This document shows, piece by piece, positions 1 to 43,153 of a DNA stretch of 43,153 nucleotides; the stretch's first letter is position 1, and each line of letters opens with the position of its first letter. Location: positions 1 to 43,153 of IMG/VR virus record IMGVR_UViG_3300005467_000007. One strand, 5' to 3'. This DNA is from a virus. The position numbers and the translations under genes are program-made. The notes beneath the pieces were generated by a model that worked only from the letters and a program-made list of their open reading frames with translations, was not told the origin of the DNA and made no database searches.

Positions 1-60
1 GCGGCGTTTCTGCGCGAACGCCTCCCCCAGACCACGAAGTCCAACCCAATGTCGATGCGG
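1..60. repeat. Terminal direct repeat, left copy (circular contig overlap)
   Basis: These 60 bases are identical to 43094-43153. The copy lies inside an open reading frame that continues without interruption across the joint. The simplest reading is an assembly overlap from a circular or circularly permuted genome; a true packaging repeat cannot be excluded from sequence alone. Confidence 0.95.
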
Positions 61-480
61 GAACTCCCCGTGTCGACCGAGCAACTCGTGAAATACGCCC
101 GGTACGAGGACGCCGCGCTACGCCCCCGCGACGCCTGGGCCGACGCCGCGGCGCGGGGGCACATTTCGCCGGAACTACTCGAAACGACTGAGGCTTTACA
201 CCCGGACTTACTGGCCGAAATCCGCGTGGCGGCGTACATGACGGTGCGCGACGAGGGGCCCCCGGTCTCGGTCCAGGGCCGGCTCCAATACGCCGCGCTG
301 TTCGACGGCGAGGGTTCGTTCGCGGACCCCGCCATGGGGAAGGACGTGGCGACCATGGCGGCGCTCGCGTACGAGCAGCAGGTCCCCACGAAGTCCGGGG
401 GCGGGCCCACGTCGAGCGGCAACGTGTCGCACGTAGCGGCCGCGGTGCAGGCCCCGGCGGGGTTAGCGCGTCTGGGGTGA
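1..480 (+). CDS. 3' end of giant internal virion protein (continues from 39473-43093)
   Basis: The frame is open from base 1 and is the same frame that leaves the window at 43153, once the 60-base overlap is collapsed. It encodes residues 1208-1366 of a 1366-residue protein and ends with TGA at 478-480. An ATG at 49 exists but is internal. This C-terminal part is mostly helical in appearance (GHISPELLETTEALHPDLL) with a Gly/Ser/Ala-rich tail. It has no motif I recognise. It ends where the leftward portal operon ends, so the two operons converge here. The enzymatic domain of the protein is described in the entry at 39473-43153. Confidence 0.85.
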   Translation, partial: AAFLRERLPQTTKSNPMSMRELPVSTEQLVKYARYEDAALRPRDAWADAAARGHISPELLETTEALHPDLLAEIRVAAYMTVRDEGPPVSVQGRLQYAALFDGEGSFADPAMGKDVATMAALAYEQQVPTKSGGGPTSSGNVSHVAAAVQAPAGLARLG

Positions 481-645
481 CGGCTCCGGGTCGTCTTTAC
501 CAGGACACGAAGCCCGGGCGGCCGATACTGACGCCCGGGCTTTCGTGTAAACCAGCCCGCACCGTGTGCAGACTTGCCAGGGCAGATTAGCAGTTGTACG
601 AGCGCGTTTGAGGGGGAGTTGTTCCGGCTGGTGAGGCTTATTCAT
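463..645 (-). CDS. Small Cys-containing protein, possible zinc ribbon
   Basis: A 60-residue frame starts at the ATG at 645, which overlaps the end of the terminase small subunit-like gene by 8 bases. It contains CTRCGLVY and a later CPG, so up to three possible metal-binding cysteines. The Ala/Arg/Ser stretch between them is encoded by the arms of the hairpin at 505-548, so part of this frame may simply be terminator read as protein. It also overlaps the last 18 bases of the converging virion gene. No function can be given; it may not be expressed. Confidence 0.3.
   Translation of the reverse strand: MNKPHQPEQLPLKRARTTANLPWQVCTRCGLVYTKARASVSAARASCPGKDDPEPSPQTR
505..548. terminator. Bidirectional terminator hairpin between converging operons
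   Basis: The left arm at 505-519 (ACACGAAGCCCGGGC) pairs with the right arm at 533-548 with a single bulged A and a 13-base loop. It lies just past the stop of the rightward virion operon and past the terminase small subunit-like gene of the leftward operon, which is where a shared terminator is expected. There is no long T run on either side. Confidence 0.6.
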
Positions 646-1138
646 GCCCTGGTGTAGTAGCACCCGGCGCGGGCGGGGTCCACCCCGCCTCCAACAGTAT
701 CTTATCGAGCACCGCCGGCCGGGAGAGCACCAGCTGCCGTACCATCTCGGCCTCGGCTTCCGCGTCGGCGTCCGACGGGCGTAGCGACGCGGCCGACGCG
801 TTGCGCGTGGCACGCGGACCCCACACGTCCGGATGGCGGAGCTGCAGCCACGCGATGGCGGCCCGCCAGTCCACCGCGGCGGCGGACTTGATGGCGTTGA
901 TGTGGGGTAGTTGCTGACCCTCCTCCTGGGCCACGAACACCCGCGCGAAGTCGCGATAGGGGTTCGTCGCGCCGGGGGAAAGCCCCATCTTTAGCCAGAG
1001 GTCGAGGGTGTCCTCCGAGATGCCCACGCACCGTGCGCAGGCCTCTTTGAACAGCCCCGAACGGGCCGCGGCCAGGAGCTGGTCCGCCAGGGCGGGCGTC
1101 AGCTCGTGGCCGGCGGGGGCGAGCGCGCCGTCAGTCAT
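638..1138 (-). CDS. Terminase small subunit-like protein
   Basis: 166 residues. The N-terminal half holds a helix-turn-helix-like segment (LFKEACARCVGISEDTLDLWL, split over residues 30-50), and the middle reads DWRAAIAWLQLRHPDVWGP, the pattern typical of phage small terminase proteins that recognise DNA and hand it to the large subunit. The C-terminal third is acidic then proline-rich. The start ATG at 1138 overlaps the preceding gene by 8 bases. It is the last substantial gene of the portal operon, while the large subunit is on the other strand beyond the portal, so the two terminase genes are not adjacent. The family assignment rests on pattern and context; no alignment could be run. Confidence 0.6.
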   Translation of the reverse strand: MTDGALAPAGHELTPALADQLLAAARSGLFKEACARCVGISEDTLDLWLKMGLSPGATNPYRDFARVFVAQEEGQQLPHINAIKSAAAVDWRAAIAWLQLRHPDVWGPRATRNASAASLRPSDADAEAEAEMVRQLVLSRPAVLDKILLEAGWTPPAPGATTPGHE

Positions 1139-1856
1139 ACGCTACGAAGTAGATTTCCTTCGACGACACGAGCGCGTAATAGCGTCGGGTGTACTGGCCA
1201 TCTGCGCCGCGGACGACCCTAACCAGGGAAGTGCACATGTACGACGGAGAGAACGCCACGACGTCGCCCCGGGCTACGTCGCACTTGACGTCCGGGCCCG
1301 TGCGTACGACCCGCGCGTACTGCAGCGTGACCGAATCGCGCGGGCGCGACCCGGATTCCTGCGGGTTGTCGCGGTTGGCCGCGGCCGCACCGGTCGCGAG
1401 CAGCGAGTCCGGTGGCAGGATGGGGGACGAGTTGAACGCGTACTTGCGCATCGCCGCGTCGTCCCGCTCGACCAAGATGACGTCCTGGCGGGGAATCAGC
1501 TCCCCGTCCTTAACCACCGCCCACACGAACCGTGCCGGCACGATGGCCGACTCGACGCCATCGAACGACAGGAACGCGGAGATGCCGTTGGCTGAAATCC
1601 CCCCATCGTCGCCGCCGATGTACACGACGACCCGCTGGCCGGGTTCGAGCCCCGGCGTGGCCGACGCCACGACCTCCAGCTCCTGCGACGTCTCGGACGT
1701 CGTCAGCCGGTCGTCCAGGAGGATGATGCCGCCCGCGGTGGTGAACCCCGTAGCCACGCCGACGCGTTGGCCGTGGTGGTCGACCGTGATGCCCTCGCCG
1801 TGGTCGGTGACACAGTCCCGGGCGACGATGTGATTGTTCTTGCAATAGGCGCGCAT
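1131..1856 (-). CDS. Tandem GroES-like (cpn10-fold) protein, putative co-chaperonin
   Basis: 241 residues that read as two consecutive GroES-like units. Unit 1 (about 6-116): NNHIVARD, then AGGIILLDDRL, then LEPGQRVVVYIGGDD, matching the cpn10 order of a first strand ending in V-x-R, the mobile-loop region GGI(V)L, and the VKVGD-R-V-(L/F) strand. Unit 2 (about 119-241): RQDVILVERDD, ILPPDSL, VARGDVVAFSPSYMCT, and a final YYALVSSKEIYFVAYD, close to the cpn10 ending (E-(D)ILAV). Known relatives in concept are T4 gp31, which replaces GroES for capsid folding, and the double-domain plastid Cpn20. The location between scaffold/portal and terminase genes fits a role in capsid folding with the host GroEL. 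No GroEL is encoded here. The assignment is by eye; a beta-barrel capsid accessory protein is the alternative. Confidence 0.5.
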   Translation of the reverse strand: MRAYCKNNHIVARDCVTDHGEGITVDHHGQRVGVATGFTTAGGIILLDDRLTTSETSQELEVVASATPGLEPGQRVVVYIGGDDGGISANGISAFLSFDGVESAIVPARFVWAVVKDGELIPRQDVILVERDDAAMRKYAFNSSPILPPDSLLATGAAAANRDNPQESGSRPRDSVTLQYARVVRTGPDVKCDVARGDVVAFSPSYMCTSLVRVVRGADGQYTRRYYALVSSKEIYFVAYD

Positions 1857-1858
1857 GG

Positions 1859-2059
1859 TCAGTAAGCCTTCGGGTCTTTCTTCGAGAACGACTCGACGAA
1901 CTCGGCCTTCGACTTCTTGGCCTTTTTCTTGCCCTTCGACGACTTCCCGGCCTTCGACATGGCGATGGCCACGGCCTGCTTTTGGGGCTTGCCGGCCTTA
2001 CGCTCGGTGGCGATGTTGGCCGATACAGCGGCCTTGGACGAACCTGATTTGAGTGACAT
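1859..2059 (-). CDS. Small lysine-rich phage protein of unknown function
   Basis: 66 residues, strongly basic, containing [21 protein letters not shown]. The segment [12 protein letters not shown] recurs in many small phage proteins encoded next to portal and capsid genes, and no function is established that I know of. The C-terminal half is a run of Lys/Ser followed by an acidic patch. Its charge suggests nucleic acid contact, which is inference only. It lies two bases upstream of the GroES-like gene in the same operon. Confidence 0.65.
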
Positions 2060-2062
2060 GGG

Positions 2063-2263
2063 TCAGTCTTTCGCGGGCAGGAAGGGCCCCTGCTTTAGTA
2101 GATACTGAGGATAGTACTGGTCATGAACGCAGGCCCCGCATGAGGCCCATTCGCGCTGGCGTTCGTTGTGATACACGGGGGCATCCCAGTAGTAGCCCCC
2201 GGCGCCGTGGCAGTTAGGACACTGCGATTGCTTCGGTTTCAACATACCGATGCAGCCTAGCAT
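2063..2263 (-). CDS. Small zinc-ribbon protein
   Basis: 66 residues with two Cys pairs: CPNCHGAGGYYWD and, about 25 residues later, CGAC. The first pair resembles the CxxCxGxG module of DnaJ-type zinc ribbons. The start chosen is the ATG at 2263, which overlaps the stop of the preceding gene (TGATG), so translation is probably coupled; an upstream in-frame GTG at 2287 lies inside that gene and is less likely. The function is unknown. A metal-binding adaptor in head assembly is possible given the neighbours. Confidence 0.6.
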   Translation of the reverse strand: MLGCIGMLKPKQSQCPNCHGAGGYYWDAPVYHNERQREWASCGACVHDQYYPQYLLKQGPFLPAKD

Positions 2264-3285
2264 CACTTGGACTGAGCCGCAATCCACTCGTCTTTGGTCA
2301 GCTTGCGGATTTTGCTCGGCGCCGTACCGGCCGCGCGTTCCGGGGCGCGGGCCCGCTTGGCCTTCGGCGCGGCGGCACCGCCGTCGGCACCGAACACCTT
2401 CGCGCGGCGCTCGTACTCCTCCCGCTCGCGTCGGACTACCCGCGCGGCTGCTTGCTTCACGGACAGCTTCGGCTCGCCGAGGTCCGGGTCGATGGAATCC
2501 CGGAGTGTATCCGCGACCTTAGCCTCCCACCCGTCGATTTGCCGGACGACGTCCTTGACGTCGACCTCATCGCGGAGGGTCTCGTGGAACGCGGCGTCCG
2601 CGCGGGCCGCGCGTTCGGCCTCCAGCTCGGCCAGGCGCGTGTCCTTCGCGGCCAGCTGGGTCGTCAGCGCCGGCACGCGGGGGTCTACCGACCCACGGGC
2701 CCGCACGGCCGCAGTCCAGGCCTGGTCCGGGTCCTGGTCCGTAAGCAGCGCCACCAGCTCCAGCAGGGCCTCGGGCCGGCCCGACCGGGTGGCCTCGACG
2801 AGGCGAGACACGGGCGACCAGCGCTCGACGACGGTCTCGGCCTGGCGTAGCACGCGGTCGCGCTCGGCGACGACTTTGGCCTCTTTCCGTTGACGCGCGG
2901 CCCACTTCGGGGTCTTTTCGTCGAATCCCGCGGGGTCCTCCCCGAGTAGGTCGGCGATGGTGTCCAGGTCACCAGCCCGGAGTGCCTGGAGGACCGCACT
3001 GGGGTCCGGGGCGGTACTGGAGGGTGTTGTCGCATTCGGCGGCGCTGGCGTGGCGTCGGTCGACCCGGCATTGGCACGCGACACAGACTTGCGCTTGGGT
3101 GCGGGGGGCGGGGAGTCCGCATCCCCCTCGGCATCGGGGGGCGGCGCGGCCGCAGCGAACTTGCCCGTCGCCGGGTCGCGGGGGGCTTTTGGGTCGGACG
3201 GGGTCTCCTCGTGGTCGTGTCGGGGGGCGTCAGACGACGGGGCGTCGGGCAGCTTGGCGATGAAGGCGTCGAAGTCGATGGCCAT
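2263..3285 (-). CDS. Putative capsid scaffolding protein
   Basis: 340 residues with the composition of a scaffold: an acidic, proline- and alanine-rich disordered N-terminus containing DPATGKFA, a helical and probably coiled-coil middle (about 125-300, many Ala/Arg/Glu heptad-like stretches such as LAELEAERAARADAAF), and a basic C-terminus (PKAKRARAPERAAG, then KIRKLTKDEW). Scaffolds bind the coat protein through a basic C-terminal helix-turn-helix, which fits. It directly follows the portal gene. The major capsid gene is in a different operon about 23 kb away, unlike the usual portal-scaffold-capsid order. No catalytic motif is visible. Confidence 0.55.
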   Translation of the reverse strand: MAIDFDAFIAKLPDAPSSDAPRHDHEETPSDPKAPRDPATGKFAAAAPPPDAEGDADSPPPAPKRKSVSRANAGSTDATPAPPNATTPSSTAPDPSAVLQALRAGDLDTIADLLGEDPAGFDEKTPKWAARQRKEAKVVAERDRVLRQAETVVERWSPVSRLVEATRSGRPEALLELVALLTDQDPDQAWTAAVRARGSVDPRVPALTTQLAAKDTRLAELEAERAARADAAFHETLRDEVDVKDVVRQIDGWEAKVADTLRDSIDPDLGEPKLSVKQAAARVVRREREEYERRAKVFGADGGAAAPKAKRARAPERAAGTAPSKIRKLTKDEWIAAQSK

Positions 3286-3327
3286 ACGGGGCGGGTATCC
3301 TTATTTCAGTTTGGGGGCCGAACCTAT

Positions 3328-3333
3328 AATAAG
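3328..3333 (-). promoter_or_regulatory. Possible -10 box for the scaffold gene
   Basis: On the minus strand TATTAT sits 43 bases before the scaffold ATG at 3285, and an AAGGAT lies nearer the start codon as a possible ribosome binding site. No good -35 box is present at 17 bases. It lies just after the hairpin at 3351-3373, so it may restart transcription downstream of the portal gene. Weak. Confidence 0.25.
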
Positions 3334-3350
3334 GCCGGCCCGTTCGTGTG

Positions 3351-3373
3351 CGTGTCCGTTAGTAACGGACACG
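3351..3373. terminator. Hairpin after the portal gene
   Basis: A perfect 10-base stem (CGTGTCCGTT with AACGGACACG) with a 3-base loop lies in the 100-base gap between the portal stop and the scaffold start. There is no T run. It could weaken transcription after the portal, so that portal and scaffold are made in different amounts, or stabilise an mRNA end. Confidence 0.5.
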
Positions 3374-3385
3374 CGGGTGGAGATG

Positions 3386-5374
3386 TCAGAGCCCGAGCGG
3401 ACCGGATTGGCCGGCGGGCGGCGGGGGAGGCGGAGCCATCGCCGGGGCCATCCCAGGCGGGGCGGCTCCGCCGACGGAGCCCCCCAACCCGACGGACATG
3501 CCGGCCGAGCCCTGCACGGGCGCCGGCATGCCGAGTGCCGGCTGTGGCGCCTGGGGCGGGGAGACCTCAGCCGACATCTGGGCGGACAGCTCCGCGATGA
3601 AGTCGAGGAAGTACTGCAGCCGTTCGGTCGGGACCTCCGACAGCTCGGCTTCCATCAGGGAGTCGATGACCTGCACCATGGCGTCGGCCTTGCGCATCCA
3701 CGGCCGAGGACCCTGATAGAAATTCGGCTCGTTCAGTTCCTCGTCCTTCGACATCAACCAGCGGTCGATTTGCCATGCCACCCAGCGCCGCTGGGTTTTG
3801 ATGACCTTGGTTTCGCCCGGCACGTCGTAGTTCTCCAGGCACGCGATGTACGCCTCGAACGGAATGGCGCCCTTCTCCAGCAGCTCCTCCGCGTACTGGA
3901 CGCGTTCCTCGGGAGTGTTCTTCTTTTCGGAGACGGGCTTGACCTGGACTTGCAGGGCCTCCAGGTCGAGGTCCAGGATGTCCTTCGCCTCGATTTCCTT
4001 GGAGAAAAACTCCCCGGTCCACTTGCGGGAGAACGCCGCGTTCTCTTCGTACAGCTTGCGCTGGGCCCGGAGCATATGCCGGGCAATGTCGACGGCGACC
4101 CACTGCACGTACGCGCGGTGGCCGGTGGCGTGGCGGTTGTCGAACCGCTCGCCGGCCGTGCGCTGGGCTACGCCGGACGGGAGTCCAGGTTCAGCCTTCG
4201 CGGCAGTGTGCATGTCGGCGATGCCGAGGGTCTCCGCGATGCCGGTCTCGTGCTCGTGGAGCAGCTCCATATCGATGCGGTTGAACGGCGCGGGGTTCTC
4301 CACGACGGGCTTGGCGTTCGGGTTCTTCAGCCGGATGACCTTGATGGTGTCGATGACCGTCAGGTCGTTGATGTCCACCAGGTCCTTTTCGACCACGTAG
4401 TGGATTTGCTGGGCGTTGTCCGTGTGGGCCTCGTCGCACCGGAAAAGAATCTCGTTCGCTTTCAGGACCTCGTCGAACACGATTTCCATCATGGGCGTGG
4501 ACCAGAACCCGGCCAGCGCCGGAGCCGTGTGCAAGAACGCGAACGGGGGCTCGTCCGAATCCCATTCCTCGTCCAGCAGTACCGTGCCGTTGCGGAGGGT
4601 GACCAGGTGTCGGCCGGGTTCGTCGCCCACGCGTACCGCCCAGGCCTCCCATACAGGGACCATCTCGGCGCGCTTGGTGCGGCCGGTGAACGTCAGCCCA
4701 CCCCGGTCCTTCCGGGACTCGACGGCTTGGTGGATGGCGGTTGAGTGCGAGGGGTACGAGCGGGCGAGCTTGTAGGGCGCCCACCACGTAACCTCGCCGA
4801 ACGTACGGGGCGTGCCGTACGACAGCTCCGTATCGTCGAGGAACATGTCCAGTGTGTCGTGGAGCTCCACGACCACGCGGTCTTCCTCGGGCCAGGGGTA
4901 GATTTTCGCGGCCACGGACCCGGTCGCGGAGCACGCGATGCGGAGGCCCTGGTGGGCCAAGGCGTGCACGTTGGCATAGTTCCCCTGGCGCAGGTCGTAC
5001 TCCGCGGACAGGATACGCTCGTTCAGCGTGACTTTACGTTTGAGCTCCCAATCCCCGTCGGTCACCATCAGTGCTGGCTGGGGCGCGTCGTTCGCGCCGA
5101 TTTTGCCGACGTACGTCTCGACGAACTTGTACGAGTAATTCCGCGTCAGAGGGATGTTGTCGTCCGTGCCGGACCGGGTATCCCGCCAGGAGAAGCGCGC
5201 ATCTCTCGCAAAGGGCGTGTCCAAATTCCGCCCATGATAAAATCCAGCTAACCGCCTTGCTCTTGCGCGCCTCCATGTATACTGCTTGGAGTACTCGGTC
5301 TCCAGCTCCACGATTTTGTGAGCGGCCTCCTTAGAATCCCGCTCCCACCACGCCAGGTCCGGTTCGTATGCCAT
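3386..5374 (-). CDS. Portal protein
   Basis: 662 residues. The portal is the dodecameric ring at the capsid vertex through which DNA is packaged and ejected. The length and overall pattern fit podovirus portals: a charged N-terminus (WWERDSKEAAHKIVELETEYSKQYTWRRARARRLAGFYHG), an alpha/beta middle with VVVELHDTLDMFLDD and FLHTAPALAGFWSTPMMEIV, long helices between about 370 and 600, and a disordered Pro/Gly/Met-rich tail after about 600. The ATG at 5374 lies 7 bases after the predicted -10 box at 5382-5387, so its mRNA should be almost leaderless. It diverges from the terminase large subunit gene. Confidence 0.85.
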   Translation of the reverse strand: MAYEPDLAWWERDSKEAAHKIVELETEYSKQYTWRRARARRLAGFYHGRNLDTPFARDARFSWRDTRSGTDDNIPLTRNYSYKFVETYVGKIGANDAPQPALMVTDGDWELKRKVTLNERILSAEYDLRQGNYANVHALAHQGLRIACSATGSVAAKIYPWPEEDRVVVELHDTLDMFLDDTELSYGTPRTFGEVTWWAPYKLARSYPSHSTAIHQAVESRKDRGGLTFTGRTKRAEMVPVWEAWAVRVGDEPGRHLVTLRNGTVLLDEEWDSDEPPFAFLHTAPALAGFWSTPMMEIVFDEVLKANEILFRCDEAHTDNAQQIHYVVEKDLVDINDLTVIDTIKVIRLKNPNAKPVVENPAPFNRIDMELLHEHETGIAETLGIADMHTAAKAEPGLPSGVAQRTAGERFDNRHATGHRAYVQWVAVDIARHMLRAQRKLYEENAAFSRKWTGEFFSKEIEAKDILDLDLEALQVQVKPVSEKKNTPEERVQYAEELLEKGAIPFEAYIACLENYDVPGETKVIKTQRRWVAWQIDRWLMSKDEELNEPNFYQGPRPWMRKADAMVQVIDSLMEAELSEVPTERLQYFLDFIAELSAQMSAEVSPPQAPQPALGMPAPVQGSAGMSVGLGGSVGGAAPPGMAPAMAPPPPPPAGQSGPLGL

Positions 5375-5381
5375 TCGCCCT

Positions 5382-5390
5382 ATTCTAGCA
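5382..5390 (-). promoter_or_regulatory. Extended -10 promoter for the portal operon (leaderless)
   Basis: On the minus strand the sequence reads TGC TAGAAT, then AGGGCGA, then the portal ATG. The predicted transcription start falls at or next to the start codon. It shares the GTGCTA core with other promoters of this genome. Confidence 0.6.
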
Positions 5391-5405
5391 CTGGCCGGCC
5401 CGCCG

Positions 5406-5414
5406 TGCTAGTAT
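5406..5414 (+). promoter_or_regulatory. Extended -10 promoter for terminase large subunit (leaderless)
   Basis: TGC TAGTAT lies 6 bases before the GTG start at 5421, so the predicted transcription start coincides with the start codon. It is back to back with the portal promoter in a 46-base gap. No convincing -35 box. Confidence 0.55.
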
Positions 5415-5420
5415 TCCTGT

Positions 5421-6785
5421 GTGCTAGCGCCCCTGACTCGACTCCTCAAAATCCCCGAGGAGCGCCGCGCCCTCACGCCTCCGGAGTTACGATTCGTCAG
5501 TTCCCCCGCCAAGCGCCGCACAAACTGTTCCGGCCGACGCGCCGGCAAGTCGTTCTCCGTGACACTGTGGCTGGTTGAGCAATGGCGCCGGCGCCCCAAC
5601 CAGTCGTCGATTTTCATGGCGCTGTCGCAGGAGTCCGCCATCAAAATTGGGTGGGACGCCCTACGGGAGTTCAACGACCGGTTCGGGTGGGGGGCGGTCT
5701 ACAATGGCACAGACGCCACGTGGACATTCCCCAATGGTTTTACATTGTACTACATGGGGTGTAAGGACCGTCGTTCGGCCAACCTCGTCCGTGGCGTGCC
5801 GAAAATCCATCGCGTGGCCGTCGACGAGTGCGGCCAGATAGCGGACCCCCTGCTGGAGTACCTAGTCGTCGACGTGGTCGAACCCACGTTGGCCGACACG
5901 GACGGGGACCTCTGCCTGCTCGGGACGCCGTCGGATACGGGCGTGGGGTTCTACGAGGATGAAATGACCGCGTGCGAGGAGGCCGGGGCACACTTCGCCT
6001 GGACCGCCGCGGAGAACCCACATCTCGAAAAGCCCGGGGGCCAGTTCATCGCCGAGGCCCTCGCCAAGCGGTTCGCCGGCAACGCGGCGAACGCCACGTT
6101 CCGGCGGGAGTACCTCGGCCACCGCGTGCAGGAGGAGGGCATCCTCATATACCGCCCGTGCGCGGACCTCGACGAGGGGTTCTATGAGCGGGCCCCGTCA
6201 CGGGACAACTACACGGCCATGGGCATCGACATCGGGTGGTCGGACGGCGCGGGGCTGTCCGTGCTCCGGGCCCGCGACCCCGAGCCCGGGGCCCACATTC
6301 TGGAGTGCTACCGCGAGGCGGAACTCACCGTGCCGCGACTCGCCGCCATCGCGGAGCGGATGGTACAGGAGCATGACGTCACGGAGATATTCGTTGACGC
6401 GGCGGGGGGCGGGGGGCGGACGATATGCGAAACGCTCCGGGCGTCGTATGGCCTGGATGCGACGCCGGTCGACAAGCGCGCCCGTCGAATGCGTATCGAG
6501 CAGCTCCGGACCATGTTGGATGCGCGCACGCTACGGGGGTCCGTAGGTCGGTGCGCCCAGGTCCTGGAGGAGTGGCGGGGGTTGCCGTGGAACCTGGAGC
6601 GGGACAACCATCGCGAAGGGTACGTCGACGAATGCACCGACGCCACCCAGTACGCGCTACAGGGTGGCGGGTTCACACAGCTCACGACCTGGGTGGTGGA
6701 GCCTACACCCGAGCAGGCCTACGCTGCTCGGGTGGCGGAAATCCAGCGGGGCAAGCGTTTACGAACGCGGTCCGGGCGGCGCTGA
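5421..6785 (+). CDS. terL: Terminase large subunit (packaging ATPase/nuclease)
   Basis: 454 residues. The motor that pumps DNA into the prohead and cuts the concatemer. ATPase domain: Walker A CSGRRAGKS at 36-44, Walker B VAVDECG with Asp135-Glu136, coupling motif LLGTPS near 167. Nuclease domain (RNase H fold): MGIDIGWSD with Asp270, FVDAAGG with Asp326, and YVDECTDATQYAL with Asp403/Asp407. All key acidic residues are present, so it should be active. The start is GTG. The gene stands alone on its strand, separated from the small subunit-like gene (638-1138) by the whole portal operon, and its 3' end overlaps a small minus-strand gene by 27 bases. Confidence 0.92.
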   Translation: MLAPLTRLLKIPEERRALTPPELRFVSSPAKRRTNCSGRRAGKSFSVTLWLVEQWRRRPNQSSIFMALSQESAIKIGWDALREFNDRFGWGAVYNGTDATWTFPNGFTLYYMGCKDRRSANLVRGVPKIHRVAVDECGQIADPLLEYLVVDVVEPTLADTDGDLCLLGTPSDTGVGFYEDEMTACEEAGAHFAWTAAENPHLEKPGGQFIAEALAKRFAGNAANATFRREYLGHRVQEEGILIYRPCADLDEGFYERAPSRDNYTAMGIDIGWSDGAGLSVLRARDPEPGAHILECYREAELTVPRLAAIAERMVQEHDVTEIFVDAAGGGGRTICETLRASYGLDATPVDKRARRMRIEQLRTMLDARTLRGSVGRCAQVLEEWRGLPWNLERDNHREGYVDECTDATQYALQGGGFTQLTTWVVEPTPEQAYAARVAEIQRGKRLRTRSGRR

Positions 6786-6926
6786 CGTCGCCAGCAAGTA
6801 CCACATATCGAACACCGCGCACGCCAGGCACACGAACCCCCAGCCGGTCTGGTTGAGCATGGCGCACATCAGCGCGCCCATGCCGGCCTGACCCAGGCCA
6901 CACGCGACCCACTCACGCCTCGTCAT
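6759..6926 (-). CDS. Small membrane protein (last gene of the replication operon)
   Basis: 55 residues beginning MTRREWVACGLGQAGMG and continuing through a hydrophobic segment (GWGFVCLACAVFDMWYLLA). One or two membrane helices are likely, with a positively charged N-terminus. A good ribosome binding site (GGAG, 7 bases before the ATG at 6926) and a 14-base overlap with the upstream gene support it. It ends inside the 3' end of the convergent terminase gene. No homologue is recognised; a role at the membrane during infection is only a guess. Confidence 0.5.
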   Translation of the reverse strand: MTRREWVACGLGQAGMGALMCAMLNQTGWGFVCLACAVFDMWYLLATSAPPGPRS

Positions 6927-7236
6927 CGTCGCACTCCGTCTCCTCCAGCCGCTCGACCGCGGACACCAGGGCCTCGAACGTCACGTCGTCCGCGCCTTCG
7001 GCCGCGATGAACGCCCGGGCCGCGGCGATGACGGCCTCGCGGGGGTCGGTGCATGCGGCGCGGATTTCGGCCAGCCGCTCATCCAAGGTGTATGACCCAG
7101 CCACAGACAGGTAGAACGGCGTCGAGTTTGGGTTGTCCACGTCCAGCAGGAGACACACATCCCCCTCGTCGTCACGGCCGACATCCCAGTACCCTACGGT
7201 CCCGATTTTCTTGATGTTGTGCATTGGAGGTATCAC
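6913..7236 (-). CDS. Conserved-looking acidic protein, unknown function
   Basis: 107 residues. The N-terminal half looks like a small beta fold (IKKIGTVGYWDVGRDDEGDVCLLL), and the C-terminal half is helical and acidic, ending in a Glu/Asp run. The GTG at 7236 overlaps the upstream stop as GTGA, the coupling signature used throughout this operon. An ATG at 7224 is an alternative start. I recognise no family. Confidence 0.55.
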   Translation of the reverse strand: MIPPMHNIKKIGTVGYWDVGRDDEGDVCLLLDVDNPNSTPFYLSVAGSYTLDERLAEIRAACTDPREAVIAAARAFIAAEGADDVTFEALVSAVERLEETECDDDEA

Positions 7237-8000
7237 TTTCTAGCACCGTACACGACGCCGTTGACAATGGCCCGTCCGGCCACTATTGGGATTCCCTGTA
7301 GCCAGAACGTCCCATCTGACAGGTAATGTACCACGCCAAACGCGTGTTGCCACTGCCGCCGCACTAAATCGCGATGTCGGTAGTCGATGGCCTCGGCGCT
7401 GCCCAGCCAACCCAACGTTGCACCGACATGACGTTTGCCGCGCACGGTGCCTTGATAGACTATCTGCAGCTGGTGCACATGCCCGAAGCACACATTTGTC
7501 CCGACATCCTGTAGCGACTGGCGCGCCGCGTTCACCCCACAGCGGCCGACGTCGTGTGTGTACCCCAGCTCCCCGATATACAGCGTCTCCTTGTACGGGA
7601 CGACCTTCCAACCCCGGCGGTCGAGGTGTAGCATGTCGCGCCAATCGATAAACGGCCGGAGTTCGGGGGCCAGCTTCAACGCATATCGGTCAAGCCTTTC
7701 CTCATGATTCCCGGTAGTTAGCCACTTGTTACCGCGGGCGATACCGCCACGGCGGCACGCACGGTCCAGCTCGTCCAGCGCCAGGTTGGACCCCTTGACC
7801 TCGTCCTCCAGTGACAGGACTTTCTTGGGGTCGTGCGGGTGGCTGGACACGGAGTCGAACGACGAGAAGTCACCCAGCTGCACTACACCCCCCGGGCGCC
7901 CCCGTTCGATGTAGTCCAATAGCACGGCCCAGGCGACCGGGTCGTGATAGGGGGTGTGTACATCTGGAACAACACATATCGTGAACACGTCATTCGACAC
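7233..8000 (-). CDS. Calcineurin-like metallophosphoesterase
   Basis: 255 residues with the ordered metal-binding motifs of the family: PDVHTPYH (Asp13, His15), QLGDFSSFD (Asp44), TTGNHEERLD (Asn98, His99), a later THDVG, and FGHVHQ. These coordinate two metal ions for hydrolysis of phosphomono- or diesters. Phage members act on nucleotides, RNA or DNA ends, and the substrate cannot be read from sequence. The GTG start overlaps the RuvC-like gene by 11 bases. It belongs to the DNA-metabolism operon, so a nucleic-acid or nucleotide substrate is the best inference. Confidence 0.8.
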   Translation of the reverse strand: MSNDVFTICVVPDVHTPYHDPVAWAVLLDYIERGRPGGVVQLGDFSSFDSVSSHPHDPKKVLSLEDEVKGSNLALDELDRACRRGGIARGNKWLTTGNHEERLDRYALKLAPELRPFIDWRDMLHLDRRGWKVVPYKETLYIGELGYTHDVGRCGVNAARQSLQDVGTNVCFGHVHQLQIVYQGTVRGKRHVGATLGWLGSAEAIDYRHRDLVRRQWQHAFGVVHYLSDGTFWLQGIPIVAGRAIVNGVVYGARK

Positions 8001-8454
8001 GGAAAGGCTCCTTCTGCGCGGCCGTCAGCTTACCCCATGCAACCGCGATGCCAATCGATTCTAGCACGTCCGCCTGATGTGTCTTGGGGATATCCGCCAC
8101 GTAGTGCCCATAGGCCGGCCGGAGGCGGGCCAATACGACCGCCTTCGTGAGGCGGACAGCGCCGGGCCACAACACCCGGCGCCACTGGTCAGGCGAGATG
8201 GAGTACTTCCGCTCGGCCGGGAAGCGTTCGAACAACCGCCCCGCCGTGAACGATAGGGTCTGCTGTGATTTCCGCGACACGCGGACCCGCTTGCCGTTGC
8301 GGTAGATGGGGCCGGGGAACTGACCTTCGATTACCAGCTCGTCGGGGAGCAGCCCTTCAGCCTGCTCTGACCAGTGTGTGGCCACCTCGACCACACCGTC
8401 GACCGTGAGACAGAACCCCGGCTTGGCGCCCGGGTCTATCGCGAGTACCCTCAC
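7990..8454 (-). CDS. RuvC-like Holliday junction resolvase
   Basis: 154 residues with an RNase H fold signature: VLAIDPGAKPGF (Asp7), ELVIEGQFPG (Glu43), and HQADVLESIGIAVAWG (Asp129, Glu132), which supply the acidic catalytic set. Phage RuvC-like enzymes cut branched DNA before packaging. The start is GTG at 8454, forming GTGA with the upstream stop; a longer frame upstream would bury the family start (xRVLAIDPG). The genome also encodes an endonuclease VII, so it has two candidate debranching enzymes. Confidence 0.75.
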   Translation of the reverse strand: MRVLAIDPGAKPGFCLTVDGVVEVATHWSEQAEGLLPDELVIEGQFPGPIYRNGKRVRVSRKSQQTLSFTAGRLFERFPAERKYSISPDQWRRVLWPGAVRLTKAVVLARLRPAYGHYVADIPKTHQADVLESIGIAVAWGKLTAAQKEPFRVE

Positions 8455-9014
8455 GACCCCAACCCCAGCCGGTCCGCCATCGCCAAGAACTCCCACTCCG
8501 CCGCGTCTGGGGGCAGTGGGTAGCACGCCTCGTGCCACGGCTCCCGCGTACCCTCGCCCCCGAGCAACAGCTCCCGCGGGTACTCCCCAGAGAACAAGTC
8601 CCGGGCCTCGGACAGCCGGGCCCGGAGGTCCGCGTCCTTAATGATGGGGCACCGGCGAAACGCCACATCGAACCGCGTCTCCACACACGTGGCCCACTCG
8701 TCCTCCAGGATGCGATAGTCCGGCATGAGGCGCTTCAGCCCCGACGTCATGTCCCCCAGGTACGCCTCCGTAGCATCGTGGAGCAGGGCGGACCGGTTGC
8801 GCCGGGCGTTGGTGCCGGACGCCGACGCCACGATGTTGGCCACGTACACGGAGTGCGACGCGACGGAGTAGTACTCGTGCACGGCGCCACCGAATCGACA
8901 TACCCGCGCTAGGTGGTGGGCGATGTCCTCCAGACAGATGTCCTCGGGGCGGGGGGCAGACAGGTCCAGCATGCGGCCGGTATACGTGCGGTAGGCGTAT
9001 TTGTTGGGGGTCAT
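8451..9014 (-). CDS. HD-domain nucleotide phosphohydrolase (YfbR/DatZ type)
   Basis: 187 residues. The HD metal site is complete: His54 in YSVASHSVYVA, His79-Asp80 in ALLHDATEAYLGD, and further acidic residues. The N-terminal TYTGRMLDLSAPRPEDICLEDIAHHLARVCRFGG is characteristic of the phage HD hydrolases related to YfbR-type nucleotidases. Some phage members (DatZ) remove dATP. The ATG at 9014 overlaps the upstream stop as TAATG. The DUF5664 protein and the DNA polymerase are encoded just upstream. Substrate specificity (dATP, other dNTP or dNMP) cannot be decided here. Confidence 0.75.
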   Translation of the reverse strand: MTPNKYAYRTYTGRMLDLSAPRPEDICLEDIAHHLARVCRFGGAVHEYYSVASHSVYVANIVASASGTNARRNRSALLHDATEAYLGDMTSGLKRLMPDYRILEDEWATCVETRFDVAFRRCPIIKDADLRARLSEARDLFSGEYPRELLLGGEGTREPWHEACYPLPPDAAEWEFLAMADRLGLGS

Positions 9015-9208
9015 TATCGATTCCGAATCTTTCGTGCGAGGTGAACGGGAGCTACCGCGAGGGCCGCGAGGAACAGCATTAACAGTCCGAATGGCCACGC
9101 GATAACGACCATGGTAACCAGTGGGTATGCGCTGGGCTCGGGGTCTTCGTAGCAACACGCGGCCGTAGCCACCAGTAGCCCGATGGCTAGGTACAGCAAT
9201 GGGTGCAC
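9014..9208 (-). CDS. Small two-helix membrane protein
   Basis: 64 residues: a hydrophobic N-terminus (LLYLAIGLLVATAACC), a short polar loop, and a second long hydrophobic segment (VTMVVIAWPFGLLMLFLAALAV) followed by a basic end. The GTG start at 9208 is preceded by AAGGA at a suitable distance. It sits between the two nucleotide-pool genes. The function is unknown. A lipoprotein reading (Cys18) is possible but the box is poor. Confidence 0.55.
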   Translation of the reverse strand: MHPLLYLAIGLLVATAACCYEDPEPSAYPLVTMVVIAWPFGLLMLFLAALAVAPVHLARKIRNR

Positions 9209-9209
9209 G

Positions 9210-9728
9210 TCAGTTATCCTTCGCGGTGGGTTCGGGGGCGGCCGCGTCGTATCCGTTCAGCCCATCCACGAGGGCTTTCAGCCGGTCCATCCTGGTCACG
9301 ACCGACGCCACGGGGGCGGGGCGGTCGTCCAGGTCGGTGCGGCCACGCTCGGCGAACACGACCAGGAACAGCACGTTGCACCAAAAGCACGATTCGTGGG
9401 GCAGACCCTGTTCGTCCAACATTTCGCCGGCCGCGTACGCCGTCGCGTGGCGCTGGGCCGCGGCGAACACACGGGAGTATTGCAGGCCTTTTTCCCAGTT
9501 ACGCTCGGCGTACTTCTTGGCGCCGAACGCCAGCACGCGAGCGATGCCGGGTAGCTGACGGGTGGGGATGGACAGCTCCAGCTTGAACGGCTTGGCTGAC
9601 CACCAAATCTTGAGTCCTTCGGCGGTGGATTCCACACCGTGGTCGACTGCGATGGCGTGGAACTCGTTCCACGGGATGAGGTCCGGGCGCGGGCGGTTGG
9701 CGTCGAACTTGTTTCCTGATTCTGTCAT
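9210..9728 (-). CDS. DUF5664 / dATP-dGTP pyrophosphohydrolase-like protein (MazZ-related)
   Basis: 172 residues with the pattern KFDANRPRPDLIP, LARVLAFGAKKY-like (residues 61-73), NWEKG, RVFAAAQRHATAYAAGEMLDEQGLPHESCFWCNVLFLVVF and DLDDR. This matches the phage family annotated as dATP/dGTP diphosphohydrolase (DUF5664), whose characterised relative MazZ works in 2-aminoadenine (Z) phages, turning dGTP to dGMP and dATP to dAMP. Conserved Lys/Tyr, Arg-His, Gly-Glu and Asp residues are in place. The ATG overlaps the DNA polymerase stop (ATGA), so the two are coupled. No PurZ is found in the genome, so Z synthesis is not implied. Confidence 0.75.
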   Translation of the reverse strand: MTESGNKFDANRPRPDLIPWNEFHAIAVDHGVESTAEGLKIWWSAKPFKLELSIPTRQLPGIARVLAFGAKKYAERNWEKGLQYSRVFAAAQRHATAYAAGEMLDEQGLPHESCFWCNVLFLVVFAERGRTDLDDRPAPVASVVTRMDRLKALVDGLNGYDAAAPEPTAKDN

Positions 9729-11686
9729 TGGTCACTCCACACTAGTAGGTCCCCGTTAGGGGCGCGGACTTCCTTTGCCCGCTTCGACCAACGCGGCATC
9801 GCCTTGGCCTCTGGTACACACGATAGTACGTCGGGCAGGACTCGTCGAGCCGCATCCGTCAACAGCCCACGAATCGTCCGGTCGGCCTCGGCGAGACGCG
9901 CCAGCGGGACCTGGATGAGCCATTCGTCGTGAATATGCGCCAACATCCTACAGTCCCCCAGCGCCCCGCCCGCGAAGTACATCGCCTCGGTGAGCGCGAT
10001 GGTACCCTCGGAGCACACGAATGCGCCGAGTTCCTGGAAGGGGTTGTTCGCCGCGGCGCAGAACCACACGTCCTTACGGGTCATCCCGAACCCGGGCAGG
10101 TCCGCGTCGAATGTCTTCGCGCCAGGCTTCTCGGTGGACGCGACGTACTCCAGCCACGCCGCGCCATCGGGGTTCTCCTCTTTCCAAATCGCCCGCGCCC
10201 GCTTGGACTGCTCGGGGGTAATGGCGACCTTGTACTGCATCTTGCAGTACCGGGCGTGCTTCTCCGGGTTGGACATCCCACCCTGGAATCCGAAGTTCGA
10301 CCCCTTGCCAGCCTGGCGCCACCAGTAGCAGTCCCGGTCGCCGTCCTTCAGCCGCCGTCGGAACTCGTCGTACCCCACTCCGCCCGGCATCAACCGCGCC
10401 CCGATGCGTGAGTGCAGGTCGACCTTGGTGTTCAGGTCGTCCACCATCCGACGGAGGCCCAACTGGTTGTAGACGTTCTGGGCGAAGCTGGCTAACTCCA
10501 GGCCGGCCATATCCACCGACACGATGCAGTACCCCGGCGGGGCCACGACGCACTCGCGGATGAGCGGGACGTTGGTGCCCGGCTTGGCATCCAACCCCGT
10601 GCGCCAGTTCTGGATGGCGGGCTTGGCCGCCGACGTGCGGAGCGTGTCGGTGATGTCGTACTTGGTGTGGATTAGCCCGCCCCCGAGCCGTAACATCGGC
10701 ACGTCCGCCGACTCCACCTTGGACCACTCACCGTATGACGCGAACGCCACCAGGTCCGGGTCGTTCGACTCACGTAGGGTCTCCGACGCCAGAGACACGG
10801 AGGGGGTCCATGGAGGCTTCGGGGGCAGGCCGGCCGCAGCGCGCTCACGGTCACGCTTCGCACGGGCGCGCTTCGCGGTGAGGGTCTGCTCGGTCATCGG
10901 CGGGTGCCCATCGTATGCGGTGGTCACCATCGCGCGCAGCAGTGCCTGGTTCTTGACCCACCCAATCGTACGGACCCCCTGGCGCGTGCACGCACGCCAC
11001 TCCAAGATGCCGGCCTCCACCGCGGCGGGAGTCAGGCGCTCCAGCTCGGCCTGGGCTGTGGCCGCGAGGGCGTCGGCAGCACGCTGGTCCACGGGCAGGC
11101 CCCACACGGAGGACAGCTGCAAGCAGAACGACCGGTACGAGAGACGCTGGAGTGCGCGCAAGGGGACGTACTTGCCGAAACGGCGCAGCTGGCGCTCGAA
11201 CACCTTCACGACGATACAATCGTCCAGTGCGTACGAGCAGTGGGGCTCGGGGATGGCCAGCGCATCGAGGAACTGGCCGAACTCTAGCGCGAGGCCGGAG
11301 TCTTTCAGGTCGGGCGAGGGCAACCCGTGGGCCTCACACACGGCGCCCAGCTTGCCCGACGCACGCTGCGCCAGGCCGGCGATTTCGCCGAGGCGCTGGT
11401 AGGCGTAGGTGCACAGGATACGGCCGGCCCGGTACGCGGCGAACACCTCATCCGTCAGCCCCGCGGCGCACCACACGGCCGCGTCGTACGCTGCGTTGTG
11501 CAGCACGAGCGTGACGTCGGGGTCGAGCAGCCAGCCCCGAATGGTGTCCAGGGCGCCGGCTCGGCGCGTCTGGATGTGGCGCTCGGTCGAGCCGAGGTGC
11601 TGCCACTGGATGCACACGAGGGCCGGGGCCATGTACCCCGGAGCGAAGAGTTCGGTCTCTGAGTCACACCCGATGTACTGTGTCAT
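9725..11686 (-). CDS. Family A DNA polymerase with 3'-5' exonuclease
   Basis: 653 residues. Exonuclease domain: GCDSETE (Asp8, Glu10), VLHNAAYDAA, and CSYALDDC, the DEDDy set. Polymerase domain: motif A VSVDMAGLELASFAQ near 390, motif B RQAGKGSNFGFQGG near 455, motif C HIHDEW near 584. The catalytic Asp in A and C, the motif B Lys and the Phe of NFG are kept. However, the motif A Tyr is Met and the Tyr after the O-helix Phe is replaced (QGG instead of the usual IYG), so nucleotide selection may differ from Pol I. It is the replicative polymerase of the phage. It is encoded upstream of, and overlaps, the MazZ-related gene. The leader (11687-11772) contains an inverted repeat. Confidence 0.9.
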   Translation of the reverse strand: MTQYIGCDSETELFAPGYMAPALVCIQWQHLGSTERHIQTRRAGALDTIRGWLLDPDVTLVLHNAAYDAAVWCAAGLTDEVFAAYRAGRILCTYAYQRLGEIAGLAQRASGKLGAVCEAHGLPSPDLKDSGLALEFGQFLDALAIPEPHCSYALDDCIVVKVFERQLRRFGKYVPLRALQRLSYRSFCLQLSSVWGLPVDQRAADALAATAQAELERLTPAAVEAGILEWRACTRQGVRTIGWVKNQALLRAMVTTAYDGHPPMTEQTLTAKRARAKRDRERAAAGLPPKPPWTPSVSLASETLRESNDPDLVAFASYGEWSKVESADVPMLRLGGGLIHTKYDITDTLRTSAAKPAIQNWRTGLDAKPGTNVPLIRECVVAPPGYCIVSVDMAGLELASFAQNVYNQLGLRRMVDDLNTKVDLHSRIGARLMPGGVGYDEFRRRLKDGDRDCYWWRQAGKGSNFGFQGGMSNPEKHARYCKMQYKVAITPEQSKRARAIWKEENPDGAAWLEYVASTEKPGAKTFDADLPGFGMTRKDVWFCAAANNPFQELGAFVCSEGTIALTEAMYFAGGALGDCRMLAHIHDEWLIQVPLARLAEADRTIRGLLTDAARRVLPDVLSCVPEAKAMPRWSKRAKEVRAPNGDLLVWSDQ

Positions 11687-11696
11687 GGTAGGCGCC

Positions 11697-11764
11697 CCGC
11701 GGTGGGTTACGTGTCAGGGTGGACCGCATAAGTCCGGTAGTCCCGTTCGTGTCCCCCACCGCGG
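11697..11764. promoter_or_regulatory. Inverted repeat in the leader of the DNA polymerase gene
   Basis: CCGCGGTGGG at 11697-11706 and CCCACCGCGG at 11755-11764 are perfect inverted copies 48 bases apart, filling most of the 86-base gap before the polymerase ATG. They could fold the mRNA leader or bind a protein. This is the only sizeable gap inside the replication operon, so it may be a control point. Function not shown. Confidence 0.35.
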
Positions 11765-11772
11765 TACTAGTC

Positions 11773-12324
11773 TTAGCGCGTCCCGAGCAATCGCGCCACC
11801 GCCCGTGCACACTCCGCGGCTTGCCGACAGTCCGCCAACGCCCGGTGGGCGGCTGTGTCCGCGCCGGTGACCACGTCACCGCGGCCGAGGTCCCGCGCGA
11901 ACTGCCGCAGTGTCGACGCGTCGAACACGCGATGCGAGAAGTACGCCCGCACTCGGGGTAGGTGCACGGCCAGCCACCCCAGGTCGAACTGCGGGGAGAA
12001 CCCCCCGATGGGCTCACGCCCCGGGGCGGGGTTCCCGAAATACCCCAGGAATCGGACCAGGTCCGCCTCGGCTTCGCCGAGTGGGATGCCCCGCTCGGCC
12101 ACGTCCTGTAGCAGCCCTGACGCCGCGTGCATCTGCAGCACAGGTGTCGTCAGGGAATCGCGCCACCCCGACCCAGCCGGCGGTCGGATAACCCACGACT
12201 GGGATGCGACTTCCGTGTACGCCGGGGCGTCGGCCTCAGTGGCCAGCACAGCGATTTCAAGGATGTGGCCGGTCGCCGGGTCCAGTTCGGTAGTTTCGAG
12301 GTCAAGGAATATGCGGCACGCCAT
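11773..12324 (-). CDS. DEDDh 3'-5' exonuclease (DnaQ/oligoribonuclease-like)
   Basis: 183 residues. Motif I FLDLETTELDP (Asp8, Glu10), motif II FSPQFDLGWL near 100, motif III HRALADC near 165 with its His and Asp. Such enzymes remove 3' nucleotides from DNA or short RNA. The start is the ATG at 12324, which has GGAGAA upstream and puts MACRIFLDLETT at the N-terminus as in the family; it overlaps the endonuclease VII gene by 23 bases. It is a stand-alone exonuclease, additional to the one inside the polymerase. Confidence 0.75.
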   Translation of the reverse strand: MACRIFLDLETTELDPATGHILEIAVLATEADAPAYTEVASQSWVIRPPAGSGWRDSLTTPVLQMHAASGLLQDVAERGIPLGEAEADLVRFLGYFGNPAPGREPIGGFSPQFDLGWLAVHLPRVRAYFSHRVFDASTLRQFARDLGRGDVVTGADTAAHRALADCRQAAECARAVARLLGTR

Positions 12325-12727
12325 CGGTCTTCTCCAGATACTCGGCCGCGCGTCGCACGCGGTCATGGCCCGTCGGGCCTAGGAAACTATTGCAGGTCGT
12401 GCACAACCAGCCGCGGATTTTGCCGGTCTCATGGTTGTGGTCACACCGGAGCTTGCGGTCCGGCTTCCGGCAGATAGGGCATTGCCCGACCCGCTTCTCG
12501 GCGGTCGGGTTCAGCATACCCCGGGCCTTTCGCCGACTGCGGCGTTGGGCATCTTTGTTCTTTTCGGGATTGGCCATTCGCCACGCTGTTACGGCTGCCC
12601 GTGTTTGCTCCGGGTGTAGCCGCCTATACTCGGCGGCGAACGCCCGCTGATACTCGCGCCGCGCCGGTGATACGGCGCGGCGCTTGCGAGGCGTCTCAGC
12701 CCTGGTCGAGGGCGAATCGGAGTTCAT
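12302..12727 (-). CDS. Recombination endonuclease VII-like (HNH) nuclease
   Basis: 141 residues. The C-terminal half has the endonuclease VII zinc/HNH core: CPIC (Cys83, Cys86), RCDHNHETGKIRGWLCTTCN with Asp96-His97-Asn98-His99 and Cys109/Cys112, then FLGPTGHD. The N-terminal half is a basic helix that probably binds DNA. T4 endonuclease VII resolves branches before packaging. I chose the ATG at 12727, preceded by AAGG; an upstream extension would lie in another gene's coding sequence and reads as low-complexity Ser/Arg/Cys. Confidence 0.8.
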   Translation of the reverse strand: MNSDSPSTRAETPRKRRAVSPARREYQRAFAAEYRRLHPEQTRAAVTAWRMANPEKNKDAQRRSRRKARGMLNPTAEKRVGQCPICRKPDRKLRCDHNHETGKIRGWLCTTCNSFLGPTGHDRVRRAAEYLEKTDGVPHIP

Positions 12728-13199
12728 GCACAGCCTTGCCCGTGCGGGTGTTGCGCAGAAACTTGTTCTCGACGCGCATCGCGATGCCCAGCGGCTCGAC
12801 TTCGTTGTGCAGCTGCAGCAACACGGGCGCGGCCTTGAAGCCGTCGTCGCAGGGCTGCCCTGCGACGGTCGCCGCGAACTCACGGCGCTGCTGCGCCATC
12901 TTGCCCAGAACAAATTCTGGGATACTTTTGTGCTGGTCAAAGAAGGCCACCACGTAGGTCTTACCCACCTTGACGTTCTCGGGATTGCTCGACTCGGTGA
13001 TGGTCATGTTGACAAACACCCCGCGGTTGTCAAAATTCTTCTTGGCCTTGACCTCGTTGATACGGACCTTCGCCTGGAAGGCGACGTCATACGGGAGAAA
13101 ATCCTCTAGACCCTGGCTGAGGAGTTCGCGGTCATCCGAGGCCCCCAGAATACTGAGTGCGTCTTTGCTGGTGGTGGTCGTAACGATTGCATTGGACAT
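12696..13199 (-). CDS. Putative ssDNA-binding (OB-fold-like) protein
   Basis: 167 residues. The pattern DVAFQAKVRINEVKAKKN, then GVFVNMTITES, then VKVGKTYVVAFFDQHKS, then PLGIAMRVENKF and HELRFALDQG resembles small beta-barrel ssDNA-binding or annealing accessory proteins that phages encode beside helicase and nuclease genes. The location between the SF2 helicase and endonuclease VII supports this. No acidic C-terminal tail typical of SSB is present. The first 20 residues are Thr/Ser-rich. The family is not certain; a recombination mediator is an alternative. Confidence 0.4.
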   Translation of the reverse strand: MSNAIVTTTTSKDALSILGASDDRELLSQGLEDFLPYDVAFQAKVRINEVKAKKNFDNRGVFVNMTITESSNPENVKVGKTYVVAFFDQHKSIPEFVLGKMAQQRREFAATVAGQPCDDGFKAAPVLLQLHNEVEPLGIAMRVENKFLRNTRTGKAVHELRFALDQG

Positions 13200-13226
13200 T
13201 GTTGGTACTACTTTCTGTTGTCGGGG

Positions 13227-14651
13227 TCACCAGTCAACCCCGTCCAACTGGAGGACGGGGTTCGGCTTCCCACTGAGCTTAGCCCGCGCGATTGCCCCGC
13301 GCAAGGCGTCTTCTGATTCTCTGCAATTCACGACCACGTCCACGGTGACGACCGGTGACGTCTGGCCCTGCCGGGCCGTACGGCCAATGAGTTGTCTCCA
13401 GACTTCGGGGTCGGACGGGGGTTCGAGCACCAGGGAGTGATTGAACCCGGCCTGCTGGGCGTTCAGACCTTGGTGGCACGCCTCGATGGACGCAACCACG
13501 AGTGGCTCCTTCGTTTCGTCTAGGCGCACGCCGTCAGCGTCGTAGCCCAGCTCGCGGTGGAGTGGAATATCCCACGCCGCGGCGACACGGTCTTGCAATG
13601 CACGCCGGTCAGCCCACACTATCGTAGCTCGGCCGAGGCCACCGACCGGTAGGTCGTGGATGGGGGGTGGGCGCTCCCACACCACCTCTTCGGTCCGCGG
13701 GGGCTCAGCCGCCTCGGCGGTCTCGTACAGCCGCCACGCGGCCGGACGCAACGCCCGCACCTGATACTCGGTGTCCGCGGCCCCGGTGCCGATGACCGAC
13801 CGCACCGTGTGCGCCCACGCCCGACGGGCAGCCAGGTACACCTCCGACGGGCGGGGCGTCACCCGCATCCAGGCGCCCCACGCCATGAGTCGGGCCGTCT
13901 CGGCGGCCTGCGACGGTGACGTGAGGAAGTACCCGTCGGGCAACGACCAGTCCGCGGGGAGGGTGAGCGCGGGGGCGCGGCGGATGACCCGCACGACCAC
14001 GCGCCCGGTGTATCGGCCGATGCCGTCGCCGTCACGGAACACACCGTCGATGGCGGACAGTTCCCGCACGAACCCAGCGTACCGCTCGGGGGACTCGTCG
14101 AGCAGACATTGCAGGGACTCCAGGCCATATCGGGTCTGGGGCACCAGGTGTCTCACCCGGCCCCGCAACGCCCACGTGAACGCGGGCCCATAGTCCGTCA
14201 CCCGGTCGGTGATGAGCGACGCGGAGAACACACCGACGCGAGTCGGGGGCCGCGCGATGAGGTATCGTTCTAACCGAACCCGGGCCGAGTTCCGTAGCCC
14301 GCGGGCCTTGTGGAACTCATCCATCAGCACGTCGGACGGCTGGTAGCGGTCGAGGAAGTCGTGCTGGTCGGCGCGGGTCAGCCACGTGTACGAGGCGAAC
14401 GCCGCGCCCTCCGGTGCGTAGCCGGCGGACTTCGCCTCAAACGTCGGCACCCCGTAGGATTCAAACATCTTGCGGGTCTGGGGTATCACGGACGCCGGCG
14501 CCACGACCAGCGGACGCGCACACCGCTTTGCAATCAGAGCCGCCGCGTACGTCTTGCCGGCGCCGGGTTCCCGGTCCACCACCACCCCGCCGCACCGCAC
14601 GAAGGCGTCGGCGCAGGCGGATTGCCATTCGTGCGGGGCGGGGGCGGTCAT
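13227..14651 (-). CDS. Superfamily 2 helicase/ATPase
   Basis: 474 residues. Motif I EPGAGKTYAA (30-34), motif II LMDEFHKA (Asp111-Glu112-Phe-His), motif III FSASLI (143-145) and motif VI IGRTARQGQ near 420 place it with the SNF2/DEAD-like SF2 proteins. It uses ATP to move on or remodel DNA, probably at the replication fork or with the adjacent RecB-like nuclease. The ATG at 14651 overlaps the upstream stop (ATGA); the 8 extra residues of a longer frame lie in that gene. The middle (150-330) is a large insertion without known motifs. Confidence 0.75.
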   Translation of the reverse strand: MTAPAPHEWQSACADAFVRCGGVVVDREPGAGKTYAAALIAKRCARPLVVAPASVIPQTRKMFESYGVPTFEAKSAGYAPEGAAFASYTWLTRADQHDFLDRYQPSDVLMDEFHKARGLRNSARVRLERYLIARPPTRVGVFSASLITDRVTDYGPAFTWALRGRVRHLVPQTRYGLESLQCLLDESPERYAGFVRELSAIDGVFRDGDGIGRYTGRVVVRVIRRAPALTLPADWSLPDGYFLTSPSQAAETARLMAWGAWMRVTPRPSEVYLAARRAWAHTVRSVIGTGAADTEYQVRALRPAAWRLYETAEAAEPPRTEEVVWERPPPIHDLPVGGLGRATIVWADRRALQDRVAAAWDIPLHRELGYDADGVRLDETKEPLVVASIEACHQGLNAQQAGFNHSLVLEPPSDPEVWRQLIGRTARQGQTSPVVTVDVVVNCRESEDALRGAIARAKLSGKPNPVLQLDGVDW

Positions 14652-15022
14652 CGGGCACCCAGCCGTGACGCCCAATCCACGAGGTCACACCGCGCGTCGC
14701 ACAACGCCTCGCGCTCGCGGGCCGTAAGCCCCGCGTACACGTCAGCCGTGGGGGTCTGGGGCTGCTCGGCGAGCGACCATCGGTTAGCAAAGTACGCCGA
14801 CCCGGCCGACGCCCAAGCCAAGTCGTAGCGCACCTCGGGGACCTCCGCGGCCAGGCCTTCCGAGAAACACGGCGTCCGTCCGTGGTCCGGGATGGCCCGG
14901 AGTGTCGGGGTTTCGTCCGGGTCGGCGTGGGCTAGGGACGCCACGAACTCGGCCGGGTCCTGGAGGACGGGGCGGTCGGCGTCGGCCAACACCCACGCCG
15001 CGGTGCGTTCGGAGGGGGTCAC
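14648..15022 (-). CDS. Protein of unknown function in the nuclease-helicase pair
   Basis: 124 residues, mostly helical in appearance, acidic, with SERTAAWVLADADRPVLQDPAEFVASLAHADPDETP at the N-terminus and LTAREREALCDARCDLVDWASRL at the C-terminus. The GTG at 15022 gives GTGA with the upstream stop and the downstream gene starts in its own stop, so it is translated as part of a nuclease-X-helicase trio. No domain is recognised. Confidence 0.55.
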   Translation of the reverse strand: MTPSERTAAWVLADADRPVLQDPAEFVASLAHADPDETPTLRAIPDHGRTPCFSEGLAAEVPEVRYDLAWASAGSAYFANRWSLAEQPQTPTADVYAGLTAREREALCDARCDLVDWASRLGAR

Positions 15023-16566
15023 TGGGCACCCCCACGACCCCGCCCGACGGCGGCTTGGGCGTCGGCGAGGTGTCGGCCGGTGGTGCCGTGGCACTCGAAT
15101 GCCACCAGCGCGTCAATCAGTGCACGTACAGCCACAGCGAGGTCGCCAGCACTCGGCGCACATTCGGGAGCAGCACTCGTCGGTGGCGTCGGGGCTAAAG
15201 GGCCGTCGGTGTCAGATACACCGGCAGTCGGAGTTGGAGTCACCGCCGCAGTATCGACACCAGGCGTAGGGGCGGGCGTCGTCGTCTTCCGCGGCCGCCC
15301 GCGCCTCGGCCCTTTTGGGGGTATCGCCACGACCGTGGTCGTGCCCGACCCCCCGTGTCCACCGCCGAACCGCGCCTCGATAGCCTCGACCTCAGTCCCG
15401 ATAGCCGCGCCTTGGGGCCCACCACCGCGCCACTGCTCCAAGGCTTCCGCTTCGCTCGGTTCCCCAGTCACGTCCGACGGCGTATTCGCCGAGTCGTCGT
15501 GCCCTGGGGGCTCATAGCCCAGCATCGCCAGCGCGGCTGGGGTGCCTTCGATGGTGTGCACCACGAGGGGACGCTCACTGCAATCGATGGTCACGCCGGA
15601 CGCCGTGGTGATGGCCAGCGGAGCGGGCCGGTCCGACGCGGGCCGGTTGATGGCGACCGCCGCGGCGACGGACGCCGCCAGTTGGTCGGCCAGCGCGGCG
15701 CGGGGGACGGGGACCACGCCGCCGTCGGCGGGTTTCGGAGCACGTAGTTTGCTGAGGTCGAATGCCATTCCGTTTTTCCTGTTGGGGTCCACTGGACCGT
15801 TGATACCGTACACGTTGACGCCTTCGAAGGCGCCTGGGCATGCCGCCCGCACGAAGCAGCGACGGCATGAATCAGGATTAGCACTGACGTCAGCGGGGGG
15901 CAACCCGGATTCGGTGAGCCGGAGCATCTCGGCAACAATCGGGCGGACGACTCGGTCGAACCATGCCTCCGTATCGGCGCGTTCGAAGTCCGCGGCCGTA
16001 GTCCAGCACACCGGGCAGTCGGCCTTGGATACGTATACCCATTCGGCATACGACGTGGGGAGGGGGGTCAGCTGGAACTCACACCACGCGTACAACCGTG
16101 CCTGGATGTTGTCGGCGAGCGGGCGCAGGTTACCCCCCGGGGTGTGCGCGTCGGTCAGGGCATACGGGGGCGAGTCCTTATCCTTCCCCCGACCGGGGCC
16201 GCGGTCACTGGTTGTCTTAGTGTCCTTCACCCAGCCCGGGCGCCGGATGTCGGGCTTGCCACGCACGCGGAAGCCCCCCGCGTCGACGTCGTAGGCGAAC
16301 TGCACCGCGGCCGTGCCCGTCGGGGGCAGGTGACGGGCCGCGGCGTACAGCTGCCGGTTCGCGAGCTTCGGCGCCCCGGGGTCACCGTTGACGCCGTCGC
16401 GGACGCGGAGTTGGACCAGCCGGTCGAAGTCATTACCCCGGGTCAGGTACAGCCCGCCCGCCCCCGCGTCGTCTGGGGCTCGGAGGATGTGCTTCAAAAA
16501 CCAGGACCGGGGGCAGAGCTGGAATAGACTGAGCTGGGATGCGGATACGGCGAAGGCGGTAATCAC
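15019..16566 (-). CDS. PD-(D/E)XK (RecB/Cas4-like) nuclease with long AT-hook tail
   Basis: 515 residues. The first 250 are a RecB-family nuclease: VSASQLSLFQLCPRSWFLKH (Cys18), RGKPDI (Asp106) then VKDTKTT (Asp115, Lys117), the QxxxY motif QARLY (155-159), and a C-terminal Cys cluster (Cys234, Cys237, Cys243). Together with Cys18 these make the four ligands of a Cas4/AddB-type iron-sulfur cluster. The last 250 residues are different: Ala/Pro/Thr-rich, with GRGRPRK-like AT-hook residues (RRGRPRKTT near 422) that can bind the minor groove. The GTG at 16566 overlaps the upstream stop as GTGA. It probably processes DNA ends with the helicase encoded next to it. Confidence 0.75.
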   Translation of the reverse strand: MITAFAVSASQLSLFQLCPRSWFLKHILRAPDDAGAGGLYLTRGNDFDRLVQLRVRDGVNGDPGAPKLANRQLYAAARHLPPTGTAAVQFAYDVDAGGFRVRGKPDIRRPGWVKDTKTTSDRGPGRGKDKDSPPYALTDAHTPGGNLRPLADNIQARLYAWCEFQLTPLPTSYAEWVYVSKADCPVCWTTAADFERADTEAWFDRVVRPIVAEMLRLTESGLPPADVSANPDSCRRCFVRAACPGAFEGVNVYGINGPVDPNRKNGMAFDLSKLRAPKPADGGVVPVPRAALADQLAASVAAAVAINRPASDRPAPLAITTASGVTIDCSERPLVVHTIEGTPAALAMLGYEPPGHDDSANTPSDVTGEPSEAEALEQWRGGGPQGAAIGTEVEAIEARFGGGHGGSGTTTVVAIPPKGPRRGRPRKTTTPAPTPGVDTAAVTPTPTAGVSDTDGPLAPTPPTSAAPECAPSAGDLAVAVRALIDALVAFECHGTTGRHLADAQAAVGRGRGGAQ

Positions 16567-16916
16567 GACTCCGTCCCCTCTCCCTGCCCAGCGCCGGTGC
16601 TCGGGACGGGGGTGAGCGCCCGCTCGAATGCCCGACAGAACCACTCCAGGTCGCGAATCACGCTCGGTACGGCCGACGCGAACTCACCGTGATACGGCAC
16701 CTGCATTCCGGTCTTGGGCTCTTGGTTGCGCCGCGCCGCCGCAGTCACGTCGCGCAGATGGTTCACGCAATTGGTCACCCGCTCCCTGAGTGCCGCCTCC
16801 GATGCGCGGGCGGAGTCCCGCTCGTCCCGCGCGGCGACGAGGTCGGAGCGGAGTTGTTCGGCTTGCTCGACCAGCTTCGCGATCGTCTCGCGCTGCCGCT
16901 GAATGTACCCGCTCAC
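16563..16916 (-). CDS. Coiled-coil protein of unknown function
   Basis: 117 residues. Residues 5-60 form an obvious heptad-like helix (RQRETIAKLVEQAEQLRSDL and on), followed by a short domain with YHGEFASAVPSVIRDLEWFCRAFERAL and a Pro/Gly tail. The tail ALTPVPSTGAGQGEG echoes the ALTPAPSP motifs repeated in the next upstream gene, so the two may have exchanged or duplicated sequence. GTG start in a GTGA overlap. Confidence 0.55.
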   Translation of the reverse strand: MSGYIQRQRETIAKLVEQAEQLRSDLVAARDERDSARASEAALRERVTNCVNHLRDVTAAARRNQEPKTGMQVPYHGEFASAVPSVIRDLEWFCRAFERALTPVPSTGAGQGEGTES

Positions 16917-18031
16917 TTCCCGCCTCCCGTGTCAGCTCCGGGGCTCGGGGCGGGGTTCAAGCGCGCGAGTTGAAACGCAGCAGCACTCAATGCCGACATG
17001 GCTTGATTTCGTTCGATGTAGTTCAGCGCCTTGGTGTACTGCACTGCCGCATCCAACACCGCCTGCTCCTCCTCCGTGCACTCCCCAGCGCCGGGGCTAG
17101 GGGCGGGGCTAGGGGCGGGGGTGAGGGCCGACAGAATCGGCTCCCAGCCGGGCCAGTGCGGATGCTCACGCCTAGCCATATCCACCGCTTTCCGCGCGGC
17201 CGCGAGCTGTGATTCGGCGGCGGCGAGGGAGGCATGCAACTCTGCAGTGCCCTCGGCGTAGTCCTGCACCAGTCGTGCGCAATTGTTGCAGCTCACGGCT
17301 CCGTCCACTCTCCCGGGCCAGCGCCGGGGCTCGGGGCTCGGGGCGGGGGTGAGCGCAATGCGCACGGCTTGCACCATCTGCCATACGTCGAGGGTCGAGT
17401 CGGTCGAGACCGCTTCCCGCACGGCCGCGAGCTGGGATTCGGCGACGCATGCTCGTTGTTGAGCCTGCATCCACAGGCGCTCGTTCGTGGCAGCCGCCTC
17501 ATCAAACCGGTTGCAGTCTTCCTGCGCGGCCGCGAGCTGGGATTCGGCGGCCAGCCTACGCGCCTGCTCTGTGCTCAATTCATCCAGGCACGCGGTCAGG
17601 CGTTCATCCGCGCTCGGCTCCGGTGCGGCGGGCTGCCCATGGCAAGCGTCGCAGTCCGACCTCCAGCCGGCGTGCTCCGGGCAATGTTCGCGCACAGTCT
17701 GTGCGCGCATCTCTGACAGGTCGAAGGCGTGACTACCCAGTGACGGCTCCGGTGCGGCGGGCTGCCCAAGATACGAGTCGATGAGCGTGCGCTGGTCCTC
17801 TGGCATGTCAGGCTCCGGAGCGGTGGGCCCGAGCTCGACCGACTTACCGCGCACGTGCCAGGCTTGCGCGGCGGGCTGCGCTGGGGCGCGGGATAGGAAG
17901 GCGTCTATAGCGTTCTGCAGACAAACGAAAGGTTCTGGGCCGACCTCAGTCGGTGGCCAGTTTCCCCATGCTTGCACCCGCTCCAGCAGCACGGTTGCTT
18001 CGGCCAGTGCGTCGTCTACGCTGTGGGTCAC
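16913..18031 (-). CDS. Repeat-rich Cys-containing protein of unknown function
   Basis: 372 residues built from recurring modules: AAESQLAAA or close variants four times, GQPAAPEPS twice plus a variant, and ALTPAPSP three times, separated by small Cys-containing segments (HCPEHAGWRSDCDACHG; CNNCARLV) that could bind metal. The Pro/Ala linkers and helical ESQLAAA modules suggest beads on a string. The GTG start at 18031 overlaps the stop of the Ala-rich gene (GTGA). It is the second gene of the long leftward operon and so probably early. No family is recognised. Confidence 0.55.
   Translation of the reverse strand: MTHSVDDALAEATVLLERVQAWGNWPPTEVGPEPFVCLQNAIDAFLSRAPAQPAAQAWHVRGKSVELGPTAPEPDMPEDQRTLIDSYLGQPAAPEPSLGSHAFDLSEMRAQTVREHCPEHAGWRSDCDACHGQPAAPEPSADERLTACLDELSTEQARRLAAESQLAAAQEDCNRFDEAAATNERLWMQAQQRACVAESQLAAVREAVSTDSTLDVWQMVQAVRIALTPAPSPEPRRWPGRVDGAVSCNNCARLVQDYAEGTAELHASLAAAESQLAAARKAVDMARREHPHWPGWEPILSALTPAPSPAPSPGAGECTEEEQAVLDAAVQYTKALNYIERNQAMSALSAAAFQLARLNPAPSPGADTGGGK
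17191..17550. repeat. Three dispersed copies of a ~30-base coding repeat
   Basis: Near-identical segments at about 17191-17220, 17412-17444 and 17523-17550 share the core GGCCGCGAGCTG followed by GATTCGGCG. They encode the AESQLAAA modules on the minus strand. Conservation at DNA level, including silent positions, suggests recent duplication or gene conversion. Confidence 0.7.
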
Positions 18032-18579
18032 AGCGTCACCCCCAGTAGCGTCAGCCCATGTGTGACCGCTAGCCGGTGCTCGGCGGCGGCGTCGGCGTAG
18101 GCGGCGTCGGCGTCGGCGGCGGCGGCGGCGGCGTAGGCGTCGGCGGCGGCGGCGGCGGCGTAGGCGGCGGCGGCGGCGGCGTAGGCGTCGGCGTAGGCGG
18201 CGGCGGCGGCGTCGGCGGCGTAGACGGCGGCCTCGGCGGCGGCGGCGGCGTAGGCGGCGGCCTCGGCGGCGGCGGCGGCGTAGGCGGCGGCCTCGGCGGC
18301 GGCGGCGTAGACGGCGGCCTCGGCGGCGGCGGCGGCGTAGCCCTTAGCCCGGTCCGCGCACGCCCGGGCCCACGTCACGCGGTCGGCCCGGGGGAGCAAT
18401 CCGGCCAGCACGCGACGGGCGTCTGGGCGTGGTAGGGACAGCACGACGTCCAGTGCATGGCCGTCGGCCGCGGTGATACGGTCAAGGATAGCCTGGAGTT
18501 CGGCGTCCATGTAGCATAGGGGCAGCACGGAAGTACGGAGATACTCGACTGATAGTAGACGCGGCGTGGGTGTGGACAT
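18028..18579 (-). CDS. Ala-rich repeat-helix protein, first gene of the leftward operon
   Basis: 183 residues. The N-terminal 75 are an ordinary small domain (MDAELQAILDRITAADGHALDVVLSLPRPDARRVLAGLLP, split over 24-63). Residues about 79-165 are almost only Ala with regularly placed Tyr, Glu and Asp (AEAAAYAAAA-like units of ten), which predicts one long helix. The C-terminus (HRLAVTHGLTLLGVTL) is normal. ATG at 18579 with GAGG just upstream. It is the promoter-proximal gene of a 12-kb operon. Ala-rich repeats of this type occur in actinophage and ice-binding proteins, but no function follows from that. Confidence 0.6.
   Translation of the reverse strand: MSTPTPRLLSVEYLRTSVLPLCYMDAELQAILDRITAADGHALDVVLSLPRPDARRVLAGLLPRADRVTWARACADRAKGYAAAAAEAAVYAAAAEAAAYAAAAAEAAAYAAAAAEAAVYAADAAAAAYADAYAAAAAAYAAAAAADAYAAAAAADADAAYADAAAEHRLAVTHGLTLLGVTL
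18083..18345. repeat. GC-only tandem repeat coding the Ala helix
   Basis: The segment is made of GGC-type triplets with interspersed GTA, GTC and CTC. A 30-base unit occurs twice in exact tandem (18241-18270 and 18271-18300), with degenerate copies around it. It is prone to slippage, so the copy number may vary between isolates or assemblies. Confidence 0.8.
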
Positions 18580-18600
18580 TGGACCTCGCTTTCTCCCCAG

Positions 18601-18609
18601 ACACTAGCA
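18601..18609 (-). promoter_or_regulatory. Extended -10 promoter of the leftward replication operon
   Basis: On the minus strand TGC TAGTGT lies 21 bases before the ATG at 18579, with GAGG between as a ribosome binding site. It shares the GTGCTA core and diverges from the promoter at 18640-18648. Confidence 0.55.
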
Positions 18610-18639
18610 CGGGGGCGGAGTGGTGCCAGGGAAAAAGCG

Positions 18640-18648
18640 TGCTACGCT
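18640..18648 (+). promoter_or_regulatory. Extended -10 promoter of the primase-helicase gene (leaderless)
   Basis: TGC TACGCT is followed after 7 bases by the ATG at 18656, so the predicted transcription start is the A of the start codon. This also argues against the upstream GTG at 18620 as the translation start. Confidence 0.6.
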
Positions 18649-18655
18649 ACGCGGT

Positions 18656-20479
18656 ATGACAGCTAGAGACGAGGCCGAGGCTTTAATCCAGGACGGCTAC
18701 CGCGTGTGGCCCATATCCCGCGCGACCCGTACCCCCGTCCGCGCCGGGTTCGCCCGGTCAAACGGTCCGGACGTGTGCGCGGCCGCGGAGGAGTTCACCG
18801 ACGCGACTGAAGTCGGCGTGCTGTGTGGCCCGTGCCCCGCGGCCGGGCCGGGCGCGCGATACGTGTGCGTCGACTATGACGGCCCCGTGCCAGCCGACGC
18901 ACGGGTCGGCGGGGCGCCCACGCTCACGTCAAAAGACGGGGCGCACGCGTGGTACCGCGTCCCGCCCGGCGTAACGGGGTTCCGGCAATCGCAGCACGTA
19001 CGCGGTGGCGACGGATGGGCGGTGGATACGCGGGACTACGGTGGATACGCACGCGAGACCACGGACGGGGAGCCACTGTGGGACGCCGAGTGTGGGATGT
19101 CGCATCCGCGCGACATCACCCAGGCCGAGGTGGACGCGCTGTTCGGTCCGTCCGCCGTGGTGGCACCCGTGCCCCCGACCCCGCCACGCATCGGCCCGCG
19201 CACTGAACCCGCCCCGGCGTGGGTGGATGCATTCGTGGCTCGCGTGGTGCGCAACCCCGACCACACGAATGAATGCTATGCGGCTGCGGCATCGGCGTTG
19301 GCGGCCAGTGGATGGGCCAATCCGGAGATAGAGGCCGCCATGTTGGCCTGGACTCCGGGCCACCCCACGCTACCAGGGCGACACCTAGCGTCGGCACTAC
19401 GCGCGGCCAATACGCGGCGCGACGGCGGTGTGATACCGGGATTCCCGAAGCTGGCTGAACTTGGCATCCCGTTCGCCACCACAGCTCCCGAACGACTCGA
19501 TATCAGCGCCATCATGCTGGAGGCTCAGGCCAACGCCCCGGCCAAGGGCGCATCCACCCCCCCGTTCTACCTGCTCAGTGCGCAGGACATGTTGGACGCG
19601 GACCTGCCGGACATCCAGTGGGTGTGTGAGGCCCTCAGCCTGGCGCCCGGTGCACCGGGGCTATGTACGGGGTACTCAGGTGTAGGCAAAACCACAGCAT
19701 TACAGGACCTAGCGCTGGCCGTGGCCACGCCGGACCGGCTATGGCTCTCACACTACCCCGTACGCCATGGTGCTGTGGCGCACGTGGACCTAGAGCAGGG
19801 CCGTCAACAGACCATCCGCACGTACCGCGCACTGGGGCTCAGCCCCGAGGCCGACCTGGTGTGCTCCGTGCTGCCCCAGTGGCAACTCACCGACCCGGCC
19901 AGCGTCGCTGAGCTGGCCAAGTTGGCCGTTGGCCGGGTGCTCATCATCATCGATTCGTTCCGCGCGGCGTGCCTCAGCGGCGATGAGAACGCGAGCGAGT
20001 TCGCCGCCCCGCTGGCCGACTTGTCGAAGATTAGTGAGGCGACCGGGTGCACGTTCATGCTAAACCATCACTCAGGTAAGAACAACTCCGACCGCATGCG
20101 CTCAGCCCGCGGTACCAGTGCCATCACGGCCGCGTGCTCAGTACACTGGTCGTTCGAACGAGAGGACCTCGACCCGGCCACGCGACCGTGCCTACAGCTC
20201 ATCAAGTCACGCAACCACGCCACGGAAGCGATGGTGTGGGAGACGTACGTAGAGAAAGTCGGTACGGCGGAGTCGTTCCAACTACATGCCAGGGCTCAGC
20301 CGGCGCCTGAGCCGGAGGACGTGGAACTGGAGGCCTCAATATTGGACGCCATAGCGAATGACTCATTCCGGAATATTCCCGAGCTGGCTAAGGCGCTGGG
20401 CCGACGCAAACAAGACGTGGCAGCGGCCGCCCGGAGGCTCGGTGTGGTGAATCAAAAAGGCTCACTGATAATTCCGTGA
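18656..20479 (+). CDS. Bifunctional primase-polymerase / RepA-like helicase
   Basis: 607 residues. N-terminal prim-pol domain (1-165): GYRVWPISRATRTP, YVCVDYDGP (Asp73, Asp75), KDGAHAWYRVP (His97) and AVDTRDYGGY (Asp124), the catalytic set of archaeo-eukaryotic-type primases. A linker follows, then a RecA-like AAA domain with Walker A GYSGVGKTTA (about 339-348) and Walker B VLIIIDSF (about 427), then a signature NHHSGKN and a sensor-like SARGTSAI. The last 60 residues (ILDAIANDSFRNIPELAKALG) look like a winged helix. It should prime and unwind DNA for the family A polymerase encoded on the other strand. A GTG 36 bases upstream is possible, but the promoter overlaps it. Confidence 0.85.
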   Translation: MTARDEAEALIQDGYRVWPISRATRTPVRAGFARSNGPDVCAAAEEFTDATEVGVLCGPCPAAGPGARYVCVDYDGPVPADARVGGAPTLTSKDGAHAWYRVPPGVTGFRQSQHVRGGDGWAVDTRDYGGYARETTDGEPLWDAECGMSHPRDITQAEVDALFGPSAVVAPVPPTPPRIGPRTEPAPAWVDAFVARVVRNPDHTNECYAAAASALAASGWANPEIEAAMLAWTPGHPTLPGRHLASALRAANTRRDGGVIPGFPKLAELGIPFATTAPERLDISAIMLEAQANAPAKGASTPPFYLLSAQDMLDADLPDIQWVCEALSLAPGAPGLCTGYSGVGKTTALQDLALAVATPDRLWLSHYPVRHGAVAHVDLEQGRQQTIRTYRALGLSPEADLVCSVLPQWQLTDPASVAELAKLAVGRVLIIIDSFRAACLSGDENASEFAAPLADLSKISEATGCTFMLNHHSGKNNSDRMRSARGTSAITAACSVHWSFEREDLDPATRPCLQLIKSRNHATEAMVWETYVEKVGTAESFQLHARAQPAPEPEDVELEASILDAIANDSFRNIPELAKALGRRKQDVAAAARRLGVVNQKGSLIIP

Positions 20480-20498
20480 TGGTATACCATAATTCCGT
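20468..20498. promoter_or_regulatory. Operator-like site: two 10-base direct repeats around a palindrome
   Basis: ATAATTCCGT occurs at 20468-20477 and again at 20489-20498, exactly 21 bases apart (two helical turns). Between and overlapping them is the perfect palindrome ATGGTATACCAT at 20479-20490. The site spans the stop codon of the primase-helicase gene and is unusually AT-rich for this genome. It is a strong candidate for cooperative protein binding or an origin element. Confidence 0.5.
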
Positions 20499-20513
20499 AA
20501 CGGTGCAAACACG

Positions 20514-20600
20514 AGGTCCCGGGACCTTTCGGGACCTCCCGGACCTGGCCGAAAACACGCCAGGTCCGGAGGTCCCCTTTAGGGGTCGGACCCGGGACCT
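20514..20600. repeat. Cluster of GGACCT/AGGTCC repeats with a large hairpin (origin-like)
   Basis: Seven copies of GGACCT or its complement fall in 87 bases, including the 14-base palindrome AGGTCCCGGGACCT (20514-20527). A long inverted repeat pairs 20531-20549 with 20559-20576 (18 pairs, one bulged C, 9-base loop). Together with the adjacent AT-rich operator this resembles a replication origin or an iteron-like control region beside the replication initiator gene. Confidence 0.5.
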
Positions 20601-20627
20601 CCCCCTAGGGCCGCCCCACCAAAAACG

Positions 20628-20653
20628 GCCGCCCGTTTTACTGGACGGGCGGC
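20628..20653. terminator. Perfect 9-base hairpin downstream of the repeat cluster
   Basis: GCCGCCCGT (20628-20636) pairs with ACGGGCGGC (20645-20653), loop TTTACTGG, preceded by AAAAAC. Read leftward, the stem is followed by a T run, so it is a good terminator for minus-strand transcription and a weaker one rightward. Confidence 0.5.
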
Positions 20654-20669
20654 GCGGACGCGCTACTCT
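20641..20669 (+). promoter_or_regulatory. Possible promoter for the small-gene cluster
   Basis: CTGGAC (20641-20646) and TACTCT (20664-20669) are 17 bases apart. The -10 is preceded by GCGC, not the TG seen at leaderless promoters, and the next gene has a leader with a GAAAGGAA ribosome binding site. Confidence 0.35.
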
Positions 20670-20738
20670 TAGTCAACACACACGATGGGGCCAACGCCAA
20701 CGCTAAGGCGAAGGCGCCCCCGAAAGGAACGTACCAAT

Positions 20739-21149
20739 ATGCGCATGTCGAACGTACCAGTAATCATCGGACTCAAGGCTACTAGTCTCACACCTGACGA
20801 TAGTGTCGTATTGGAAGTATTCGTCGCGTCGCACACGCAGCACGGAGACGAGGTCGAGGCGTCGGCGTACCAGCACTGGGTGCAGGCCATCGCGACTGAG
20901 CTTAGCCACGCGGGTGGCGGGTGCACTCAGTTCGCCGCTACGGGGTCGTGGTTCTCTCCGACGCTGGGCAGACTCCAGACGGAGCCCACGACGGTGCTAC
21001 GCACGTACGTGGACCGTGGGGCCCTGCTGCTGCGGCTCCCCGAACTACGCCAGGTGCTCGTCCAGTACGGGCGCGAGTGCGAGCAGCACACCGTGGCGTT
21101 CGCGTTGGACGGCGAGTTGTTCGGGCTTGACCCGAGCCTACCGTACTGA
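20739..21149 (+). CDS. Orphan protein, unknown function
   Basis: 136 residues beginning MRMSNVPVIIGLKATSL. The sequence alternates beta-like stretches (DDSVVLEVFVASHTQHG; TVAFALDGELFGLD) with helices (SAYQHWVQAIATELSHA). The start is the ATG at 20739, with GAAAGGAA upstream; the longer frame from 20685 begins in the promoter region. It is the first of three small genes each preceded by a related intergenic element. No homologue recognised; possibly an early host-interaction gene. Confidence 0.55.
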   Translation: MRMSNVPVIIGLKATSLTPDDSVVLEVFVASHTQHGDEVEASAYQHWVQAIATELSHAGGGCTQFAATGSWFSPTLGRLQTEPTTVLRTYVDRGALLLRLPELRQVLVQYGRECEQHTVAFALDGELFGLDPSLPY

Positions 21150-21151
21150 CG

Positions 21152-21202
21152 AAAGAACGGGCGGCCGATTGTGTGGCGCCCCGGGCGGAGTCGAGCTAGG
21201 CT
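21152..21202 (+). promoter_or_regulatory. Repeated intergenic element, copy 1
   Basis: The segment starts AAAGAACGG, contains CGATTG and CGCCC, and ends GCTAGGCT. It aligns in order and spacing with 21553-21603, and its first part resembles the hairpin arm at 20621-20650. It lies 47 bases before the next start codon, so TAGGCT (21197-21202) may be a -10 box; no properly spaced -35 is seen. Confidence 0.4.
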
Positions 21203-21248
21203 CTGATTACCAACCGGGGCGCACGCCCATACGAGGAAGTAAGCGAAC

Positions 21249-21554
21249 ATGACCACACGAGACAACCAGATTCATCGTGGATTCGAAGCAGGGAACTACG
21301 CGAACGCATACGAGACCGAGGATTACGAGCAGGCGTTGGAGGCACTACCATCGAACCGTAGCAGCGCGTACATAGAGGCGTTCACGTTGGGGTTCTTTTC
21401 GTCGTACGAGATTGAAGAGATGGGCGAGCACGCTGATGTGTATCTGCAGGCGCTGTACGGTGCCACGGGGAAGCGGGCCGCGGAGTTGGGCATCACCGTA
21501 CCGAGCGAAGGCGATTACGAGACCCACAACTGCTGTGAGCCGGACGGCATCTAA
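21249..21554 (+). CDS. Small acidic orphan protein
   Basis: 101 residues, acidic, rich in Tyr and Glu (YANAYETEDYEQALEALP; FFSSYEIEEMGEHADVYLQALYG). It appears all helical with no metal or catalytic motif. The ATG at 21249 follows GAGGAAG. It is flanked on both sides by copies of the same intergenic element, which suggests an exchangeable cassette. Small acidic phage proteins often bind or inhibit host proteins, but nothing here shows a target. Confidence 0.55.
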   Translation: MTTRDNQIHRGFEAGNYANAYETEDYEQALEALPSNRSSAYIEAFTLGFFSSYEIEEMGEHADVYLQALYGATGKRAAELGITVPSEGDYETHNCCEPDGI

Positions 21555-21603
21555 AAGAACGGCCAGACGATTGACTAGCGCCCTGGGCCGCTCGCGCTAT
21601 GCT
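21553..21603 (+). promoter_or_regulatory. Repeated intergenic element, copy 2
   Basis: It begins AAAAGAACGG, contains CGATTGACTAGCGCCC and ends GCTATGCT (-10 candidate TATGCT, 21598-21603). It aligns with 21152-21202. TTGACT (21571-21576) is 21 bases from the -10, longer than usual for a housekeeping promoter. Confidence 0.4.
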
Positions 21604-21652
21604 GTGAGGTGTCCAGGGCGTAAGCCCGTAACGAAGAAAGCGAAGAACCAAG

Positions 21653-21961
21653 ATGACCCTACCCCGCGTTTCGTTGTTTCAGTCCGCCATGCGGATGCGT
21701 CTCACCTATGGGGTGTTACCCGAGCGACACGTATTCGTGCAAGCGTTCTCGGATGATGTGGGGCTTGAGAGGCACTATCACATTACCAATTGTCCTCGTG
21801 TAGGTACGGCCGAGTATTCGTGCGCCGCGCTGTGGGATGAGGTTTGCATCGCTACTCAGCAGTGGATGTCCGAACCTAAGTATCCAGGTGACCTGTCGCC
21901 GGATGAAGCGGGCCACTGGGCCTCGGCCGTGCTCCAGGCCCTCGGAATCGAGTGGGTGTGA
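21653..21961 (+). CDS. Small orphan protein
   Basis: 102 residues beginning MTLPRVSLFQSAMRM. Several Cys, His and Trp residues are spread without a clear metal motif (HYHITNCPRVGTAEYSCAALWDEVC). The C-terminus reads LSPDEAGHWASAVLQALGIEW. The ATG at 21653 follows a purine-rich leader (AAGAAAGCGAAGAACCAAG). Third member of the small-gene cluster. No function can be assigned. Confidence 0.5.
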   Translation: MTLPRVSLFQSAMRMRLTYGVLPERHVFVQAFSDDVGLERHYHITNCPRVGTAEYSCAALWDEVCIATQQWMSEPKYPGDLSPDEAGHWASAVLQALGIEWV

Positions 21962-21963
21962 CC

Positions 21964-22092
21964 ATGGCCCGGTATCTACTGACCCGTGCCATCGTGCTGG
22001 CCCTCGCCATGACCCTAGGCGCCCAGGTGGGGCGTCGGCTGCGTGACACCCAACCTCGCGTCGGTACGACCGAGGTCGAGCACTACCGCTGA
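21964..22092 (+). CDS. Small single-pass membrane protein
   Basis: 42 residues: MARYLLTRAIVLALAMTLGA followed by a polar Arg/Asp/Gln-rich tail. The hydrophobic segment (5-24) could be a signal anchor. The ATG lies two bases after the previous stop. Composition and reading fit the operon, but the shortness leaves doubt. It may belong to the lysis genes that follow. Confidence 0.4.
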   Translation: MARYLLTRAIVLALAMTLGAQVGRRLRDTQPRVGTTEVEHYR

Positions 22093-22127
22093 CCCCCGCC
22101 CCCGCCCCGCCCCCGCCCCGGCCCCGG

Positions 22128-22145
22128 CCCCGGCCAACGCCGGGG
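22128..22145 (+). terminator. GC-rich hairpin before the lysis group
   Basis: CCCCGGC (22128-22134) pairs with GCCGGGG (22139-22145), loop CAAC. It follows a 35-base run of only C and G (22092-22127). No T run. It separates the small-gene cluster from the promoter at 22154. Confidence 0.4.
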
Positions 22146-22153
22146 CGTAAGTG

Positions 22154-22162
22154 TGCTAGACT
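22154..22162 (+). promoter_or_regulatory. Extended -10 promoter (leaderless) for 22172
   Basis: TGC TAGACT, 9 bases before the ATG at 22172. The predicted transcription start leaves a leader of about three bases. The -35 region is poor. Confidence 0.55.
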
Positions 22163-22171
22163 ACTCCCACA

Positions 22172-22510
22172 ATGCAGCGAGAACGCGCGCGAGACCCTGA
22201 ACGGCCGCCCAGACATTGGGCCCCGGAGGCGTGGCGCCTAAGGTGCGCGCTGTATGCGGCTATGGTCCGGCTCCCGTACGGGACGGCCGACGCCCGGTTG
22301 CTCGACGGCGTGGATAAGTGGGTCGGGTGGACCGGGAAGGGAAAGCCCGTTCCCGGGCCGTGGTGGGCCCTGGCGTGCGCTTTGGTGGCTGCCATGGCTC
22401 CCTGCCTAGCCGACGCCGGGTCGCGCCGCCTAGTGGCACCCTGGGCCCGCGGCGGGGGTGTGGCCCCGGCCGACGCCGGGCCGGGGGGGTTCCGGCCGCT
22501 CGGGGGCTAA
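22172..22510 (+). CDS. Unknown protein, first gene of the lysis-region operon
   Basis: 112 residues, Trp- and Ala-rich, with two moderately hydrophobic segments (WRLRCALYAAMVRLPYG; WWALACALVAAMAPCLADAG) and a Gly/Pro-rich tail. It could be membrane-associated, and holin is one possibility because an endolysin is encoded downstream, but the hydrophobicity is modest. The last codons lie inside the left arm of the 22-base inverted repeat at 22504-22568, so the end of this gene is also a structural element. Confidence 0.5.
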   Translation: MQRERARDPERPPRHWAPEAWRLRCALYAAMVRLPYGTADARLLDGVDKWVGWTGKGKPVPGPWWALACALVAAMAPCLADAGSRRLVAPWARGGGVAPADAGPGGFRPLGG

Positions 22511-22568
22511 GGTGTGCAGGTGGGCGCGAGGCCCGGGAATGACTTGGCCCACCTGCACACCTTAGCCC
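22504..22568. terminator. Perfect 22-base inverted repeat with 21-base loop
   Basis: The arm at 22504-22525 is the exact reverse complement of 22547-22568 (core GGTGTGCAGGTGGGC / GCCCACCTGCACACC). The loop contains CCCGGG. It overlaps the stop codon of the preceding gene. A transcriptional terminator is likely, though there is no T run; the length and perfection also suit a protein-binding site or RNA processing signal. Confidence 0.5.
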
Positions 22569-22603
22569 TTGCACCGAGGCCCTCGCCGTGGCATGGTTGG
22601 GGA

Positions 22604-22843
22604 GTGAGCAACCTCCGCCTCCGCCTCCGCCGGCACCTACAGGACCTCGAACGCGCCCGCGACGCCCTGGCCGACGCCCGGGCGGCACAAGCCGACCCGT
22701 GGCGGGTGGCGGAGCTGCAGCTCCGGTACGACCGGCTACAGGAACGGGTGCTCGACGCGGAGTTCGACTCCGGTCTACCCCCGCCTCCGCGGGGCCCGGC
22801 GCCGGTGCTGCCGTCCGCTCCGGGGAGCCGACGCCGTGGCTGA
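22604..22843 (+). CDS. Small coiled-coil protein
   Basis: 79 residues from a GTG preceded by GGTTGGGGA. The first 55 residues form a highly charged helix (LRRHLQDLERARDALADARA and following), then a Pro-rich end. A longer frame starting at 22514 would begin inside the inverted repeat and is less likely. It overlaps the next gene by 8 bases. No known family; charged coiled coils are common among phage accessory lysis or early proteins. Confidence 0.45.
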   Translation: MSNLRLRLRRHLQDLERARDALADARAAQADPWRVAELQLRYDRLQERVLDAEFDSGLPPPPRGPAPVLPSAPGSRRRG

Positions 22844-23036
22844 CGTGCTGACCAGCCAGCTCCGCCAGCTGGCGTTCGTGCTGGTGACCGGGGGCCATCG
22901 ACTAACTCCAGCCCAGGCCGACGCGTTGGCCGACTTGAACGCCGCGGCCGCGCTAGTACAGCGGGGCGATTCCCCCCTGGCGTCGTTGGTCGCGATGCGC
23001 TACGCTTCAGGGACACCTGGAAAGGATTGTGCGTGA
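22836..23036 (+). CDS. Small helical protein, unknown function
   Basis: 66 residues from a GTG at 22836. It reads LTSQLRQLAFVLVTGGHRLTPAQADALADLNAAAALVQRG, an amphipathic and partly hydrophobic helix pair. Its stop overlaps the next start as TGATG, and a possible promoter (TACGCT, 23001-23006) lies within its end. No domain recognised. Confidence 0.45.
   Translation: MADVLTSQLRQLAFVLVTGGHRLTPAQADALADLNAAAALVQRGDSPLASLVAMRYASGTPGKDCA
23001..23006 (+). promoter_or_regulatory. Possible internal -10 box
   Basis: GCGC TACGCT lies 30 bases before the ATG at 23036, with AAAGGA between. It resembles the GCGCTA-type boxes at 20664 and 21598. Weak. Confidence 0.3.
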
Positions 23037-23263
23037 TGGCTCCCCGTAACTACACTGAGAACCTACTAACGGCCGGCTGGCTCCCGCCCCGCACGAGGGC
23101 GAAGCTGTCCCGCGATATCGCGGCCCGTAACGCCCTCGACCGGGCCCTGGCGACGGCCCGTGGCATTCCCGCCGACGCCCCGGAGTGCGCGCGGTTCCAG
23201 GGCCCCGTCCGACACGACCAGCTCGACGCGGCCGTCCGCGCCGCACGGCGGGGTGCGCCGTGA
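23036..23263 (+). CDS. Small basic protein, unknown function
   Basis: 75 residues, basic, beginning MAPRNYTENLLTAGW and continuing with helical Arg/Ala-rich sequence (RAKLSRDIAARNALDRALATARG). The ATG at 23036 overlaps the previous stop and has AAAGGA nine bases upstream. The end overlaps the next GTG. Function unknown. Confidence 0.5.
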   Translation: MAPRNYTENLLTAGWLPPRTRAKLSRDIAARNALDRALATARGIPADAPECARFQGPVRHDQLDAAVRAARRGAP

Positions 23264-23613
23264 GCACCATCGCCGAAGCCTACAAGCGCGCCATCGAAGC
23301 CGACCCGGTGTACCGGGCACGACTGGACGAATGCCTGGTCGCAAACTCCCCGTGGTTGGCTCGGTTGCGCATTCAGGTCGAGACCGACTCACACCTGGCC
23401 GAATACGGCCGGCGCGCCATCGCGGCCGCGAAAGACGACATGTACGAAGTCCGCTGGGGTGCATTCTGGCCCGGCTACCAGTACACCCCGGACCCCGCGA
23501 CGCGCCCCACGGCCCCGGCCCCGGCCCCGGCCGCGCCGCGGTGTGAGTGCGGGTCGAACGAACCCAACTGTCACTCGGACTGGTGTCCGCTCCACACGAA
23601 AGACGGACGGTAA
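23260..23613 (+). CDS. Protein with C-terminal Cys cluster
   Basis: 117 residues from the GTG at 23260 (GTGA overlap with the previous stop). The N-terminal 80 residues are helical and start STIAEAYKRAIEADPVYRARL. A Pro/Ala linker (TAPAPAPAAP) leads to CECGSNEPNCHSDWCPLH, a compact Cys/His cluster that probably binds zinc. It precedes the endolysin. No specific function recognised. Confidence 0.5.
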   Translation: MSTIAEAYKRAIEADPVYRARLDECLVANSPWLARLRIQVETDSHLAEYGRRAIAAAKDDMYEVRWGAFWPGYQYTPDPATRPTAPAPAPAAPRCECGSNEPNCHSDWCPLHTKDGR

Positions 23614-23618
23614 CCGCC

Positions 23619-24020
23619 ATGCCCCTAGGTGCACAATCCAAAGCCCGTCTCGCGGACTGCCACCCGAAGCTACGGCGTGTGGTCGAGGCCGCCATGGCCC
23701 GCCTAGACCGCGCCCGTATCCACGGAGACTTCACGGTCGTGTGCGGCCACCGCGGCCAAGCCGAGCAGGAACGCGCCGTCGCGGAGGGGAAGTCCCGCCA
23801 GCACTGGCCCAACTCCCGCCACAACACCCTCCCCGCCACGGCGGTCGACCTGGCCCCGTACCCGACGGACTGGTCGGATACCGAGGCGTTCGCCCGGCTG
23901 GCTGGGTACGTCCTGGCCGTGGCGGATGACCTGGATATCGAGCTGGAGTGGGGTGGGGACTGGGTGTCGTTTCCAGACCGACCCCACTTCCAGCTGACCA
24001 CGAGAGAGCTGTCCCGATGA
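23619..24020 (+). CDS. Endolysin, M15-type L-alanyl-D-glutamate / D,D-peptidase
   Basis: 133 residues, the usual length of single-domain phage M15 peptidases. It has CGHRGQAEQERAVAEGKS, NSRHNTLPATAVDLAP and WGGDWVSFPDRPHFQL. Zinc ligands are His68, Asp77 and His123; the WGGDW-F-D-(R)PHF ending is the family hallmark. It cuts the peptide stem of peptidoglycan from inside the cell. There is no signal peptide, so it needs a holin. It is followed by two exported-protein genes that may complete lysis. Confidence 0.85.
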   Translation: MPLGAQSKARLADCHPKLRRVVEAAMARLDRARIHGDFTVVCGHRGQAEQERAVAEGKSRQHWPNSRHNTLPATAVDLAPYPTDWSDTEAFARLAGYVLAVADDLDIELEWGGDWVSFPDRPHFQLTTRELSR

Positions 24021-24235
24021 CTCCCCACACCCCGGACTGGACCGATACCGCGTTCGCGTGGGCCATCGCCTCGGCCATCGCGGCGCTGGTGTTCGTCGTG
24101 TTCTGCCTGGCCGGGTGCGTCACCCGCACGACCGTGTGCGTCGAGACGGCCCACGGCCTCGGGGTGCGCGATGCGTACGGGGGCCGCCCCGACACGGTAG
24201 GAGGCTCGGCGTGCGTCGATATCGAGCGGCCCTGA
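24017..24235 (+). CDS. Putative lipoprotein or spanin-like lysis protein
   Basis: 72 residues. A hydrophobic segment (TAFAWAIASAIAALVFVVFC) ends in LAGC at 31-34, a good lipobox; after cleavage a 39-residue mature lipoprotein with two more Cys would remain. The ATG overlaps the endolysin stop (ATGA). The location directly after an endolysin and overlap with another lipoprotein-like gene recall nested i-spanin/o-spanin pairs, but there is no coiled coil and no proline-rich linker. A holin function of the hydrophobic segment is the alternative. Confidence 0.5.
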   Translation: MTPHTPDWTDTAFAWAIASAIAALVFVVFCLAGCVTRTTVCVETAHGLGVRDAYGGRPDTVGGSACVDIERP

Positions 24236-24639
24236 CCGTCGCCCTAGCGACTGGGTGCGCGACCCAGGGTGCCAGCAGCTACCACGCGGCCATCGCCCAC
24301 GCCGCGGACCGATGGGAACACGCGTGCGGCGTACGCCCCGTGCCGGCGTCGGTCGTGGTGTACTGGGCCTGGGCGCACGTGCCGTGCGGCCGGTCCCGGG
24401 CCGCCGTGGGGTGTACCGACGGCGCTGGACACGTGGCCCTCGCCGGCCAGTCGACGGCGCCGGTGGAAGGCCTCGTGGTGCACGAGTTCGGCCACGTCCT
24501 GGGCGCTGGGCACCTGGCGACGGGGCTGGCCGGCGTGATGGTGTCGGACTTGCGGTCCAACAACTGGCGCCAGTGTATCACTGCGGACGACTTGGACGCG
24601 GTGGGGGTGTGTACGACGCGTCGGCCGGAGTGTCGTTAA
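24211..24639 (+). CDS. Metzincin-type zinc metalloprotease, probable lipoprotein
   Basis: 142 residues. Residues 91-101 read HEFGHVLGAGH, the exact metzincin HExxHxxGxxH zinc motif, with GVM (Met110) in the place of the Met-turn and a matrixin-like ITADDLDAVGVC following. The N-terminus (MRRYRAALTVALATGCATQG) is a short signal with a lipobox-like Cys16, so it should act outside the inner membrane. The start is the GTG at 24211, with TAGGAGG six bases upstream, inside the previous gene. A metzincin beside an endolysin is unusual; it may cut envelope proteins or help remove the outer membrane at lysis. Confidence 0.7.
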   Translation: MRRYRAALTVALATGCATQGASSYHAAIAHAADRWEHACGVRPVPASVVVYWAWAHVPCGRSRAAVGCTDGAGHVALAGQSTAPVEGLVVHEFGHVLGAGHLATGLAGVMVSDLRSNNWRQCITADDLDAVGVCTTRRPECR

Positions 24640-24660
24640 CCCATCCGACGCCCCGGCCCG

Positions 24661-24669
24661 TGGTACGCT
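24661..24669 (+). promoter_or_regulatory. Extended -10 promoter (leaderless) for 24676
   Basis: TGG TACGCT, 6 bases before the ATG at 24676; the predicted transcription start is the start codon itself. Confidence 0.55.
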
Positions 24670-24675
24670 GACTGT

Positions 24676-24858
24676 ATGGCAGCTATCTCCGCATCGTACT
24701 CGTTCACCCCCGCCGTCACCGGCGGACAAATCTCCGTCACCGGCAACACCGAGACGGAAATCAAGTCGGCCGTCAAGGCCGTGCTCGCGACTCGGTCCGC
24801 TACGACCCAGGCCCAGCTGGACGCCCTCGCCGCGGCCGCGTCCGAAATGGACGCGTGA
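24676..24858 (+). CDS. Small protein with its own leaderless promoter
   Basis: 60 residues beginning MAAISASYSFTPAVTGGQIS, a Ser/Thr-rich beta-like first half followed by an Ala-rich helix (SATTQAQLDALAAAASEMDA). It is monocistronic in appearance: a promoter immediately before and a strong inverted repeat immediately after. It could be a small virion or assembly protein since the structural genes start here. No family recognised. Confidence 0.5.
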   Translation: MAAISASYSFTPAVTGGQISVTGNTETEIKSAVKAVLATRSATTQAQLDALAAAASEMDA

Positions 24859-24865
24859 CCCCGGC

Positions 24866-24898
24866 CCGGCCGGCGCCCTTGACCGGGGCGCCGGCCGG
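24866..24898. terminator. Perfect 12-base inverted repeat with -35 box in its loop
   Basis: CCGGCCGGCGCC (24866-24877) pairs with GGCGCCGGCCGG (24887-24898), loop CTTGACCGG. It follows the stop at 24858 by 8 bases and can terminate the small upstream gene. The loop holds the TTGACC of the next promoter, so terminator or operator and promoter are merged. Confidence 0.55.
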
Positions 24899-24907
24899 TG
24901 CTACACT
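24879..24907 (+). promoter_or_regulatory. Sigma70-like promoter for structural gene 24917 (nearly leaderless)
   Basis: TTGACC at 24879-24884, 17-base spacer, TACACT at 24902-24907 with the TG extension (24899-24900). The ATG at 24917 is 9 bases after the -10, giving a leader of about three bases. Confidence 0.7.
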
Positions 24908-24916
24908 CTACGGACC

Positions 24917-25549
24917 ATGGGTTTCACGGAGTTGTACGCCGGTCATTTCGGTTCTGGTCTCCCCGAGCGGGGCCAAGCCGGCTCGGCCCTGACTGGCATC
25001 GTCGCAGCGGCCGCTGACGGCACGGTGTGGACACTCCGGTATCCGGAAACCACTGTGATGCCCGGCGCGTCGAAGGGCGCGGGCGGGCTGCAGCGTCGGT
25101 TGTACGTCCAGCGCATCCACGTCCAGTACGTGACGTTGACGGCGTTCACCACGCCGGTCACCGCCGGGCGTGCACTGCGGCTGGTCCGCGGTGCCCCGAC
25201 CAGTGGCACTGCGTCGAACCCGTCGGGCGGCGCGGCGTACACGATGGTGCACAAGCGCTCGGACGTCACGAACGAGACCCTCGGCGTTGGCCGGGTGTCC
25301 ACGACCGCGGTGCTGACCACCACGGGTATCACGTTCGAGTCCGCGCCACTGCAGCGCATGATGCTCGTCCAGGCCGGCTCGTCCGGCAACTCGTACGACG
25401 AGGCCTGGCGGTTCGACGGTGTCGAGGCCGACCCGATTTTCTTGCTGCCGGGCGAGCTACTGGCCATCCAGACAGACTCCGCGTTCGACGCCGCCGGTAC
25501 TTTCCAGCTCCAGGTCGACGTCGACGCCGTCGAGTGCGTCGGGGCCTGA
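24917..25549 (+). CDS. Putative virion protein, beta-rich
   Basis: 210 residues starting MGFTELYAGHFGSGLPERGQ. It is rich in Thr, Val, Gly and Ala with alternating hydrophobics, as in phage head-decoration or fibre-base proteins, and ends AGTFQLQVDVDAVECVGA, similar in feel to the ends of the proteins at 27958 and 28345. No catalytic motif. It is the first gene of the late plus-strand region and has its own strong promoter. Function inferred only from location and composition. Confidence 0.5.
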   Translation: MGFTELYAGHFGSGLPERGQAGSALTGIVAAAADGTVWTLRYPETTVMPGASKGAGGLQRRLYVQRIHVQYVTLTAFTTPVTAGRALRLVRGAPTSGTASNPSGGAAYTMVHKRSDVTNETLGVGRVSTTAVLTTTGITFESAPLQRMMLVQAGSSGNSYDEAWRFDGVEADPIFLLPGELLAIQTDSAFDAAGTFQLQVDVDAVECVGA

Positions 25550-25552
25550 CCG

Positions 25553-26386
25553 GTGGGGAGCGGGCTATCCGGGCGGTACTCCAACCAGCGCCCCGTAACG
25601 TCCGGCACGACCGGGCCGTGGCTACCGGCTACGATACCCCAGGTCGCCGCGGGGTACTACTGGGATGTGGCGGATGCCTCGGGGCTGGGGACGGCCGGGT
25701 TCAAGGTCCCGGAGGGCAACCTTCACACCACGTTCGACCTGGTGCAGGCCACTGTCGCGAATCAACCCACGGCGCTCACCGAGTCGGGCAACGCCCAGTT
25801 CCGGATGCGGAAGCAGTCGGACCCCAATCCCAGCCGGGCGGTATCAGGAGCCGTGCAGGCGGGCTGGACCGGAGCCACGTATGTCGGAGGGTGGTTTCGT
25901 CAGCCGGATGCCAATGGCGACACCGCGGCAGCCGGCACGTACTTTTCGCACAACAATACGACAGGCGCCCAGGGTCGCATCATTTGCGTTTCCGGGACCA
26001 CCGGCGGTGACAACATCGGACTGACCTGTAACGCCACCGGCGTTGGTGGGGCTACCAGCCGCAACGCCGTGGCTAGCACTCTCGTCGGCGCCGGCTGGCA
26101 CTGGCTAGAGTGGATATTCGACCCGCTGCTAGTGCTGGGCGGCAGCGCCACAGCCGACCGAGGCAAGATTTTTTCGGACTTCGTGCTGCGGACACGCGTT
26201 GTTACCGAGTCGGTCGGCGCCATGCCCACTTCGATTTTCAACGGTAATGCGTTTATCGCCATTGCCTGTGGAACCGCCACCGCATCAGACGCTGACACCA
26301 CCGACTGGGCCGTGTGCTACTACTGCAACGGCATCCCGTCGCTCGCCAACCGTGAGGCGCTGATGCGCCACCACGCGCCGGCTTGA
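25553..26386 (+). CDS. LamG/concanavalin-like jelly-roll protein, probable virion surface protein
   Basis: 277 residues from a GTG at 25553. The middle has the LamG/ConA pattern: ATYVGGWFRQPDANGD, GTYFSHNNTTGAQGRIICV, then GWHWLEWIFD, then FNGNAFIAIACG, and an end reading WAVCYYCNGIPSLANREALMRHH, typical of lectin-like phage structural proteins in which the last strands describe an area or length check. Such domains bind sugars or decorate the capsid. It sits upstream of the major capsid promoter. Carbohydrate binding is inference. Confidence 0.55.
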   Translation: MGSGLSGRYSNQRPVTSGTTGPWLPATIPQVAAGYYWDVADASGLGTAGFKVPEGNLHTTFDLVQATVANQPTALTESGNAQFRMRKQSDPNPSRAVSGAVQAGWTGATYVGGWFRQPDANGDTAAAGTYFSHNNTTGAQGRIICVSGTTGGDNIGLTCNATGVGGATSRNAVASTLVGAGWHWLEWIFDPLLVLGGSATADRGKIFSDFVLRTRVVTESVGAMPTSIFNGNAFIAIACGTATASDADTTDWAVCYYCNGIPSLANREALMRHHAPA

Positions 26387-26425
26387 CGGTGTGGTCGGGG
26401 TGTGGCCGCCTATGTAGAAAAATTC

Positions 26426-26454
26426 TTGACCGCCTGACCGGTCGGTGCTAAGCT
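26426..26454 (+). promoter_or_regulatory. Strong promoter for the major capsid operon
   Basis: TTGACC at 26426-26431, exact 17-base spacer, TAAGCT at 26449-26454 with TG extension at 26446-26447. The predicted transcription start is 26461, the first base of a hairpin. Unlike the leaderless genes, this one has a 142-base leader. Confidence 0.75.
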
Positions 26455-26460
26455 ATATGT

Positions 26461-26602
26461 AGGTCCGACATGCGTGTCGGACCTCGGCGCGACTTTGGGA
26501 GCCGTTAGCGAGAGCCCCGATGGTGATGTAGCGACCTTGGCGCGGGCCTGAACAGCGAAACCAAACCCGTTTCTCTGTTTTCTCACCAAAGGTCGTAATA
26601 TC
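26461..26602 (+). promoter_or_regulatory. Structured 5' leader of the major capsid mRNA
   Basis: The leader opens with a perfect 10-base stem (AGGTCCGACA at 26461-26470, TGTCGGACCT at 26475-26484) and a 4-base loop, at the predicted +1. Such 5' hairpins protect mRNA from decay. The rest (26485-26602) is not coding beyond a possible 12-codon frame from 26470 to 26508, and ends with AAAGG before the capsid ATG. No known riboswitch class is recognised. Confidence 0.5.
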
Positions 26603-27946
26603 ATGTCGTTGGGGTCATGGGCGGACGCAGCGCTCCACCAATACTATGAGGAAGTCCAAGAGCTGCACACGCTCGTGGGCCGGGCCTCCCCACTCGTCGA
26701 CCGACTCTCCAAGTCGGCCGTCGAAGGCGCCGTAACTGGCGAATTTTTCACGCTTTCTGGCGGCATGGGCATCGCAGGCGACCTCGCCTCGGCCCAGGAA
26801 GTGGCCAATCAGGTCGGCACCAACGGCGCGGGCACTGCCCCGGGCGCCGGGTCGCACGACGGTGAGTGGCTGCTCCCCACTGGTCAAATCGAGACGTCCC
26901 TGCGCATCAAGTACAAGGACCTCGTTGCCGGCAAGACGAACAAGGGCGCGTATCTCCGCAACCTGACCCACGCCACCGACAAGCACGGCGAGTACTTCGG
27001 CGAACGCTTCGCCCAGGTCATCCTCGGCTCCAGCGGCTACCGGTTCTCCCTCGCCGACCTGACGACCTTCGCGACCGGCGTGATTACGCTGCTCGACTCG
27101 GCGGGTAACGTCGACCCGAACAACATTGCCAACTTCTACAAGGGCCAGGTCCTCGTCGCCTCGGCGAACGAGGGGACTTCGTTGTCCCACACCCTGCTCC
27201 CGAGCAACATCGCCGCCCAGCGTGCGTACGTGCTCTCCGTCGACCGAGACGCCGGTACCCTCGTGGTCTCGGACTCGCCCAACGGTGCCCCGGAAATCCC
27301 CGCGGGCTGGGGCGTGGCCGGTGACAACGTGTCGATTTTCCCCCTCGGCCAGTTCAAGCCCACCCTCCCAGGCTCCACGCTGACGAACAAGCTGTTGTGC
27401 CAGACGCTGTCGGACTGGATTACCCCCACGGTCGCGACCGACACGTTCGGTACGGTGGACCGCTCGGCGGACTCGGCGCTCTCCGGCGTCCGTATCCCCA
27501 CGACCGGCCCCATCGGCGCGCTGTCCCCCGAGCACAAAATCGGGTTCGCCAGCTCGTACATGCAGTCCCGCTACGCGGGTCGCAAGGCCCTGACGTTCGT
27601 GGCCCAGTCGGAAGTCTGGTTCGGAATCGTCCGCTCGCTGCACGCCCAAGGCCTCGTGTCCGACATCGGCGCGATGCTGACCGGTGGCGCCCGCTCCGTT
27701 CAGGTCGCCGGTGTCAACGGCATGTGCGAAATTATCGCCGAGCCGCACCAGGACCCGACGTTCATCTACGGCCTGGACCTCCCCGAAATCATGATTCGCC
27801 ACCTCGACGGCCTCCCCGGCGTCGCGAACGCGGACGGCCTCGAAATGCTTCGTCAGGCGGATTCGAACGACCTGGAGTTCCGGCTGATTTGCTTCCCCCA
27901 GCTCATCGTCCGGGAGCCCTGGCTCCACTGCCGGTTCGCGGTCTAA
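26603..27946 (+). CDS. Major capsid protein (HK97-like fold)
   Basis: 447 residues, starting MSLGSWADAALHQYYEEVQE. The sequence has the phage coat pattern: a helical N-terminal arm, LRIKYKDLVAGKTNKGAYLRNL, an axial-domain-like GLVSDIGAMLTGGARSVQVAGVNG, and an ending EFRLICFPQLIVREPWLHCRFAV. The very strong promoter, long stabilised leader and good ribosome binding site (AAAGG) point to the most abundant virion protein. It is separated from portal and scaffold, which are in the converging operon. The fold assignment is from pattern and context. Confidence 0.75.
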   Translation: MSLGSWADAALHQYYEEVQELHTLVGRASPLVDRLSKSAVEGAVTGEFFTLSGGMGIAGDLASAQEVANQVGTNGAGTAPGAGSHDGEWLLPTGQIETSLRIKYKDLVAGKTNKGAYLRNLTHATDKHGEYFGERFAQVILGSSGYRFSLADLTTFATGVITLLDSAGNVDPNNIANFYKGQVLVASANEGTSLSHTLLPSNIAAQRAYVLSVDRDAGTLVVSDSPNGAPEIPAGWGVAGDNVSIFPLGQFKPTLPGSTLTNKLLCQTLSDWITPTVATDTFGTVDRSADSALSGVRIPTTGPIGALSPEHKIGFASSYMQSRYAGRKALTFVAQSEVWFGIVRSLHAQGLVSDIGAMLTGGARSVQVAGVNGMCEIIAEPHQDPTFIYGLDLPEIMIRHLDGLPGVANADGLEMLRQADSNDLEFRLICFPQLIVREPWLHCRFAV

Positions 27947-27957
27947 GGAGCTGAGTA

Positions 27958-28332
27958 GTGGCTAACACCTACGCTCTCCAGTCGGCGTCGTACGACCCGA
28001 CGTTCACCGCGTACAAGCGCGGGGCCTTCGCACAGCTGGTCGTGACGTTCGCCGCCGGTGCGCCGGCGGTCGACACGGCCCGCTCCGCGCCAGGCTTCAC
28101 GATTGCTGACGGCGCATCGGGCGCCTACACCGGGACGGCGCCGCTCGCGTCCCGGGGTCTCATGTTCATCCAGCCCAAGAGGGCGGTGGACGTGGACTCG
28201 TGTTCCGTCGATGTGGTCGCCTACTCGCCCACGCTCGGGACATTTACCCTGCAAGCATACGTCAACGACGCCCCCGCAGACATCGACGACGGCGACGAAC
28301 TTTGGATTTTGTTCCTCCTCGAAGGGGGCTGA
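27958..28332 (+). CDS. Putative capsid decoration or head protein
   Basis: 124 residues from a GTG preceded by AAGGAG. Beta-rich: SYDPTFTAYKRGAFAQLVVTFAAGAP, RGLMFIQPKRAVDVDSCSVDVVAY, and the end DGDELWILFLLEGG. It directly follows the capsid gene, the usual place for a decoration protein. Its ending resembles that of the next gene, so the two may be related. No known family is recognised. Confidence 0.5.
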   Translation: MANTYALQSASYDPTFTAYKRGAFAQLVVTFAAGAPAVDTARSAPGFTIADGASGAYTGTAPLASRGLMFIQPKRAVDVDSCSVDVVAYSPTLGTFTLQAYVNDAPADIDDGDELWILFLLEGG

Positions 28333-28344
28333 TAGGTACCTACA

Positions 28345-28761
28345 ATGGCTGACAACGCTCCCAACTCTGTTTCGTTCGGCCCGCTGCCGAACATCGTCAA
28401 CATGCTGAAGCGGCGTGTTGAGCAACACGTGCTCACGTTCACGGGCGCCAACGGTACGTCCGTGATGCTGCAGACGCTGTCCTCGGCCGGATGTACGGTA
28501 ACGTATGTTTCCGAAGGCGTCTACGACTTCACGTTCCCGCCAGGCGGCACCGGCGCCATCGGCTGGGTGCAAGTGTGCCCACCCGTCACCTCGGCGAACA
28601 CTGTCGCGGATACGCGCATGTACGCCCTGGACTCGGACCTACTGAACTTCGCGACTGGCGCCGGGCGCCTGACCGCGGTGGACGGCTCGGCCACCCCCAT
28701 CGTGTCGGACATCATCGGCACGTGTACGCTGCTCATCTGCCTCATCCGCCCGCAGGCGTAA
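28345..28761 (+). CDS. Putative minor head protein
   Basis: 138 residues beginning MADNAPNSVSFGPLPNIV. Strand-rich, with TSVMLQTLSSAGCTVTYVSEG and FTFPPGGTGAIGWVQVCPP, and a C-terminal hydrophobic strand TCTLLICLIRPQA comparable to the previous protein's. It is probably a second capsid-surface protein. Function inferred from position only. Confidence 0.45.
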   Translation: MADNAPNSVSFGPLPNIVNMLKRRVEQHVLTFTGANGTSVMLQTLSSAGCTVTYVSEGVYDFTFPPGGTGAIGWVQVCPPVTSANTVADTRMYALDSDLLNFATGAGRLTAVDGSATPIVSDIIGTCTLLICLIRPQA

Positions 28762-28762
28762 C

Positions 28763-28960
28763 ATGGCAGGCGGCAAGAGCGAATACGGGTGTGCGGCCGA
28801 CGGCCTGAAGTCGGCCGATTTCCCCGCCCTGAACACCAAGCCGGTGAACAAGGGCGAAATCGGGTACTCGGGCAAGTCCGCGGGTAAGCCGTCCTCGAAA
28901 GGGTACGTCTGCCCGCCTCCGCAGAAGGGCCTCGGCCCGAAGGGAACCCGCCGTGGCTAA
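28763..28960 (+). CDS. Small basic virion-region protein
   Basis: 65 residues, Gly/Lys/Ser-rich and probably disordered: KSEYGCAADGLKSADFP, VNKGEIGYSGKSAGKPSSKG, and KGLGPKGTRRG at the end. Starts one base after the previous stop; its end overlaps the next gene by 8 bases. Basic disordered proteins of this kind may bind packaged DNA. Unknown function. Confidence 0.45.
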   Translation: MAGGKSEYGCAADGLKSADFPALNTKPVNKGEIGYSGKSAGKPSSKGYVCPPPQKGLGPKGTRRG

Positions 28961-29192
28961 GAAGTCTGACCTGGGGCCGGTGATGCCGGCCGCGAAGCGC
29001 GAGCGGCCCGAAATCGGTGCCGGCCCGGGGTCGTACAAGTCCCAGGACGGGTACGCGACCGCATACCGTACCATGAACCCCAACACCGACGCCATGGCCC
29101 GCCTCATCGGCGGCCCCAAGGGCGGTGTGACCAGCACCAAGGGCGCCATCGCGGCCCCGAAAACCCCTGGCTCCTACGGAAAGAACTCGTAA
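28953..29192 (+). CDS. Small basic virion-region protein
   Basis: 79 residues from a GTG at 28953: MAKKSDLGPVMPAAKRERPE, then GPGSYKSQDGYATAYRTMNPNTDAMARL and a Gly/Lys/Pro-rich end. Like its upstream neighbour it is basic and low in hydrophobics. The pair might be derived from one ancestral gene or act together. No family recognised. Confidence 0.45.
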   Translation: MAKKSDLGPVMPAAKRERPEIGAGPGSYKSQDGYATAYRTMNPNTDAMARLIGGPKGGVTSTKGAIAAPKTPGSYGKNS

Positions 29193-29193
29193 A

Positions 29194-29550
29194 GTGTCCG
29201 AATTCCTCAAAAACTTCGTGCGTTCGAAGACTTTCAAGGCCGTTTTGGCTCTCCTGGCCGCCGCGGCGACCGCGTACGCCACCCAGGGGTGCGCGGGGCT
29301 GCTCGGGGGCAGTCAAACTGCGCGAGTCGCGCGCTTTAACTGCCAAGTCGACGCGCTGCAGCCCGTTTTCGGCGACGTGCTCGACACGGCGGACCTCGTC
29401 CGCAGCCTGTACAAGGGCAACGCGAGCCTGGAGGCCGCTCTGGCGGCCGCCGGTGCCACCGAGGCCGAAGTCCGCGCACTGGTCTCGGCCCTCCGCGCGT
29501 GCGAGGGGCCCCCGGACGTCCCGGGCGACGCCGGCCTGACCGCATCCTGA
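29194..29550 (+). CDS. Membrane-anchored or lipoprotein-like protein
   Basis: 118 residues from a GTG at 29194. The N-terminus (MSEFLKNFVRSKTFKAVLAL then LAAAATAYATQGCAG) is a basic region plus hydrophobic helix ending near Cys33, resembling a signal anchor or lipoprotein leader. Three cysteines in all. The C-terminal domain is helical (TEAEVRALVSALRACEG). It lies between head and adaptor genes. It could be a virion protein placed in the membrane during ejection, or a lysis accessory; neither is shown. Confidence 0.45.
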   Translation: MSEFLKNFVRSKTFKAVLALLAAAATAYATQGCAGLLGGSQTARVARFNCQVDALQPVFGDVLDTADLVRSLYKGNASLEAALAAAGATEAEVRALVSALRACEGPPDVPGDAGLTAS

Positions 29551-29580
29551 ACCCCGCCCGGCGGGCCGGAGTACCCGACC

Positions 29581-30333
29581 GTGCAGTCCAAGACCCTGAC
29601 CCAAATCATCGCCGAGGTGCGGTCGGCCAGTGACACCCAGTCCCTGACCGACCGACACCCCGACGCCGACCTGACCATCGCCATCAACGATTCCATCCGG
29701 TCGTTGCGCGGACTGGTGACGTCGCGCGGGTTCCCGTACTTCCTTTCCGTGACGACCGCGGCCACCCTCGCCGGTACGCGCGTGACCGGCGAGACGTACT
29801 CCGTCGTCCCGTGGCCGGCTACAGCCATCCAAATCCACGGCATCGACGTCGGGTTCAACTCCGCGGGCAGTGATTTCGGCAACTGGTATCCACTGAAGCC
29901 TATCACATGGGCCCAACGCCGGGACACCACCCAGGAATGGCGGACGAATCTGTCCCCCGGCACGGTGGGAGCACAGTATGTTTTCTCCGTGCTTACGCTC
30001 CCCCAGGGCTCCGGCGCGTCTACCACGCCGGGCACTATCGCGTTGTTCCCCGCGGCCGACTCGGGACAGTACAAAATCTGGTTCTTAACTGAGTTTACGG
30101 ACCTGACGTCCTCGGATGTTTTTTTGGCACTCCCGGATTGGCACGAGTGGATAATCCAGGACGTGGTCGAGAAACTGGCCCAGCGTGATGACGACCAGCA
30201 CGAGACCGCGGGCATCGCGGCCAAGCGCCGCGCCGAAGCCGACGCCCGCATGATGGAGTCCGTCCCGCGGGTAGTATCCGCCGGCCCCCTACGCCCACGC
30301 CGCAACGGCACGCGGCGTAGGTGGTCGATGTGA
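29581..30333 (+). CDS. Head-to-tail adaptor protein (P22 gp4-like)
   Basis: 250 residues. N-terminal LTQIIAEVRSASDTQSLTDRHPDADLTIAINDSIRSLRGLV matches the helical start of podovirus adaptor/DNA-stabilising proteins, where D-x-I-x-x-x-(I)N-x-(S/A)-(I/L) patterns are common. The middle is beta (TYSVVPWPATAIQIHGIDV) and the C-terminus is a long helix with LPDWHEWIIQDVVEKLAQRDD then AKRRAEADARM and a basic tail. These proteins form the ring under the portal that accepts the tail. GTG start. Confidence 0.65.
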   Translation: MQSKTLTQIIAEVRSASDTQSLTDRHPDADLTIAINDSIRSLRGLVTSRGFPYFLSVTTAATLAGTRVTGETYSVVPWPATAIQIHGIDVGFNSAGSDFGNWYPLKPITWAQRRDTTQEWRTNLSPGTVGAQYVFSVLTLPQGSGASTTPGTIALFPAADSGQYKIWFLTEFTDLTSSDVFLALPDWHEWIIQDVVEKLAQRDDDQHETAGIAAKRRAEADARMMESVPRVVSAGPLRPRRNGTRRRWSM

Positions 30334-31931
30334 CTGCTCCACGGCGATTCGTCCCCCCGTCTAAGCTGCCCGATGAACGGGCGCTACTGACCACGTTCCG
30401 GCAGGTCGCGGACGCGTTCGACCACCCGGGCGTGCCCCGACAGCGGTACCGCGACCGGCGCGGACACCAAGTCACCGCCCAAGCCGGCGACCTGGTGCGC
30501 GTCCAGACCAACGACACCGTGTTGCTGCCCGCCCCGCGCCCGTGTGCGGGTCAGACGGTCACAGTCGTGGTCGAGGGTACCCCCGTGACCGTCAAGGCCA
30601 CCACGGGGCTCGTAGACGGCGCGGCGTCGGTCTCCGCCACGACCGTGGGGGCGTACCATTTCGTCGCCACGAACGAGGGCTGGTGGCGCGGGCCGGGCGG
30701 GGCCGCTGGCGCGACCGGGCCGACGGGGCCGACTGGGCCGACGGGGCCCACTGGGCCGACGGGCCCGACGGGCGCCACCGGAACCTTCACAGGCGCCACC
30801 GGCGCAGCCAACGGCTATGCCAGCTTGCACGTCTACGCCAACGCGAGCTCTGCGCTCGTGGGCACGACGTTCCTCGGGGTCACGGTCGAGTCCGCGGCCA
30901 CCTATTCAGCTTCGACCGATATCGATACCGGCAACTGGTTCGATGTCGTCACGGTCGGGTCCGGCGGCGGCGGCGCGGGCGGGGCGCCCATCTTCCAATC
31001 GCAGGAAAACGGCTCTCCCGGCGGCGGCGGCGGCTGTTACAACCGGCGGACCTTCGCGCGGTCGGCGTTGGTGACGGCGCTCCCCATCGCCATGACCATC
31101 CCACTCGGCGGGGCGGGTGGTGCCGGCCAGACTAGCAACTCTGGCGCTGGGTTGCGTCCGAACGTGGGCGTTAATGGCGGTACTACGTCGTTCGGCTCGC
31201 TGCTCGTGGCCTTCGGCGGCGGCGGCGGTAACGGCATGAGTGCGGTGCAGGGTGTATCGTGCGGCGGCAGCGGTGGCGGCGTACAGGGGCCTGGGGTGGG
31301 GGCTGCGGCGGCGTCTACTGGCTCCAACCTGGGGGGTGAACCGTCATTGGCCGCGACCAATACCACGCTGGTTCAAAATGGGTTCGGTGGAGCCAACGCC
31401 AATACCGCAGTTGACGGTATGGCCGCGTGCGATGGGGGCGGTTCCGGAGCCCCGAACCGCACGTCCGCCACCACGACCGGGCGCGCGGGGGGGCGGGCTC
31501 TGCACGGTGGCGGAGGCGGCGGCGCGGGCGGCGGATGTAGCAACGGGGTTCCCGCGACCAACGCGGCATCCGGAGGCAACGGGGGCCTTTCCGGCCCATC
31601 CACAACCGCACTAGTGGCGTCGGCACAGTCTGGGCTCGGCGGCTTAGGCGGCACCGGGGCTGGTAATGGAACCAGTAACCCCGGCGCAGACGGTGCCATC
31701 GGCACGATGGACCACGCGGGCTCGGGCGGTGGTGGTGGCACCGGCTCCAATCGCACCAGTAGCAGCAACGGTACGTCCACGTCCGGGGCGGGCGGCGCGG
31801 GCGGATTCCCCGGCGGTGGCGGGGGCGGGGGCGGTGCGGCCTCGTCCTTCGGCGGCACGAACGCGGCCACGTCCGGCAAGGGCGGCAACGGCGGCGACGG
31901 CATCATCATCGTGATGGGTCTGCCGGCCTAA
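30330..31931 (+). CDS. Glycine-rich tail fibre / adhesin with collagen-like repeat
   Basis: 533 residues from the GTG at 30330 (GTGA overlap with the adaptor gene; a GTG at 30321 is possible). The N-terminal 125 residues are a virion-anchor-like domain. A collagen-like run of Gly-Pro-Thr triplets (about 128-150) follows, then a beta segment (SLHVYANASSALVGTTFLGV), then about 300 residues dominated by Gly runs with Asn/Ala/Thr between, and a terminal GNGGDGIIIVMGLPA. Such glycine-rich domains form polyglycine II helix bundles in phage adhesins, and the end GGDGIIIV is typical. It most likely binds the host surface. Confidence 0.7.
   Translation: MTAPRRFVPPSKLPDERALLTTFRQVADAFDHPGVPRQRYRDRRGHQVTAQAGDLVRVQTNDTVLLPAPRPCAGQTVTVVVEGTPVTVKATTGLVDGAASVSATTVGAYHFVATNEGWWRGPGGAAGATGPTGPTGPTGPTGPTGPTGATGTFTGATGAANGYASLHVYANASSALVGTTFLGVTVESAATYSASTDIDTGNWFDVVTVGSGGGGAGGAPIFQSQENGSPGGGGGCYNRRTFARSALVTALPIAMTIPLGGAGGAGQTSNSGAGLRPNVGVNGGTTSFGSLLVAFGGGGGNGMSAVQGVSCGGSGGGVQGPGVGAAAASTGSNLGGEPSLAATNTTLVQNGFGGANANTAVDGMAACDGGGSGAPNRTSATTTGRAGGRALHGGGGGGAGGGCSNGVPATNAASGGNGGLSGPSTTALVASAQSGLGGLGGTGAGNGTSNPGADGAIGTMDHAGSGGGGGTGSNRTSSSNGTSTSGAGGAGGFPGGGGGGGGAASSFGGTNAATSGKGGNGGDGIIIVMGLPA
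30711..30780. repeat. Tandem 9-base repeat coding Gly-Pro-Thr
   Basis: Repeated GGGCCGACG and close variants encode the collagen-like triplets of the fibre. Copy number is likely to vary. Confidence 0.75.
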
Positions 31932-31935
31932 CCGG

Positions 31936-31944
31936 TGCTATACT
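31936..31944 (+). promoter_or_regulatory. Extended -10 promoter (leaderless) for the SPFH gene
   Basis: TGC TATACT, the best -10 match in the genome, 9 bases before the GTG at 31954. It gives the SPFH, holin-like and tail genes their own transcription start. Confidence 0.6.
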
Positions 31945-31953
31945 AGGACTACT

Positions 31954-32487
31954 GTGCTCGATAAACTAGTCGAAACGATAATTTCCGTCGTGCACTGGTT
32001 CCGATTCTGGGCCATATGCGGCGCCGAGTACCGCGGTGTGATGTGCCGTTTCGGCCACCCCGTGCGCGACCTGCGCCCGGGATGGAACTGGAAGTTACCT
32101 CTCGGCGTGGAATCCGCGGCCCTCGCCGACGTGCGGGTGTGGGCCGACGTGCTCCCAGCCCAGTCCCTCCGCACGACCGACGGTGTTACGCTGGTGGTGT
32201 GCCTGATGGTGTCCCACCAGGTGGTCGACCCGAAGGCCTTCCTTTTCCAGGTGTTCGATTCGAATAACAATTTCCAGGACGTAGCCGCAGGGCAGCTCGG
32301 CGCCGCCGTGATGTCGGCCACCGCCGCCGAAGTCTACGACGGCACCGTCCTCCGAAAGGTCCGCCGAAAGGTCGTCACCGCCGCCAAGGCGTGGGGACTA
32401 GTGGTACACAATGTTCAATTCACCAGCTGCGCCGAAGCGCCCGCGTTCCGGCTATTCGGCATCCCCGGAGGGGGCCCCCATGAGTAA
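31954..32487 (+). CDS. SPFH / band 7 (stomatin-prohibitin-like) membrane protein
   Basis: 177 residues. An N-terminal hydrophobic segment (VETIISVVHWFRFWAICG, 6-23) is followed by EYRGVMCRFGHPVRDLRPGWNWKLPL, the classic band 7 opening (ERGVV-RFG-x-V-x-x-L-x-PG-x-x-x-K-x-P). Then comes SLRTTDGVTLVVCLMVSHQVVDPKAFLF, the core strand pair, then a helical stretch and AWGLVVHNVQFTS, the closing strand. It lacks the long coiled-coil C-terminus of full stomatins. SPFH proteins assemble on membranes and control proteases such as FtsH. Its own leaderless promoter and its overlap with a holin-like gene suggest a membrane role during infection or timing of lysis. Confidence 0.65.
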   Translation: MLDKLVETIISVVHWFRFWAICGAEYRGVMCRFGHPVRDLRPGWNWKLPLGVESAALADVRVWADVLPAQSLRTTDGVTLVVCLMVSHQVVDPKAFLFQVFDSNNNFQDVAAGQLGAAVMSATAAEVYDGTVLRKVRRKVVTAAKAWGLVVHNVQFTSCAEAPAFRLFGIPGGGPHE

Positions 32488-32689
32488 TAACTCAGTCCGT
32501 GACGAAGGTCGCTACGCCCTGATACCGAAGGTGACTCTCGCGTCACTGGACCAGCGGCTTAGCAATCTGGAGCGCATACTGCTGTCGATGCAGGCCCAGC
32601 AAACCCCGAAATGGGTACGCATGGGCGGCTGGACGTCCATCGTCGGGGCGGCCCTCGGCGTGGCCGTGAAAGTGTTGCTGGGGTCCTGA
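32480..32689 (+). CDS. Holin-like small membrane protein (XhlA-like layout)
   Basis: 69 residues: a short helix (LASLDQRLSNLERILLSMQAQ, about 20-40) followed by one C-terminal membrane segment (GGWTSIVGAALGVAVKVLLG, 49-68). This helix-then-anchor plan is that of XhlA/haemolysin-type holin accessory proteins. The ATG at 32480 has GGAGGGGG upstream and overlaps the SPFH gene by 8 bases, so the two are coupled. Alternative: a small tail-assembly or superinfection protein. The endolysin is far away at 23619. Confidence 0.5.
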   Translation: MSNNSVRDEGRYALIPKVTLASLDQRLSNLERILLSMQAQQTPKWVRMGGWTSIVGAALGVAVKVLLGS

Positions 32690-32690
32690 C

Positions 32691-35600
32691 GTGTCGCGTC
32701 TAACCCCACTCGCCATCCCGTTCGTCTCCGGCCACACGGACGAAATCGACGAGAAGCTCCTCCCCAACGGGGTGTTCGCGGACGTGTCCAACGCCCGCCT
32801 CCCCCAACCCGGCGGGTTGCGGCTGCGGCGTGGGTGGCGGCCGGTACCAATGGCGGACCTGGCGAACGGCTCCACCCTAACCGCCATCGACCTGTACTCG
32901 TTCGGTGAATCGCTGCTGGCGCTGAACACGAAAGTAGGCAGCAATCAGCAGTTCCTGCTGGCCACGTACACCCAATCTAACGCGACGCGGCCGTGGGTAC
33001 TGAACACGGATTCCGGCCTGCCGCCCATCACCCGCGTCAGCAGTGCTGGCAACATGCCGGCACTGTCGTCGAACGTGAACAACGCGTCGGCGGCGCTGAC
33101 TGCGGATGGCGTGTACGGGTGTGTGCTGCAGCAGTCCGCGACCCAGTCGGTGTTCCGCGTGTTCGTGCGGGCTACGGACGAGACCGTGGCGTACGGTGAG
33201 CTGACCAACGGGTCTCGCGTCCGCAAAGTCGTGTCCATGGGGTCGACATTCGGCCTAGTGGAGAACACCGGCGCCGGGCTGGATTTGTACTCCCTGAACC
33301 CTACCGGCACCGCCCCGGCGTGGGCGTTGGTGGGTACGCTGTTCGCTGCGGTAGTGACGTGGTTTGATGTGGCGGTCGCGTGCGATTCCACGCCTACGGC
33401 GCTCCATATCGCGGACGTAGTCGGCGCGGTCGGGTCGTACCGGCAGTTCACGTTCGCGGGGGTACAGACCGGAGCCACCAAAACCGTGGCCGCGGCCACA
33501 TGCCTGGCGGTTACGCTGTGCTCGAATGACGCCGCGGTGGAGTACGTCTCCCAGGACTCCGGCACGAAGGAGCTGGCGTTGACCAGTTTCTCCGCCACGT
33601 CGCCGTTCACCACGGCTGCGGGCCCGACCGCAGTGAACGCCGGCCAGGCGGTCGTGGATGGGCTGTTCTGCGTGGGGTTGTCCATCTCCGGGGTAGCAGC
33701 CACGCCGACGTCCGTGATGGTCGCGTCCGAGCACGCGGCGGGCGCGAATGATTTGCGCGAGGTTTCCTACAACACCATCAGCTCCCACGCCACCCACGCC
33801 GTCAACACGCGCCGAATCGCACTGGGGCAGCAGTTGTTCGGCGGGTTCATGATGCGTAACGCGTTGCTGGGCATAGGGCTGTCTCGCAGGCCTACGGGGT
33901 TTGGGCTGTCGGGCTCGGGTGGGTCGACATCCATGTACGCCGCGGCCGCTACGAATCTAACAGCGCCGTGGTGCTATATCGATTTTGGCATCGCGGCACA
34001 GTTTGACTTTTTCGCACATCCGCCGTTTTGGCCGGCCCAGTGCCCTACGGGAGACTGTCTGGTGCTGGCGCCGCGGGACGAAACCCCGAATACCGGCGTC
34101 ACGCCCCGTACGGCCACGTGCCGCGCGTTGCGGTTGGGGTCGAGTGAACGCCGCCCCGCGGCCCAAGTCAACGGCGGGTTGTACATCACCGGCGGCATCC
34201 TGACCGAGTGGGTCGGGGCGCTGAACGAAAACGGCCAGCTGTTCCCCATCATCAACACCCTGGCCGGGTCCAACTCGACCGGCACCATCGCTAACGGCAC
34301 GTATCAGTACCGCGCCGTGATGGTGTGGGAGGACGAGCGACAGAACACCCACCGCTCGATAGTGTCGGGCCCAGCCCAGCTAGCGCTCGCCGGGGCCAAC
34401 GACACCATCACGGCGACGGTGTACGCCGCCAAGACACTGCGCCGAAACGCGAACCTAATCACGAACCCGCGTATCGAGTTGTACCGCACGGAGGCCGGGC
34501 CGGGGGCGCTGTTCTATCTGACGAACTCTGCCGCCGTGGCCACGTTCACGGACACCGTCACTATCGTGGACACGATGCCAGACGCTACGCTGGTCGGCCA
34601 GGCCCAGCTCTACACCCAGGGCGAAGTCGGCGCCACGTCGGGCATTCTCGACCAGGCCCCCGCGCGGCCCAGCGCGTTCGTGGCCGCTACGAAACGTCGG
34701 CTTGTTTTGGGTTCGTCCAACACGTCGTATCAGTGGAGCCAGATTTCATTCCCCGAAACCCCAATATGGTTCGCCGAGCCCGGTGTGTCCGGCGACGCCG
34801 CCCAAGCGTACTTCGACGATGTCGAGGGCGGGCGCATCACGGGCGTCGCGGCACTCGACGAAATCGTGTTCATCGGGACCGCCGACCGGATTTACGTCAC
34901 CGGCGGCACGGGGCCGAACTTGGCCGGCGCCGGGGGTGAGTTCTCCCCGCCGGTACAACTCCCCGCCGACGTGGGGTTCTTCAACGCCCAGTCCATTCTG
35001 GAGACCTCCGAGGGGCTATGGTTCCTCGGGTCCATCAACACGTTCTATCTGCTCGCACGCGGCACCCCCACCCCGGAGTTGTCCCGCGCCGTCCAGGACC
35101 GCCTGACCACCGCGGTGGTCGGGTGCGGGTACGACCACGTCGACAACGTGGCCGTGTGGGCCACGGCGTCGGCCACCGCCGTCGTACGCCAGCTCGACAC
35201 CAAGCAGTGGTTCGGGGACACGTTGCCGTTCACCCCGATAGCGCTCCACTCGCACGGGGGTCAGTTATACGCCATCGCGTCCGATGGCGTGGTGTGGGCC
35301 CAGTCCCCGACCGCATACGGTGACGGTACGTCGGGGGCTACGGCGGTGGCGCTCCGGGTCACGACGGGCCAAATCGGTCCGTTCGAGATGGCCGGGTGGG
35401 GGCGGTTGGCCGTGGTGGAGCTCCTAGGGGAGTTCGAGACGGCGGCGGCACTGCTCGCGGAGATATCCTACGACGACGGGCTGACGTGGACGTCCCTCGG
35501 CACCCACACCGTGACGGGGTTGTCGTCGGGGCAGGCGTGGCAACGCCAGTGGTACCCGGCCCGCCAACGCGGGGACCGGTTCCGATGTAGGTTCACAATG

Positions 35601-35705
35601 ACGCCGACCGTCACCACCACGGAAGGATGCCGGCTGACCGGTTCAGTGGTATACTACTCCAAGCGGTCGGGTCAGACCCGGCTGGATTCGGCTAAGCGCC
35701 GGTGA
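32691..35705 (+). CDS. Tail nozzle / hub-like protein (T7 gp12 or P22 gp10 type)
   Basis: 1004 residues from a GTG two bases after the previous stop. The N-terminus PFVSGHTDEIDEKLLPNGVFADVSNARLPQPGGLRLRRGW is the signature of podovirus tail proteins that plug under the adaptor (the 'name the sequence, then list of changes' opening also seen in DNA-stabilisation proteins). The rest is almost all beta, with repeated blades (ITGVAALDEIVFIGTADRIYVTGG; EGLWFLGSINTFYLLARG) as in a propeller. It probably forms the distal tube and blocks DNA release until adsorption. No enzyme motif. Confidence 0.65.
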   Translation: MSRLTPLAIPFVSGHTDEIDEKLLPNGVFADVSNARLPQPGGLRLRRGWRPVPMADLANGSTLTAIDLYSFGESLLALNTKVGSNQQFLLATYTQSNATRPWVLNTDSGLPPITRVSSAGNMPALSSNVNNASAALTADGVYGCVLQQSATQSVFRVFVRATDETVAYGELTNGSRVRKVVSMGSTFGLVENTGAGLDLYSLNPTGTAPAWALVGTLFAAVVTWFDVAVACDSTPTALHIADVVGAVGSYRQFTFAGVQTGATKTVAAATCLAVTLCSNDAAVEYVSQDSGTKELALTSFSATSPFTTAAGPTAVNAGQAVVDGLFCVGLSISGVAATPTSVMVASEHAAGANDLREVSYNTISSHATHAVNTRRIALGQQLFGGFMMRNALLGIGLSRRPTGFGLSGSGGSTSMYAAAATNLTAPWCYIDFGIAAQFDFFAHPPFWPAQCPTGDCLVLAPRDETPNTGVTPRTATCRALRLGSSERRPAAQVNGGLYITGGILTEWVGALNENGQLFPIINTLAGSNSTGTIANGTYQYRAVMVWEDERQNTHRSIVSGPAQLALAGANDTITATVYAAKTLRRNANLITNPRIELYRTEAGPGALFYLTNSAAVATFTDTVTIVDTMPDATLVGQAQLYTQGEVGATSGILDQAPARPSAFVAATKRRLVLGSSNTSYQWSQISFPETPIWFAEPGVSGDAAQAYFDDVEGGRITGVAALDEIVFIGTADRIYVTGGTGPNLAGAGGEFSPPVQLPADVGFFNAQSILETSEGLWFLGSINTFYLLARGTPTPELSRAVQDRLTTAVVGCGYDHVDNVAVWATASATAVVRQLDTKQWFGDTLPFTPIALHSHGGQLYAIASDGVVWAQSPTAYGDGTSGATAVALRVTTGQIGPFEMAGWGRLAVVELLGEFETAAALLAEISYDDGLTWTSLGTHTVTGLSSGQAWQRQWYPARQRGDRFRCRFTMTPTVTTTEGCRLTGSVVYYSKRSGQTRLDSAKRR
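35647..35655 (+). promoter_or_regulatory. Possible extended -10 promoter for the internal-protein genes
   Basis: TGG TATACT inside the end of the nozzle gene, about 57 bases upstream of the ATG at 35719 from its predicted start. Good match to the box; no -35. Coding constraint could explain it. Confidence 0.35.
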
Positions 35706-35718
35706 GGGACTGACGACG

Positions 35719-37149
35719 ATGTACGACCCCAGAAACCCCAACGGTACGCCGACCGCCCCGACCAACGACGGCGGCCGGTCACAACCCATGGCGGCCCCGG
35801 TGGTAACGCCGACGGCGGCCCCCGCCCCAGCCGAGCGTGCACCGATGCCCACCAGTAACCCGGGTATCGGGTACAAATGGGTCTACGTGCCAGCCACGAA
35901 TACGTGGGAAATCCAGGGCGCGTCGGCATCGGAGAAGATGGACCAGCAACTCGCCGCGGCGTCCGCGCCGCCGCCCGCGCCGGTCGTCCCGTACGCCAAC
36001 GCTGGGGCGTCGGCCACGCCGGCCCAGCCCGCGGTGCAAGACGACGGCTCCGGCGGGCGGGGGTACATCTCCCCGAACGTCTCCCAGACGTATATCGACG
36101 CGGGTCAGGCCGCGCAGGCCGCGGCCGCCGCGCCCAAGCCCCAAGGCAGCGTCATCGGCTACGACCCGGGGTACGCTAAAGTCGACCGCACGGCGTACGA
36201 CCAGGCCGCCCAGGGTTACGACCGGGCCGTGTCGACGTTCCAGTCTGAGCTGGACCGGTTGTCCGGCGTGGACCCGTTCGGCAACCAGGCGTTCCTGCGG
36301 CAGGCCACCGACCGTGCGGCCGCACAGGCCGGCGGGCTAGCGGCGGGCGGATTGTCGACGGCGACGGCACGCGCCGGCAACATGCGCCAGGCCCAGGGTG
36401 TGCAGGCGGCCCTGTCGTCCCAAGGCCGCGACCAGGCGGCCATCCAGCGTAACGCCGACGAGGTCCAGGCGGGCCAACTCCGGCTGAACGCCGCGGGCGG
36501 GCTGGCGAACACCCTAGGCGCGAAGGCGACGAACGAAATCGAACTGGCCAAGCTGGACACCCAGACCGGCATGGCGAACATGGATGCGTACCTCAAAAAG
36601 TACGGCATCGACGCCCAGCTGAAGCAGCAAGACATCGAATCCCTCCGCAACGTCAACGTGGAGCTCCAGCGCCTCGGCGAACAGGCGTCCGAGGCCGATG
36701 TGAACGCGCTCCTCCAGAAATACGGCATCGACCAGCAGACCAAGACCGCGCTGAAGCAAATCGCCCAGTCCGGGAAGTTCACGCTGAAAGACGTCGTCGG
36801 CGGGGTGTTCGGCGTCGGCGCCGCGGTCGCGGGCGGTATCGCCACGAAGTCCGACCGTCGAGCCAAGTTCGACATCCGGGACCCCGACTTGCGGGACCTG
36901 GAGGACTATCTAGGCCGTACCAAGGGCAAGCTGTACCGGTACAAAGAACCCAAGTCGCTCGGCCAACGCGCGGGACTGAACTATGGCCCAATGGCCCAAG
37001 ACCTCCAGAAGTCGAAAATCGGTAAAACCGTCGTCATCGACCGCGGGGAGGACGGACTGTACGTCGACACGGCGCGTCTCGCGCTGGCGGACCACGCCGC
37101 GCTGGCGCACCTGGCGGCCGAAATCCGCACGTTGAAGGGCGGTAAGTAA
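35719..37149 (+). CDS. Internal virion protein with C-terminal peptidase S74 (self-cleaving chaperone) domain
   Basis: 476 residues. Pro/Ala-rich N-terminus, then a long helical region (about 150-355: ANMDAYLKKYGIDAQLKQQD and a second KYGID copy about 45 residues later), a glycine-rich hydrophobic turn (GGVFGVGAAVAGGIA), and from Ser378 a domain SDRRAKFDIR, LYRYKEP, GLNYGPMAQDLQKS, then LYVDTARLALADHAALAHL. This is the S74 intramolecular chaperone pattern; Ser378 and Lys383 match the Ser/Lys dyad that cuts the chaperone off. S74 usually ends tail spikes, so its use at the end of a helical internal protein is notable. Precedes two more internal proteins. Confidence 0.6.
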   Translation: MYDPRNPNGTPTAPTNDGGRSQPMAAPVVTPTAAPAPAERAPMPTSNPGIGYKWVYVPATNTWEIQGASASEKMDQQLAAASAPPPAPVVPYANAGASATPAQPAVQDDGSGGRGYISPNVSQTYIDAGQAAQAAAAAPKPQGSVIGYDPGYAKVDRTAYDQAAQGYDRAVSTFQSELDRLSGVDPFGNQAFLRQATDRAAAQAGGLAAGGLSTATARAGNMRQAQGVQAALSSQGRDQAAIQRNADEVQAGQLRLNAAGGLANTLGAKATNEIELAKLDTQTGMANMDAYLKKYGIDAQLKQQDIESLRNVNVELQRLGEQASEADVNALLQKYGIDQQTKTALKQIAQSGKFTLKDVVGGVFGVGAAVAGGIATKSDRRAKFDIRDPDLRDLEDYLGRTKGKLYRYKEPKSLGQRAGLNYGPMAQDLQKSKIGKTVVIDRGEDGLYVDTARLALADHAALAHLAAEIRTLKGGK

Positions 37150-39047
37150 TGGCCCTCGGAGACCCGAACGACGACCTCCTAGACCCCGCCGTAGCCGAGG
37201 CCACCGGGCTAGCCCCCGGCGCGTCCGACGTCGTGTCGGTGACCCCGCACGACGTCGACCCGGCGTATTCCATGGTCGAATACGCCGACGGGCGTAAGGA
37301 AACAATGCCCACGTCTGAGGCGTCGGCGCTGCCCCAGGCGCAGCCACAGATAGGCCCCCCGCCGCCAATGGGCCCGCCCCCGCCGCCTGTCGGCGCAGGC
37401 AACCCGGACGCTGCAGAACCGCCGCCCGGCGACCCGACACGTGACGCGTGGCTCGCGCAGCAGCAGGCTGCTGGATTCCACGGCGAGACGCCCGGGAACC
37501 CGTTCCCGCGTGACGTATCTCGATATAAGCCCCCGGGCGCCCCGGACTCCACGTTGGAGCTGGCTCCGGGTGATGGGCCGGGCACACTGCCCTCCGCCCA
37601 GCCCGACCCGAACGCCCCCGTCGCCCCGGGCGACGCTCCGACTGTTGCCGGCGGGAAGTACTCCACCGGCGTAACCGAGAACGAAACCGTCGCGGACCCG
37701 GGCGCGCTGATGGAGAACACTCTCGGCACGGCCGACGAGGTGGCCGGCGCCCTGGACGAGCAAGCCCGTGGCGCCCAGGTGGCCACGTCTGTGCAGAACC
37801 AGGCCGAGCTGGAGGCTAACGAGGCCCGCCAGCAACAGGTCCAAGACGACCTACACAAGGCCCAAATCCACACGGAGGAGGCCCAGAAGGTCGTCGACGC
37901 TATCGAGGCTACCCCTATCGAAGAGGACTTCTATAAAGACGCCCCCGGCCGCCAGGTCGCAGCGTGGGTGGCACTGGCGTTGTCCGGGTTCCTGTCGGGG
38001 AGCACCCAGGGCGCCAACCCCGCTATGGCCCAAATGATGCAGGCGCTCCAGCACGCCCAGGACCGGTTCATCGACAACCAGAAGGCCTCGAAAACGTCCA
38101 AACTGGCCCTACGTACGAAGCAGCTCGGCGACGCGAAAGTCGCTGAGGCGTCCATGCGGATGCAGATGGGGAAGCTGTTCGACGACCACGCCAAAATCCA
38201 AGCCAAGCAGTTCGGCCTGGACGCGCTGCCCCCGGCGGTGTCGACGGCCGGCGCCAAGATGCGCGTCGACGCGGCCCAGCAGGCGAACGTGGTGGGCATG
38301 CACGTCAAGCGCACGACGGACGAACGGTTCGAACGTGAACGCCAGCCCGCCGCCCCGACGAACCAGGCCGAGCAGCAGCTCCAGGGCATCCTGGGCCCCC
38401 AGTACGCCAAGAAGCACCAGGAGGCTACGGACCCGAAGGGTACGAACCTCCCCGGCATCCTGACCGGTGCCCAGCGCGCCGAGCAAATCAAGTCCCGTCT
38501 CGACCAGCTCGCGGCCAAGCACGGCGGGTCGCTACCCGGCGAGGGCGTCACGGGGACGTTCGGCGCCAGCACGTCGGCCAAGGTGTTCGGCGACCAGGCA
38601 TCGAAAGACGTCCTGGAGGCCCAGTCCCTGAAGGAGGAGCTGAAGCTCGCGTTCAAGCAGTCCTCGACCACCAGCAAGTACTTCGACTCCGAGAAGGAAG
38701 GCCAGGGGTTGAACGACATCCTGAACACGGGGAATTGGGAGACGTCCTCCAAGGCCGTCTCGTCGTACGTCCAGCGCGCCAAACAGGCCGCGCTGTCCAT
38801 CGCGGACGGCGTCGCGCCGGGGCGCGGGCCGCAGTACCTCCAGTATCTACAGGGAGCGTCTACCGAGCGGGCCAGCGCGCCCACGCCGAAGCGTTCTACG
38901 GGGTTTAAGGTCGAGGGCGCCAGTCCGGCGGCCACACCCACGGGCGAGGCCCCGGCGCCGCGCCCTTTACCGACGGCCGGCTCGACCCCGCCCCAAACGG
39001 GCTCCCGACCCGGCACCTACGTCAGGCAACACAAGTCCCGTCCGTGA
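37149..39047 (+). CDS. Internal virion (DNA ejection) protein
   Basis: 632 residues, starting in the stop of the previous gene (TAATG). Disordered Pro/Gly/Asp-rich N-terminus to about 180, then long helices (about 195-260: ARQQQVQDDLHKAQIHTEEA), a hydrophobic stretch (VAAWVALALSGFLSGSTQGANPAMAQMM, about 275-302), further helices to about 560 and a Pro/Ser/Thr tail. This plan, and the place between an internal protein and a peptidoglycan enzyme, fits T7 gp15-like ejection proteins that line a channel across the envelope. No enzymatic motif. Confidence 0.55.
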   Translation: MALGDPNDDLLDPAVAEATGLAPGASDVVSVTPHDVDPAYSMVEYADGRKETMPTSEASALPQAQPQIGPPPPMGPPPPPVGAGNPDAAEPPPGDPTRDAWLAQQQAAGFHGETPGNPFPRDVSRYKPPGAPDSTLELAPGDGPGTLPSAQPDPNAPVAPGDAPTVAGGKYSTGVTENETVADPGALMENTLGTADEVAGALDEQARGAQVATSVQNQAELEANEARQQQVQDDLHKAQIHTEEAQKVVDAIEATPIEEDFYKDAPGRQVAAWVALALSGFLSGSTQGANPAMAQMMQALQHAQDRFIDNQKASKTSKLALRTKQLGDAKVAEASMRMQMGKLFDDHAKIQAKQFGLDALPPAVSTAGAKMRVDAAQQANVVGMHVKRTTDERFERERQPAAPTNQAEQQLQGILGPQYAKKHQEATDPKGTNLPGILTGAQRAEQIKSRLDQLAAKHGGSLPGEGVTGTFGASTSAKVFGDQASKDVLEAQSLKEELKLAFKQSSTTSKYFDSEKEGQGLNDILNTGNWETSSKAVSSYVQRAKQAALSIADGVAPGRGPQYLQYLQGASTERASAPTPKRSTGFKVEGASPAATPTGEAPAPRPLPTAGSTPPQTGSRPGTYVRQHKSRP

Positions 39048-39469
39048 ACACCCCCATCGATATGGGGGAGGTCCGTCAGAAGCTGCGCGGGTTGCTCGGG
39101 GACGACTCCCCGGCAGTGGACCTGCTGGCGGCCCAAATCGCCCTGGAGTCCGACGACGGCCGCGCCACCCGCGGGTACAACGTCGGCAACCGGAAGCCGG
39201 CGGACCAGCCCGGGGAGAAGTACCAGGTGTTCCGTACGTGGGAGCTGGAGAACGGGCGCCGTGTCGACCGAAACGAACCGTTCCTGGCCCACGACTCACT
39301 GGACGAAGGTCTGCTAGAATACGTGAAGTACCTCGACCGGAAGGGCCTGCTGGACGCGGCCGACACGGGCGATGTCGACACGTACAACCGGGCGCTGAAA
39401 GCAGCCGGGTACTACACCGCGGATGAAACCAAGTACGGTAACATCCTAAAAAAGAAGCTGGGGCGCTGA
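39044..39469 (+). CDS. Virion-associated glucosaminidase/transglycosylase-like protein
   Basis: 141 residues. QIALESDDGRATRGYNVGNRK (Glu35 in LES as the likely acid), KYQVFRTWE, FLAHDSLDEGLLEYVKYL and AAGYYTADETKYGNILKK follow the pattern of GH73/FlgJ-type glucosaminidases, in which the conserved end AGYATDPxYAxKI is very close to AGYYTADETKYGNIL. It would open peptidoglycan during DNA entry. GTG start in a GTGA overlap. It is short for GH73 and may be a minimal form. Confidence 0.65.
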   Translation: MNTPIDMGEVRQKLRGLLGDDSPAVDLLAAQIALESDDGRATRGYNVGNRKPADQPGEKYQVFRTWELENGRRVDRNEPFLAHDSLDEGLLEYVKYLDRKGLLDAADTGDVDTYNRALKAAGYYTADETKYGNILKKKLGR

Positions 39470-39472
39470 CGC

Positions 39473-42400
39473 ATGGCCGACCTATACCTAAAAGACCCTA
39501 AGACCGGCGAAGTCGTCGTATTCGACGAGGCTGACGCCCAGGGCGCGGCCAATGCCGGGTACCAGCCCGTCGACCAGGCCACGTATGCCAAGGCCCGACA
39601 GGCCGAGGCCGCCAGTATGGGCCAAGGCGAGGCCGTCAAGGCTGGTCTGCTACAGGCCCCGGCGGACTACTCCAAGAGCACGGAGTTCCTGTCGAAAGTC
39701 GTATCCGGCGCCACATTCGGGCTAGGGGCGCCTGCGGACCCAGAGTCCGCCGCGTACGCCCAGCGATACCAGACCGAGCACCCATACGCGGCGGCGGGTG
39801 CGGAGATGCTCGGCCAAGCCCCGGCCATGCTGCTGGGCGGTGCGGCCGGCTCGGCCGTACGCGGCGCGGCCGAGGCCGGTGGTGGTCTACTCGCCCGAGC
39901 CGGTGGCGTGGCGGCGGACTACGGCATCAACGCCGCCGTCGGCGGCGCCCAGATGGAGGCCGAACGCGCCCGTACTGCGGGGGACGATTTCTCGTTCACC
40001 GACGCGGCCATCGCCGGCGTCGGCGCGGAAGTCCTCGGCCGGGGGGCGGCGTGGGGCATCTCCAAGGGCGTCGGCGGCGCCAGAAACCTCGTCGCTCGAG
40101 CCGGTCGTGACGCGGTCGCGGCGGACGCCGAGCGGACGCTGTCGAAAGGCGGCTGGGTGGGCGACTACCGCACGGCCCAGCACGCCGACGTGTACCACGA
40201 CCAGCTAGCGGACCTCGGCGCCAAGGACCTCGACACCCTGGAGACCGCCACGGCCGAAGTCGGCCGGCAGGATAAGAAACGCGCCCGTATCATGCGGTCA
40301 GTGGTGGAGCGGCCCGCCGCCCAGCACGAAATCAACGTGGCGTCAGTCGAGGGGCTCCAGCGTCTACGCGGCGCCCTGGCGGATGAGCTGGAGTCCGCGC
40401 CCAGCGGCCCGGCCAAACGCCTCGCCAAGCAGCTCGACGACCGCATCGCGGCGCTGGAGGAGACCCCGCGCGGGAAGAAACTATGGCGTATCCTGGACGA
40501 AAACCGCCAGGCGCTACAGGAATACCGCCAGGACCTCCACCAGGCCTACGACACGAACCCCGGGTCGGCGTGGTTGTCGCGTGAAGGCCTCGCGGCCATC
40601 GACGCGGCCGAGGAAGCCACCCGTAACGCGCTCCTCCGCGAGGACGCGTGGGGTGAGGCCGCGGCGCGTATGCAGCGCGAGTATAACGTCCCGTTCCACG
40701 AGAAGTGGTTCCCGGCCCGCAAGACGGTGCTGAGCGACCTACATTTCGCGACCGGCAAAGACGCCCAGGGGTTCACCACTTACCGGGGCGAGCCGGGCAA
40801 GCTGCGAAAATTCCTCACCGGCTTGGGGGGAACGTCACCGGACACCCACCGGGCGCGGGAATTATTCACCCAGTACCTAGACGGGGCCGAGGCCATCGCC
40901 CGTGCGGGCGAAAAGGACTCCCCGAAGGCGGCGCGTGAGGCCCTGGAGGCCGTCCGTCGATTGCGTAAGAACATGGCCAACGCCACGTTCATCAACGCCG
41001 CCGCGGCGCGTACCGCCGAGCGTGGCGCCCTGGCGTCGGCCGGGGCCACCGTCGCTGGCGCTGCGGTCGGTGGGGCGGTCGGGGGGGCCGGTGGTGCCGT
41101 GCTCGGCGGCGCGGCCGTGCGCGGCGCCAAGCTCGGGACGTGGTTCGGCCAAGTCGCCCACCGGTTCAAGGTGTTCCACGGCACGGCCGAGTCCATGGCT
41201 GAGCTACTGGCTAAGGACGCCCTCCCGCCCGCGCGTACCGCCGCGGAGGAGCTATCCGAGCGCCTGACGGGGGACATCCTCGACGCCCCGTTCCCCAAGG
41301 CGGAGTCTCTCCGCGCGCCGGCCGACACCGGGGCGCTCGCCGGGCAACCCCAGCGCGCCGTCGGCGTGGCCGCGCCCCCGGAGCCCCCCGGGCCGGGAGT
41401 GTTCCCGGGGCCGGGCCAGGTCGGGCGGCAGGACACCCCCCGCCGACCCGCGGGCATGGAGGCCATCACCCCCCAGGCCCAGCGCGACGTCGGCGCCGCG
41501 CCGCCCCCGCCGACGCGCGGCGGTGGTGGATGGACACCGATGGCCGCCCCGTCGTCACTGGAGGGCGACCTGGAGCGCCTCGGCGGGGGCGAATCCCAAC
41601 TCCCGTCGGTCCGCGAAGGCGCCGAGGTCCCGCTGCCCGGGGAGGCCCACGTCAACGAAACCCCCACGTTCCCGACCCCGTACCGCACCGAGGGCGCGGC
41701 CGACCTGGAGGCCCGCCTGGCGCCCCACGCCGGCGCCCAGTCGCGTGAGGCCGCGCGTCTCACGGCGTTGACCGAGGGCGAGTTCGCCCACGTGGTCGAC
41801 GGGCTGAACGCCGCGGGCCAGCGCGCCCCCGATGGTACACTGCTGGGGGACTTCCTGCGGTCGCACGCGGATGAGCTGAAGTCCTTCGGTCTCATCGCCG
41901 CGGGCACGGGCGCCGGTGCCGCGGCCGAGTACGCCGAAAACGACGGCCACGCCGGGTACGCCGGAGCGGCCGCGGGTGGCCTGGCGGCGCTGGGGCTGTC
42001 GGGGCGGTTGGGCAAAGCGCTCCTCCTCGGGGCGCGATTCGAGGCGTCGGAGGCGGGTAAGGCGGAGGCCACGGCTATCGTCAACAAAGCCATGCACTCC
42101 CTGCCGCCACCCCCGGAGCAGGTCACGACCCACTACTACGGGAGCATGGTCGGCACCGTGGACGACCCGTCGGGGAAGCTCGCGGGGCTGAAACGCATGT
42201 TCGAAGTCACGCGTGACGCTGCGCGGCACCTAGAGCCCGAAGAACAGCACGCTATCTCCGAATGGGTGGGGACGTCGTCCCCCATCAAGTACGAGCAGCG
42301 CACGGGGTTGCAACTGGCGCATCGCGCAGACGACGCGCCGCTAGCCCCCGCATTCGAGTCGGCGATGGATAAGCTCACCGTCACGAACCCCACCAAGCAC

Positions 42401-43153
42401 GGGGATTTGTACCGGTACGTGCACCTGGAGGACTCGGGTCTCGCGGACCTCCTGACGAAAGACGAGTTCAAGGCCGGGTCGCACCTGTCGACGGCGTACT
42501 ACCCGGATACGGACTTCGGACCCCACGAGCTGCGGTTCACGAAAGTCGATGCGGCGGGTGGGCTCATCGGAGTCAACCCGGCCGAGATGGAAATGGTCAT
42601 CCCGCCCGACGCCCGGTTCCGCGTCACGGGGCGGTACGCCAACCCGGAGACGGGGAACTTCACGTTCACGCTAGAGGAAATCCCGGACACCCGCGCGGGC
42701 GGTCTAAAGGATGTCGGCTATCTGGCACTACCGGCTGTCGGCGCCGGGGCCCAGGCCTTGGCCGGGGGTGGCGGGGACGAGTCCGGCGGTGGGGACGACG
42801 GCACGTCGGGCGCGTCGATGGGATTCATCGGCGCGGCGGCGATGTTCAAGCAGGCCCGCGGGCGCCTCGTGGCGGACGTCGCGCGGCGACTGTTCTCCCC
42901 GACGGTGGGGCGGCTAGCGACCAAGCTCGCGGCGCGCGCGGTCTACTCCCGGGCGGACCTGGCCAAGCGGCGCCAGGAGTTCCAATCGTGGCAGGAGAAC
43001 CCCCAGGAACTCGTCGACCGCGTGGCCGAGGGGTTCCGCGACGTGCCGCCCGGCGACGCCCAGGTAGCCACCCACGCCGGGGTGTTCCGGGCGGCGGCGT
43101 TTCTGCGCGAACGCCTCCCCCAGACCACGAAGTCCAACCCAATGTCGATGCGG
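39473..43153 (+). CDS. Giant internal virion protein with ADP-ribosyltransferase domain (5' part; ends at 480)
   Basis: Open frame from the ATG at 39473 through the window end and on to 480: 1366 residues in total. N-terminal virion-type region, helical middle, three glycine/alanine-rich hydrophobic stretches (about 519-552, 803-856, 1080-1103) that could insert in membranes, and Pro-rich linkers (about 620-700). Residues about 890-1075 form an R-S-E class ADP-ribosyltransferase: EEQHAISEWVG, DLYRYVHLE (Arg981), SHLSTAYYP (Ser1006-Thr), and AEMEMVIPPDARFRVTG with Glu1038-x-Glu1040. All catalytic residues are kept. The ExE form usually modifies arginine. As the last ejection-type protein it is probably injected with the DNA, like T4 Alt, to modify a host protein. 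No stop within the window because the contig is cut here. Confidence 0.75.
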   Translation, partial: MADLYLKDPKTGEVVVFDEADAQGAANAGYQPVDQATYAKARQAEAASMGQGEAVKAGLLQAPADYSKSTEFLSKVVSGATFGLGAPADPESAAYAQRYQTEHPYAAAGAEMLGQAPAMLLGGAAGSAVRGAAEAGGGLLARAGGVAADYGINAAVGGAQMEAERARTAGDDFSFTDAAIAGVGAEVLGRGAAWGISKGVGGARNLVARAGRDAVAADAERTLSKGGWVGDYRTAQHADVYHDQLADLGAKDLDTLETATAEVGRQDKKRARIMRSVVERPAAQHEINVASVEGLQRLRGALADELESAPSGPAKRLAKQLDDRIAALEETPRGKKLWRILDENRQALQEYRQDLHQAYDTNPGSAWLSREGLAAIDAAEEATRNALLREDAWGEAAARMQREYNVPFHEKWFPARKTVLSDLHFATGKDAQGFTTYRGEPGKLRKFLTGLGGTSPDTHRARELFTQYLDGAEAIARAGEKDSPKAAREALEAVRRLRKNMANATFINAAAARTAERGALASAGATVAGAAVGGAVGGAGGAVLGGAAVRGAKLGTWFGQVAHRFKVFHGTAESMAELLAKDALPPARTAAEELSERLTGDILDAPFPKAESLRAPADTGALAGQPQRAVGVAAPPEPPGPGVFPGPGQVGRQDTPRRPAGMEAITPQAQRDVGAAPPPPTRGGGGWTPMAAPSSLEGDLERLGGGESQLPSVREGAEVPLPGEAHVNETPTFPTPYRTEGAADLEARLAPHAGAQSREAARLTALTEGEFAHVVDGLNAAGQRAPDGTLLGDFLRSHADELKSFGLIAAGTGAGAAAEYAENDGHAGYAGAAAGGLAALGLSGRLGKALLLGARFEASEAGKAEATAIVNKAMHSLPPPPEQVTTHYYGSMVGTVDDPSGKLAGLKRMFEVTRDAARHLEPEEQHAISEWVGTSSPIKYEQRTGLQLAHRADDAPLAPAFESAMDKLTVTNPTKHGDLYRYVHLEDSGLADLLTKDEFKAGSHLSTAYYPDTDFGPHELRFTKVDAAGGLIGVNPAEMEMVIPPDARFRVTGRYANPETGNFTFTLEEIPDTRAGGLKDVGYLALPAVGAGAQALAGGGGDESGGGDDGTSGASMGFIGAAAMFKQARGRLVADVARRLFSPTVGRLATKLAARAVYSRADLAKRRQEFQSWQENPQELVDRVAEGFRDVPPGDAQVATHAGVFRAAAFLRERLPQTTKSNPMSMR
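43094..43153. repeat. Terminal direct repeat, right copy
   Basis: Identical to bases 1-60. Collapse one copy to obtain the 43,093-bp circle. Confidence 0.95.

Follow-up and report, generated by a model that had tools for sequence, protein, structure and literature searches.

Why would a phage encode a zinc protease directly beside its endolysin? The lysis of diderm hosts by phages has been described as a process in three steps, carried out by holin, endolysin and spanin (PMC6139136). The question is raised by a soil phage, known from a virus record of 43,153 bp (G000; hereafter the window, meaning the whole stretch analysed), which carries a 60-base repeat at its ends. An earlier note, made from the letters of this DNA, had recognised in it a metzincin with a lipoprotein signal next to an M15 endolysin, and had proposed that the protease might replace spanins. 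The features concerned are the following.

23619 to 24020, plus strand: M15 endolysin gene (PF13539, 1.2e-7; phrog_465 endolysin, 1e-37)
24017 to 24235, plus strand: gene for a 72-residue membrane protein with a single TM helix and an LAGC, overlapping both the M15 endolysin and the metzincin genes
24200 to 24204, plus strand: ribosome-binding site GGAGG of the metzincin gene, with the GTG six bases downstream
24211 to 24639, plus strand: gene for the predicted lipobox metzincin, a matrixin-like zinc protease of 142 residues, with a GTG start and its stop at 24639
24244 to 24258, plus strand: lipobox LATG-C (residues 12-16), after the n-region MRRYR; pattern MRRYRAALTVALATG-C
24481 to 24513, plus strand: zinc-binding motif HEFGHVLGAGH (residues 91-101)
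24538 to 24540, plus strand: Met-turn methionine Met110, nine residues past the third His
24676 to 24858, plus strand: 60-residue gene 3' of the metzincin gene

The coordinates, length, zinc motif and Met-turn methionine given for the protease in the earlier note proved exact. The same start was chosen independently by a simple gene finder, and the G+C content of the three codon positions in this frame (0.73/0.59/0.85) is like that of the certain genes of the window and unlike that of the other two frames. The motif HExxHxxGxxH followed by M is not expected by chance: it occurs once in the six frames of the window and in 0 of 400 Markov-simulated windows. The protein holds H91-E92-H95-G98-H101 and ends in a DDLDAV helix. 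A tblastn search of viral contigs, 50,697 phages and 72,556 plasmids detected no homologue. Phage metzincins were gathered from IMG/VR by a degenerate DNA pattern (120 contigs), and in an alignment of 39 small ones H91, E92, G94 and H95 are invariant, with L97, G98, H101 and M110 nearly so. A profile made from 37 other phage metzincins, from which the window protein and those of its relative G013 had been excluded, recovered the window gene at E 2e-10.

The AlphaFold2 model of the protein (pLDDT 80.6, pTM 0.76) presents the element order of a metzincin, with helix A, sheet, active-site helix B and helix C. Among known structures, it resembles karilysin (2xs4, VIA Z 10.6 over 119 residues), MMP-1 (10.4) and snapalysin (10.0); MMP-1/9/12/13 give Z of about 10, and the alignments to MMPs, karilysin and snapalysin span 107-119 residues. 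Because of this model, the structural matches and the leave-out profile match, the assignment as a minimal metzincin of the matrixin/snapalysin type is well supported, and the matrixin-like zinc protease fold that had been claimed is borne out by prediction. The protein has been labelled here as a matrixin-like metzincin and not as an M10 member because its score lies under the cut-off of Pfam Matrixin (PF00413; 18.5 vs 24 bits, E 0.0019), which is exceeded by the metzincins of two other viral contigs, L249 and L164 (29.2 and 30.4 bits). In snapalysin family M7 the third ligand is Asp (HExxHxxGxxD), whereas the window protein has His101, and its fold likeness to snapalysin ties with that to matrixins. 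Karilysin and the bacterial matrixins (M10), as well as snapalysin (M7), are similar to it in predicted fold, zinc motif, Met-turn and catalytic-domain size, but the window protein lacks a pro-domain, is phage-encoded, holds a lipobox and is only ~17-22% identical to them.

The lipoprotein signal attributed to the metzincin stands as a sequence pattern: the protein has the LATGC lipobox and a basic n-region and passes a G+LPP-like lipoprotein pattern, with a short (~10 residues) and moderately hydrophobic h-region (mean hydropathy 0.95). It is thus predicted to be an exported lipoprotein. The neighbouring 72-residue protein had been presented as the product of a second lipobox gene. Its overlaps were confirmed, 4 nt with the stop of the M15 gene (24017-24020) and 25 nt with the metzincin gene (24211-24235), but its lipoprotein identity is doubtful. 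The LAGC lies within the TM helix, the lipoprotein pattern is failed, and because the n-region (MTPHTPDWTDTAFAWA) is acidic and devoid of K/R, it has been taken as a membrane protein. A homologue of this protein was not found, and its match to a spanin (E 0.54) was discarded as noise.

The metzincin gene therefore sits, as had been noted, in a run of overlapping genes that contains an endolysin, with the M15 gene and the 72-residue gene upstream. Neither a holin nor a spanin was recognised in the window. Phage spanins (Rz/Rz1 and u-spanins) are comparable to the metzincin in that they include a lipobox protein whose gene lies among the lysis genes or overlaps one of them, but they are Pro-rich or coiled-coil fusogenic proteins, whereas the metzincin consists of a globular protease domain. 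It has no TM segment past the lipobox, and it shows neither the Pro-rich character of an o-spanin, nor the lipobox plus C-terminal TM of a u-spanin, nor the TM plus coiled coil of an i-spanin. The idea that, under a strict pattern, the metzincin is the sole lipoprotein of the genome was ruled out by a second one at 29194-29550 (TQGC, with a longer n-region), which is encoded among structural genes, is common to three relatives (G002, G003 and G012), and is a possible o-spanin or exclusion protein. Between tail genes, at 32480-32689, the window also encodes a 69-residue protein with a coiled coil and a C-terminal TM, XhlA-like by eye.

The reading that we prefer, and to which we give slightly better than an even chance, is that the window metzincin is an envelope-anchored accessory lysis protease that would cut envelope or partner proteins. 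The fold, the active-site residues, the signal pattern and the gene context are its basis, and from them we infer lipidation, membrane, timing, substrate and effect. An N-terminal signal would direct the export of a minimal matrixin-type zinc endopeptidase, which a lipid anchor would probably keep in the envelope; its placement in the outer membrane is an assumption. The gene overlaps suggest that its translation would be coupled to that of the M15 endolysin and of the small membrane protein. Late in infection, it would cut at least one envelope protein, for example ties between peptidoglycan and membrane or a partner lipoprotein, so that the cell would be opened more readily by the endolysin and its fellow lysis proteins. 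The protease would work beside the holin, endolysin and spanin functions, and is not a proven spanin substitute.

The relatives of this phage introduce the main competing explanation. One of them (G001) is a near-identical partial copy of the window which starts just 3' of the metzincin gene. Four others are colinear with the window: G002, G003, G012 and the more distant G013, with an MCP identity over the alignment of 78%, 84%, 72% and 59%, respectively. The closest cultured TerL is ~24% identical (Vibrio T5-like), tRNAs were not found in the window, and a host search with a capsid profile and the metzincin profile gave no match in 84,980 bacterial and archaeal genomes. The variable stretch among the relatives is the interval between the primase and capsid genes, which holds an Amidase_2 endolysin in G002 and G012 and a GGACT-like gene in G003; a lipobox metzincin is absent from this interval in these three. 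G012 carries, at 34962-35550 on the minus strand, a metzincin-like ORF without signal peptide (HEMGHVLARTNAH; profile E 0.0014) in its structural module. Only G013 has lipobox metzincins in the stretch from primase to MCP, where it has two in tandem.

L227:3510-4028: G013 metzincin 1, lipobox AVGC, HEMGHVLAWHRGH plus Met, profile E 0.0013
L227:4545-5390: G013 metzincin 2, lipobox LAAC, HELMHSAGLSH, weak profile match (E 0.056)

The model of the first one has a snapalysin/matrixin fold (Z 10.8 to snapalysin) at a pLDDT of only 64. The pair precedes the conserved homologue of the gene at 22172, a spot which is not identical to that of the window, and a recognised endolysin was not found beside it.

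Such variability is what would be expected of a cell-surface moron, that is, a protease of lipoprotein type which would modify the surface of the host and lies by chance beside the endolysin in a variable region, whether it cleaves a receptor (superinfection exclusion) or acts outward on other organisms. Phage lipoproteins often act in superinfection exclusion, and many viral lipobox metzincins are located away from recognised endolysins. Even so, we regard this explanation as rather unlikely, since two arrangements in other viral contigs are hard to account for by chance placement.

The first occurs in eight contigs (L249-L256) from a phage group that is unrelated to the window. The lipobox metzincin of these contigs shares 87-100% identity with that of L173, and in 8/8 of them an endolysin gene lies directly 5' of it. 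This endolysin is M15_3 in L249, L250 and L252 (6.5e-13), a lysozyme in L251, L253 and L256 (Phage_lysozyme, 3.1e-7), and CHAP in L254 and L255 (7.8e-6), with only one of the three types recognised per contig tested. Members with an M15 or CHAP endolysin show a 4-nt overlap of the endolysin and metzincin genes, and in the lysozyme members L251 and L253 a gap of ~120 nt separates the two. The endolysin has been exchanged while the metzincin has stayed, so the protease is retained in the lysis slot whatever the endolysin. The zinc ligands are invariant, and the pairwise dN/dS of the metzincins is 0.07-0.13 in 14/15 pairs (0.27 in one close pair), a strong purifying selection which concerns this group and not the window protein. 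Both the selection and the endolysin-independent retention add to the basis of the accessory lysis reading, and the conserved slot with swapped endolysins suggests an overlooked proteolytic lysis step in some phages.

Wherever the contigs cover it, the product of the gene 3' of the metzincin in this group carries a TM at its N-terminus as well as a long charged stretch. In L249 (5794-6339) and its relatives, this protein has a beta-rich C-terminus ending in Phe, and it may span the periplasm. Its only match in cultured phages is from Myxococcus phage Mx1 (E 7e-5), where the counterpart follows a ClpP-like gene; this match is only a weak hint of the host, because there is no metzincin in the Mx1 locus.

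The second arrangement is found in L164, whose lipobox metzincin (3842-5449) has C-terminal two-TM segments of holin-like look and is a possible protease-holin fusion. The stop of this gene shares 4 nt with the start of the next one, which codes for a TM/coiled-coil protein and within which, in another frame, a gene for a Pro-rich lipoprotein starts; this is the classic overlapped layout of Rz/Rz1. An Amidase_2 gene lies ~2 kb from the metzincin. The Rz/Rz1 reading is based on sequence features because no family match names either member of the pair.

These loci also bear on the proposal of the earlier note that the lipid-anchored protease disrupts the outer membrane in place of Rz/Rz1. When the lysis regions of four phages (the window, L249, L253 and G013) were scanned for lipoboxes from all start codons, metzincins alone came up, and no spanin was found in 91 of 677 surveyed phages, so that the literature leaves open how spanin-less phages get through the envelope (PMC6139136). 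However, L164 carries both the metzincin and the Rz/Rz1-like pair, and therefore the protease there adds to spanins instead of replacing them. In addition, the conserved lipoprotein at 29194-29550 could be the o-spanin of the window, and the TM protein beside the L249-type metzincin, with its long periplasmic stretch, could be an i-spanin. Replacement of spanins has thus lost ground and is considered improbable.

How far the association with endolysins extends was assessed in the remaining contigs. Among 44 further contigs with metzincins, 11 show a match to one of four endolysin families (a weak one in a single case), and in 2/44 it lies within ~2.5 kb, by which the idea that viral metzincins are generally linked to endolysins is rejected. 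Adjacency was additionally seen in L195 (phrog endolysin, 2.6e-5; metzincin without signal) and L109 (Amidase_2, 9.7e-13), while no metzincin was found near M15 relatives within the fetched flanks of 79 other viral contigs. The conserved linkage that the earlier note had proposed to look for hence holds in L249-L256, across three endolysin types, and fails in G002, G003, G012 and most other viral metzincins; the two outcomes which that note had named as fatal, lack of a protease fold and location outside lysis groups in all relatives, did not occur. For an accessory lysis protease, we count the endolysin linkage in the window, L249-L256 and L164, the pair of lipobox metzincins in the corresponding stretch of G013 and the Listeria precedent described below; against it, the window protein without tblastn homologues, the three relatives devoid of a lipobox metzincin, G013 without an endolysin beside its metzincins, and the two close endolysins among 44 contigs.

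The sole functional precedent found is Mtz/Tim from Listeria, and no other lysis-cassette metzincin was found in the open-access literature. Together with the lipoprotein Tim, the phage-derived metzincin Mtz promotes lysis by phage and increases the release of virions ~5-fold, while catalytically inactive Mtz gives no such rise (PMC8235301). With Mtz/Tim, the phage holin/lysin lysed Listeria where growth arrest alone otherwise occurred (PMC8235301). Mtz and the window protein are both small metzincins from phages with an HExxHxxGxxH/D motif, exported in the case of Mtz and predicted to be so in that of the window protein, and Mtz boosts phage lysis by working together with holin/lysin. In contrast, Mtz is secreted by an SPI signal and its partner is the lipoprotein, whereas in the window the lipobox is on the protease itself; moreover, the Mtz/Tim locus is chromosomal, cI/cro-like and Gram-positive, and does not belong to the endolysin run of an active phage.

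Since Mtz cuts the TIMP-like lipoprotein Tim (PMC8235301), the window protease might instead release or activate a partner, either the 72-residue membrane protein, whose gene overlaps its own (24211-24235), or another phage lipoprotein. Nevertheless, the 72-residue protein has no homologue found, and in L249-L256 no such gene lies between endolysin and metzincin, so that this explanation has a small chance, on a par with that of spanin replacement. A virion or morphogenesis protease, as the unsignalled ORF in the structural module of G012 could indicate, or a gene without current function is very improbable given the signal and lipobox, the late-lysis context, the intact active site and the coding signature.

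An accessory lysis protease can also be considered at a broader scale. We put forward, tentatively and at clearly less than an even chance, that lipid-anchored metzincins are a distinct, unrecognised class of lysis proteins, which would provide a proteolytic step directed at the envelope and which unrelated phages of diderm hosts keep near interchangeable endolysins, once fused to a holin-like domain. What is new is the lysis-cassette setting, which is undescribed, and not the protease fold, which is already known. A protease kept in the lysis run while the endolysin changes would point to envelope proteins as a further target of lysis, and metzincins of lysis cassettes could be a source of envelope-opening enzymes to act with endolysins.

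Metzincin-like proteins encoded by phages have been annotated before, as in the matrixin of Maribacter phage Colly_1 and the Zn-dependent protease of Lactobacillus phage 3-521; unlike that of the window, the latter gene is surrounded by hypothetical genes, and the annotation shows no lysis gene close to it. Other layouts were observed among the viral contigs. L096 (3545-4676) and L247 encode two small metzincins in tandem, with genes for a lipoprotein and a papain-like protease behind them. The viral matrixins of L137, L184, L185 and L191 have a possible peptidoglycan-binding N-terminal region and are flanked by several small TM proteins. In L160 (5392-6000), a lipobox metzincin comes right after another lipoprotein gene, which recalls the layout of Mtz/Tim in Listeria.
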